Below, piece after piece: positions 1 to 64,000 of a stretch of 64,000 bases of DNA. This stretch comes from Megaleporinus macrocephalus (taxonomy: Eukaryota; Chordata; Actinopteri; Characiformes; Anostomidae), in contig CM038726.1 of the NCBI GenBank assembly GCA_021613375.1, forward strand, positions 15,544,341 through 15,608,340, in the 5' to 3' direction. The notes under the pieces are model-generated. The model saw only the letters and a program-made list of their open reading frames with translations. It searched no databases and was not told the origin of the DNA. The position numbers and the translations under genes were made by a program. Position 1 is the first letter of the stretch. Each line of letters begins with the position of its first letter.

Positions 1-897
1 AGTGGGATATTTTTATGTGTATTCTTTTTGCAACTATGCGGTTATGTACATTTGTGTGGTTTTCTAAATTGTTCCTGTTTAGAACCTTTATATTTAAATG
101 TACGGTAGGTGTAGCAGCAAGACTAAGATGCAGTGAATTACCTAAACTTCAACTGAAACAGTACAGCAAAAAAGAGTCCAGAGGAATAGAGCCATGTTTG
201 CATGAATACTAATTGTTTGCAGATTTTTTTAGTAAAGAAAATAAGGCTGTATCTGAACCTGAAAAGCTGGAACCAACCTTCATATGTACCTGGTTCTAAA
301 CCTACACTTATATGTTTAGCTCAGTTGTTCTAGCTCTAAAAATTGCTTTATCTTCTCACTCTCTTTGCTAACTTGGGGAAACAAGAGGGTAGGTGAAAAA
401 AGTGAACTAAGATGACTTGCTGAATGCTTAATAAACCACAGCTGTAGTAACCCTCCCCACTGTCCCTGAGTTGTCCCCTGTAGAAGACCCATAGTCACAT
501 CTTTTAACTGTGCTCTTGAAATGTTTCCAGCCATCAAGGTCTTATTCATGTTTCCTCTAGTCCAGTGCACACTTTTAGATTTACTGCTTATACCTAGGCT
601 TGTTATGATGCCACAGTTAGTCATGATGTATGCTCTGATGGTTCCCTCGTTGTTGATTAATTCATTAAAAATAAGTGATTAAAATACATATTGCCATCTA
701 TTTATTCGAATTACGATTGTGATTTTTAAAATGGTGTAATCGAGCGTTTACATTTTTACATACAGATATTTTATTATATATTTAGCTTTATTATATAATT
801 AATTTAATTTAAAATATTCAAAAACACTGCTTATTTCTGAAGTGATAGGAAAGCAGAAATCAGCCTTGGTTACCGGCGCTTCTCAAAGCAGGCCAAA

Positions 898-1301
898 ATG
901 GATGCAGCTAACACTCCGCCCAGGACTGGGCTCGTACCAAAAAAAGGTGGAAATGTCACCTCAGTGGTTTGGAATTGGTACGGTTTTGAGAAATCAGATG
1001 TTGAACAAAACCATGTAATGTGTAGACAGTGTGTTGAAAGTCTGTTGCCACCAAAAATAGCAGCACAACACATTTGTTCCAGCACTTATGACACTAACAC
1101 CCTGTGGAACGGGAGCAGTGCCTAAAACAACAGCATGAAACAGCTGGATGCTCTTTAACTCTCAAGGCTCCCACTGAAAGACAGCTAACGTTAGCTGCTT
1201 CATTTTCCAGCACAGCTTCTAATGACAAAAGTAGTGTCCGTTGGAGAGCAATAACGGAGGCAGTGGCTTTTCATATCGCAAAAGACATGATCCCTCAATA
1301 A
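898..1301 (+). pseudogene. hAT/ZBED transposase N-terminal remnant
   Basis: The first reading (898 onward) has a BED-finger-like region: SVVWNWYGFEKSDVEQ followed by a CRQC pair. After about 1090 the homologous reading moves to another frame, with EQCLKQQH and ITEAVAFHIAKDMIPQ, typical of the segment after the BED finger in hAT transposases. The protein ends in a stop at about 1299, so the catalytic part is missing. It is a frameshifted, truncated relic in the hexb upstream intron, not a host gene. Confidence 0.65.
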
Positions 1302-1737
1302 TAAATGTAAAAGAAAAGTTTAGGAGTTCTAGATGGTGCTGTTCTATTTTGGCACATGTATATTTTCTATTTTAATAAAAACGAAAAAAAATAAAACTTT
1401 TTTTTTTTCGTTATGCAAGAATCTGTCATAAATGTGAAAAAAAAAATCTAGATTTTTTTTCTGTCAATTCACTTAAAACTGACAGACAAATAACATTTGA
1501 TCAAGTGCAGCTGCAGTGTACCCTGGCGTAGAAAAATAAATAAATAAATACAAAGGTGTGGTTTTGCTCCCATAGCCACTCTGTTTTAATGTGTAATGAG
1601 CACTTTATCACTGGGCTAGGCCTTTACTCAAAACTGCTATTAAAAATACACAAAAATATCCTTGCTGTAAACAACACGGTGCCCTACAAATGTAAAAAAA
1701 ATTAATTAAACCACTATTCTGTTTTGTGTTCTTAAAG

Positions 1738-4700
1738 GGAGCCTTTCACCCCTACACACATGTGTACACCCCTGCTGATGTGAAGATGGTCATTGAGTTT
1801 GCTCGCATGAGGGGCATTCGGGTCGTCGCTGAGTTTGACACTCCTGGACACACCCTCTCGTGGGGAAAAGGTCAGTGTAGTAACTTGGAGTGTTCGTGTA
1901 TAATGGTATTTTAGTGCAAGCTGTCATGTGTTTAAGTAAAAATTCAATAAGATACTTTGCTTAGCAATACTAGAGTGAGTAACAATGAATGACTATGTAG
2001 AACAAAATTGCAGTACAGTGTCACATCCATTGTGAATCTACGAATTTTTTATATAATTTTTTTTTTTTACATTTTTATAATATTAGGCTATGTCTCTTAG
2101 GGCTGGCCACTATAAAGATATCTGTCTATCATTGTGATAAATCACATCACAATATGCTTTTCCAAGGATAGTGGGGATTTCATTTCTTACTTTTCAAGCG
2201 CATCTTTGATTCAGAAGATTATCCTGTTTTATTGTGTTTACTTCAGTGCAGAATGTGACATGCTGAATACAAAATGTACAAGTAAATATAGCATGTGGCA
2301 TGTGTTCAGCTTGTCAAATCAAAACAAATATCATGACCTGTTGTGTATCAAAAAGCTTTTTCAATCTTACTACCTTTTTACTGTATCACCCAGCTCTGTT
2401 TCATCACCAGCATTTCATCAAAGCACAGAATAAATTTAGAGGCCTTTGCTGTTAATAGTTTAGCGTGCTTGCATTTTACCAACTCTTATTCAAAGCTGCA
2501 TTTAATAAGTTTTACTGTAAATTGTGAAATGTACTGTGAAATGCTACCTGGGCTTTACCTACAATATTCATTCATAGGGGTGTAAAAAAAATATAGAAAT
2601 ATTGAATATCAAGATATTATGTTTTGTGATATGATACTGTATAGATTCTCAAAAACACAGTATCAATACACAGATTCCTGGCAGAAAGTAAATCAGTGTG
2701 TGTTGTGTTTAAACCTCTGACCACTAGATGGCTGAGTTGTCCATTTTCAGCTCCACTCCAACATTAACACTTTGTACTGCTTGTTATTGTAAGCATTCAC
2801 AAACCTGTTCGTATAGTGGTGTGTTTTAATGGTAGGATAAAAAAAAGCAGTATATCACTTTGCTTGTAGTATCGCAGTATATCGCGATATATTGGATTGT
2901 TACCGCTGTAACACGATACGTTTTGTATTACCAGGTTCTTGCCAATACACAGCCCTATTCATTCAATTAAGAATAAACATTTTTGTAACCCTTTAAAAGG
3001 CTTTGCACCACCACTACAATGCTATATGTCAGTTTCATCCATTAGTTAACAGAAATCCTGCCTCTTTGAATGACTTCAGCAAACCATCTCTCTTTGTTTA
3101 GGTCAGACGAATCTTCTGACTCCATGCTTCTCTGGTAGCAAACCATCAGGAACTTTCGGCCCAGTGAACCCCATCCTAAACACCACCTACGACTTCATGA
3201 CCAGCTTTTTTAAAGAGGTCAGCATGGTGTTCCCTGATGCCTACATCCATCTGGGTGGAGATGAGGTGGACTTCTCCTGCTGGTGAGAGAGAGGATTCTG
3301 AAGAACAAATGCCATCTTTGCTGATTTACTCTGAAACAGCAAGAGTACTCACATACTCACGTAGCTGAGAAAAAACTGTGTCTTGCTTAGTTCTGAAAGT
3401 ACAGAGTTTGCAACTCTTGTTTTGCCTAAAATAGTTCATCATGTTTAGGAAGTCAAACCCTGACATTCAGAAGTTCATGGAGCAACAAGGCTTTGGCCAG
3501 GACTACAGAAAACTTGAATCCTACTATATCCAACGGTAAGAAATCCCATTTGTATTGTATTAAGCCAAAAGTCAAGCTGAAAAGCCTACAAAAGGTTATA
3601 GCTAATGTATGACTTGTATAACTAATGTGTAACTACAGGCTCCTTGACATCGTGAGTGCCACCAATAAAGGCTACATGGTGTGGCAGGAGGTCTTTGATA
3701 ATGGAGTTAAGGTAAGAGTTGGTTCTTTCTAGACAGACTGGCTTGCATTGAGATACCAGATCTCAAACAAGAAGTTGAAATCCCCAGCTAGGACCTTAAT
3801 GTCTAACATTTGTTAACAGTCATGGAATATAATGTTGCGTACAGTCTTGAGCCTTTTGACTGAGGATGGTCATGAATGCACAGAAAATTTAAAAAGTTTG
3901 TGATATTTTTCCATTAAGGAAATGTTTTGCAGACCAGTTTAGAATCAATCTAACAAATATATGTTTTGTTGCTTTACATTATGGTTGTTATTCTGTATTA
4001 TCCTACATATTTATTTGATATAAGGAAAAGTAATTAAATACATGAGCGTAATATTGCTTCACTTTTTTGTTTTATGTTGTATCCAATGACCATTTTCACA
4101 AAATGATATTCAGACTGTACCCAGCATCTCTGTAAATTTTTTTTTTTTCTTTCCCTTCTGTTTGTTTAACACTGAATGACTGTCAATACTTTCAAGTGGT
4201 GTCCTGGTTTGATATTTTATTGTTATGTGTAGATAAGTAAGTAAACCATAAAACATTAAGGGTAAAGGTTCACCTTACTGATTTATCTAAATTAAACTTC
4301 CTTAAGACTTTCCTTATTATGCCAACTTAGGAAGTAATGATAATCGATTGTCATCCACTGCATGCTGCTTTGCTAACCTTTCACAATGCAGCCTCTGTAT
4401 GCGGTGATCTGCGCTTGTGCAAACAAATGGGCCTTTTTGTCAGACAACTTTGAGTTGTGTGCTTGCAGCTGAAGGGTGACACAGTCGTGGAAGTGTGGAT
4501 GAACAACAATGTGGACGCGGAGCTTCAGAACGTCACAGGGTCTGGTTTCACCACCATTCTCTCCGCCCCCTGGTACCTGGACTACATTAGCTATGGACAG
4601 GACTGGAAGAAGTACTACACAGTCGAGCCGCTCAGTTTTCAGGGTTGGTCTGCTCAGTTGGTCTGCTCATCTACATTTATTTATGTGTTGGTTTGCAGTA

Positions 4701-7700
4701 GTACTGGATAATATTTAGGGCTGATTTTTATATCCAAGTAGCAATAGGGTGCAACTTCAACTTCAAACCACAAGACCTGCAGTGTTTTTAACTAATAGCC
4801 AACATTATCAACTATGTTGTCTAAACAAATTAAGTGATATTTAACTGAATAACATTGCACTTTGTGAATCACCTGTAAACTGACTGAAAACAACAAATGT
4901 GCAAGCAGAGGAACTGGCAACATTTAAGCCTTGGGGGTGGATATAGTAGAAGTACTCTCCTGAAAACGCCTGGACCTCAATTTACAGAAAATGTTCTCAA
5001 TTTAAACTGCAGAAAAAAATATTTTTATATATTGTGTCGTTAAGCCCCACTAGTATTACAAATGTACTCTTGCATCAAAACTGATTTATTCAGATATTTA
5101 ACACTTAGTCACAGTTACTGCCACAATAACAAAAAGCTTGATTGAATTTGATATTATTTCTCCCTTGTTGGAGAGAAAATAATTTCCTTGTGCCCCCAGT
5201 TTTTGCCATCAACATAAAACAAATCTCAAAATTGCAAATAAAAAGCCTGTTATGTAATTTTATGACCGATATTTCCAGTGAATTTCAATCCACAAGAAAA
5301 ATATATCAAAATGTGTCATAAATCAATGATAGTTCATTTATACACCATTTTTACAACCCACGCTTGTGGAGTTCATTTGGTTTGAAACCTCAATTACAGT
5401 ATGCTGACTTATTAAACTTGCTGTGTACTGTCACTGTGATTTAGAAATTGTATCATTATTTGAGCACAGCAGCACATTTTATATTTAATAATGATTGGAC
5501 CAGAAGTGTTCCAAAATTACAAAAATCAATGGTTTTGCCTTCTACTTTTAAAGTTACCATTTCATGACCGGGAGAATAAAACATGTAAATACATCATTGC
5601 ATTTGATAGTATGTAAAATAAAATAATGATTTAGTAAGCAACTTAAAGTAGTAGTAGTAGTTGTTGTTGTGCCCTCACTACATGTTATACCAGAACTAGC
5701 TTAGGTTTTTAGTTTTTAGCTACATGCTGATGTGTCTCTAATTGCTTTAGTACAACTTGGACATTGCTTTGTTAGGCTTTGTTTTCACCAGAAGCTTTTG
5801 TGCAATATGACGTTCAGGCTATGCTTCGCTCCCAGACTTCCATTTAAAGAAACACTCAGGAGAAGCTGACAGTTTGGTTTTGGATTAGTTGTTCAGGTTC
5901 AGTTGTTGAAGACTTATTTTAGAGGTAAAGTTTGAAGTTAAATTTAATACGACGCAGTTCTCTGATGCAGTAAATGTATTGTACCCTTAAGATATGCTTA
6001 TCTTGGCCTCTTGGTTTGTTTGGCATGGCATAGGTTAGGTTAAGTTTGTCATCAGAGTTTGGTGTTTGGCTTTTTGGTTATGTTTTCTATGTTGAAACCT
6101 GTCATAGAAAATAAGCACCAAACAGCACTTCGTCAGTGACTCGCTTACTTTAGTCGCTGTGAAAGTGCTGATGTATATGTATTACTCACTCCTCATTCCT
6201 GCTTCATTCCTGCGTCCACCTTGCCTCATCCTTTAGTAATCTTTGGAAGGCGTTTTGTAAAGAGGACCTTGCGCAGTGATTTTGTTTAGCAGTAACGAGT
6301 TTACTTTAACACATCACAAACACCTATTATATGCAGCAGAAACATCATTAACATGCTTTTTGATGGTGGGATTGCATTTCGATTTGACTGAATGAAAAGC
6401 CAGGCTTATCTGCTATCTGCTTACTGACTAAAGATCAATGTTGGATGTCATTTGGAGGGCAAATCGCTAAAACTGAACCTGTGATTAGTCTTATTGCGGT
6501 CACTGCATAGGCTCTTTCTGTTGCTGTTTTGCATGCATGCAGTTACAAACATCACAAAACACTTTCTTATATTAAGTGCTTAGTGATGTTTGTCAGCACA
6601 TATGAGCTACAGTTGACAACCAGAAGTGGGTGGTAATCAGTGCCATGTACTCAAGTATATTTGTGAGGATAGTAATCATTTTTTCTACAGTTGCAGTTGC
6701 TTTCTTTTTCAACTCAAGTTCTTTCCATTATTTCACTAAATGACAACACTCTTACTTGAGTATAGGTTTAGGTCGCCCTGCCCACTTCTGTTGACAGCAC
6801 TCCTGCCACTCACACTTTCTGCATGTGGTCTGCAAGTCACTGCTTGGCAGTAAGGCACAGTGGGCTTCTGTCTTTACTGAGCAGCTTCAAAATCATAACT
6901 GGAGTGGCACTTAAGGCACATTCACACTGGGTTTTATTCCAAGAAAACAGAAAAAACAGAAATATTCTAAGAAAATTGTCATTAAAATAATTGAAGCACA
7001 ACAAAGCCTACTTTCACAGTTCTTTTAGGTGATGGGAAATAAATACCGGTCAGGGTTTTAACTTCTATCTACAGGTGGCAATGACAGGACAGCATGAATT
7101 AAACATTTAGTGTGTGAATGTGCCTTTTGTATCTGATTAACAGTAGTTTGGTGAACTAGTATTTATTATAGCCCCCCTAAGGCGCTTTCACACCTACCCT
7201 GTTTGGGTTCTCCAGCTCAATGTTTTCTTTAGATCACTCTTGTACTGACATGGCTGAGCACTCCATTTATATCAAACAACTCAACGGCAGTCCACCTAAA
7301 ATCATTGGCCTCGTTCTTCTTTCAGGCAGCCGTGATACAGTTTGCTGCTTCTGGGATCTGATGCTCCACTTTGAAGGAGAGTTTAACATCACAGCATCAC
7401 ACCATTTTTAACCTGCTTATTAGCACTGTGACAGACTCTCATTGTTCTTGTAGCATCACACATATTTAGATTTTGTCACAACAGCTTCAGAAAGCTATTT
7501 AATCGGTTGGGCTAGACGTCAGTGACCTAATGACCTGGATCTACTGTAGTGAAAACGAAAGTAAGAAAATAGATAGGAGACAAACAAAAGTAAAATAACG
7601 GAGTGCTCATATCCCTGACAAATTTCTGACCAGTCAAAGGAAACCCTTATGCATCTTTTGGTGGACTTTGGAGCTGCTGTAGTGCAAAACCATGCAAACC

Positions 7701-10700
7701 AAATGCTGAAAGATCATAAACAATCGAACGCAAATGAACTAGGTGTGAAAACAGCCTAAGATGAAAAGGAACAGGCAGTGTTCCTTTTCCGCCCGTTTGT
7801 CACATCTGTTATCCCAACATACGTATTTGTAAATGTGCGTGTGTGATTGTATGTGTGTCTGTGCGTAGCTGAAAGCAGACACGCTGCTCCACGTGTGGAA
7901 GGAGAAGCCACAGTACCAGGATGAAATGGCACGGATAACAGCAGCTGGGTTCCAAACCCTCCTCTCTTCTCCCTGGTACCTAAACCGCATCAGCTATGGC
8001 CAAGACTGGCAGGGCGTTTACCAGGCTGACCCTCAGAACTTCAATGGTGTGTTGGGGGCGTCAGGGATACAACTGAAATTAGTTAGTTCACAGATTGTGT
8101 TGTAAAGTTAGGTTCAGACTGTATAGTACAGGGGTGGGCAATATGACCCCATGTGACAGCACCAGCTTTTAGACCAGTGTAAACAACAACAATACTTAGT
8201 GGCCTGGCTTATGATGCAGGATTTGTTAGAAAGCCTGCTAACTTACTTTAGCTTAATATAACTCAAGATTGTTTCGCAACAATCATTCCTTTTTTGCCAG
8301 GCTATTGTATTGCACCATGTTCTGGGGTCATAAACAGCTTCCAAACCAATGGGGGTTAGGTTTGTGGCTGATCAGAAATAGTTCCCCCATTTTTGGGTTT
8401 TTTTTATGTTTGTGTTGTTTTTTATGGTGGTGGTGGTGTGTGTACTGTTAGAAATGGTTTCATGTGTACGTGTAGTATGTTTTTATTTTTCCCGCTTTTG
8501 GTAATAAGCTGCTCGAATCCTACTCTCAAGTGATTGGCTGTTAATCATAAACATCACACTTTCTTGTGTACAAGAGTAAATCGGTTAATCAAGGGTTACA
8601 TAAATTTCCTGCGGTTGCGTTTATTGAATTTCGTGAGTGTAAAACTTGAACGTGGTAGACCCCAGCAAACTGTTCAGTACTGTTCGGCTTATCATGCTTT
8701 AGTCTTGTTTGAACTTTTCATAATTTTTATTAATGTGCTAAGTATATGGGTTTGGTGTACTTTTTGATTATGTTTTTAATTGTGGCACTTTCATTTTGGC
8801 AGTTCCTTGTACACAAACTTCAGGGAAGTTGTGTAATGTGTATTGTGAAAATGTTGCAATAGATTTTTGTCGTATTACCCACCCTAAGACAACATACATT
8901 TATACAGCAGTACACGTCGTGATACTTTTTAGGCTAATTTTGGTCAAAATGAATCTGCTTTTTATCTTGTCAAGCACAACAGAGCTTACTTTCACAGGTT
9001 TTTTAAGTGATGGGAAATAACAATTTTATATGAACGCATTGATGCACCAAAACACAGCAACTCACCTCATCTTTAGACTGGACAGTGGAGTCACAGCAAA
9101 AGATAAAAATTGTGATTTTGACTTTTCCTCGTTTCAGGACTGTGAATATTGTTGACTGTGACTCTGTGATGATGCTGTGAATATTGTAGTTGGTGGCTTT
9201 GTGAATGTTATTTGTGGCGATTAACTAAAACATGGAATTTAGGTTAAATTGTTTGGTTATTGTAGTAAAACTCTCTAAACATTTATTTGTATCTGTGTGA
9301 AAAACTTTTTTGTTATTAGAAAAAAAAAATATTGTCATTGTTAGCATATCAGTTTACGCCAAAATCTGACTGTGTGTTCTACACAACTCTTTATCTCTCC
9401 TCCAGATTTTGAACCCTAAAGTAATGTTCAGTAATGTTAAACTGGCCTGTATATACTTGGTCACAGTTGTGGTTTGTCAGACTGTAGGCTTTGATTGTGT
9501 TGAAGCCTGTTGAAGATAGCAGTGTAGTTTTTTTTTTTACTCAAGTGATTCATATAGTATAGTGTTTTTGTAGTGAAGCTTATGTTGCTTATAAACCCTG
9601 CCAGCTTTTTCCATCATTTATTTTGTTCTTGGCCTTTTAGGCACAGCAGAGCAGAAGAAGCTTGTGATCGGTGGAGAGGCTTGTCTTTGGGGGGAGTATG
9701 TGGACGCCACCAACCTCACCCCCCGTCTATGGTATGACCACCCCATTCCACCCTTTTAGACGATGTTTTATCTGAAGTTTGCTTCTTTAGATTTACTTTG
9801 AAGCTAGACTGTAGAACCTCCATGTTCCATATAAATGATTATGGAAAAAGTAAAGTTACATAAGTTTTATAATTACTGCTTGGTTACATTAACATCATAG
9901 CCCTGTCAATAAACTAAAGAAGCAAACTCTTCATTTTCCTTTGATGTATCACATTTTTAATAGTTAAGGGGATTAGGACACAAACAAACATATCAAGTGA
10001 CACAAATAATGTGTCAGATATGGTGTTTTTAGGAGCTGTAAATGCAGAAATCAGATCTGTTGAGTCATTTTCATATGCAAATACATATCTGATTTGTGGC
10101 CATGTGACCTCCACGACCATCTAAAAATTAATTTGTTTTACACATTTACAACTTTTGAAACACCACCTTTTTAAAAAAAAGATGTGTGGATTTATATACT
10201 GTTTATTATCTCAGGGTACTTCCAAATCATTTTTTTGAATTGAATTTTGTAACTTCTGATTAGGCTGGGGCTTTGGGTCTACATAAGTTTCCTCTAGTTT
10301 CGTGTTCAGGGAACTGTACTTACTGACACTCTGGCTTTCTTTGCAGTTTCTTTAAAGGAAAGACCTACACTTTTTTTTAGGGCTGTAATTTATGTTGCTT
10401 TTCTATGTTGATTACTTTTTTATTATTATGATGGCACTATTCATCCTGTAGTGCAATATTATCCAAATACTGGGGGATGGAGTCTGTTCCAATACTGCTT
10501 TTATAAAGACATAGGGTTTTGACCAACAAAAGTTGGGATGCCTGGATGAATTGATTGCATCAAGCTTAATTTCACATCCACTGTGGCAGATCAGACTGAT
10601 GACTTGTTCCCTGAAAAACAGCCCACCCAACTCTGAAATGTTTGTTGTACAGTTTAGCTGTTGCCACTTAACTTTGTACCATTTCGAGTGATTTAATAGT

Positions 10701-11422
10701 AATAAAAACTGAATTATTATTATTATTATTTTTTTTAAGTGCATTACCATCATCCAGTGTCTCTTACCGGTCAAATCAGATCTGAGCAAAAATGCTATTT
10801 GAGCAGTAATCTGATTACCATTGTTTTGACTCCCCTCGAATCCTCTTTTAAAAAGTTGACACTATGCCTCAGAATGCAAAGTAACTTCCCTCCTAGACAG
10901 CTCTGTGCTGAGTGAGCAACAGTGAAAGAGTGTGGTGTGCTTGTTTCTCACAGGCCTCGAGCCAGTGCAGTAGCTGAGAGGCTGTGGAGTGATGAAAGCG
11001 TGAAAGACATCGGCAACGCCTACGATCGCCTGGTCAGACACCGCTGTCGCATGGTCAAGTAAGTTCGAAACCTCCAAGTGACTTTGTCTTAATGACCTGA
11101 AGGGTATTAAATTTCAATGCATTGATTTAATGCTGCACAAACAGTTAGCAAGGCAAGTCTGTTCACATGGTTCATTTTTTTGGTTTGTGGTTGTTTTTCT
11201 TGACACTGCTGGACAAAGCATGACCTTTTATTGGTCACAGTAGGGCCGTGTAGCTGAGTCAGGCCCAGTTCAGTTCCTTTAAAGTTGTTTGTCTGCTGTA
11301 TGATTTCCTGTTACTGCTGTCCTAACTGATCATTTTTCATGTTCTTTTTTTTTTTTAGGAGAGGTATAGCTGCAGAGCCCCTTTATATAGGATTTTGTCC
11401 GTATGAGTACGGGAGCCTGTGA
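1738..11422 (+). CDS. hexb: hexb, beta-hexosaminidase subunit beta (3' part, nine exons)
   Basis: Lysosomal glycoside hydrolase family 20 enzyme that removes terminal beta-linked GlcNAc/GalNAc from glycans and, as an alpha/beta dimer, from GM2 ganglioside. Exons with GT-AG borders and matching phases: 1738-1870, 3102-3282, 3449-3535, 3639-3711, 4469-4643 (copy a), 7869-8046 (copy b), 9641-9731, 10954-11058, 11359-11422 (TGA 11420-11422). They cover roughly human exon 7 to the end. Visible landmarks: [14 protein letters not shown], the catalytic [30 protein letters not shown] and the C-terminal [17 protein letters not shown]. Signal peptide and N-terminal exons lie left of the window. I chose hexb over hexa from the beta-like sequence of most exons (for example [16 protein letters not shown]) and from the adjacent gfm2, as in human. 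The odd feature is the duplicated exon a/b, which must be used alternatively. Gene identity is strong; the isoform structure is inferred. Confidence 0.95.
2575..2957. mobile_element. hAT-type MITE with 8-bp target duplication
   Basis: 383-bp noncoding element bounded by inverted ends TAGGGGTGT / ACAGCCCTA and flanked by perfect ttcattca duplications (2567-2574 and 2958-2965). The 8-bp duplication is a hallmark of hAT insertions. Lies in a hexb intron. Confidence 0.75.
3102..3282 (+). CDS. hexb: hexb exon with the catalytic Asp-Glu pair
   Basis: Enters in phase 1 (completing the codon split at 1870) and leaves after two bases of the Trp codon finished at 3449. It encodes the loop after the [11 protein letters not shown] strand and ends with [12 protein letters not shown]. 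In GH20 enzymes the Asp-Glu of this motif positions the substrate acetamido group and acts as the general acid. Both residues are present, so the gene looks catalytically competent. Confidence 0.93.
4469..4643 (+). CDS. hexb: hexb duplicated exon, copy a (beta-type pocket, Asp)
   Basis: Acceptor ttgcag at 4463-4468; 58 codons plus one base; donor gttggt at 4644, a weak match to consensus. It encodes VEVW (the Trp lining the active site) and then [13 protein letters not shown]. The Asp after PWYL is the residue of the human beta subunit (Asp452), known to disfavour negatively charged substrates. Phase is 0 in and 1 out, identical to copy b. A direct repeat (ttggtctgctca, twice) begins immediately at the donor and could hold splice-regulatory sites. 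An open, conserved exon. Confidence 0.93.
6913..7126. mobile_element. short MITE between hexb exons a and b
   Basis: About 214 bp bounded by a 15-bp perfect inverted repeat (aaggcacattcacac / gtgtgaatgtgcctt). A related internal segment (gcacaacaaagc...gatgggaaataa) recurs at about 8968-9020 as a fragment. Noncoding. Confidence 0.6.
7178..7759. mobile_element. MITE-like element upstream of hexb exon b
   Basis: Bounded by imperfect inverted ends containing tttcacaccta / taggtgtgaaa, about 580 bp. It ends 109 bases before exon b and so contributes the sequence just upstream of that alternative exon. No coding content was recognised. Confidence 0.55.
7869..8046 (+). CDS. hexb: hexb duplicated exon, copy b (alpha-type pocket, Asn-Arg)
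   Basis: Acceptor gcgtag at 7863-7868; 59 codons plus one base; donor gtgtgt at 8047. It encodes LHVW and then [13 protein letters not shown]. The Asn-Arg pair is that of the human alpha subunit (Asn423/Arg424), which binds sulfated and sialylated substrates. By my alignment about 27 of 58 positions match copy a; conserved ones include the active-site Trp and Tyr, while the loop before the Thr-x-x-Gly-Phe helix differs. Phase is 0 in and 1 out. There is no stop in frame. The acceptor lies behind a UG-rich tract rather than a pyrimidine tract. I infer a mutually exclusive partner of copy a. A decaying pseudo-exon is unlikely given the open frame and both splice sites. Confidence 0.85.
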
Positions 11423-11785
11423 GTTCAAAATGGGACCATTTTTACTTGAACAATGCTGAAAAGCCACATCCTTTCCTACCAGCTTTGTGCACTGAGACAG
11501 TTTTGTTTTTGCTGTAAATTTTCACGATAAAATTGAAAATGATCTGTGTCCTGACAATGCAGCACTTTGTGTTAAGGGGTTACGTTGGGGGGGGGGTTTA
11601 CAACTTCTGTATGAGGGACCTTTTTATATTTTAGTAAATTGAAATTGTTGATTTTTAAATACTGTTTACTTTGTCACTGTGTCCTGATACAGTTGTCAAG
11701 ACAGCTCAAATACGTCTTGGCTTAAATTTGTCAATCAAGTTTTAGGAAGCCACCTGTGATGTGTATCTGTAATTCATTTCCATTT

Positions 11786-11791
11786 TTTAAT
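11786..11791 (-). terminator. gfm2: possible gfm2 poly(A) signal (ATTAAA) inside hexb 3'UTR
   Basis: On the - strand ATTAAA occurs about 150 bases past the gfm2 stop. No AATAAA was found closer. If it is used, the gfm2 and hexb mRNAs overlap tail-to-tail within the hexb 3'UTR. Weak evidence, because this hexamer is frequent in AT-rich DNA. Confidence 0.3.
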
Positions 11792-11815
11792 ATGTAACTC
11801 AACATGATAGAAATG

Positions 11816-11821
11816 AATAAA
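11816..11821 (+). terminator. hexb: hexb poly(A) signal
   Basis: AATAAA about 394 bases after the hexb stop, giving a 3'UTR of roughly 0.4 kb. It lies only about 120 bases from the stop codon of the convergent gfm2 gene. Confidence 0.65.
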
Positions 11822-11939
11822 TTAAAGGGAAATTCATCTGAATATTAATTTGCACTTGCATTTGAAACATCCCACATTCAAAACAACCACCCCAATCTAT
11901 ATACCAGTCTATGTACAACAATAACCAAAGAAGGTAACA

Positions 11940-13324
11940 TCAGGACAGTCCAGCCATCTTGTTGAGCAGTGAGGTCTGGGCCTGGGGGTTCATGGGTTCG
12001 TAGCTAGCCAGCTCCAGAGAGAAGGTAGCATTTCCTGAGGTCAGAGTGCGCAGAACTGTTGAATAGCCCTGTAGATAAGTAATAAAAAAGTAAAAAAATA
12101 GCCACATACTATATACACTGCAAACACTGTCAGTACATCTGTAACTGTACGTACCATAAAAAGGACAGATTAAGAGCAATGACTGACTAAGAACCTCACA
12201 ACAACTGGTGTGCAGCAACAAGTAGCAGTTCAAAGTTTAGTTACATGAGTACATGACGTGTGAGGGTAAAGTATTGCAAGACATGCAGTTACAAAAGCAG
12301 ACAATAACTTCAACTCACCATCATTTCTGCAAGAGGGACAGTAGAAAAAAGCACTTTGTTGTCATGGCGAGTCTGGATATCACGGACAGATCCTCTGCGC
12401 TGGGCAAGGTCACCAAGCACTGAGCTCAGATACTCCTCACCGACAGTCACCTCCAGGGACATCACAGGCTCTAAAACCTGCCCGCTTGCCTGCTGCAGAG
12501 CCTAGACAACCAAAGCAACTCATTTTATGCTCCTATGGAATCCTTTTTTTTTTTTTTTTTTACACATCCTACTCATTACAAAACCACACAAGCAGTACAG
12601 AGAGGCTTAATAAAGACTATGGAGAATATAATTTATGTGATTAATTTTACATGTATTTCATTTACTACTTTATTAGTGAAGGATTCAGGATTTTTCCAAA
12701 TAAAGCTCTATCTGTCAGTAACGTGAAGGGAACATCTGATCTCTTGGTCACCCTCATCTATGGTGAGTTACAGACAGCATGAAAGAATACCTTAAGCATG
12801 CAGCGGGAAACGCAGGCAGACACCATGGCCAGCGAGGTGCCTGGCTCCACACGCACACTGTGGATCACGGTGTTCACACCCTGCACAGGGTAACCCAGCA
12901 TGGGACCTGCACACGAAAAAGAAATGTACTATTATTAACTTCAAATAAAAGACAACTCTGTGACAATTACATAACATGCACTGTGTGACAATAAGAGTGT
13001 CTCCTACTTCATCTCCAGACCCACCTTAATATAATAAATACAAATAATAATAAATAATAAACAGTGCAGTGAATGGGCTGCAACTGTACAGATAGTCACC
13101 TTGGAGGTAGGCACTGTGAACCCCATTGTCCATCGCTTCTCTGACCTCTGCAGAAATCTGGGTCTCCACTTCCTCATCAAAAGCAATGCTACAGGAAGAC
13201 TCCAGGCAGGGGCTCACAGTTAGCTCTACAGTTACTATATGTCTCTTTTCACTCAGCATGCGATCCAGAGTGTCTGAAACAAATAATAGAATATTTATTT
13301 TTAATATTTAACTATATATATATT

Positions 13325-13412
<88 letters not shown>

Positions 13413-16400
13413 AATGTATATTTATATGAATATATTATAAATTATGTAGAAAAAAAACATTTGATGCACTTTACTGTGTAGTACCTCTAGCCCCAGAAGA
13501 ACCAATGTGAACCAAAGTATCATTATCTTTCTTACTGTTTATTATGCAAACAGATATTTGGCACCATAAAACAGTACAAAGGCAAGTCATAAACAATTAA
13601 ACTGTTTCCTTGAAAAAGTTTTCCAGCCTTTATCAGTATGGTACAGAAGTTTTGCTCTAGACTGTATACGCTGATGCACTTAGTCTGGTTACAGTAAGTA
13701 CTAAACATGTCCTACTTTTAAAATGACAATTTATAACATATTCCTAACTTATTTATATTATATTATATTTAAATGTATATGACTGCACTGATTTCTGTGA
13801 AGCCTCACGTCAGTGTTTCTTGAATGTGGCTGAACAATAATCTATATAAAAAGTGTGCAGTTGCCCCCCTCTCCCTGCTTCCTGCGTCCACCAGTGCCCC
13901 AAAGTCAGTTTAATGGAAACAAGGGCTGCGTCCAGAAACTCTACAACTTACTGCTTTTTCCTACCAATGCTCCTCTCCTTCGTGACCTGGAAACTGATTT
14001 CGTATCGCCATGTTTCTCTTTGTCTTAATAAGAGAGGGGATGAGACTGTAGGATATGAGGAGGAGGACAGGACCAGTAGTAGAAGTTTCTGGATGCAGCT
14101 GAACATTTGCCACTTGCTGAGGTGGCTAATGCCTCGGCCTTTTAACTGGATTTAGGTCAGGTTTCTAATCAGGTCGCCCCAAGTCATTCACCTTTCACCG
14201 TTTATAACCACTGCAGTAAAGGTGTTTGTGCTGTGCTGAAAGGGACTTTCTACATGTAACATTGTACTCTCTAAGCTGTGAAGCTTTTTCATGTTTCGAC
14301 TTTTTCATATTCATAATAAAAACTCTTAATATTAAACAGGCTCATGTTGTTACTGTGCCTTTAAACCTCGACTACGTAAATGACCTGATGTACTTATGGG
14401 TCACCTTATCACAGTGCAGTGTTAATATAAACTAGATTAACTTGAAATGGACAGTTTATGCTGCTTATATGGACCATAAAGTGGTATTTATTTATTTATT
14501 TTAATACTTTTTCCATGATATGAGCACTTGTGACCGGTTAGTAGCCTTACCTGTCGCGGTCACTGATTGGAGGATGGTCTCTCTATAGGCCACCTGTAAG
14601 GGTCCCAGGTGCGTTTCGATGTTGTACTCTCTCTTAATGCGATCATGCAGAATCTCGATGTGAAGTTCTCCCATACCACAAAGAATAGTCTATGTGGGTG
14701 ATAAACAGAATATTTAGAGAGAACAGACGGAAGAGGCTGTGAAAATAAAAATCTAAAATATTTAACCCAAAAGATTTTCTATCAATGGCCGACTTATTTT
14801 TCTACCTTGTACCTACACTTGATAATTTGTAGGTTTATTGACTCTGTCAATTCTGTTGATGCACAGTTTATCAGCCCCCATATCCTGCCCATCAGTGACA
14901 ATGGAACACCAAGGTAGACCAGTGTTGGCCATTACCTTAATGCAATTTACTGGATATTTTTATTCAAAATGTGTAAAATCTTCAGCAATACCACCGGACC
15001 CCTACGCACCAGCACTACACTCATCATATCAGTCTCACTGCTGTACACTACAACCACATCTGATGGACACATCATTATTTCTCTCCCTTGATGAACAGAG
15101 TAGAGGGGGGCTGGTTACACTCTGGCAATCAGTTTACAAAGGATGTTGCCAAGAGTAGATAATCACCTGTCCGGAGTCGAGGTCTGTCCGGACTTTCAGG
15201 CTGGGATCTTCTCTCTGCAGGCAGTTCAAAGCGTGTTCAAGGTCTGTGAAGAGCAGCACAAAGAGAAACAGACTCAAATATTCATCATCATCATCATCAT
15301 CATCATCATAATGATCATCATCATCAATTATCAACCCCACGAACAATGCTAACAAGAAGTAACAAGGTCTGAAGGAGTAGTATTTTTTTAGAGATTAGAT
15401 ACTTGTCACATAAGACTTCTGTTACCTGCAGGTCTTCAAACCATTTGTTGATCATCTAAAGCTGTTAATAAGAAAATTAGTCCAAGCTGAGGAAGAGAGA
15501 GCGCCAAACATCACCTAACCAGACTAGCCAGTTATAATACTATCACCATTATAACAGTTTTTATTTGTAATCTTGAGTCAGCACTCATGTAGATTACATA
15601 TAAACTGTTAATATATGTTCATGTATATAAATGTATATAAATGTGATCAGGAACAGTTCTGTATGCTTCAGAAAGATTTTATTTTAAAGCAGCTGGTTTT
15701 GTTTCCAAAAACAGACACGGCTGCTCATAATGTTCATTAAGCGTAACTGGCTGTGTCTTGTGAAAAGGCAGCAGCACCACTACCAACCAACCTTTCCGAT
15801 TCTGAGACTATTCCAGGGTTTTTCCCTGTACAGGGGATACAAGAGGCTTTCAGAGAGTCAGTGTAATCAGTAAGGAGATTGTTTTCCAGGCAATAATCCC
15901 ATCAAATTACATTTTTAGAAGTTATTAGTAACTACCACAACAATCCTCACAACTCAGCAGACTAGTCCACTTAAGACATAATCAGTCTCAGATTTAGTAA
16001 AGTGAGAGTAACTGAGGCTTATTGCTTTACTAAGCTACAAAACAGATTAAGCACACCATTAGCCAGCTCACAACTGTTAGTGATCTGCTGTGAAAATCCA
16101 GAGGACTGCATTTCACCTCCTCAAACCACAGACAGTCCACCACCTGATATATAGGCTTCATGTTATACATTCCAAAATCAACAACAACTTCATATACTTC
16201 CTGATAAGAGTATCTACATCAGCCGTGTCAGCAGTTAAGCGTCAAAACATCTGCTGACCAATGTAGGCCAGGTGACTGAGACACACTTATCACTTATCTC
16301 TTATCACTACCATAAACTGAAGTGAGCTCGAATAACAATCCTCAATAAACCTAAATAAGAATATGGGTTGTGGCAACGATTAACAGAAGTGTCTTGCAAA

Positions 16401-19400
16401 TGGAAATGAGGGGTCTCAGTTCTACAAGTAATGCCTAAAATGTGAACAGAGTTGTTCTTGTCTCAGATTCAAAGTTCTTGATTAGACTTAGATGCTAGCT
16501 TTAATCAGTCATTTCTAAACTCAAACTTTATTTCACTTCAACCATTTATTTTTTTAAATATTGATATTTACAGGAATTAAAGTCCCACAAAATTCGCAAT
16601 AACACATAATGGAATAAAATGATTGCCAACACTGCCCTCTGCTGGTCACCACATGATGTAAAGATCTTTAAGAATGAGGTAAATTCATTTTTGAGTAGTT
16701 TCCAGATTCAGACAAGCTGACCTGCTAGCAATGACAAAATTAAATTGCTCTGTTTTAGAGATCATTGCAGAGTCAGAACTGTTCACAGTGGTGGTGACAA
16801 GAACCAGACATCTGATTAACACCTCTGAATGTTCCCTCACTGCGTGTTACCAAACAAGTGGGTTTTGGATAGGACCCCTGGTTCCTGTTACCACAGAATG
16901 CCTGTAAGCCATAGAGTCTGTAAGGTGACTTCCCATTAAAGCATTCAGAATGACTGTGACAGAATAAATCAGAAATTCTAAAACATTGGTGAAATTCCCC
17001 TTTAATGCTCTAAATGCTCTCCAGTGCTCTCCATTTCACATTTTAATGGTTTTAAATGAACGGGTTAGGCAGAGACATTACAAAAAATGGCTGGCTTCAT
17101 CCCAGAAGAAAGGATGCACTAGCATATTACATGGAATCCCTGGCACTAAGTTTGGGAACCTCTGGGTTAACTAATTAACGTGTGGTAAAAACAATAAAAA
17201 CATCTAGGTTACTCACGTTTTTCAATTTTTCAATAAAAGAATATCACGTTATTCAAAGGCTGAATGGCTTTGACGTCACATCATCTCTGATCTTACACCA
17301 TACACTTCTTCATAAATTCTTCTTCATAAAAAGTGGTGCATATTGTTGTTATTATCCATTATAATAGACTCTAAAGCATTCTGCAAAGCCAGTTTTGCTG
17401 AATCAGCATTTTCAGATTGATGAGCAGATGTACTTTAGTCTACGTGGGTCTGTATGTGCACTCGTGAGGTGTTACCTGCTTGTTTGGACATGGTGGGCGG
17501 CTCTATAGAGCAGAAGAACACAGGATCAGGCACCTCCACCCCTGCCAGCACCAGACTACTGCTCTCTCTACCTGACTCTGCGGACCCCCTCTTCTCTTCA
17601 GCCCCTTTTTGAGCCCGTCGTGCTGCAGCCGCTGCCGAGGCTTTGGACGAGACTATGGTGTCGCCAGTCACGGTCTAATGGGTACAGGCATCAAATCAAA
17701 GTCAATTGTTTTTACATCCAATTCAATCATCCGATTATTCTGTTTTTATTGGGGGCTTTCTTTGAGGGGTATACCATTGTAACTCAATTAATTAATTGAA
17801 TTGGACTATTTCAGTATAATACAGATATAATTTAGACTAATTTTAAAATGCACTAAATACACAAATATCACTAAACTATTTACATAATAGTATTATAATT
17901 TAGTATAATAATTTTAAACTACTGTATAATCTATTCTAACACTGTTTTTCAGGTCAATCAACTAAGAGCGGAGAAAGGCAGGTTCATCAAATTACCATTC
18001 TTTTTTTATTCCTTCCACACCATTTCTGTATTTTGGCGAATGGTGTGTTTTCTATGTTTTCCAACAGCCCAGTTTGTTACTGATCTTCTCCTACGTCCAG
18101 TAGATAATGGGGTATTTAGCTTCTCAGTATCAAGTTCTGGAACCAAGTGCTCTATAAACTAACATTACATTCTGAACAGGTTCCCTCTCTTCATTTCATC
18201 CACGAGCAGAAACTACACCAGACGATAACAGCCTTCTGCCTTTTGTGCAGAATACATTTCTGATTAGAAATTACTGAGTAATGTTAGATTTAGATCTTCC
18301 AGGCTTACTGAGTATATCACTCCAGTGACTCCAGTAGAGCTGTTCTGCTGGGTAATGTCCCACTGAGAGTCTAAGCCCAGCCCATAATTCATGTGACTGT
18401 TCCCTGCCTAATACTGACCTTTCGCAGTCATACCTTTATTTATGTTTAAATACATCAGAGGTCACTAATAGGCGGAGCGTGGTCCGGGTCCAGACATTGT
18501 CCAACGCAGACCCAAACCGATAAACTACTGAGAACGATTTAATTCTGACAGTGTTTATTTTAAGCGGCAGAGCTCTTCTTGTCTTTAAAGCTCACAGACC
18601 AATCACGTGCATTGTAAGATCAACAAAGGCCAATCAGATCTGTGTAGATTCGGGAGAGTGGCACGCATACAGGCGAGGTACGAAGCGAGAAGCAGCTGTT
18701 AAAGTGAGTTAGCCTTCCTCTGATTCAGATGACCTGCTCGAAAAGTTTTATTTACTTTTGAGATGCACTTTTTTTCAAAGCCATTCTGTTTTTTTAATGT
18801 AGCCCTAACTTGAAGTTTTAAAAATAATTCTGTTTCAGCATTTAAACAGTAAATATACTGAAATATACTGAATGGTATGTGTGGTGTGTTGGTGTTTCAG
18901 TAGCTGATGGTATAAGACGTTGATACTAGGCTGCTACAGTATACAGGATACACCACTAAATCATAATACAAGATAGAAATTATGGGGGTCCAGATCTTGG
19001 TCTGAGGAAATCTCCTCCAACAGGACCTTACTGAACTCTAATTAAATACCCCTGTTATACATCATATTTACAATTTACATGCAATCTATGTGAAGGCTGA
19101 CTCATGATTACAAATAAAAACTATGATAATGTATACATGTATTGGTTGAGATGAGATATGGACTTATGCTCATAATCCAAGTCCAATCTCATGTTTTAAC
19201 TTCCTCAAGGATCAGTCAAGGAGGTGGTCCATGAACAGAACCCAACGCAAACCTCACAGCCTCAACAAACAAGTCTCAAAGAGAGAACAAGCCAAAATAT
19301 CCCCAGGAGTAAGGCCTATTTCAAATACTTTACAGTAAAAGGTACAGATTTGACTACAGGAGATAATCTGTATAGTGTCCGTGTATTAAAATAAAATTTT

Positions 19401-22400
19401 TGGAATGTTGGAAAATTGTTGAAAAACATCAGCACCTGTTTCAGTCCCACAGTCAGGGCGATGTTTCCTGCACACAGCGAGGGGATTTCAACATGCTGGT
19501 CTGCAAACGGCAGCAGCAGACGACTCATTCTCTCTCTGTAGCAAAATTGAAACATAGCTTTCATTAAAATCTAACCTCTTCATGTTTTGGTGTCTGTATG
19601 AGCCTTAGGTCACTTCAGGACCCAATACATCAATTAAACCCAAACCAATCCACAATCGGTTTGAGGCATGTAGTAACTAAGTGGTGGGAAGTAAGCTTTA
19701 ACGAAAAATTAAAGAACTTCCTTAAACGACATATGGGATTAGAAGAAAAAAAACTACATTAGATTTCTATCATACTATTTAGACATCAATGCTGATAACA
19801 TGGATTAGGAAATGTTCCAAGCTATCCAAATTACTTAAATCCTTCTGTGATGCATGTGGTTAGACCTACGTTCCGTTTCTGTTGATGTTATAAACTGCAG
19901 ACTGGGGTTTTATAGTGCCAGAGTAGATCCTCAGAAACACCAATGGACCCCTTTGCTTGTCATGGACCACTTTAAAGGCCAATGCACACAAGTCGTCCTT
20001 GTACCAGCGCCTGTACAAACAGAACATACGAAACACATTCACAGTCATATGTCAGCATCCTGACACCCAACCTGTCCATATATACCATATAGTTTACAAA
20101 ACCTTTTTAAAAATCATTTGAAAATTCCCAATCTCGTACAGTATGCACTATTACTAATTCAGAACATTTAAGGCTACAGATATTCAAATATTTGACAGAA
20201 TGTGCAGAAGTCTGAGCACCCCAGTCAAATTACATTTTGTTGATACTCCACATAAAATATGGACACAACCTCAGGACATTTCTGTAATTCAGAACACGTC
20301 CCCAGCGCACTTCTGTTCCCTGCAGGTGATTCATTTCCAGATAATTTGACCAGAATGTTATCACAACTGCATATGATTGTATGTTTTTCAATCTTAAATA
20401 AAGGCTTTTGTATAAAGGCTTGAAATGCATTGTTTTATTTATATTTTTATGGTCATTTTTATGGTCTTAATATGCCTTAAACCTCTACAAGCCTTTGTCA
20501 AAGGGGAGCTATTTTAAAGAACCTTATTTTTAACCTTATTTGAAACAGCTCTGTGCATTAAAATCTTCTAAATATCCATTACTATGTGTTCTCCACAACA
20601 ATAGTTGGCTGTTATATGAAGTTTACATTAATCAATTTTATGCCTACTGGCATTGCTACTGAAGCATACAATCATCCACAGCTCCTGAGGGTTTAGAGAA
20701 AAGAAGGGCTTACACCAGATCATGGTTTCTCTCATTGGGTGCAGGGAGATAAGCTGTGATGGCATCCAGCAGTGGCTGAACTCCTTTATTCTTTAAAGAG
20801 CTGCCACACAACACGGGCACTCCCTTACGTGCCAGCGTCACTCTTCTCACAGCCTCCTGCAACTGAAAACACAAGCGAGCGTTTCCATCGCTGTATTTGG
20901 CACAAAACATAGACGCAGTGCATGCAGGCGCTGTTGGCCGTTCTAGAAATGTTTCGCAATGGGGCTTACTTTGCTAGCAGGCACTGCATCAAAGTTGTCA
21001 CCATATTCTCCTAGAAGCAGCTCAGCAAATTCATCATCCAGATCCGCCACCTGCACAGAATACAAAAGAGAGAATGAATAGAGTGCTTTAAGAAATAGTT
21101 TAGAAAAAAAATATTTGGGTAAAATTAACATCTAAAGAGAACTAAAAGGCTTTTTAGTCACAGGCTATAATTTTGCAAAGACTGGGGATCTTTCAGAGTC
21201 ACTATTTACAGGACTGCAACTACATTCCTTTGGAGATTATTTCCCATCATGCTCCTGGTGGAATTGTACAGGAAAAGAAACTGTTGAAACAATGGAGCAG
21301 AAACAGAAGCACTTTTTGGCCACAGCTGCCTTTGTGTGTTCAGAGTCGTGGTATAATGGTTGAGAGACGTCAAAGAGGCACTTTTGCTCACTCCACAGCT
21401 CACTCCACAGCTCACTCCACAGCTCACACCACAGCTCACACCACAGCTCACACCACAGCTCACACCACAGCTCACACCACAGCTCACACCAGTTTCTTCT
21501 CCTTTTGTACAGTGCAGGAGAACCGAAGTTTCCAAACCCTTGCCGGACTCCCCTCCATCTCTAACTTCTTTACCCCCCCGACATTCCTGTGCTTGCCTTG
21601 CGGCTTCCCGCTTGGTGGTGAAAGAGCTCTCCTATTGTCCACAGTGTTCACGTCACTACTTGAGTGAACCAAGACTTCAGACTTAGACAAGGTTGATTTT
21701 ATCGGAATGCTAGGACGAGAAAAAGACTAACTTGAACCTGCAGTCTCGACCACCTCACACTAAACGATCGAGATGACGTGAGCACGACACAACTCTAGCA
21801 AGACTCTCATGATTTTTTTCCGACACTGCAAATCTGTCTGCAACAGTAAAATCACTTGCTGTAAGGTCAGCACAAAAAGACAAAGCATCTGTTTATATGT
21901 AAAAGTCTTCAGGTATGTATTCCTAGTTAACTGATAACTGTATGTGTATGTGACTGTCACTGGTATACGCTTCTTTCTATTCCTTGGGATTTCACTATCA
22001 AAGCAAGAAAGCCTGTGTTTTCTACTACCACAAATTGTTTCTGAGAGAACTGCTGTGCTGTACCTGTTCTATGAGTCCTCCTCTGGCCTGGTTAACTTCA
22101 TCCAGCAGTTCTGGATCATCTGTGGGCTCCAGAGCTCTGCTCTCGAAAAGACGCCCATCTTCTGACAAAGACTTCCCCGGCCACAACATTCGCTGCTTGG
22201 TGATCAAGTCCACCAATCCGATGAAGCCTTTTCCAGAGCCAATGGGAATCTGCCAAAGTCAGTTACTATTGAGGTAAATTAATAAGTGGTCTAACACAGT
22301 TTAGCAAGAAATGAACTACCACAGTCAGGTTTACCTGAAGAAGAACGGGGTTGGCCTTCAGTTTTGTCTTGATGCTTTCTAGGGAGTAACTCAGGCTGAG

Positions 22401-25400
22401 AGAGGACATTATGAAGTCCATTATGAAGTACAATAAATAAATTATAATAAACACTCAAATATTTATACTAAGCAAATATGTTAAGAAAAAAGAAGCATGT
22501 GGTCTAAAATTATTCGCTTGAAAAAGCTTAAAATGAGAAACATGAGCAACAGTGGTGCTAAACAAAACCAAGCCCTACAAAGAACCACATAGTGATCGAA
22601 GAGGAATAATTAAATACAAAGTTGAATAATTTCCTAAAAAACATACTGGAGTATAAATGAAAATATTAAATATTTACAAAACAGTGTTCTGCAGGGCCTA
22701 ATACGGCTACAGGCCTATGTGACTCGTGGAATATAATTTTGTTATTATTACACCATACTGATGTACCTATGTAAAGAGGTAGTGCTATCATATCTTTACA
22801 AAGAGTCTGTTTATGAGGAGTAAGGTATTACCTGGCACCTGCCTTGTCCATTTTGTTTAGGAAGCACACACACGGTATTTTGTGTTTGTCTGCCTGGCGC
22901 CATACGGTCAATGTCTGTGCCTGCAATACAGTTAAAGACACATTCAGGTGGTCAAATCACACAAGGTGTTGATAAAAAAAAGAAATGAAAAGAAAAGAAA
23001 AGAAAAAAAAAATAGAAAAAGAATTTTTCTGCATGAAAATCTAGACTAAATGTTACCAAATTGATTTTATTTGTTGATTTTAAATGTTTCACTGTTTGAA
23101 AGTAAAATAAATCCAACACTGGTTTAAAATTCTGGTCAAATCTAAACATCTGCCCGATGCTAAAATCTTGTTTATGCTAATAAAGTGAGAATGTTAATGC
23201 TAAAGTGATCAATCTTTGTTGCTATGACAACCTATTCAGTACCTAGTGTAGTGGTCATTATGTGAATACTGCACTATATACTGCACAGTGGCAAAATACA
23301 GAAGTCACAAGATCAGGCCGACCTCCACTCCTGCTGAGGAATCAAACACAGCCACGGCCCCATCCAGCACACGCAGAGCTCTCTCCACTTCCAGAGTAAA
23401 ATCCACATGGCCTGAAACGAAGCACAATATAGTTTCAGCCTCAGTCACGGCATACTAAACCCGTGGAGTGGTGTTTAAGGTGATTGCTATTGGAGTGACA
23501 CAAAGCTGAAATCAAACCTGGTCTGTGGCTCCTGGAAAGCTAATGATAGCTTATTTAAGTATCATAAGCTAACTGAGCAATCATTAACTATCATTAGCTA
23601 TCGTTAATGTCGTAGGCTCGAGGTTAGGGAACCAGCCTTGTGACCAGAAGGTTGCTGGTTTGATCACATGAACTAACAGGAAACGACTGAAGTGCCCTTG
23701 AGCTCCCCAGGTGCTGTAGTAGAGCTGCCTGCAGCGCCGGGCAAGTGTGTTCACTGCCCCCTAGCGAGTGTGTTCACTAGTGTGGGTGTATATGTAAGTG
23801 TTTCACTGCATGGGTTGAATTTCCTTCTGGGAATAATAAAGTAACTAAAATTAAATTAGAAAACAGGTCCAACATGCTGGCTTGGTTTTTAGCTGAGGCT
23901 AATTTTAGTAAGTGAGATCAGGAATCAGGAATAATATGCCTATGCGGTTTTTTAATTTGATGTCCAATTTTTATGCAATCATCATTAAATGCTGATTTCT
24001 CCCCCAAAGGAATGAATGGGGTACAATGATACTTTGGGATATATTAGGATGCGATGTGGGATATCATAGCAACCACCAGCATCCACAGTCACCTGGGATA
24101 CCATAGCAACTGCCTAACAACAACCTAGTAACCACTTTGTATACCATGGCAACCGCCTAGTCAAGTTGTGGTTCTCCAGCATGCTGACATTATGATGTCT
24201 AAGTAAGCGTGTGTGTGTGTGTTCATACCTGGTGTGTCAATGAGGTTAATTCTGTGCTCCTTCCAGTCAAACGTGACCGCAGCTGATTGGATAGTAATTC
24301 CTCGTTCTCTCTCCTGAGCCATGTAATCTGTTACAGTGTCTCCATCATCCACATCTGAACAAACCACACACACACCAATCTGTAATCACTTGAACATTGG
24401 ACATGTATATTCAAATGACTGATGTTAACAGTTAAACTTAAATCGCCAGTTTATTAGGTACACCCATGTATCACAACAGGTGCACCTTCTGCATTTGTGT
24501 ATCTGTTGGTGCACAGTTTATTATCCCACTGAAGGGGCTCACAGTGGACATCAAATACTGTATGTAGCTGATAACATACCCAATAAGTGTAGACACATAA
24601 TGAACTGGCAGCTCAGAGTAAACTATAGCAAACAGATCTCACCCCCGAGTGCGCGGGTGTAGCCAGAGTAATACAGCATCCTCTCTGTGGTTGTGGTCTT
24701 CCCAGCATCTATGTGGGCCATGATGCCAATATTCCGAATTCTAAACATGAACACATTTCAGATGTAAGAACTTATATTATATATATCATATATGTGTACA
24801 CAGTGCTGAAGCTGAAGAACTGGTGCCCTTTGTGAAGAACATATTGTGATCAACGACTATTCCTGTTGAGCAATGCTAAGAATTTAGGTTTGTTTTGTTT
24901 TTTTATCTCTTTATTTAAAATCTTTCCTCCTTGTTTTCCTGTTAATGTGCCCAGTAATAATTCCCATAAGGGAGCAATATAACTGATTCAATTCCATTCA
25001 ATGCGGTACGGGAGGTCTCCATGAACAGGACCAGGACCAGTTCCAGTACCAGTACCAAACGAAGAGTACAGAGACAGCAGTCACTTTATGCAGCATCCAA
25101 GTGATGAAACAGTGCGTTTTCCACAACAGACTGTCCAAATACGGCTGCTTACTCACTTTGAGACATCTGGGTTGACCACAGCTCGAAGCGATTTAACATC
25201 ATCTGCAAACAGTGTAAACAACAATAAGTGCCCAGGGGTGGGCAATATGACATCATATTTTAATATGCCTGTTTTTAAAGAGTAACATGGACACATTTAA
25301 AGAATACTTACTACATGAAATTTGCAAACATTTGTGAGAGCAGTTTATAAAGGAAACTGAATAAAGAATTATAAGATAAATAAAAAAAAAATTATTCATT

Positions 25401-26894
25401 ATGTTCGAGCTTGTCTGTTCAAACAATGTGGCTATTGTAAAAATGTCTTTGAGTATCATGATATAGTATTTCTGACATATCGCCCATCCCAGCCTCTACC
25501 ACCTTTAAGGAAGCTGTAGTTCCTTCTCCACTGTGCTCTCCACCCACACGATTGCAAAGAACAGCTTCTGCAGTGTCGCACACACTAAAAACAAACCACA
25601 ATGCTGGTCACAACAGATAAAACCAAAACAAAAACTATTTTAAATGTCCTGGTTCTTCATTCTCAGGCATACCAATACATTAAAGCAGAAATATATAAGA
25701 TTTGTAATTGGAAACAATAACAAATCAATATTAAACAAAATCATCAACTGAATGTGAAGTCCCATTCAGTCCAACACGAGAGGATGGAGAAGTAACAATG
25801 CTTTAATCTCTTGCCAATTAGATTGAAGGTCCTGCCCCAGTTAGATCATTTAAGGAAGAGTAAATGCAAAATTCTTTGTTTATAATAACACTTGTTGTTG
25901 TGTTGATGTTTATATGCTTGATGGGGGTTATAACTGAGCAAATAAACATCAACACAACGACAATTAGTGTAATTTACTTAAATTGTTTTAATTGAATGTG
26001 ACTGCTGTCAGCATGTAAACAGATGATGAACATGCAACGTATCTAGACTGATAAGAACTAGAAGAAAGGATTATGCATTTTCTGATGATATGATGCCCCC
26101 TAGTGTTTAGTGTGAATTTGACAGGTTGCATCTTTTTACAAATTGCTCCTTTAACCAATGTTATTGGTTGATATTATCCCCATCCCCGCCCCCGCCCCAC
26201 TGGTGCTCATCAGAAGTTATTACATTTTTACATTTAAATCTTCACTTCACTTACATTTCAATCTTCACTTCACAAGTCACTTTTCTGTTGTTGTTTTTTT
26301 ATCTGGAAACAGCATCAATTATTCATCCTATATGAGATACATAGCTTATTTTCTCAGTTTTCTCAATACCATGCCCCTACAAAAAGTTTCACGTGTGAAA
26401 AAACATACATGCGCACACTTCACAGGTTAAGATGTGTGTTACTTGTAAACACGTGTGGTAATCATTGTGAAACATATCGTCGCTGTCCAAAGAAAAACAA
26501 TACAGGGAGGACAAAAACTGACCTGTTACTGAAGAAAGAGGCGGCTGAAGTTAGCTTCTTAATCGAATTAAAAGTACTACTCCGTTCCCCCTTAAATGGT
26601 GAGGCGCCAGAATGTAACTGCTGCACCATTTAAGGTGGAACTGGGAATTCGAAGGAGAAGCTAACTTCAGAAAGCAAGCAGCTGAGCTTTTCCAGCAAAC
26701 TGATAGCGAGTCACCAGAATGTATCTGCTGAACTATTTAAGGTGGAACCATTTAAGGTGGAACGGAGAAGTCCACTTCAGAAAGCAAGCAGTTCAGCTTT
26801 TCCAGCAAACGTACTGTGTATTATTTATGAAAAGCGTCCTCTCAGTACTTAATGAGACAGAGACTCTTACCCCTCGGAGGAAGATAAACTGCAT
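11940..26894 (-). CDS. gfm2: gfm2, mitochondrial elongation factor G 2 (complete, 20 coding exons)
   Basis: Mitochondrial translational GTPase that works with the recycling factor to split ribosomes after termination. Exons in transcript order: 26871-26894, 25503-25584, 25157-25202, 24643-24740, 24229-24354, 23323-23411, 22832-22920, 22335-22395, 22064-22249, 20970-21050, 20714-20862, 19870-20010, 19436-19535, 17476-17674, 15167-15243, 14551-14689, 13100-13273, 12791-12906, 12319-12501, 11940-12068. They sum to 2289 bases, 762 residues plus TGA, near the human length (about 779). The G1 loop AHIDAGKT is near residues 59-66, switch I RGITIQ near 102, DTPGH near 123-127 and NKMDK near 177-181. 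EF-G domains II-V follow, ending [16 protein letters not shown]. The N-terminus is Arg- and Cys-rich without acids, as expected of a mitochondrial presequence. All junction phases close. The donor at 23322 (gtcggc) is weak. Confidence 0.96.
13329..13409. repeat. (TA)n microsatellite
   Basis: About 40 TA units in the gfm2 intron just after exon 13100-13273. Similar tracts lie at 27466-27507, 29157-29231, 39931-39987 and 50181-50262. Confidence 0.95.
15282..15327. repeat. (ATC)n microsatellite
   Basis: About 15 units with two interruptions, starting 39 bases from gfm2 exon 15167-15243, in the polypyrimidine/branch region upstream of that exon on the - strand. Confidence 0.9.
18456..19054. mobile_element. 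probable non-autonomous hAT element
   Basis: Ends CAGAGGT / ACCCCTG as inverted termini. The flanking 8-mers aaatacat (18448-18455) and ttatacat (19055-19062) match at 6 of 8 positions, consistent with an old 8-bp duplication. Noncoding, in the large gfm2 intron between 17674 and 19436. Confidence 0.5.
21387..21490. repeat. 12-bp minisatellite
   Basis: About 8.7 copies of ctcac(t/a)ccacag in the gfm2 intron between 21050 and 22064. Early units carry t and later units a at the variable position, so the array grew from one edge. The unit is a multiple of three, so several frames stay open across it without coding meaning. Confidence 0.9.
23610..23855 (+). repeat. tRNA-derived SINE, copy 1
   Basis: The head has a B-box-like ggttgctggtttgatc. 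The body shares gaagtgcccttg, gggtgctgt-like and tgtgttcactgcc motifs with the copy at 51360. The tail ends in ttccttctgggaataataaagta. In a gfm2 intron. Confidence 0.6.
24445..24609. mobile_element. short inverted-repeat element
   Basis: About 165 bp with inverted ends gccagtttattaggtacac / gtagacacataatgaactggc, a pattern common in fish repeats. It lies directly beside gfm2 exon 24643-24740. Confidence 0.5.
25234..25490. mobile_element. hAT-like MITE abutting a gfm2 splice donor
   Basis: Inverted ends aggggtgggcaatatg / catatcgcccatccc. On the - strand the element begins 12 bases past the end of gfm2 exon 25503-25584, so it sits just beyond the 5' splice site. A fragment of the same family is at 8131-8150. 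Confidence 0.5.
25820..26150 (+). repeat. dispersed repeat, copy A (inverted copy at 36480-36840)
   Basis: Shares gaaggtcctgccccagttagatc and gacaggttgcatctttttacaa, at similar spacing, with the reverse complement of about 36530-36810. An internal hairpin is formed by gttgtgttgatgtttat / ataaacatcaacacaac. Family not recognised. Confidence 0.5.
26560..26790. repeat. ttaaggtggaac repeat cluster, copy near gfm2 exon 1
   Basis: Repeated modules containing catttaaggtggaac, agaaagcaagcag and ttttccagcaaac. The same modules occur at 48430-48680, and a fragment in opposite orientation is at about 55045. The cluster ends about 80 bases from the gfm2 first coding exon. Confidence 0.55.
26871..26894 (-). 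CDS. gfm2: gfm2 first coding exon, eight codons
   Basis: Encodes MQFIFLRG followed by a strong donor (gtaaga). It joins in phase 0 to 25503-25584, whose correct frame begins [16 protein letters not shown] chose this ATG because it is the only nearby one I found that is followed by a phase-0 donor and yields a basic presequence. Another upstream ATG (on the - strand near 26967) reaches a stop after 12 codons. Confidence 0.75.
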
Positions 26895-27200
26895 TGTTGC
26901 TCTGACAGTCTAACGTTGATGAAAGTCACTGGACGCGGACAGCGCCGATAGTGAAGCCGCTCATTTCCACAGAGTCAAACTGCGTCCTCTGTCTGTCAGA
27001 AACACCAAACCACAGCCACACAGTAACAGAAAAGCTGCCGTTTCATTTCTACTGAACTGTCAGAAAATATAAACAAAGTAGTTTATATAGAAGAGCCGCT
27101 TTTAGCTGTTATATACTCTGAAGACATCCTTGGTGTGCATGCAGCAGTGCCTCTCCGAATAGGACCGTAGGAAACAGGAGAAAGACGGAGGTTCCGCTTA
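26895..27200 (-). promoter_or_regulatory. gfm2: gfm2 5'UTR and probable promoter
   Basis: Upstream of the gfm2 start codon the sequence becomes richer in GC and CpG (for example gacgcggacagcgccgat at 26932-26949) than the AT-rich flanks. No clear TATA box was recognised. The transcription start cannot be placed from sequence alone. Beyond about 27200 the sequence returns to AT-rich repeats. Confidence 0.45.
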
Positions 27201-27460
27201 CTTTCAAGTAAGTCACTGCAGTTAATTACAAAAGTTTACTTGATATAAGAAAATATGTTTGAACAGGTTAAATGTTAATAATGCATTAAATATATCCACG
27301 CAGGTAATAATTAGAACTTGAAAAAAGTAAAGACTGTATTTTTTCAAGTTTATTTGTCATTTGCACATCATGTCAGGACACATGCATTGAAATGTTTGGG
27401 GTGAGGCTCAGATATTCACTCTACAGCAGGGCAAATTTGTAAAGATATATATATATAAAA

Positions 27461-27509
<49 letters not shown>

Positions 27510-29153
27510 TGACTCAGTAACATTGTTCGTAGCAGTGATATATTAATAAATAATATTGCAAAGTGGCTGCGTGAAATGGTATTGGGGTCTCACAGCTTCA
27601 CAGTTTGTTCAGAAGCCTGACAGCCTGTAGGTAGAAACTGTTCATTAGCCAGATTGTTCTGGCCTGGATTCTGCCTGATGGCAGTATGGTGAACAGGCCG
27701 TGTTCAGGGTGACTACTGTCTAATCTGATCTTCTGGATTTTTCTCCGGGAGCGGGACTGTTTATTATATTTTCCCCCTGAAATTAATTTACAGATTTTGT
27801 GTGTTTTTATGCACCAAAACAGTTTTATTCATTTTTGCATGACCAGCCAAGTCATTTTATTAGTGAGTAAAAATACTTAGATGCATATTTTATGTTACTT
27901 TTTATTTGCCAACTTCACAAAAAAGAAAATCACAACAATAAAGAAGTTATAAAAATATTGTTTTTTTTTTCTTTCCAAAATCTTGAACTCTGTAAATTAT
28001 GAGAAACTCTACACTAAAGTTTGCAGAAAATGCCACACTGTTTTCTTTAGAGGCTGTATGAACCTGCATTAACTTAGAAAAACAACAAGCATAAAATGTG
28101 TCTGAAACTACAGATTACCAGCTCCACTTTAGTCCTAACCTACCAGAAAACCTATCAGAATACCAACTCCACCAATTTTTCGAATATTAATCTGTGAAAA
28201 AATGTTTAGGCTTAAAATGTATTTTAATTCATTTACATACATTGCGGAGGCGTATATGCAAGGTGTTGTGAGATCCCCAAAATAGTCCCAAAAAACGTTT
28301 TCCCCTAATTTATGGAGATTTTATCGTTATCAGTATGTAAATACAACATAGAAGGAAAACAACACAGCAGTGTGGAACTGTAAAGAAATTTGAACTTGTA
28401 CGTTTCTCTACAAATAAGGTATCATACCAGCCGGACTGAGTCTGTTCACATCTTGAGGACTGGATTATTCAGAAATTTTAAAACATTGGTGAAATCCCCC
28501 TTTATTATTTTTTTTCTTCAATGTCCTTCAGATGTGATATTCTAAACTGAGGGTTATATTTATTTCTTCGTGCACCAAAAACCTCTTAAGATAAACATAT
28601 GTACATCAAGGAGTACCAGTGTTCATATTAACATATATTATACATATGACACACAATCGTAGTCTAGTGAGGTAACATTAAAACATTACGACCTCTCTGC
28701 TCGTCAAAAAACTGACTAACAGCGATGATTACACGCACTACTTATACACACCTGCAGGGGGCAGCACGTCACTGACTCTCACGCTGATCCACATTGAGAG
28801 AAAGTGAGATGTATGTAATTCATAAATTATGCAACAGCCTGAAATCAGGGCATGTGGGCACCTGATCATCACACCTATATGACATCACATTCCCAAATCA
28901 TGGCCATTAATTTATAGCCTTATCAGTCTCCGCTCCTCTAGGGAGACTTTCTACAAGGGTCTAAGGTCAGGCACTGGACCTCTGGACGGGAAGCTGTTGT
29001 TCCAGTTCATCCCAAATGTGTTCAGTGGGGTGGAGGCTGAGCTGCTGTGGTTCCTTCATGTTTTCATATTACATTGGTTTACAACACATACAGTTTAACA
29101 CAGGTGTGATAACATGAGAGTACCGCATTCACTGAGCTCATCTACCAATTCTA

Positions 29154-29156
<3 letters not shown>

Positions 29157-29231
<75 letters not shown>
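29157..29231. repeat. (TA)n microsatellite
   Basis: Uninterrupted AT alternation over 75 bases, intergenic, about 120 bases left of the palindromic element. Confidence 0.95.
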
Positions 29232-29233
<2 letters not shown>

Positions 29234-29348
29234 GTATATCTACATAAATTGTCTGTTTTATCAGCTCCACTTACCATATAGGGGACTTTCATTGTTTAAT
29301 AACTACAGACTGTAGTCCATCTGATTCGCTGCATGCCTTGTTAATCCC

Positions 29349-29763
29349 TTTCCACCCTGTTCTTTCATGGTCAGGACCTCCACAGGACCACCACAGAGCA
29401 GGTGCTAATAGGGAGGTAACACTGACATGGTGGTGTGTTAGTGTGTGTTGCGCTAGTATGAGTGGATCATAGTGTCATATGAGTGGTTGGGTCCACCAAC
29501 CAGCAACATCCAGTGTACTGTGGGCAGCATCCTTTGACCACTGAGGAAGGACTAGAGAATGACTAACACAAACTCTGTAGCAACAGATGAGCTGGCGTCT
29601 CTGAATTTACATCTACATGGTGTGACCAGCAAGGTATGTCTGATAGAGTGGACAGTGACACATTGTTTAAAAACTCCAGCAGCTGAGAATGACCCACCAC
29701 CCAAATAATATCTGCTCTGTGGTGGCCCGTTTGGGGTCCTGATCATTGAAGAACAGGGTGAAA
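29349..29763. mobile_element. palindromic DNA element with long inverted ends
   Basis: About 415 bp. The left end tttccaccctgttctttcat and the right end (reverse complement tttcaccctgttcttcaatg) form about 30 bp of inverted repeat, with further internal inverted similarity (ccaccacagagca). Noncoding. I recognise the motif ggtcctgtgg...acatggtggtgtgttagtg as common in otophysan fish DNA, from memory only. Confidence 0.6.
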
Positions 29764-30205
29764 GTGAGATAACACAGTATACAGAGAACCAGATGGTCTG
29801 TAAGTGTGGAACTACAATTCGGGGTATATACTGACAGTGTACTGATAGCTCCTGAGATGTCTGGTTCCTATTTCCATCATATTTCTCTAGAATGCGCGCT
29901 TCCTATCACACCTCATTGTTTACTTAGACATTTCATAGGAATTTCATGGTGGAATTCCCCTTTAATCCACAAGAGGGTTGTGATAGCCCACGGTCGGCTA
30001 CATATCCAGCATTAATTGTGGTTGTTATGTAATGTACACAGGGATTAGATATATCAAAGTAGATTATGTTTCAATGTCCAAGTGAAATTACTCTTAGGCC
30101 CAACTCACTGGTGGGACCACAAATTCACCCGAACCCAACAAACTAGTATAACCTATTATAGTGAATCTAGATGTTATCTGCACTCTGCTCTCTGGTCTTT
30201 ATGCT

Positions 30206-30212
<7 letters not shown>

Positions 30213-30250
<38 letters not shown>
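30213..30250. repeat. (CT)n microsatellite
   Basis: About 19 CT units, intergenic. Confidence 0.9.
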
Positions 30251-30256
<6 letters not shown>

Positions 30257-33200
30257 CCCTGAGTAATTTAAGATATGCTTTCCTTCCCTTTTTATCTCAG
30301 GGCTTGTTTGTGACCTGCTTCTCAGTCCCTCTAGGCCCTTAGAGGAGCTGATGAAGAGCATGGAAACTAAATGTAAACCTATAAAACACAAACACAAGCT
30401 CATTAGTACGCAAGTGTGCATTCACACGCATGAGCAATCAGTACACACACACTCCATTGTTTTTCCCATTCACATGCTGCGTGTTGTCATTGTTGTGTAG
30501 AGAGTACTGTAGATGAATGGCTTAGAAGATGATGAACTGATGCTTTTGTTCTAGAAACGGTGCAAACAGGACAAATGCATTCAAAAAGTACAACGCAGAA
30601 GCTAAAAAAGGAAGCCAGCTGACCACAGAGGGCAACATGTGAAAGTCCACTTCACAGCAACATTTAGGAAACAGCCCCTGCAAGCAAAACGTCACAGGGT
30701 CACATTTCCGCAAAGCAGAAACAACTGAAGATCGGACGCCTTTAGAGACAATCAGCTGCGCAACAGTGGAACCATTTTAGTTTAAGGACAAAAGGTTTTC
30801 AGTTGTGGTTTGAACTGCTAGGCTTTCTAACTCACTCAACATCTCTCGCTTCCTCAAAACACAGGCCACGGGCAGCGAATAAAGCAAGACTCTTTTTTTC
30901 TGTTAAAAGTTATTTAAAGTGAAACCTACCAACAGCCATAACACATACCGTCGCTGTCGAAAGTCGCAACAGGGAAGGCCAAAAACACTCTTTATTTCAA
31001 CGTAGGTCAATGGAACTAGAATATTTCCAACCTATTTTGGAGCATTTCTATTGGTCCATTCATCATTAAATGTTCATCATTAAATAAATTAAATCTTTTT
31101 ATTTGTTATCCAGGACAACCAGTGAGCCTACATGTGTTCTCAGAGTTTTTCTATGTAATGATTATTAGTAGTAGTGGTAGGCTCACAAATACACAGTCTT
31201 TGAGGAATATTTTGCCCTACTGCATGTCCTACTCTGCTATGAACATACATTTTTGGGCAAAAAGCTTAATTATCTTGGAAAATCTCGGCCAACAAGCAGC
31301 AACATTTGTCTGTTGCACTTCTGTTGTCCACTTCCTGTTGTGTCCAGCTGTTCTGTACAGCTGGGTCATCGGCCCAGATCTGGTCCACACGCTGTAAAAC
31401 TACATAGTCTACATGAACTACATAGTCTGCAACACTTATGCTGGAATTAACCCAAAGCTGTCTATAAAACCAGTGTGTATACATCCCAATGTCTTTATTA
31501 TATAGACATTTTTACAAATCTGTGGACTTCATCATAAAATTCACCAAAAATTACAGCATGTAAAAAAAAACCTTACTTAGTTTCTCTTAATAAGCCCAAC
31601 AAGCCCAGTAAGTCTATGAGAATAATATAGCTATCTGGGCTTAAGTGTTACCAGTTAGCACCATGTGTCATGCAAGCACTTTACATCAAACCACAGCAAA
31701 CTGTGTAGTAATCAGAAATAGATTTCTCATTAGAGCCATCAGTGAAAAGACCACATCACCCTAAAGTTTTATCTTTGTAATTTTTTTAAAGACTATCTTT
31801 AAACCATAAAGTCTGCTTTGCACACAAACTTCTTGGGGTACAAGGGAAGCCAGATGGTGTTTGATTTATGCAACATTCAATTTGATTGTATTCACGAGCA
31901 TATGGATGTGCTAGATTTGTTGGCTGTCGATTAACGCCGTCAGCTACTCATATGTACATGTGTTTGTATAAGCGTGTCATGTATGTGAAACAGAAAATAG
32001 GTCACCATGCCTTCTGTTCACTCGTCGTAGTCTTCCTCAGGGTGGGTTCACATCACCCTTGGCTCAGACTGTAGGGACCTATGTGGTAGAGATACAGCAG
32101 TGTGACTGGGATTCTATGGGTCCCAAAGCAATAAATAATAAAAATAAGAATAATAATAATAAGGGCCACCAGCTATAATATCATGTTTCAAATAGTCTCA
32201 GAGGACACCTTTCTACCCAGTAAACCAAATCTTATCTATAGATTATTAGATATTTAGGATTACAGAATTATGAGCAATAAAGATAGATGTTGCAGGTTGT
32301 GAAGGATCCAACAACCATCATAAAGCAGGGATCAGGCCCACCTATTGTTATCAATGACATATTGATTTTGATGTTACAAACTGAAATTTTGTGAAGTGTG
32401 GACCACTAAGGCAGGGCAAGGAGGGGGAACTCTGAGAAACTTGGGGCTGGAGTTCTGGATGGCTGCTGGGCTTTTGAAGCCAGGCCCCAAGCTAAGAGTG
32501 AGTAAGATTTTGGATGATGGAGTGGCTAGGGAGGTGGCGGGGTGCGAATTTCATCATGAGAAGGTGAGGGCAGTGGTTTATATATAGAGCGTGTAATGAT
32601 GAAAAGGAGGAGTTTGGGCGTGGTCCTTCTCCCAAACTTAAGTTATTTCATAACTTCATTTAAATGGACAAATGAACTAAAATGACATTGTAAATGTCTT
32701 TCTTTTTAAAACCGCATCACCAAATGCCTATAAAATCCAATGAGCATACTTGTGAGGGGTTTGCTAAGCTTGCTCACTCATCCACCAACACACTCCTGAA
32801 TGCCCAGCGTACGGTTTTCAGCTTCTCATCACACGAGTATACAAGAGGTCAGAGTTTATCGAGTCTGCATTAACAGTGGTGCTGTCAGTACTTGGGATAA
32901 ATGTGGCAATGAGGAATCGATCATACCTTAATTCTGCTCGTAACCAAGAAAGAGAAGCTTTATGAATGAGGATTTGATGGAAGCTACCTGGTGAAGTAAG
33001 CTGTTAAAAAAGGAATCTTTCAGCTGTACATTAGCAGTATCTACAAGAGTAGCCCAATAAAGATTTCAAGGGGCATTGGCCACTATGGACCCCCCAAACC
33101 ATAGGCTCTAGTGCGATTTCACAAAGAAGTTACACCGCTGTAGAGATAAGTAGACATGTGATCTTAAGTCTTGAACTTTAGATATAAATACTAATATTGT

Positions 33201-33659
33201 TATTGTTAAGAAATCATACACAAGCATAGGGTGCAGGATTCGGGTCATTGCAGCAAGTAAATATGTAGCCTACAAACTACTTGAGCCTACACCCTACCCC
33301 CCTTCTCTTCATACACAAGCGTTCATGGCTAGCTTAAAAGAACATTGGTTCACATTCATCCTAATGGGAAACTGAAAACGTGCTGCCTTTGTGCTGCAGC
33401 ACTGTTTCCAGTTCTAAATAATAAGTCACAGAGTTGAACAATGTGCATTATAGTTGAGGCACAAACACAAACACAGTCACACCTTCACAACTTCCCTGAC
33501 CGCTTGTCTTAAAACTGTGAGGGAAAAAACCCACGTGGACATGTGGAGAACATGCAGTCTTCACACAGGAGAATCCTGGTCACATGATTGCAGAGTCAAC
33601 CGCAGGCTCCTCTTGCTGTGAGGTGACAGCACCGCACCACCATACTGCCCTGTTAAAAC

Positions 33660-35838
33660 TTCACACTCAGCATTCTTCCAGAAGTTTCACACTACACTTT
33701 TTTCTTTCTGTAAAGTAGGATTTTTGCCCATGTTGTAAGAAAGCATGCCCCACACGTACACAAAGAACTGACAAACAAGTTTCTGTGTCGCTAAGATCTT
33801 TACTTGCTTTGGTGTTTGCAAAAAAAAGGGGAAAAGGAAAACAAACAAAAAAAACCTTACACAGATTACCTTAAAAATGCCTGCATTAATTAATATGCTA
33901 AAAAACAAACAAACTAATTATTATTATTAAAAACACAAGTCTAATATAGTGCAGCTGCTTTTTCATGTTCGTGATTTCTTTATAGGAAAATGAGGAATGA
34001 AATACAATACTTAAAAGGAAAACAAGAGGCACACACAAAAATTAAGCCCATAGTAAAACTGCTTAAAATGCATCAATAGAAATACATGAGAATCGAATAG
34101 GAAGCTTGAAGAAGCAGCTCAAAAGTTTCACTGGAACAATTTAAGCCCCTTTCAGCGGATACAGAGCAGCACTGTGGCAGTAAAGCAACCTAACCTGCCC
34201 CATGCAGAATGGACTGCAGTTCATTGATTGCTACCAAATTTGCTGATGTGGAGTCAAAAGCAGGGAGGAAAGAAATCCCAAAAACACCGCCCCCCCAAAA
34301 AAAACAAAAAAACAAAAGAAAACACCACAACAACTACGGAAGTTAGACACACCAGGGAACCCAAAAGAAAAAAAACAAACAAACAAAAAAAAAAAACTGC
34401 ACACTGAGCAAAAGCTGCATTTGGGTGGTGGGAAAAGAATTACAAAATTAAGGACACTGCAGCATTGAAGAAATTCCCAGTATGGACCCGAAAGCCACTC
34501 TGCACAAACCAATTCTGCACTAATACAACATACGACCACACACACACCACTTCATCAAGCTATCCAAGCTTCACTGGTACGGTTAACCTGGCTACATCAG
34601 AATATGTGAGGCACTTGGAAGGACTGATTGCAGTTTAAGTTACAGTGTGCAGATGTGGAACGCTCTGCGTGGCCCTGATGTACACACGGAGACGTCGTGA
34701 AACGAGTGAGAATGCTCGTCTTGCGTACTCACAGAAATGACGCATTCTTCCAAGTGTGACGTTTCAGTCGTGACAAAAAAAACAAAAAAGTGTGAAAACC
34801 TCACAATGATTCTCTTATTGTTTGTGCTTAGCCAACAGTGAGTTATACTATAAAAATACTATACAATATCACATTTTGACTGGGACAGCTCGACCACAGA
34901 CAGGAAAGAAAAACAGGGATGGAAAAAACCCCAAATAACAAAAACACAACATGCAGAGTAAGAAAGAGTGAGTGTGGGAGGCCTATGAGGTATTTAAGCT
35001 CAAAGGAATGCTAACTGCTCTACTTGCTCTTGCAGCGAAAAGCCTGTGGAACTTCCTTCCTTCTTGCTTTCTCAAACTCTTTCTGCGTCTGTCGACAACA
35101 TTTCAGGTCAAAAGCTTCCACTCACTGCAACCAAGAAACAATTCGGAAACCACACACAATTCAGTACCATCACAACATCGACACGTTCCTCATTAGCATG
35201 GCATCTGGTTTTGAAAACGCAACAGCGGCCCTGCCCACCGATTTGACACTACGTTAGTGCACGCTTGACTGTATAGACTGCAGCGAAAGGTTAGTGGTAA
35301 TTTAAGACTAAACGCCTCAAGCTCATTAGACTTATCCGGCTAATGCTAAAAGCACTCAAAACGAAAAGGTGTGGAGGGAGGGCGAACGCCGTCTTAACTC
35401 TTGATTAAAATGTTTAACGTCTTAAGACATAAAAAACAAAAACAGTCTCATCCCACACACGCACAACACTTGCAAGTTCAAATGCTACAGACACACTGCA
35501 CTGCACGGTTACTTCACTTTCAGTAAGAGCCAAAACTCTAACCGAACACACTTTTGTCCATTTTATGAAACAATTCTAATAAAAGGGATGAGCACTCTTC
35601 AAACAGACCTACTTTTCATATAAATATATACATTTGTTTTAGTTATAAAAAGCTACTCTGCAGTTTGACAGCTTCACAGCAAATATATATATATATCATT
35701 TCTTTTTTCCTCCAACCTTCTTTGAACCGCAGATTATTTTTTTCCTTCCCCTGGGTTCTAGCAAAAGATGCTGGGTAAGGCTATGTACACTTAGCCCCTT
35801 GGTGTGAAATGGGCGGGAATTGTAGACGCAGCGGTAGT
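33660..35838 (-). other. likely aif1l 3'UTR and flank
   Basis: Sequence downstream of the aif1l stop with no recognisable coding region. It contains A-rich stretches (about 33840-33900 and 34290-34400). I found no AATAAA on the - strand here, so the 3' end is not placed. Mammalian AIF1L has a long 3'UTR, so much of this may be transcribed; that is inference. Confidence 0.3.
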
Positions 35839-38800
35839 TTATGGTAGGCTGGCGATGTCACGTTTGGGTGGCGGACCGTCGGGTTTGCAGGTATCGCTGT
35901 TGGCTTTGTCTTCAAACATCATCACCCTGAAAGAAGACCAAGAGAAGAAAAATGATTTCTGTTAGAACTACTAATACAAATAGCTAAAAAAAGAAGAAGT
36001 TAGTAAGTTATGAATACGTTAACAGAATAGTTCAAGCCCCATTTACCCTATTATCTTATTTTACTTATCTCAGTTTACATGCCACCCCATGTAAAGTCTC
36101 AGAGGTAGCTTAAATTTGAACACCCAGCATTCACTTGTTATTGTACTCGTTTCTTTATTTAGTATTCTAAAGATCTGTAATAATTTTCAACCCACATATT
36201 TTTTACCTGCCTAGTACATTCTTGGTTCTGAATGTACGCAAGCAGTTTCTGAGCATGAACAATGGACTGAGTCACCAATCAAGAGGCCATTATGACTAAA
36301 GAACATCCTATGCTTCAAAAATGACCTTTGTGAATCTAGAACAACTACACCTCAGTTCAAAATGAATCATTTGTTTATTACAATACAGTAAATATAGCTG
36401 TGAGTTATACAATTAGGCTTTTGCATTCATCAAATTATGTTCAAAATAAAACAGCTGCAATACTTTGTTCCCATCAGAAGAAATTATAGTTTGGTACAAT
36501 GGTTGCTTGCCAAGAGCTTTCCTTACTATTTTAAGGAGCAATTTGTAAGATGACGCAACCTGTTAAATTCATACTCCAAACATATCACCAGAATGTCCCT
36601 CCAGTCTAACTCCTACCAGCCTAAGTATAACTCTTGTTTTGTGTCTGTTTATAGCATTTCTTTTGTTTGCTGCTGAATAAAAATTCCTGATGCGTGCAGC
36701 CTGTGGTGGTCTTTATAATGGTCGCTTGCCAAGAGCTTCAGTCACTCTTTTTCACTGGTATTAAATGATCTAACCAGGAGCAGGGCCTTCAACATATTTG
36801 CTACTTTCTACCTTTCATGTCAGACTGATTCGGTTTGATGCTTACCATCGCCTTTTTAGGTACAAAAACGAAGGATGGGATGGGGTTAGCGTGTTAACTT
36901 CAGTAGATGCCTTCAACAGCTGTCAAAAGGATTATTTCTTCACACTTAGCTGATAATTTTACAATACTTTAAACTATAAATCTGATAATGCTCCTTTAAA
37001 AATCGAGGTCTTAAACTTTAGTTACATCTGTATAAGCTGTGCTGTCCACTGCTGAACTCAGCCAATCAGGGACCTCTGAGCTTAGCTTGAGCAGGTGTAG
37101 CAAATTGTTATTGGAACAGCAGAAGAACAGAAACAGCTAGAACTAGGCTTGGAGATCACTGATTTAAGATGTCCTTAAACCTGTCCCTAAAACACAGCAA
37201 ACAACTAAAATTAGGCCACTTTTAGATGTATAACATTATGCGTCATTTTCTATACTCACTATATTGCTGCATTCAAATGAGAGAAAAGAGATTTGCATGA
37301 AACGCTAAATATGACCAAGAGAGTCTGTGAGTGGCTATGAAGTAGTCGTGACAGGTCTATTCAGAGACAGCGTCTTTACTTTCTTTTCCTGGTTAACCTC
37401 TGCAAATCTCTTATAAGCTCTTAACAAGCCCTGAGCTTACACTGCACCGATGGCTAGCAGCATACTGACAACAGACCAGTCTTCAATTCATCTGAGAATT
37501 TGATGCCCTATAAATAATTATAAATAAAAGATCCTTTTTTTGCTCTTTGTGCGCAAGTAGCAAGTGGCCAAACTGGCCTAGAGCCATCTGTCAACTAGCT
37601 GTCAATACTTTGTCAAAACTCAATACTCTGTTTGCAGACACAGTTTGAGCTCAAACATATAAACATTACTCAGAACTGCCTTCTATTATGTATCAAAACA
37701 TCTGTTTTCCCACTAATGTGTGGGAATAAATGGGAAATGATCTGACAAACAGCTGAGTGGCCAATACTAACACCACAATTTCTGTGGTATATGAATTAGC
37801 AGAGAACGGGCGTTGCTGATCTTTTCTGTTGAGGAGTTAAAATGACATGTACTGCAGTTTTCTTTAGTTGGGTGGGACTAAATTTGGCATGGATGACAAT
37901 AGATCTGTCAAAGACTTAACAATATGTACTTTAGCTACTCTCGTTCCTCTCCCATCTCAACCCAGTCTCAGCCTAGACTCACAGCAAAAGAGTTACTTAA
38001 GCTTTTCTACATTAGTTAACAAGGCTTGTTATGAAGGTTTCTTACACTGCTGCTTGTAACGTGGCTAGACACTACCTGCTGCAGGATCCCACTATAGGCA
38101 ATTACCATCTTCCACAATAGCTACAACAGTGCAATAGCTAGTGGAGACACAGTGAATCTGTAAGCTGCCCCTTCCCAACATCAAAACTGCATGACAGCAG
38201 AGTGAGAACATTGTGCGTGGGTGTGCCAATTTAGAGAAGGACATGGTGGACAGCAACTGCTTTCAAGAGCCACTAAGACACTCTGAGCCAAGGCTACTAA
38301 TAGTCATGGCACACATGAGGGTTTAAAATTGCGCTTGTAATGGCCAAAGAACTTAATTTGGGCTATTTTGGTTATAGTTTTCATGAAATCGTGACCCTGT
38401 AGCCCATAGGTTTCAACGAAACTTTGGATATGTTTTGAGTTGTTTCATTCATATTTATGCTTACCTATACTAGGTTCCACTGTCCAGACAAGAAACACAT
38501 TTGGTGCACACTTGGCGCATTAATAGAGAATTAAGTTAAAGTGTCCACTCGTGTGTGTGTGTGTGTGTGTGTGTGTTTATACCAAGTGTTTTACAACAGT
38601 TTCAAACATTTCAGCCATACAGATTCCAAAACCAAAACCATTTTCAAACTGATATCTTAATTGGTCACATCCTTGATTTCAGGCTTGTTAGTTATTGCTT
38701 CATCACAAACTAATAAAGGATGTTCATCTGCTGAATAAATAAGCATCCCAAATGACAACATTAAAATGTTCACCCCACATATCTCAAACATATCAATGAA

Positions 38801-39927
38801 ATGTCTTGTCAATGACAAAAACTACTAACATACTAGACAAGGCTACAAATATATGTAAAAAAAAATTTAATTGCAATGTATTTTAATGTATTAAACGTCT
38901 CTGTGATCTGGGAGTCCTTTTTAAATATCAGTTGCCCTTCAAGTCTTTTCAATGTCATTTCAATTCTAATTCCATGATATAATCAAAGTGAGCTTATTAT
39001 TAAATCTATTTTTTTATATTCCTAAAGACACATCGTTCTATCGACCAACATCACAACACTTTTTCTATGCAAGAACTTCACTGATGCATTCTAACTGGTT
39101 TGAGGATATGGGTCACCTCCCTAGAGCTTAGTGCATTGAGGGGTTGGGACTAAAATTAAAGCTATAATCAGGGCTTAATTTTGAAGGGAATGGTTTGTAG
39201 TCAGGTCGTGGACACTTTAATAACTGTGACAAGTTTGGAATTGCTTGCATTAAAGCCTTTTAAACGTCAAAATAGACATTGCTTCCGCACGCAAGAGCAG
39301 CTCAGATGCATGTGTCCCCATATAGCTGAAAAGTCTTATTTTTGCTTGCCCTCCAGCACGGCAGGGCTACTTAGAGCTGTCCTAAATTACTTATCTGGCC
39401 CAATTCGCACTACTAACAGCAATGACTTCGCTGACATACTATCTGGCCCCAATAAGGGCCAGAGGACTGGCTTTGAACATTTTAAATCATTCAGATGGTA
39501 TCATGAAAAACACTGCGTACTGAATTTACTCGCTTTTATACCAGTAATGCCAAAGGGGACCACCAGGTATTTATATACCAATATCTTTATTGGCTAATAC
39601 TTAATGGGACCAACAGACAATGTTACCAGACTAAAAGAGATATACTAGCTGCTTAATAGCTCATTTTACAAACATTCATTTTGGATAATGCTAATCTGTT
39701 TGGAATTTAAGAGTAGTATTAATGAAAAGGTGTGAAGATGATCATGTCCCTTTCACACCCTGCTTCTATGCATTTATTAATTATTTTGGTTTTTAAAAAA
39801 TGTTAAATTCAGTAAATATCTCATGTCATCTAAGTCTTAAATTTAGATCATGCATTTGATCCTTTCCGAATGGTGCCTTCAACTTTAAGCAAAACCCTCA
39901 GCCATACAACATCAGTATAGCACTAGG

Positions 39928-39991
<64 letters not shown>

Positions 39992-40478
39992 CAAAAAAAA
40001 CCCCTAACAAACAAACAAAAAAACAAACAAACACAAGACATCATAAAGAGTCTGGTCATGTTACACATAAAGATTCTTGACTACGTGTAACTTTCAAAAT
40101 ATCTTAATTCTAAACTTTTCCCACATTTCCCCAGCTTAAGCCATGTTAGCAAAGTGTTGTGAACATTTCAAGTGAGTCAGTATTTGAGAACTTGAACTCT
40201 AAAGGCTTCTTATTAGCAACAGTCAGCAATGCTACAGTTTGAACTCTGGCACCAGTTCACAATTTTGTTAGCGTCAACTTTATTGTTTAAACTATTGGCA
40301 GCCAAGCCTTTCTTTACTTCACCAAGGAAAACAAAACACTGTAGGTACAGCTTCTGTTCTCCATCTCCACCTCTTTCTCTTCCTCCAATTTCCCAGAAGG
40401 GGAAGAAAAAGGGGGTGGCGCTAAGGAAAACCAGTGCCAACTTGGAGGGCATCCATAGTAGCCTACATAAGTTAAAGA

Positions 40479-40510
<32 letters not shown>

Positions 40511-43500
40511 TGAGGGGCCTCGTACATCTTAGCTAAAACAATGGATACAGTGGGTTATTATTTTAAAAAAATCCTTCATGTTCTGGCAACAATTCTCACT
40601 GAATACAATTACCATTTAGGAATTGCACCTTAATCACCACATTACATATGTGGAAAGCAGTGTGGGCTATGAAGCTATGAAATGCACTTTCCAGTCTGCC
40701 ATAATAAAGAACTGGATGTGGTTTAGGCAGGTTGAGAGACATTTTGAAAATTAACTTGTAATGTTTGCTAGCAAACATTCATAGCTCCAACACTGAGCTA
40801 ACAAAGCAAAATATGGACACCAAACATGTCTTGACTGATTGACATCTAGGTTAAACAAAACTTTTGTAAATATTATTTTTCACCAAACCATTCCAAAAGG
40901 TCTGACTAACTGTGACTCAGTGGCTGTTTTCAAGTCCAAAATATAATAACAACTGACACAATCATACACCCCCCTAAGCCACAACACAACAAGCCACACT
41001 ATTCAGGTTGCTAAGTGAACATACCAAAAAGGAAACAACAAAAGAGGAGCGGAAACGTTACCTTTCATCAGATTAGGGCGTTGCGGATTATGAAGGGATT
41101 TACTGGAAAGGGAAAGGTCTGGCCATCTTAGCTTTCGAACGTCAACACACTGAACACACTTGATCTGAAACTTAAGATTCTGAAAGCACTGAGCACTTCA
41201 CTAATGTGAGACAAGCTACCTGGTATCATTGGATTAGCATTTAGGTTTAGAGCTTTAAACCTGAAGATGAAAACAAGTCACAAGATGGAGGTCTCTTGTG
41301 CTTACGAATTAGGCCTAGACAAGATGCTAGAATTGCAATGAACCTTCTGTACATATATGTGATTATGCCTTGAAATGTAATGGTCCATTTGCATATTGCA
41401 GCCCTCTGCGATATCAGTTCTGTAAAGGCAATAGCGCAATACTGGGTAAAGCTATGGAACAAAAAAACTTCAGAGATTGCATTGAAGGAGCCCATTACAC
41501 AATCTCACTTTTCCTAACTTGCAGAGAGCCTCTGTAATTAAGGTTCTGCAGGAATGTCATGTGATACGTGGTGGTGACACCCTGTGTCACAGCCTATCCT
41601 CCCTCCTACTGAGAGATAACGGCAGAGATATGCTGCTGTGCTGATGCTGCAGTGGATTTGCTGACACGATTAAACACACACACATGCTAAAAATAGCCCT
41701 GCTGAGCAAGTCCGGGCAGCACATAAGATGGCCCATGCCCACGGCACGCATGCAAACTTACAGTTTGAGCACGGCCGAGCGCTTGCCAAGCATCATCTTG
41801 ACAAAGTCTCTGTAGTTGATGGTGTCGCTGCTGCCCCCGGTCACCTCGGAAATCATCTTTTTCATCTCCAGATGGGTCTTGGGCACTCCCAGCTTCTCCA
41901 TCATCCTTTTCAGGCCCATCATATCTGTACCACACAAACACAAAGTGATGTTATGCACACGTACACTCACATGTTGTTACACACCTTTTCCCAATCATAA
42001 CTGCTAACATAGTTGCATGTAACAAACCGCAGGGTCCAAGCAACATTTCTGCAGGTGGTCTGCATATTTGCAATTACTGTGGCGAGCACTGACCAGTCTT
42101 TTCAGTCCAATTTAACATCATACATACTTTAAATCTTGGAAAACTGAAACAACATTCAACTGTCATTGTAGTACCTGTGATGTGAAGAGCTTTAAAGTGC
42201 AACTTAATTAATTAGGGTAAAGCAGCAATATTTGGATCTCACTGTGTTTTGAGTAGAGCTTCAAATGTGCACTTCACCTAAAAAGGCCTTCACTGGAGAT
42301 CAAATATGACAAAACAGAGCTCTCTGCCCAAAACTAGTTAAAGTGAAAGTTTTTTCACGTTCTAAAAATGGAGGGATTGCTCTCTAGATTAGACATTCCA
42401 AACATGTTTGGACAGCATTCTCAAGACTCACTCTGACACACCAGGCTTGAAATGGCAGTCACAAAGCAAAATTCGTATATTAAAGAACCAAATGTACCTG
42501 GGCTTTTTGGGGTTTGCAGCTCTTTCAATTTAGGAATTTGTTACAAGATGGTTATTCTTAGCCTCTTTCCTGCTGGCTGAATAGCAGTGTTGGTGTTTGA
42601 CAATGAATCTCCAACAAAACATCTGGGCAAGTTAAATTAGGACCATCATGAGACATGCCAGTCAATTGTTTGGTTATTAAGAATGAAAAATTGGGGGAGC
42701 TCAGCAATGGCAAATAAACTCATACCCAGACCCATTAACAGCAATGCTCATTTAAAGTATGTCACTTGAAAGTCTTGGTAAAAGATAGTCTGGCTACATT
42801 TATGGGTGCTATTAGAATGGGGCTAAATTAATGAACTGTGCACAGCTCTAAAAATAACTGAATGCCAAATTGTGAAACATTCCTGAACCTTTCAGAACCT
42901 TTCTTGATACACAATTTGTACTTTGGGGTTAATTTGGAGATACAAAACAAGCAGGAATTTCATATGTCTCTAGGTCAAGGACAACTGTAATAAAGTAATT
43001 AACACCTTATAAAACAAGAGATCACTCCCCAACTAAAGGGAGATAACTACACCAGTAATTAGGAAGCTCCTTGTGGGGTGTGATGCAACAGGAAAACAGA
43101 TCTTTAAACAACAAGAACAATAATCCTAAAACTGAACCAACACTCCAGAATGGGGTGTACACAATAACATCCCCAACATTTTTGAATAACGATATTATAC
43201 CCTGAAATATTGTGCCAAATCACCCATCCCTAATTATCACACCAGGGTATTACTTTTTACAGTTCTTAGCACAAAAAAAAAAAAAAAAAAAAAAAATCAC
43301 ACTTTTCTCATTTCCCATTATATTTTATCTGTCCAGTATCATTCATTTTACTTCAGTCCTGGATATATGGACATATTTGGAGTGCATTACTTAGTATTGT
43401 GACATTCTGGATCATTGACTTCTGTTACAATCTGATGAAAATTCTTGTATTTTTTAATATCTCAGTTAGGGGTGTGCCATATTATATTGTATGCAATAAT

Positions 43501-46500
43501 AAAATTACATTTTTAATTTGTTGCAGTAGTGTAATATATATTTTTTAATTCAAGTATTGTATCAAAAATACTTTGAAAAGATTGAAAGATTGTGATATTA
43601 TTATAGGGCCATAATCGCCCTTGTTCTACTCCAGAACACTTCCTCTACAGTCATCTTCTCACAGTGATTCCCTGGTTTGCATATACACACTCAGGTTTCA
43701 TGTCTGTACTCCAGATTATTACCTTGACAAAGAATACAAAAGATAGAGGCTCCATCAATGTTAATCACACATATGCATAAACACTCACTTACCGATCTCT
43801 CCTTGGTCATTCAGGTCGAATTCTGCATATTTGTCTGTAAAAAACAAACAAACAAAAGTGTCAACACTGAACAAAGGCTCAAACACTTAATCTCTAATTA
43901 TACACACTCTCAGGCAACCACACACAGCTGCCAGCAACAGGTGAGTGTGGCAGGAAAGTGGTTATTAGAGAGACAGCTGATGTCCTGACAGTGGTAAGTA
44001 GGTCACAGCAGGGGAAAGAGGTCAGCCTGGTTTCAACTTCAGTAGTGGGGACACTACCATTGTATTATGCATTTGTGTAGGCTGCATCGGGTAACAGAGC
44101 AAAGAACTGTTCTTTTCTGACTGTTTTACAGGACTGACCCATACCATTATATGGTTGCACATTGTTATTTGCTACTGTAAGAACTTTGCCATACTGATAA
44201 CTGAAATATACAAATCAGCCTGGGTGAGAATATAAAGGTAAGTGACGCTTACTAACAGGGGGAAGAAAAAAACTAAGGCTGCAATGCGACTGGCTTCTAC
44301 GGTAGGTAGGTAGGTAGGTAGGTAGGTAGGTAGATTTATTGATCCTGAAGGAAATTCAGCAGCCAGTAGCAGTAACACAGAACAAAACAAAGTACAAAAC
44401 CCAGTACAAATAAGTATAAAGAAGAATAAAGAATTCCAATAGTCAAAAAGAATATATACAAGAGCATATTAAAACAAAACTATACAACCTGACTGAGGGG
44501 TAAAAAGGTAGTGCAGTAATAAATAATAATCAATAATCCAATAATCCAAAACATACCTAAAATCTACTAAGAACTACTTTAAGAACCACATGTTGAAAAC
44601 TTCACAATGGCCAAAATCACAGAACCTGGAACGTTCTGCAAGTAACAATGAGTGAACTCGGAATCAGAATTTTTATTCTATTTAACAAGTGTACAAGGAA
44701 TTTCACGAAGGTGAAAGCTTAGGGGGGCGTCTAAACATCTGAACACTCCAACTGCTAATTAGTTGATGAAATAAAAAGAAAGTGTTATTTTACATAAAAA
44801 TGTTTAAGCAGTTGGCTACAGCTTTCACTTAGTCACATACAACTGTACTGATATTTTATCCATATTGTGCATCATATCGTTTATCCCGTTTATCCATAGG
44901 CTCTCTGTTCATCTGCCTGCCTCTCTGTTTGTTTCTGTCTCACAAAGAGGGCTCTGTTGGACTGACCGTGAGCAGTTCTTGTAACAGTGTCTCCGTGAGA
45001 GAGGGCCTTGGGTAGGAGAGGGTTATAATGGCCCCCCTGTTGATGCCCGCCTCTCAAACTCATGACTATTCACAACAAAGCTGGCCGCGAGATTGAGAGG
45101 CAGAGAGACAGACACTGCGGATCAATTTCAGCTCAGGCTTAAAGGCCCAAGGAACGTGGGAAAGTGAAACAAAACCACAAGAGAAGCAAACTTTACTTCG
45201 GTCTAACTTTGCTGATCGTTAAAGATGTCCCATCTCTCTCTCTCTCACACCCACCTTTTCACAGCACCACACAATACAGTACTTCTGTTTTTGTACATTT
45301 AAAACACTTCTTTTAAAAAGCAGATTACAAGACCATATTCAAAAATGGCAAAAAAGCCATTTGTGTCTTTGTAATTGTTTCAGCTGTCTGTCTGTATTGG
45401 ATTACAAGTCTGTTGCATGGCACAGTGGCAAAACAACAACAACTCTATCTCAAGCCGCTGTTGTCTCCTTTCTCAAGGATATGCTTCCTCGTTCCCCTGG
45501 TTTGAAGGCCACTCAGACACACACACAGGGACTGACGTTAGTGGGTCGAACACACTGTGGTAAGCCTAGAGGCTTGAGGCTGAGTAACACTGCATTTCTG
45601 CTAACTATACTCAACACAAGAAGCTGTGCTTTCCCACACTTTCCTGTTCAAACTTTATTCCCCACCCCTCGGCTTTTGCAATGACTGTCCATGTTTGGTA
45701 CTCTAAAAATTATTTTAAACCTTTCACTTCTCTTTCTTCAGGTCTGTACAAGTGCACAAACACAACTCGGCTAGATGGTCATCAAAGCATAAGAGGGAAG
45801 GCCCAAGAGTTTAGAGTTCAAGTGTCAACCAAAGGAAGTGAGTATACAAATAAGAATGAAGAAAAAGTCAGCTTTGCGGTTTTGTGGCTGAAACCTTCTA
45901 GTCTCAGCTGTACACTCCCTCCCTCCCTCTCACATACACACACTTCCTAAAAACACATTCTCTGAAAATCCAGCAAAAAGGATACATTCCTGCAAGACCA
46001 CTGCACAAAGCATTCCTCTACAGACCACTAAATCACAATCTCTCTCTTACAGAGGGCCCACTCCTCTCTATATGAAGTTATGCTTACATAGATTCCATTC
46101 CTTAAACACAACGTCATATATATCTGAATATTATACAAATGTTTCCCATTCCACTGCCGCCCACCCACGTGCCATTAAAGGAAGTTTATGTCCAGAGGAG
46201 ATTCCCAGCGAGTTATTAGCTGCTGTGGTTCTTACTTTTGAAGGAATCCAGCTTCTCGGCCAAATCCTCCTCGTCCCTGTATTTCTGATCCTCCATGAAC
46301 TCCTACAGATGGACAGCAAGAAAGATAGTGAGGCATAGTAGATTGATTGGATGGATTAGACATTTGTTTACAGCTGCTTTTCCTAAGAACTTCATATAAG
46401 ACTACAATGCTCACATATGTAAACTCTTAATATGACAAAATTAAAGACTGGTTGGTTGTAATTCACACGTGAGCAAACCTTTAATATGACGTAGTTAAAA

Positions 46501-49272
46501 ATAAGCCACTGTTTTACTTCACAAAACTAATTTACGTTTGTTGGATCAGGAAAATTGATGCACAACAAACACAAAACATTGCAAAACATACTGCTCCCTT
46601 CTGTAATATCAATTCTGCCAAGGCCAAATATCAACAACTATCAATCAACATTGTACAGTCCTACTTTTAGTCAAACTCAAACACTGCAGCATAATTTTGC
46701 ATTTGAGGTCTGATCAGCAAAATGATGTGGCCCTTCTTTAAATACATCACAAAGTAAATATGATACACAATACAATAGATTATGACAGTAGATGCATGTT
46801 AGTGCCTGATACAGTGTACGCTGATAAACTGTGACAGAATGCAGAACTATGCACTCCCTAAAAGCTCAACAGTTCAGAGCAACACAAATTGGTGTATAAC
46901 CACTGATAAATCAATGTGTAGTGCATGTAGTAGCCTGTAAGCAGCACAGTGGAAGTGGAAAATCAATGAAGGCATGTAGTGGATTCCAACAGACCTGACC
47001 TTTGAACCACCCCAAATAACATAACACAAAGACAACCAAAAATGCACCCACATGAAAACATCTGGACTTTAAACAGACTGGTAAGGTCTGGTAGACATAG
47101 CACCCAGTCTCATCTATCAGGCCTCTGCAGATGGCCTGTCTGACAAAACCTGGCCAATGTTTTGTTGGTAAAAGAACAACTTCTGCCCAAGTCTGCATTA
47201 TCGCCATTCTTACGTCTGTGTGGGCTCTGGCTTTGATCCACAGGCACCATATCAGTTAGGAAATGATCAGGTCTAGTGTCTTTTTCTCCTCTGAATGTCA
47301 CTTAACGAACTACATCTCCAGCTGTACAGCTGGTGAGTTAACAAATCTAGTGCATTAGGGCTCACTGCATCGCTTCTGGCCCACGTTTGTTCAGTGAGGA
47401 GCAAAAAACATGCACAGTGGGGAAGCGTGAACACTAAAATACCACTGTGGTTTAATACTGTGAGTGCTGCAATGACTGACGAAGAAGCAACATGTCAAAC
47501 AGACACAGACAGAAACCTGACGTTACATCTGCTAGTTACTTGCTTTCAATCTAAACACCAACACAAAGCAAATTAAAGCTGTGACTGTTTTTATGATCTG
47601 CTTCAACCGGTAAAGAGTAGACACAATCTCATAGTATTCGAGCTAAACTGGTGTTGTGATGTGGTGCTGCTTTGGTGAGAAATGAGCAAAGCCTGCTCAA
47701 CATTGTCCAAGGTTTGAGAACTTGTCTAGAGTGAAACGTGCAGATCAAACTAATAACTCTGAATTAAAGTGGTCTGAGATAAATACAGCTTAATTCGCAG
47801 AATTCAGGGGTGTGTGGACACGGTTTGGACATGTGAAGTAGCAGAAAGGAGCGACCCCGCTGACAGCGTGCCAGCTCGGAGAGGGAAGAAAGGCAGAAAG
47901 GCAGTCAGACGGTGGGGTGGAGAGACGCCCCCGACACAATGGGGCTCTTCATCGGGACCAGCAGCCACCTGTTTCCCGTCTGAACGCGAGAAGAAAGGAC
48001 GCCTCTTTATCGCTGCAGCGCAACCTGCTTTCAAATGTCAGCCTTAAAACAGTTTAAAAATACACTGCTCGCGTTTAGCTCTCGATGTTCGAGAGAACCG
48101 CACCCTCAGACCAGCGCCTCTCGTTTCCAACGAAGAAAGAAGTAGCTGCACGTTTTCTCCGCTCCAACACGCCCATCTGAGGGGTCTGGAGTGAGAGACA
48201 GGTGGGTTTAGGAGCAGGGGAAACACGAAAAGGCTGTTCTAGGAGCAGGGCTGGGAAACAGATGGTGGCCGGAGTGAAACAACTGCGAGCAATCCACACA
48301 TTTAACCTTGTGTGTGTGCTTAGTCTGTGTGCTAATTGTGTAACGAGCGGGGGGCTAATGTGGATGAGCTCGCTGACCACCGCCACCACGAGCAGCAGCA
48401 GCAGGAGGAATACCGTTAAGCTCAAACTCGCTATCAGTTTGCTGGGAAAGCTCAGCTGCTTGCTTCCTGAAATCAGCTTCTTATTCCCCGTTCCACCTTA
48501 AATGCTGTAACAGTGTAAGTTGAAAGAGACCCCTTACTGAGCTCAAACCTCTCAGGCGGCAGAATGTAACTGCTGCACCATTTAAGGTGGAACAAGGAAT
48601 TCGAATAAAATGCTAACATCAGAAAGCAAGCAGTTGAGATTTTTCCAGCAAACTGATACACCATTTAAGGTGGAACGAGAAATCCCAATAAAACGCTAAC
48701 TTCTATCAGTAACGGTCCCAACTAGGTTCACGTTGTTTCGCTAGCTAGTCCTCCTCTTGGCTAAAACAAGACAACACAAGTATAAACGTGGTAATTCGTT
48801 TTGAAGAATTATCTCAACGAACCACTGAACCTAAAGCTAGCAGCTATTGTAACGGTTTTTATCAGACAGATGAAGAAAGGAGAAAGGTCAAGGCCGGGCT
48901 AGCTAACGTTAGCTTAACGTTTCCATTCAGAAAAACCGCCTCAGACAAAAAAAAAACCCAGCATCGTAAAATTGAAACACCATTAACGCACACAATGCGC
49001 TGTTTACCTTGTTTATTTCTTCCAACCTGTCTCTCTGCTGTGCTTTCAGTAATCCAAACGCCTTCCCTCCTGCAAAAAAGGGATATTTTGTAACCCGTTA
49101 AAGCTGCTTTATTTCTAGTGCACTTGCTGGCTGGACGGCGAGCCGCCCAGCGTAGCATTCCAAAAGATCCGAACGTCTTTTGAAACATTCACAATACAGG
49201 CAGCGAGTAACAATCAGTAATTTATTTATAAGTCCTCAACGTCTTACCTTGTACATTCTGGTTCGACGGCAT
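35839..49272 (-). CDS. aif1l: aif1l, allograft inflammatory factor 1-like (complete, six coding exons)
   Basis: Small EF-hand protein related to IBA1/AIF1, which binds and bundles F-actin in membrane ruffles. Exons in transcript order: 49248-49272, 49008-49069, 46236-46302, 43793-43834, 41762-41924, 35839-35926; 447 bases, 148 residues plus TAA, against 150 in human AIF1L. The start reads MPSNQNVQ, then [12 protein letters not shown]; the first EF-hand is [20 protein letters not shown] (about residues 56-75); the second, degenerate one is around [16 protein letters not shown]; the tail is [29 protein letters not shown] and GKRSAVLKL point to AIF1L rather than AIF1. All phases close. The last intron is 5.8 kb and holds repeats. 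The start codon is fixed by a phase-1 donor (gtaaga) eight codons later. The gene lies just downstream of lamc3, as in human. Confidence 0.95.
36480..36840 (-). repeat. dispersed repeat, copy B
   Basis: Reverse-oriented relative of the repeat at 25820-26150, inside the last aif1l intron. A ggt(t/c)gcttgccaagagctt segment occurs twice within it (about 36502 and 36720). Confidence 0.45.
38551..38576. repeat. (GT)n microsatellite
   Basis: 13 GT units in the last aif1l intron; a second, shorter (TG)n tract is at about 40483-40503. Confidence 0.9.
39931..39987. repeat. (TA)n microsatellite
   Basis: In the 5.8-kb aif1l intron, followed by an A-rich stretch with aaac repeats to about 40035. Confidence 0.95.
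43272..43296. repeat. poly(A) run
   Basis: About 25 A in an aif1l intron. No retrogene body was recognised upstream of it. Confidence 0.85.
44301..44720. repeat. (GGTA)n tract followed by a retroelement-tail-like repeat
   Basis: Tetranucleotide array at 44301-44333, then ttgatcctgaaggaaattcagc, a sequence typical of fish interspersed repeats. A similar cctttattagtcccacagtggggg occurs at about 56895. In an aif1l intron. Confidence 0.45.
47810..48420. promoter_or_regulatory. CpG-rich island in aif1l intron 2
   Basis: Dense CpG block inside the intron between aif1l exons 49008-49069 and 46236-46302, in contrast to its AT-rich surroundings. It could be an internal promoter for a shorter aif1l transcript or an enhancer. 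No conserved coding sequence was recognised in it. Confidence 0.3.
48430..48680. repeat. ttaaggtggaac repeat cluster, copy in aif1l intron 1-2 region
   Basis: Shares gaatgtaactgctgcacc, catttaaggtggaac, agaaagcaagcag and ttttccagcaaactgata with 26560-26790. Here it lies between the CpG-rich block and aif1l exon 49008-49069. Family not recognised. Confidence 0.55.
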
Positions 49273-49900
49273 GTTGGATGGAGCACGGTAACGGTAACGC
49301 TCGAAGTGGGGCAGATAGCGGCGTTCCTGCGTGTGGCTTTCTCAGTTGTGGCGAGCTGGAGGAGACCAGCGATGTCCGCCTCCTGAACGAGTCGTTCTTT
49401 ACTACTGATTCAGTTGAGCCGATTCACAGGTCTACTGAGTCAGTCTTTTCGGGTCTCTGAATGGCTCTGAATGTTTAATGCAATTAGAAAAGCCATCCTT
49501 CACGACTGTATAGCGACTAAGACATGAGAATAAAGTTGACGTCAATCAGTGACTGAACCGTTTATTCAACGAGACCGATAGTTTTAAGGAATCGGTTCTA
49601 TAAACTGAATCGATTCTCCCATCACTGCAGGCGTGCGGGAGCCGCAGTTGATGGGTTACCGGATTTGTCAGGAATGTAGCTCCACACGCCATCGCGTGGC
49701 GAAGAGTGATCTTGCAGCCCCTCCGCCTCTTTCCCTCCAGTTTTCCAGCAGATCTCGCCCCCCTGCGCTAGGATTGGCTACCAGTTCATACTTAGGAACA
49801 GTCCGCCTATTGGCGCAGAGCGCGGGATATAACTAGCTAATCCTGGCGTGGGAAGGCGGGATTTTCAGGAATGTGATTGGTGGGGGAAATTAACGAACAG
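49273..49900 (-). promoter_or_regulatory. aif1l: aif1l 5' flank, CpG-rich with three CCAAT boxes
   Basis: CpG-rich sequence upstream of the aif1l ATG. CCAAT boxes in aif1l orientation lie at 49773-49777, 49809-49813 and 49876-49880, with GC-rich stretches between them. The transcription start is probably between about 49300 and 49800. The region ends abruptly at the pogo-like element starting at 49916. It could also fire in the + direction, but no + strand gene was recognised. Confidence 0.4.
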
Positions 49901-49915
49901 TAATAGGGGGGAGTG

Positions 49916-50173
49916 GGGTGAGTTGTGCCAGTTTTTACTTCAAGCGACTTTAAATCGAGTTCATGACAGTAATGCTTCCAACTAAAATATGTACATATAT
50001 TTCAGGATATTGTGCACCCCTGGGAACAATCATTTGGAGCTGAAATATAGTATTTAAGAAAAATAGCTTTACCCCTGGTGCGGGGCAAGTTGAGCCTTTG
50101 GACAGAATACATTGGGGTAAATTGTGCCATTAATTATTGAAGTAAAACAATATGTTTTGATCTCAGAAACCGT

Positions 50174-50267
<94 letters not shown>

Positions 50268-51246
50268 CAATACAAAATTACTCATTTAAGGTTTATTTAA
50301 AGTTGTTTTACAACATCAAAGGCCAATTTTCTATAAAGCCTAGCACCACATGAACACATGTTCAATGTTCAGAACAAATGAAATTTAAATGAAGACTAAA
50401 TTGACTGCAGTTCTTTTCAGAGATCTAGCTTACTACATAACATCCCATTTGTCGATGCTACAGGGAAATATACATTTCTGATCCCTTCTGGCTGTAAAAC
50501 CAAGTTTTTGTGGTGTGGGTAGTTTCTTGTGCACATCTTCTCTAGGGATGACTCCCTGTATCATTTTCTTTGGAAGTGAAGGCTTTCCATCCACATTCAT
50601 CTGCCTCACTACCTAACGAATGGACTTTCCCTTCTCCACCTCTTTCTCTGCTATGTCCATGTCCTCTAGAGGAGTGGAAGCCCTGCCTATCTTCCTCTTA
50701 TAACTCCGTGACATGATGGTCTATTTCTATTTTTGGTCTAGAATACAGAATGTCACCTAGTTTTAGTGATAAAATGTAAGAATACTTTTATTGTTTTTAT
50801 TGTACAATTACAATAAAATAATATGTTTAAAATGTTCATAAGTGGGGACATAAGTGGCACAACTTAACCCAAGCTCTTTGGCACAAATCACCCCACCCTC
50901 ACCATTTGGGAAAAAATGCATCATTCAGCAGTTTTGAGCTAACATCATGCTAGCTGGATAGACTCAAAGCTGTAAAACATGTGTGAAATGTTTTCATACC
51001 TTTTCAAATGTTTTACCTGTCTATAACTGTTCAGACACAACAAACAAAAACCTTGATCATAGAAATTTTACTTTGAAAGGCAAAAAAATGTTTTTTGAAC
51101 TTAAATGTGCTAAACTCTCATGCAAAGAGGCTCTCTTTGACTGATTCTTCAAAAATGTGTGGTCACATGACCAACTTTGTCTATGTTTTCCTAGAAACAG
51201 GGGGTGGCACAACTTCCCCGCTGACACAAATCACCCCACTTTCCCC
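49916..51246 (-). mobile_element. decayed pogo/Tigger-like transposon
   Basis: 1331-bp element between TA dinucleotides. Inverted ends are ggggggagtggggtgagttg / (reverse complement) ggggaaagtggggtgatttg. On the - strand from 50714 a reading begins MSRSYKRKIGRASTPLEDMD and continues through EKEVEKGKSIR to a stop, then VVRQMNVDGKPSLPKK. This resembles the pipsqueak-type HTH N-terminus of pogo-like transposases. No DDE domain remains. It contains a (TA)n tract at 50181-50262. Family assignment is moderate. Confidence 0.6.
50181..50262. repeat. (TA)n microsatellite inside the pogo-like element
   Basis: 82 bases of TA alternation within the decayed transposon at 49916-51246, so it expanded after insertion or came with it. 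Confidence 0.95.
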
Positions 51247-51359
51247 TACTGTACCTGCACACAGCCTACTGTAGATAAAGGTATGCACAGTCAGCAAATG
51301 GCAACATTTTTGGAACTGTATGGTTTTTGAAGGGTTTCATCATAATAGCAGCAGGTGGG

Positions 51360-51595
51360 AGGTCAGAAAACTGGGCTTATGACAGAAGATCGTCGGTTTT
51401 ATCATCTGAAGTGACAGAATGTGTCTGAAGTGCCCTTGTGCAAGACACCTTACCCCAAAGTACACCCGGGTGCTGTATATAGGGCTGCCCGCCACTTTGG
51501 GAGAGTGTGCTTACTGCCCTATAGTGTGTGGGTGTTTCACTGTACAGGTTAAATGCAGTGTGGCAAATGGTTCTGAATTCTAACTGAAGAAAAAA
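51360..51595 (+). repeat. tRNA-derived SINE, copy 2 (diverged)
   Basis: Same order of motifs as the copy at 23610: tctgaagtgcccttg, gggtgctgtatatagggctgcc, gtgtgcttactgcc, gtttcactgtacagg. More decayed; in the aif1l-lamc3 intergenic region. Confidence 0.55.
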
Positions 51596-52249
51596 CACGA
51601 TCTTAATCTGGATGTAAGACAGTCCAGGCTAAATTAATCTCGTTATCATTACTATGTCTGTTGTTCAAATACCTGCTGACCTCCAACAGTGGTGCTAATA
51701 GTAAACGGATATATGTGATTATATAGTTCTGCGTATGTGCACTTAAATCATAAAGCAGCTCAGATGAATAAATAAGCCCTCCTCAGTTTTACTGAAGCTG
51801 AGTAAAGCTGAAGAGGGCTTTTATTAAGATCACAGAACTACAACTCACTGTACAGCTCTCTGTACTGCATCTGTCTACTGTCCTCCCTCACACATCCATG
51901 CCCTGTACTGGGACTAGTTTAATAACAATAACTATAATGGTAACAATAATAATGGTAGTCACAATGCAATTGACTGGGATGTTTATTTGTTGTTGGAATA
52001 GATTGACGAGCTTCATTCCTTTTTGGAATATATTGATTGTTGGATTAGTAGGAAGAGGTTTATTGGTTGTTGGATTAGGAGGAAAAGCCTGGAAAAAACA
52101 GCATAAATAAAAATATTTGCAATTTAGAAGAAGCTCATAAGAAGTTAATAGTGTGGTTATCAGATCTTTACCTCTGCAGTTTTACAGCATCTCTCTATTC
52201 TGGTGCTTGACTGATGTGTGTGTAGGTGACCTGCTCACAGTCTCTCTCA

Positions 52250-53562
52250 GTCTCTTCAGTCTCCTCCACTTCTTGGCCTTCACTCTTTCTCTCGCTGCTC
52301 TTCCATTCTTTTTCTTTTCGTCTCCTCATTCTCCTCTGGGAAAACATGGGAATTTTTATTTAGCAGCTATGAAGAAGTTTATAGGACCTACAGAAAGTAG
52401 GTTCTAAGTAGGCTCAGCAGTTCTACATCTGTCTCTCAATGAAGGTGATCTGCTCTGAGTTGTTCCTCATGCTCATCTTTTTCCTCTTCCACCTTTTTTC
52501 TTTTCCCCTCCTCTTGCTTTTTTCTAGTTGTTTCCTTTTGTTTTCTTCTGTTCTCCTCTCTCGTTTGACTGGCTTTCTTTTTCTACAGCCTTATTTTTTT
52601 CCTCCTCCGTCTCCATGTGCCATGGCCTGTCCAAGTCCTCTGTGTTTTCTTTTCTTCTGTTCTTTTCCTCTTTACTCTCATCTCCACTCTCCTCTAACTC
52701 CTGCTCTGACTCACTTTTCTTGTCCTTCACTACAGACTTGATCATCTCCACATGGTGCATTTCAGTCCCTTCAGTTTCCTCACTGCTCTTTTCCTCCAAC
52801 ACTCTTGTGATGGGTAGCTCTTCTATTTTTCTTTTGTTCTCTCTTTCTCCAACTGGCTCTTTTACACGGGACTCTGTGTTTACCAGTGGTGGTCTGATTT
52901 CAGCTCTCTTTTCAGCCTCTTTCATCTCTTCACTTTTGGATTTCATTCCTGGTGGTTTCTTTATGTTCATTCTTTTTGAGAAGCTCTTCTTCCTTTTCAA
53001 ACTTCTCCACATCTCCCTCTGGCTGGTTCTTCAGTTTACTTTCCACCCCCATCTGTGCTTTCATCCCTTTCTCTAAACTCTGCTCTTCCACTCTTTCTTT
53101 TCTCAGGCACTCTTCCATTCTCAGCCGTCTATCATGCTCACTTCTCACAGACTTTTTCAGGTTTTCATTCTCCATTCTCAGTCTCTCCCTCTCCTTTAGC
53201 AATTCCTTCTTGCTCAACCAGCAGTGTTGGCTGTCCTCTTTTATTTCCTTCCATCTCCAGCTCAGAGCTCTGTTTGGAGTGAGTTCTTGTGGGGGTCCGG
53301 GTATCCTTCCCCATCGCTGGTCTGCTGTGGACAGGAAAAGCCCTCCTAGCAACCATTAGCAGAAGGTTGCAGAAGATCTCCTTATGTTTCTGATCCCATA
53401 TGGTCATCTCCTCTTCTATAGCACTGATGTTGTGCTCTCCTGGCAGATAGAGTTGATCTTCTCGTTCAGTCTCTTCTGAAGCTCCTTCCTTTGCTCCAGA
53501 AACTTGCTGCCCATGATGGAATTCAGGGGCTGCTGGCAGTCATGCAGGCGTGATTGATCCAT
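52250..53562 (-). pseudogene. frame-broken coiled-coil-like coding remnant, family unknown
   Basis: Purine-rich on the - strand. From an ATG at 53562 a reading gives MGSKFLEQRKELQKRLNEK; coding-like sequence then moves to a second frame (EEEMTIWDQKHKEIFCNLL, from about 53450), back to the first frame (KKELLKERERLRMENENLKK, about 53220) and on to a third frame (KSKSEEMKEAEKRAEIRP, about 52950). These changes suggest a decayed gene or several unrecognised introns. Caution: purine-rich DNA yields Lys/Glu/Arg in every frame, so the coiled coil itself is weak evidence; the less biased stretches are better evidence. I cannot name a family. Confidence 0.35.
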
Positions 53563-55483
53563 ATTTATCCACACTGAAATGCATGATCAAATATGGGATG
53601 GTGAAATAAAGTGAGATAAATAACACAGCCAATCTGGATAAGACCATCTGCTAAATGCCATTACCAAGTGTAAATGTAAACATGGATATTCTCACTCAGG
53701 ATGCTGTGTGTTTGATTTTACAGGTAATACATTTCAGATGATCTGTTTTTAGTCATATTGGTGTATAAATGATCATTTGAAACACTTTTGGATCATTAAA
53801 ATCCTTACATGGTATCAGGAGATTACATAGTTGTCGAGTACTCTATCATTCAATTTTTATTCATTATTATTTATTTATTAACAACAAAAACACCAAAAAC
53901 ATGAATTGATCTAGCCTTTTGTTATTGACCATATTAATATATTAATACACCAATCACTTAATTAGGAACACCATCTTATATATACACTCAGTGTAAATTT
54001 GATCAGCTCTACTGAACAAATAGGTTCTTTTAATATCCTTTCCTGTGAAGCTACAGCACAATATTACTATTTTATTGATATTTACTGTTAATAATTACTG
54101 GTTACTGTATTCTGCTGTAATTTTACAGCAATATATTTTTATAAAAGAACTGGTGACAATTATAGGTTCTTAAATACAGCAGAATAAATTAAAGATGAAT
54201 GAAAAATGTAATTTTGTGCTGCATACACATTTTGCTGAAGGTCCACTAGACTTGAAATGACTTCCTAATCACCATGTCAGAAATCTGCTGATAGTAAACA
54301 AATCAATCCATTTTTTCCTTTCTACGTATGTATGTATCCACATATACATATACACAGATATATCTGTCTGTCTTTTCATCCATCTGTCTGTCTATGTATT
54401 TATCTATTCATATTTTATATTTATACTTTTTTTTATTTATTTATAGTGTATTATTCAGGAATAAGTGTATATGTAGTGTATTGTCTACATATTGTCTATG
54501 TAGTGCATATTATCTGACCGAATATGCTCCACTGTCTTTATCAGTAGTTAAGGTTTCTGGCCATTCCAATGACTAAAAGTCTAAAGTGTCCACTAAGTTA
54601 GCTCTGATTGTTCTGAGGGCTTTTACGGAGGTTTGGCCTGTTTATGAAAACAACTCTTATTGTGTGAAGTAAAAACTGCCAAGCTTAATTTCAGGCACAG
54701 AAGATCAACTGTCATGTGATCACAGCTTCATATAAACAGAAATGAAATATTCTACATAGATGTTCTACATGTACATATATATGAGATATAAGTAACTTAT
54801 ATATACAGATATATACCTATGTCTACAAGTTACAAATGCAGGATGGTCTGTGTGCTTACTCTCCTCTTCTGTAATGATAGAAACGCTGCTTATCGGTTCT
54901 GAAATCGCTGTAATTGTGGATCTTCTTGGAAAGATTTATTTGGATCTTGAACATGTTCAACGTTTTTTCATTTGTAAGGGGTTCAAGCTGCTCGTATTTA
55001 CTAGTTTCTAATCTTTATTTGAAGTTAGCTTTTTAAACTCTTCAGTTCCACCTTAAATAGTGAAATTGTCCAAGAACCTGTAACCGAACTTTTAAACAGG
55101 ATGTCAACATCAGCTTCGAGGTTTCAGTCATTTGCTTCACATACAGTGTTCAACACTTAGAAATATAAAGTGATGAGTTTCAGTGTTTACAAGGATAATA
55201 TCTGTAAATGTGAATGTTAATGTAAAACTTATTTTAATTTAACACCAAATGTATGTGCAGTAGTTCAGCTGATCTTTAACAGAGTTTACTGTTTACATAT
55301 TCTACAGGTTTCTATATGGTTCAGTGTGACGTTTATATGAGTCATGTTGAGCTATTAGCCGGCCAGACGTAGCAACAGTAACCATGTGGGGGGCCTGGCT
55401 TTTAATTATGATGAGCGTTTTTATTTACTTGAACCTACAAAACACACACGGACACATTTGACTCCTGACTGACTTCCAACAGC

Positions 55484-55489
55484 TTTATT
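55484..55489 (-). terminator. lamc3: lamc3 poly(A) signal
   Basis: AATAAA on the - strand about 800 bases past the lamc3 stop, the first good match I saw on that side. It implies a 3'UTR of about 0.8 kb. Confidence 0.5.
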
Positions 55490-56289
55490 TGATATTAACC
55501 ATCAGCTTTTTTCATAAAACACATCCAGCCGTTCAACTGCACGAGTATTGTGTACATGTAAGAAACCAGTTCTGTTATAGCGTGTATATGCCGCCATCGT
55601 GTGGTCACATATGAAAGTGCAAGTGGATCATAAAAAACACATTGAACAAAAACAGATTACCAAATGAATTAATTGCAGGAATAGTCCAAAGTATATAACC
55701 TTAATATGCACAAACCTCATCTCACTTACATTATTTGTGATTATTGTATTTGTTGCAGATCTCAACAGCTTCATTAAATCACCTTCCAGGAGCCCTCATT
55801 CAAACCTCTTAGCTATATTTAAGTTAATAAAATTAAATCAATATATCAACAGATAGGATGCCAAATATATTTCGAGATTCTTTAAAAAAGGATGGTGAAC
55901 TGAAGATGTGCTTTTTTTTGTTCTGCTGCATTCTCCTGTGTTTTTATAGCATAGTCGCCCGATCCGTTGTGTATTGTTATGAACTTGCAATGTCTAATTC
56001 ACTTTGAACTTCCCATTGATTTGTGGGTTTGGACTTTCGGTTCACTTCTACTGAGACATAGCAAGTCCTGTCTGTTGTAGCTGGCTGTACACAGATTCAG
56101 TGAATGGAAAAGAGGTTGAAAACGTTCTGGAATATTCTTTTAACAACTTCTCAGTCACACCTGAAGTTGTGATCCTGTAAGTAATTTTCCTCTATAATTC
56201 TCTCACCCCGTTTTTTTTCTATAATCTATAATTTTTTTCCCTTCAGTCCTCTTCTAAGTTCTTCTGCATAAACCCGACCTCCCCTCCCC

Positions 56290-59200
56290 TCAGCGACCCC
56301 GCTCTGGACACTCTTTGGGCAGGTTCTGGGCGATGTCAGTAAGGCTTTCCCTCTCCTCTCGGATGTCCTGCAGGTTTTGCTCCAGCTGGAGCAGCTGTTT
56401 CTGCTGTTCCTCGGCAGCGCCGCGTAGCTTCTGGATCTTTCCGCTCAGCGCTGGGCTCTCCACGCTGGCCCGGAGCACCAGCAGGCGGGTGGCGGTGTCA
56501 TTCAGCACACGGTCATATTTCTCCACAGCGCCATTCGCTTCTGCAAGATATTATAGGAGATATTTATTTATAGTAGTGATGCAGGCAGAGATCTATGTTG
56601 GTTTAGTCCTGAGAAAAAGAGGGTAGGCCAACTTGGTAGATGCTGTTATCACAGTGAACCTCACGTGTGAACCGGCCAGTAACAGTAAACCATTAAGTAT
56701 TACATTCTGAATTTCTACAGTAAATAAAAGACACTAGGAGACATCACTGATGTTCATAGCATACACTCATTTATTCAAAGGAATCACTGCTTCCAAACTA
56801 TTATTATGTTATCACATATAATACTAATGATAATAATGTATAATAATTTAATAATGTAATATCTGTATATTGTTACACATTATAAGAAAAGATAATCCTT
56901 TATTAGTCCCACAGTGGGGGAATTCACAGAGTTACAGCAGCAAAGGAATAGCAAGGTTATGTACAGTACAGACCAAAAGGTTGGACACACCTTCTCATTC
57001 AAAGAGTTTTCTTTATTTTCATGACAATGAAAATTGTAGATTCACATAGAATTAACAGAATTAAATATAATTTAATAAATAGAATAAATATGTCTTATAT
57101 TCTAGGTTCTTCAAAGTAGCCACCTTTTGCTTGAAGGTGGCTAGTTTGAAGAACCTTTGAAGAATATAAGACATATTTTCAGTTGTTTCACACTTTTTTG
57201 TTAAGTATATAATTCCACATGTGTTAATTCATAGTTTTGATGCCTTTAGTGTGAATCTACAATTTTCATGAAAATAGTCATGAAAATAAAGAAAACTCTT
57301 TGAATGAGAAGGTGTGTCCAAACTTTTGGTCTGTACTGTATATGTGTACTGGTGTGTGCTTGCTTTGAACTTTGCTTTTGGCCTTATTCAGACTGCCAGC
57401 TCAGATCTGATTTTTGACATATCCAGAGTCAAGCTGCATTTGGAGATTTTTTTAAATTTGAAATGCAGTTCCAGTCGGAATTTTACAACAACACAGATTT
57501 AGAGTAACAGAAGTGCTGAGATTTAAAACAAGCTCCAAAGATTCAGGCTGTTCTTCTCGTAGGCATTTTGAAAGAGAACAACAGCCTGTAAACTGTGACT
57601 TGACAGAGTGATTGTTTGGAGGATGAGATGATTCACTTCCATCTCTTCTGCATCCTCACTGGAAATCCGCGTCACCAGCATAACTACGTAGTTACTGACG
57701 CCTACCATGTTACAACAGCAACCCATGCAGCTAGGTTACTGATGTGTGTCCATATCACTACATAAAACTACACTTGCAGACAATTATTTCAAAAGATCTG
57801 AGAACTGTAAATACTATAACTGACAACAAGGGTTAGGGTTTGGCTTTGGAAGTGAATCAAGAAGCGAGGTGAAACGTTTTCACTAGTGAGCACAGATGCA
57901 AAAGGCAATCCCATGATGCAACGCAGGTAAATCTACAAGCAGTGAAGTGGTTTTAAAATGTGAGTTATTTTGATTCTCTCTGGTGTTTTAATATGTTTCT
58001 TGTCATATAATCACACAAAACAGTTTTTATTATCAACTCTGTAACGAGTCGTTGACCATTTTGCAGTTTTATTCTCGAGCCATTAGCATTTATGCTAGCG
58101 GAGTTTTAAGCCTTGTCCTATTGTTTTGGATGCCGGCCGGTAGCTAAGCAACCAGCTAAACCACCGGTCGCGTGCTGCAGTGGGCGGGAACAAGCCGTGA
58201 CGCAGTCTCTCTCTAACTAGAGTCTCAGTAATCTGTTTATGAGGAGAGATGAGGAGAGAACGCTGCTACTTAAACAGCTTTCTAGGTAGTCTGTGCGCTA
58301 CTTAGACAGCTCACTAAGTTTTAAGACATACCCCTAGTTTCATGGTGGACGACGAGGAGGTGAGTTAGATTAAAAGTTTGGTTTATCTGTCTTATAATAA
58401 TGATTTAATAGTCGTATCGCTTCTTATGAGCACATATTCACACGTTCCCGCTGCAGCTCGGTCAGTTAGGCAGATAACTGCCGCTGCTGTAGCTCACAAA
58501 CAATCTCTGAAATGACATTTTGTAAGTGGTGCTGAACCAGAGAACAAAGTATATTTCCATTTAGGGTTGCCACTCTTTATTTGGCAATTAAATGTTGCGA
58601 TTTGTTCCGTATTTTTTTTAAATAATATCCACTACACATGTCTATCACGCACGTATCAACACTAAATCAACAATAATGATCATGGTTGCCTAGAGACAGA
58701 CAGCACACCAGTGTTCTATCATTTCATCCTACGTGCATAATTTTATCCTTCTTGTTTATAATGTTTTAACGTCTTTTTCATGTTAATTGTTTTCTTTTAG
58801 CTTGTTATCTAAATTTTGCCTAATGTTACTGTCTGCTTGAGTGTTCCGAAAGCGTTCGTGGTGCTCATAATCGTTGACAAAACAGCAGAGGGTACTGTTT
58901 TAAGACAATATTTACACTATCAAATAATCCTACCTGTGTTTTTAATGCACTTGCAGTATTATTTTCCACCAAGGTAGGACAAATCGACAGAACACCAGCC
59001 TTGCTCACAAAACCCACGCTTTTTAAACAATGTCCACTACACCCGATACTCCACTACGTCCTCAAAAGCGACAACGTTTGTAAAAGTACAGGCGTAAGTG
59101 GTAAGAGACACATCCTTGGCTGGACACCAGCCGATCTTGCTTATGTGCTTTGGTCCTGCATACAAGCACTGAGAGACTGCTGTGTTTGAACCATGCTGTG

Positions 59201-62200
59201 TTTGATCCATGCTCACTGTTGTTAATTTTGAGGGATTTAGCGGATCCTCTTCCTTACAATTTCAGTAAGGCAGTTACTGGATTATTACTAATGGGTCTTG
59301 TTAGTCTGTATGTCTACTGCCAACTGTCTACTGTCTACTACTTTCTTACTCCTTGTTTTGGTTGAGCATATTTCTTCACTCTTGGGTTTCTAGTGAGATG
59401 TTTACTCTGAAACTTTAATAAAGATACAGTTATACAGCACCTTGGGCAAAGCAAAGGAGGGCCAATAAAGGACGAGATAATAAACACAAAAAAACATAAT
59501 CCAAGAAAGGCTTCTAAAAGTACCTAAGTGACTGAGCAGATCAGCCAGAGTGTGGGTGAAAGCCTCCAGCTGGCTCTTTGCTGTTTCCATGTTGTCCATC
59601 ACAGAGTCTAACGAAACATCAGCCTGTAAAGCAGAGATGGGAGAGCATCGTTAATATGTTAAAAAAAACTCAAACCAAAGTTTGTTTTCTAATTTTCAGC
59701 CAATTTAAAACAAGGATATTTATATTTCCATGCATGTTTCAGGAGCACACACAATAACAGGTCATTCAAGATGAAGCCAGTGGTTCCCAGCCACCATACA
59801 GGGGACCTCATGCTCTGTACATATTTGTATCTGCTCTGTACATATTTGTATCTGCTCTGCACAATCTAAGAAGTGTCCTACAGGGGTTGGACAATGAAAC
59901 TGAAACCTGGTTTTAGACCACAATAATTTATTAGTATGGTGTAGGGCCTCCTTTTGCGGCCAATACAGCGTCAGTTCGTCTTGGGAATGACCTATACAAG
60001 TCCTGCACAGTGGTCAGAGGGATTTTAAGCCATTTTTCTTGCAGGACAGTGGTCAGGTCACTACGTGATGCTGGTGGAGGAAAACGTTTCCTGACTCGCT
60101 CCTCCAGAACACCCCAAAGTGGCTCAATAATATTTAGATCTGGTGACTGTGCAGGCCATGGGAGATGTTCAACTTCACTTTCATGTTCATCAAACCAATC
60201 TTTCACCAGTCTTGCTGTGTGTATTGGTGCATTGTCATCCTGATACACGGCACCACCTTCAGAATACCATTTTTGAACCATTGGATGCACATGGTCCTCC
60301 AGAATGGTTCGGTAGTCCTTGGCAGTGACACGCCCATCTAGCACAAGTATTGGGCCAAGGGAATGCCATGATATGATAGCCCAAACCATTACTGACCCAC
60401 CCCCGTGCCTCACTCTGGGCATGCAACAGTCTGGGTGGTACGCTTCTTTGGGGCTTCTCCACACCGTAACTCTCCCGGATGTGGGGAAAACAGTAAAGGT
60501 GGACTCATCAGAGAACAATACATGTTTCACATTGTCCACAGCCCAAGATTTGCGCTCCTTGCACCATTGAAACCGACGTTTGGCATTGGCACGAGTGACC
60601 AGAGGTTTGGCTATAGCAGCCCGGCCGTGTATATTGACTCTGTGGAGCTCCCGACAGACAGTTCTGGTGGAAACAGAGGTACACATTTAATTCTGCCGTA
60701 ATTAGGGCAGCCGTGGTTTTATGTTTTTTGGATACAATCCGGGTTAGCACCCCAACATCCTTTTCAGACAGCTTCCTCTTGCGTCCACAGTTAATCCTGT
60801 TGGATGTGGTTCTTCCTTCTTGGTGGTTTGCTGACATTACCCTGGATACCGTGGCTCTTGATACATCAGAAAGACTTGCTTTCTTGGTCACAGATGCGCC
60901 AGCAAGACGTGCACCAACAATTTGTCCTCTTTTGAACTCTGGTATGTCACCCATAATGTTGTGTTATTGCAATATTTTGAGTGTGTCTTACCTGCTAATT
61001 GAACCTTCACACCATGCTCTTACTGGTGCAATGTGCCATTAATGAAGATTGGCCACCAGACTGGTCTAATTTAGCCATGAAACCACTCACACTAAAAAGA
61101 CAGGTGTTTCAATTTCATTGTCCAACCCCTGTAGCTGTACTGTTTATATGTATTTAATCTATATAACTAATCATTACATTATTAGATTTTTGGCACTGAA
61201 AGTAGATTTTTGTGTGTGTGTGAGGGGGGATCTATTTATTTTATACTGGAGCCCATTAAGATCGTAGTTACATCACTGAGTGCATCCACTCCACTAGGAC
61301 TCTAATGAAAAAAACATAATTATGGGTAATACAGAAGGCCTATATATTCACTCTTATTATTATTTGTGTTGAACATTTTTGGGGATATATTTAAGAAGTC
61401 GAGAACATTTTTATACAGCATTACTCAAACATTAATCTCTCCAGTAAGCTGAAACATTATGACTTCAAAATACACAAAATTCACACGTCCCATCAACTCT
61501 GCAGCACCTCTCCGTTCACTATTTGTCAATAAGTCGCCAAAATATGCATACACCACCTCCAGAGTGTGCAGGAATGTGTCACCTTCATGCATATAGATAT
61601 TTACATAGACACTGTAGTTGCTTAGCATTATTTGTTATGTTAGCACCCTTCATACATATGGCCTATAAAATCTAAATAACTATATCAATCATTAAAAAAC
61701 CTGAGTTCCAAATATTTCACTAATATTATTAGGTAAGGAAATGGACCTTTGGGCTTCAGACAAGAACCATTAAGTAAATGTTCTGCAAGTAGATGTAAGT
61801 GTTCTTGGCCACTTCTACCCACTTAAGTATCCATTCTAGGACCTGGTACATGTAATTTGGCACAATATAATGCTAGTAAGGAAGTATGTCAGATGATGGA
61901 CATACAGACTGCTTACCTCAACCATCTGCATGTCTGCCTGCACCTGAGCTGCTGCACTTTCCTGCTCAGTCAGCTGTTGCACGGCTGTGTTCACGGCTGA
62001 GTTCAGCTGCGCAGATGCCCTCTTCGCCTGCTTTCCCCGTGACACAGATGCTTTGGCATTCTGCCAAGCAAACAGCATGGGGATTAGCATGTTGCCGTCT
62101 ACTAATCTTTCCTAAAACCCAGTTCAGCAGCGTACAGTAAAGCAGCAACTGTTTGACAACATATGACCACAACTGTGTTTATGGTCAAGTGCCGAATCAA

Positions 62201-63404
62201 TGGATGACAGTAGATTGAATCATTACTTAAAACAACATTCAGGCAGTTTGGTGTTGGCTGAATGTTCTAAATGTAGGTAGCTGGTTCTGAACCAACTCAT
62301 CTACCCTCAGCAGTAAAGCAAAGCAGTAAATATACTTGAATGTGCCACATGAAGGCTTATATTTCACTGCCGGCTGATAGAAAGATTTGATTGGTCCTTG
62401 CAACAGGACTTTGACTAAAATTGGTTTAAAGTAGGTTAGGATATAAGTAAGTGTCAGTATAAGTAAGTGAGTGTTTATATGTAGGAAACATTAGGAACCC
62501 TCTCATTCAGACACTACTGCAGTGCTTCTAACAATATTCACTGTGATTCTTTTATACAGGCATTGTAAACACAGCAAGCGCCAGCACCACATGCTGACCA
62601 ATCTTATGTGACATATTTGAATTTAATTCCACACGACCTGTTAGTGTTTTATTTAATTTTAGTTAACCGTTTTATGATTTTAATTTCAGTTTTTACTTTA
62701 CCATTCTTTTATTTAGATTTGTATTACTCTTATATTATATCATTATTACTACTATTATTATCTTTATTACTTTTACTATTTTGAGTTTTACTACTATATT
62801 TATATCCATTTTTTTTACAGATTTTTTTTTTACTTATTCTTGGTTTTAGTTTCTTATTCAGTTTTTATTTGTTTTTTTTATACAATTGATCTTACTTAAT
62901 TTTGTTATTTTGTTTATATTGTTTTTTTCTATTTTAAGTACTCATATTAAAATTAATTAAAATTAATTTTCCATCCCTTTTTGTTAAAATTGTAATGCTC
63001 GGCTACATGCTAAATGAGGGTCTCCCTCAATGTACTCCCGAGTGAAAATAAAGTATGATTGATTGAATTGAGTTAGAATGTACTACCAATTAAATTATTA
63101 AATTAGTTAAAAATTACATTTCTTCCCTCTTTATAAAGAGAATGGAACAGCTCTTTTAAGGAATCGTCCAGCTTCTGTCCAGCAGTGGTTTCTATACTCA
63201 CCTTAGCCACAGCATTAGCAGTGTCTTCGGTTTGCTCGGAAGTGTTGCTAGCTAGCGTAGCATTCTCCAGCGCAGGCCTCAGCGCTCTTTCAGCCTGCCT
63301 CACCTTTTTCTTCACCTCCGTCAAAATCTTCTCCTCCATGACGCTGTCTCGCTTCAGGGCTGCCCTGGTCTGCGTCCGCAGGACAGGCCATTCCTGGTCT
63401 ATGC
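56290..63404 (-). CDS. lamc3: lamc3, laminin gamma-3 (last four coding exons)
   Basis: Secreted basement-membrane chain that forms the laminin heterotrimer through its C-terminal coiled coil. Exons in transcript order: 63202-63404, 61917-62060, 59524-59623, 56290-56540 (TGA 56290-56292). Phases close at each junction (0, 0 and 1). The encoded segment is heptad-like throughout, with two potential N-glycosylation sites (ENAT, SNTS) in the first exon and a Cys near the end (LPKEC), at the place where gamma chains bond to beta. The family is clear from the C-terminal pattern (KYDRVL...SPALSGKI...LPKEC). The paralogue (gamma-3, not gamma-1) rests on linkage to aif1l and on the lack of Glu at the third position from the end. 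N-terminal domains lie right of the window. Confidence 0.85.
56964..57338. mobile_element. Tc1-derived MITE
   Basis: 375-bp element flanked by TA, with long inverted ends cagtacagaccaaaagg / ggtctgtactg and ttctcattcaaagag / ctctttgaatgagaa. It has an internal hairpin built from the caaagtagccaccttttgctt motif, a piece I associate with Tc1 transposase 3' ends. In the last lamc3 intron. Confidence 0.75.
58100..58359 (+). promoter_or_regulatory. candidate + strand promoter and first exon inside a lamc3 intron
   Basis: GC/CpG-rich block (ggccggtagc, gtgggcggga, gtgacgca: GC-box-like and CRE-like) in otherwise AT-rich intron. It is followed at 58342-58359 by an ATG reading MVDDEE that stops exactly at a strong donor (gtgagt). 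This is the architecture of a short first coding exon. I could not find or recognise a second exon to the right. It might instead be a noncoding transcript or chance. Confidence 0.3.
59881..61131 (-). mobile_element. Tc1-family transposon, nearly intact
   Basis: 1251 bp with TA duplication (59879-59880 and 61132-61133). Inverted ends begin caggggttggacaatgaaa. The transposase is read on the - strand: an N-terminal part from 60954 with a paired-type HTH (ARLAGASVTKKA, SRATVSRVM) and a basic hook (CGRKRKLSEKD), then a catalytic part to 59931 with FSDEST, YQDDNAPIHTA and SPDLNIIEPLW supplying Asp, Asp and Glu. A single frameshift near 60685 separates the two parts, inside the segment after TAALITAELN. 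Sits in the lamc3 intron between 59623 and 61917. Confidence 0.9.
59931..60954 (-). pseudogene. Tc1 transposase with one frameshift
   Basis: About 340 residues across two frames, the usual Tc1 transposase size. All three catalytic acids are visible (DD34E type). The C-terminus TDAVLAAKGGPTPY matches the usual end of this subfamily. Only one break was noticed, so the copy is young. It needs no restoration to be interpreted; as it stands it cannot make the full protein. Confidence 0.85.
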
Positions 63405-64000
63405 CTGTGCCAGAGGAGGCAATTACATAGTGTTATATTCTATATTCTATTCACCCAGTTGTACTCTTTTCTGTTCTGCTGTTTATTAGGCTTCTGTTCC
63501 ACTCTTTCCTGCCCTGTTGTCTTTCCTGCAGTCTCTATTCAGTTCTGTTTTATTCTATTCTATGCAACTGATAGTGAGTTGATTCCAAAACTTCCAAATT
63601 CTTTGAATCCAGCGATTCTGGAAGTCAGGGTCAACTCTTGGCCAATGACTCTAACTCTTTTTTTGCCCCCCATAATTTGCTCAAGGGACATTCCGAAGAA
63701 GGAGAGTGTTACGCAGGAGAGAGTTTGAGTAAGGTTTGTTTAATTAACAGCTTTAAACAAGGCCAGGGCTGCTCGCCAGCACAAACACTGCTTACAGAAG
63801 CAGATTCTATTTGTCATGCACTGTAATTATTTGTGTTAAACAATTACTAGAAACAGTAAAAAAAATGATTAGAAAAGATGGTCCCTGTTGTTTCTCTGCT
63901 TTATCATCAGCTCTGGCTCAAGCTTGCATAAAATTAAGAGGAGTTCAGGAGTCGATGGCAGGAGATGAGAGTTGGTGTTGATTCTAGGAATCATGCATCA

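Follow-up and report, generated by a model that had tools for sequence, protein, structure and literature searches.

The hexb locus and its duplicated exon

We analysed a window of 64,000 nt of the Megaleporinus macrocephalus genome, in which the following coding exons of hexb were located. All were assigned by reading frame and homology, and the alternative pair also by residue typing.

1738..1870, forward strand: first hexb coding exon inside the window
3102..3282, forward strand: hexb coding exon with the loop GSKPSGT and the conserved GGDEV
3449..3535, forward strand: hexb coding exon
3639..3711, forward strand: hexb coding exon adjoining the alternative pair upstream
4469..4643, forward strand: alternative exon A, beta-type
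7869..8046, forward strand: alternative exon B, alpha-type
9641..9731, forward strand: hexb coding exon 3' of the pair
10954..11058, forward strand: hexb coding exon
11359..11422, forward strand: hexb terminal coding exon, including the stop codon

The initial hexb exons lie on the same contig outside the window, from about 15.54 Mb. The hexb exons other than A and B each matched once in a tblastn search of 35 kb around the gene, and thus one gene is present, not two. Neighbouring genes were sought by scanning 10 of the 40 longest listed open reading frames with Pfam; among these, only a transposase passed the cut-off.

A preliminary description of this DNA had proposed that A and B are homologous open exons of equal phase with AG/GT borders, and both were found as described. 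Exon A is 175 nt and exon B 178 nt long (both 3n+1). The acceptors read ..gcttgcag| (A) and ..gtgcgtag| (B), and the donors |gttggt (A) and |gtgtgt (B). Earlier put at roughly 27 of 58, the shared residues of A and B numbered 28 in our alignment, which spans 60 columns with the split codon included. The alignment score was 159, compared to at most 18 in 2000 shuffles. Joining either exon alone to its neighbours left the frame open to the stop codon, while inclusion of both, or of neither, caused a frameshift with early stops. The two exons are thus adjacent, homologous, equal in phase and validly bordered, and their double inclusion or skipping is unproductive, as is characteristic of mutually exclusive tandem-duplicated exons. 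No candidate for RNA pairing that would enforce exclusivity was found among the 20 inverted-repeat pairs in 3712-9640, which were either of limited length or incompletely paired (16-29 nt, 71-94% complementarity).

Specificity residues, isoforms and the hexa paralogue

The HEXB subunit is associated with Sandhoff disease and the HEXA subunit with Tay-Sachs disease. The two exon versions carry the residues that set human HEXB and HEXA apart, a point missed by the preliminary description. Exon A encodes Asp-Tyr at the position of human HEXB D452-L453. Exon B encodes Asn-Arg, the pair that marks a HEXA-type site at alpha423-424 (human HEXA N423-R424). Hydrolysis of MUGS and GM2 has been attributed mainly to the difference between N423-R424 and D452-L453 (PMC3587417; the sulfate part also in PMC8162980), and human hybrids with these residue changes hydrolysed MUGS (PMC3587417). 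The best match of exon A was human HEXB, and the best PDB sequence for exon B was 5bro, a HEXB chain with NR. The earlier claim that human HEXA and HEXB have one version each agrees with their PDB chains, which bear complementary versions. Outside the pair, the loop GSKPSGT of exon 3102..3282 aligns with the HEXA loop GSEPSGT, whose GSEP part is linked to GM2 activator binding, and agrees with it at six of seven residues.

Residues at alpha423-424/beta452-453 were typed in all 310 retrieved proteins, which represent 90% clusters, sometimes several per species. The homologue set came from protein searches with exon B, exon A and hexa and was free of invertebrate and shark outgroups; one frog copy was assigned to A from its position. 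Asp was present in all 123 hexb A segments, followed by Tyr, Trp or Leu. Asn was present in all 76 hexb B segments, 75 of which had Arg as the second residue. The hexa segments were similarly polarised, with Asp in 77 of 78 A copies (the sturgeon copy is Asn-Leu, and four copies are Asp-Lys) and Asn in all 45 B copies, 44 of them followed by His. The four amniote HEXA segments were all Asn-Arg. Asn-Val, which lacks a basic residue, was seen in hexb B of bichir and hexa B of sturgeon.

Database records agree with the mutually exclusive use that had been suggested. Zebrafish has two hexb isoforms with 29 differences, all within the A/B block. Among fish protein records, six of six same-species isoform pairs consist of an A and a B version, with the differences confined to the block in five of the six. 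Transcript-sized contigs bear one version or the other (for hexb, A in four and B in one). Some database models contain both versions together (twelve of hexb, four of hexa), and we read these as putative prediction artefacts. Both copies have also been retained open, as proposed: in comparisons of four teleost species each, identity was 76-80% for A and 70-77% for B, and exon B extends in hexb from teleosts to bichir and frogs. In the comparisons made, the B exons of hexb and hexa were each somewhat less conserved than their own flanks.

The hexa gene of the same fish also contains an A/B pair, in the same order and phases as in hexb and with an exon A of the same length (175 nt). Here, too, inclusion of both exons or neither yields a frameshift with early stops. 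Teleost HEXA models include A and B versions. The idea that teleosts do not have HEXA and that exon B substitutes for it was rejected, as hexa is present in this genome and in many teleosts. On a tree of 46 database rows, hexb was split from hexa plus amniote HEXA with an SH-aLRT of 100; the window protein, absent from this tree, was placed with hexb through flank identity.

We propose that A and B are mutually exclusive exons and that splicing toggles hexb between beta-type and alpha-type active sites (probability about 0.78). A and B represent a tandem exon duplication, probably spliced in mutually exclusive fashion in the hexb of fish and amphibians, and each mature mRNA of M. macrocephalus would carry either A or B. 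Transcripts with both or neither would be out of frame and stop early, and would presumably be degraded. The swapped exon encodes the active-site loop with the alpha/beta specificity pair. With exon A, the product would have Asp and Tyr, Trp or Leu, a HEXB-type site repelling anionic substrates; with exon B, it would have Asn-Arg, a HEXA-type site able to pair with 6-sulfate or sialic acid. A single gene would thus be able to supply beta-type and alpha-type subunits. That the substrate range changes between isoforms A and B is predicted from sequence. Points that speak against the proposal are the Asn-Val, Asn-Leu and Asp-Lys copies, the database models with both versions, the lower conservation of the B exons and the poor structure model of hexa-A (see below).

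Alternative explanations and the age of the exon pair

Exon B could be what is left of another hexosaminidase gene in tandem, or could result from misassembly, but nothing beyond the duplication itself favours this; the single matches of the other hexb exons in the 35 kb searched led us to reject the tandem-gene version, and isoform pairs in other species imply the same arrangement, leaving a negligible probability. It is also very improbable that only one of the two exons contributes to protein, the other being a vestige or rarely used and open by chance. The acceptor tracts of both exons are less pyrimidine-rich than that of the next exon (60% vs. 80%), as this explanation would have it, but the conservation of A and B among the teleosts compared, the presence of B in bichir and frogs, and the occurrence of both hexb versions in transcript-sized contigs argue against it. 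A more serious concern is that the swap may leave the anionic-substrate range little changed. The differences between A and B are not limited to the specificity pair but affect roughly half of the residues, the exon also covers the stretch around beta Ile454 and Tyr456, named as dimer contacts (PMC2492878), and the Arg is absent from bichir B. We nevertheless consider this outcome improbable, given that the Asp/Asn contrast has a single exception among the typed hexa and hexb segments and that the human residues at this position are those described as the main cause of specificity.

The matching pair in hexa of the same fish indicates that the pair is most likely older than the separation of HEXA and HEXB, although the exon trees are compatible with separate duplications. 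In the latter case, each gene would have gained its own pair once hexb and hexa had duplicated, and the shared order, phases and Asp/Asn pattern would be convergence. Under LG+G4, the arrangement by gene was 1.1 log units above A|B, with p-AU values of 0.53 (A|B), 0.59 (by gene) and 0.27 (crossed), all within the 95% set. Under a mixture model, the AU test did not reject the by-gene arrangement (p 0.30; 0.125 for the fish hexa rows alone). The same model gave A|B a support of 99/99 with 53 rows, though 33/91 with 54 rows, when a long-branched frog row was included. We find a separate origin unlikely in view of the same exon, order, phases, 175-nt exon A and Asp/Asn polarity in both genes. If the pair predates the split, amniote HEXA likely kept version B afterwards and amniote HEXB version A. 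A further extension is possible, with the odds leaning somewhat against it: a single hexosaminidase gene may have been spliced between neutral- and anionic-substrate sites before the duplication, the Tay-Sachs and Sandhoff genes of amniotes having divided these forms between paralogues and fish and frogs having retained the switch. Fish and frog hexb alone would then be able to make a HexA-like enzyme via A+B pairing, and isoform B would be a natural counterpart of the therapeutic modHEXB (see below).

Comparison with known systems and implications

The hexb pair resembles the tandem-duplicated mutually exclusive exons of human genes (236 events; PMC9741552) in being homologous neighbours of equal phase, in yielding isoforms that differ in one homologous block, and in being ancient and conserved. 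A word search of the main text of that paper did not find 'hex'. In contrast to that set, the hexb swap exchanges residues that distinguish two disease-linked paralogues, whose human proteins have one version each. The fish gene is like human HEXB in its flanks, and its exon A is of the human HEXB type. The human HEXB chains seen have the A type only, except for 5bro, whereas fish hexb adds a HEXA-type block. Exon B shares its Asn-Arg with human HEXA but sits in hexb, and fish hexa has an A-type copy plus an Asn-His B copy.

The laboratory-made human protein modHEXB carries DL452-453NR and RQNKLDS312-318GSEPSGT (PMC13198282). The predicted fish exon-B isoform, with NR and GSKPSGT, has eight of the nine substituted residues and could serve as a natural template for comparison with single-gene GM2 enzymes. 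Homodimers of related human hybrids, made by another group, gave no GM2 hydrolysis with the human activator (PMC3587417).

The arrangement had been thought undescribed. Literature searches directed at it returned no description, but the isoforms are already in database records, and hexb is among the genes differentially spliced in the reef fish Acanthochromis during a heatwave (PMC8933327, whose accessible text gives no splice type for hexb).

If splicing yields both site types from one gene, ganglioside and sulfated-glycan turnover would be predicted to be under splicing control. How HEXA and HEXB differ is a classic example of specialised paralogues, underlying two lysosomal diseases, and this specialisation could then predate the gene pair. 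Knock-outs in exon 1 of hexb would also remove both types together, which would fit the >99% loss of Hexa and Hexb activity reported for such zebrafish (PMC6772114).

Structure models were considered for two isoforms. The zebrafish isoform B model had a mean pLDDT of 81, with low values in loop 432-441. The AlphaFold2 model of the Siniperca hexa-A isoform was poor from about residue 380 (mean pLDDT 68); judging from this single model, hexa-A may not act as a typical enzyme.

The exon pair in hexb and hexa

The 3' part of hexb spans positions 1738–11422 of the window, which belongs to contig C25, and the coding span of the gene is about 16 kb in this 1.28 Gb genome. Among the matches listed in protein searches with exons A and B, the closest protein was that of Prochilodus, followed by Metynnis; both genera are characiform fishes. 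Versions of the same GH20 active-site segment are encoded by two exons of hexb and two of its paralogue hexa, located on contig C1 of the same genome:

4469–4643, plus strand: hexb exon A (beta-type), AG/GT borders, length 3n+1, phase 0 in and 1 out
7869–8046, plus strand: hexb exon B (alpha-type), AG/GT borders, length 3n+1, phase 0 in and 1 out
C1:47169568–47169742, minus strand: hexa A-type exon, 175 nt, AG/GT borders
C1:47168021–47168201, minus strand: hexa B-type exon, 181 nt, AG/GT borders

The preliminary description had presented the hexb exons as an open, AG/GT-bordered duplication with phase 0 in and 1 out, and its borders, phases and frames were confirmed. Its estimate of about 27 of 58 common residues also held: the products share 28 identities over 60 aligned columns (alignment score 159 vs. 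at most 18 in 2000 shuffles). With a single exon, A or B, the hexb frame stays open to the stop codon; with both or neither, it shifts and early stops follow. The hexa pair (C1:47168021–47169742, equal to L007:4022–5743, minus strand) has the same order, A then B, and the same phases, and again both exons or neither shift the frame. TG repeats are abundant at the exon B acceptor region (7800–7868, plus strand); they may serve as a target of CELF-type splicing regulators.

Active-site residues exchanged by the swap

Among PDB sequences, exon A with the next exon best matched human HEXB chains, and exon B with the next exon best matched 5bro, a chain named HEXB with NR in the segment that reads PWYLDLISYG in the other HEXB chains displayed. 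The human alpha chain 2gjx has N423-R424 at the site, counted on the printed alignment with residue 23 as the first of the chain. By sequence, the A/B swap is an exchange of exactly the alpha 423–424/beta 452–453 pair. PMC3587417 names alpha N423-R424 vs. beta D452-L453 as the primary reason why the alpha site hydrolyses negatively charged substrates efficiently: the MUGS sulfate or the GM2 sialic acid pairs with R424, and both are repelled by D452. PMC8162980 states that 6-sulfate binding is allowed by alpha Arg424 and hindered by beta Asp452.

The exon B query yielded 80 proteins: four amniote HEXA (P0069, P0078–P0080) and 76 hexb, one of them without a species name and the others from teleosts, bichir and frogs. 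The exon A query yielded 227, the best 120 of which are hexb proteins from fishes, birds, echidna and alligator. Querying with hexa carrying the A-type exon yielded 1102, the best 120 of which comprised 119 hexa, as judged by flanking exons, and one hexb (P0007). All 310 retrieved proteins were typed; they represent 90% clusters, sometimes several per species, so the counts are not independent.

Residues at the specificity pair, by gene and exon type
hexb A, 123 segments: Asp 123/123 (117 Asp-Tyr, 5 Asp-Trp, 1 Asp-Leu)
hexb B, 76 segments: Asn 76/76 (75 Asn-Arg, 1 Asn-Val in bichir)
hexa A, 78 segments: Asp 77/78 (47 Asp-Gln, 26 Asp-Leu, 4 Asp-Lys); 1 Asn-Leu in sturgeon
hexa B, 45 segments: Asn 45/45 (44 Asn-His, 1 Asn-Val in sturgeon)
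amniote HEXA, 4 segments: Asn-Arg 4/4

One frog copy counted under A, P0011, had a B-type score and owes its assignment to its position. Zebrafish P0131, recorded as 'Hexa protein', types as hexb with an A exon; the label looks wrong, which may bear on studies of zebrafish 'hexa'.

Zebrafish identity to the window was 78% for exon A, 77% for exon B, and 84% and 80% for the flanks. In the set tried, exon A was conserved about as well as the flanks, hexb exon B somewhat less (70–77% vs. 74–85%, quail HEXA omitted), and hexa B likewise less than the hexa flanks. Teleost HEXA models among the matches listed include both types; their A sequence is mostly PWYLDQPGPTHNW or PFYLDLPGPTHNW, hence without the SYGQDW part, which sturgeon hexa A retains as GYGQDW. 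Since this part is missing in the teleost models seen yet the copy is conserved, the hexa-A subunit may be non-standard or lack catalytic activity.

Evidence for either/or splicing

In five of six same-species A/B protein pairs (zebrafish, Labeo, Conger and Triplophysa hexb; Stegastes hexa), every difference falls inside the exon block; the stickleback hexa pair has extra differences starting at column 359. Among the names that sources give to the retrieved proteins are 'isoform X1', 'X2' and 'isoform 1 precursor'. Seven proteins with the sole source code 'lgn', five of hexb (four A, one B) and two of hexa (both B, none A), lie on contigs of 1.7–4.4 kb, which are probably transcripts because they are too short for an intron-bearing gene. 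Both versions occurred together in 16 models (12 hexb, four hexa) among the 310 typed proteins; many of those printed read through intron-like residues or shorten exon A, and we read them as prediction artefacts. In PMC8933327, Acanthochromis hexb is one of 21 genes whose splicing differed between February and March during a heatwave (Table 1 for that period: 14 exon-skipping, five mutually exclusive and two alternative-3'-site genes), the type of the hexb event not being stated in the text consulted. In searches of largely open-access literature on alternative exons or splicing of hexosaminidases, no title or abstract described such an exon swap.

Splicing would most likely pick A or B under regulation, with mis-spliced forms falling out of frame; the A-form would give a beta-type and the B-form an alpha-type subunit, and an A-B heterodimer from a single fish gene would be the closest counterpart of human HexA. 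The engineered human modHEXB carries nine substituted residues (DL452-453NR and RQNKLDS312-318GSEPSGT), according to PMC13198282. Compared by sequence, the predicted isoform B of the window holds eight of the nine, as its loop reads GSKPSGT; among the 76 exon-B hexb models in the databases, the loop was readable in 75, and 26 of the 75 hold eight or nine. In PMC3587417, MUGS was hydrolysed by human hybrids bearing changes of this kind, and GM2 with activator was hydrolysed only by heterodimers of the hybrids with alpha and not by hybrid homodimers, which counts against a simple GM2-cleaving homodimer of fish isoform B. The group of PMC13198282 reports that modHexB homodimers reduced GM2 in mice.

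Age of the pair and other elements

In the exon tree (53 rows), A rows of both genes separated from B rows of both genes plus amniote HEXA with support 99/99, and with the long-branched frog A row retained (54 rows) this support was 33/91. A constraint uniting all hexa rows was not rejected (p-AU 0.30; fish hexa alone 0.125). Under the simpler LG+G4 model, grouping by gene scored 1.1 log units above the A|B arrangement, and none of the arrangements was rejected. Outside the exon, fish hexa and amniote HEXA group apart from hexb (SH-aLRT 100; 46 rows, quick method). The sequence trees by themselves do not settle the question; we favour one old exon duplication ahead of the HEXA/HEXB split because the exon, order, phases, exon A length and D/N polarity are common to both genes.

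Two other elements were noted in the window:

880–1100, plus strand: putative BED/hAT-like transposase fragment, by-eye reading, seemingly inside a hexb intron
59934–60963, minus strand: Tc1/mariner-type transposase, with Pfam DDE_3 and HTH_Tnp_Tc3_2 in 59934–60686
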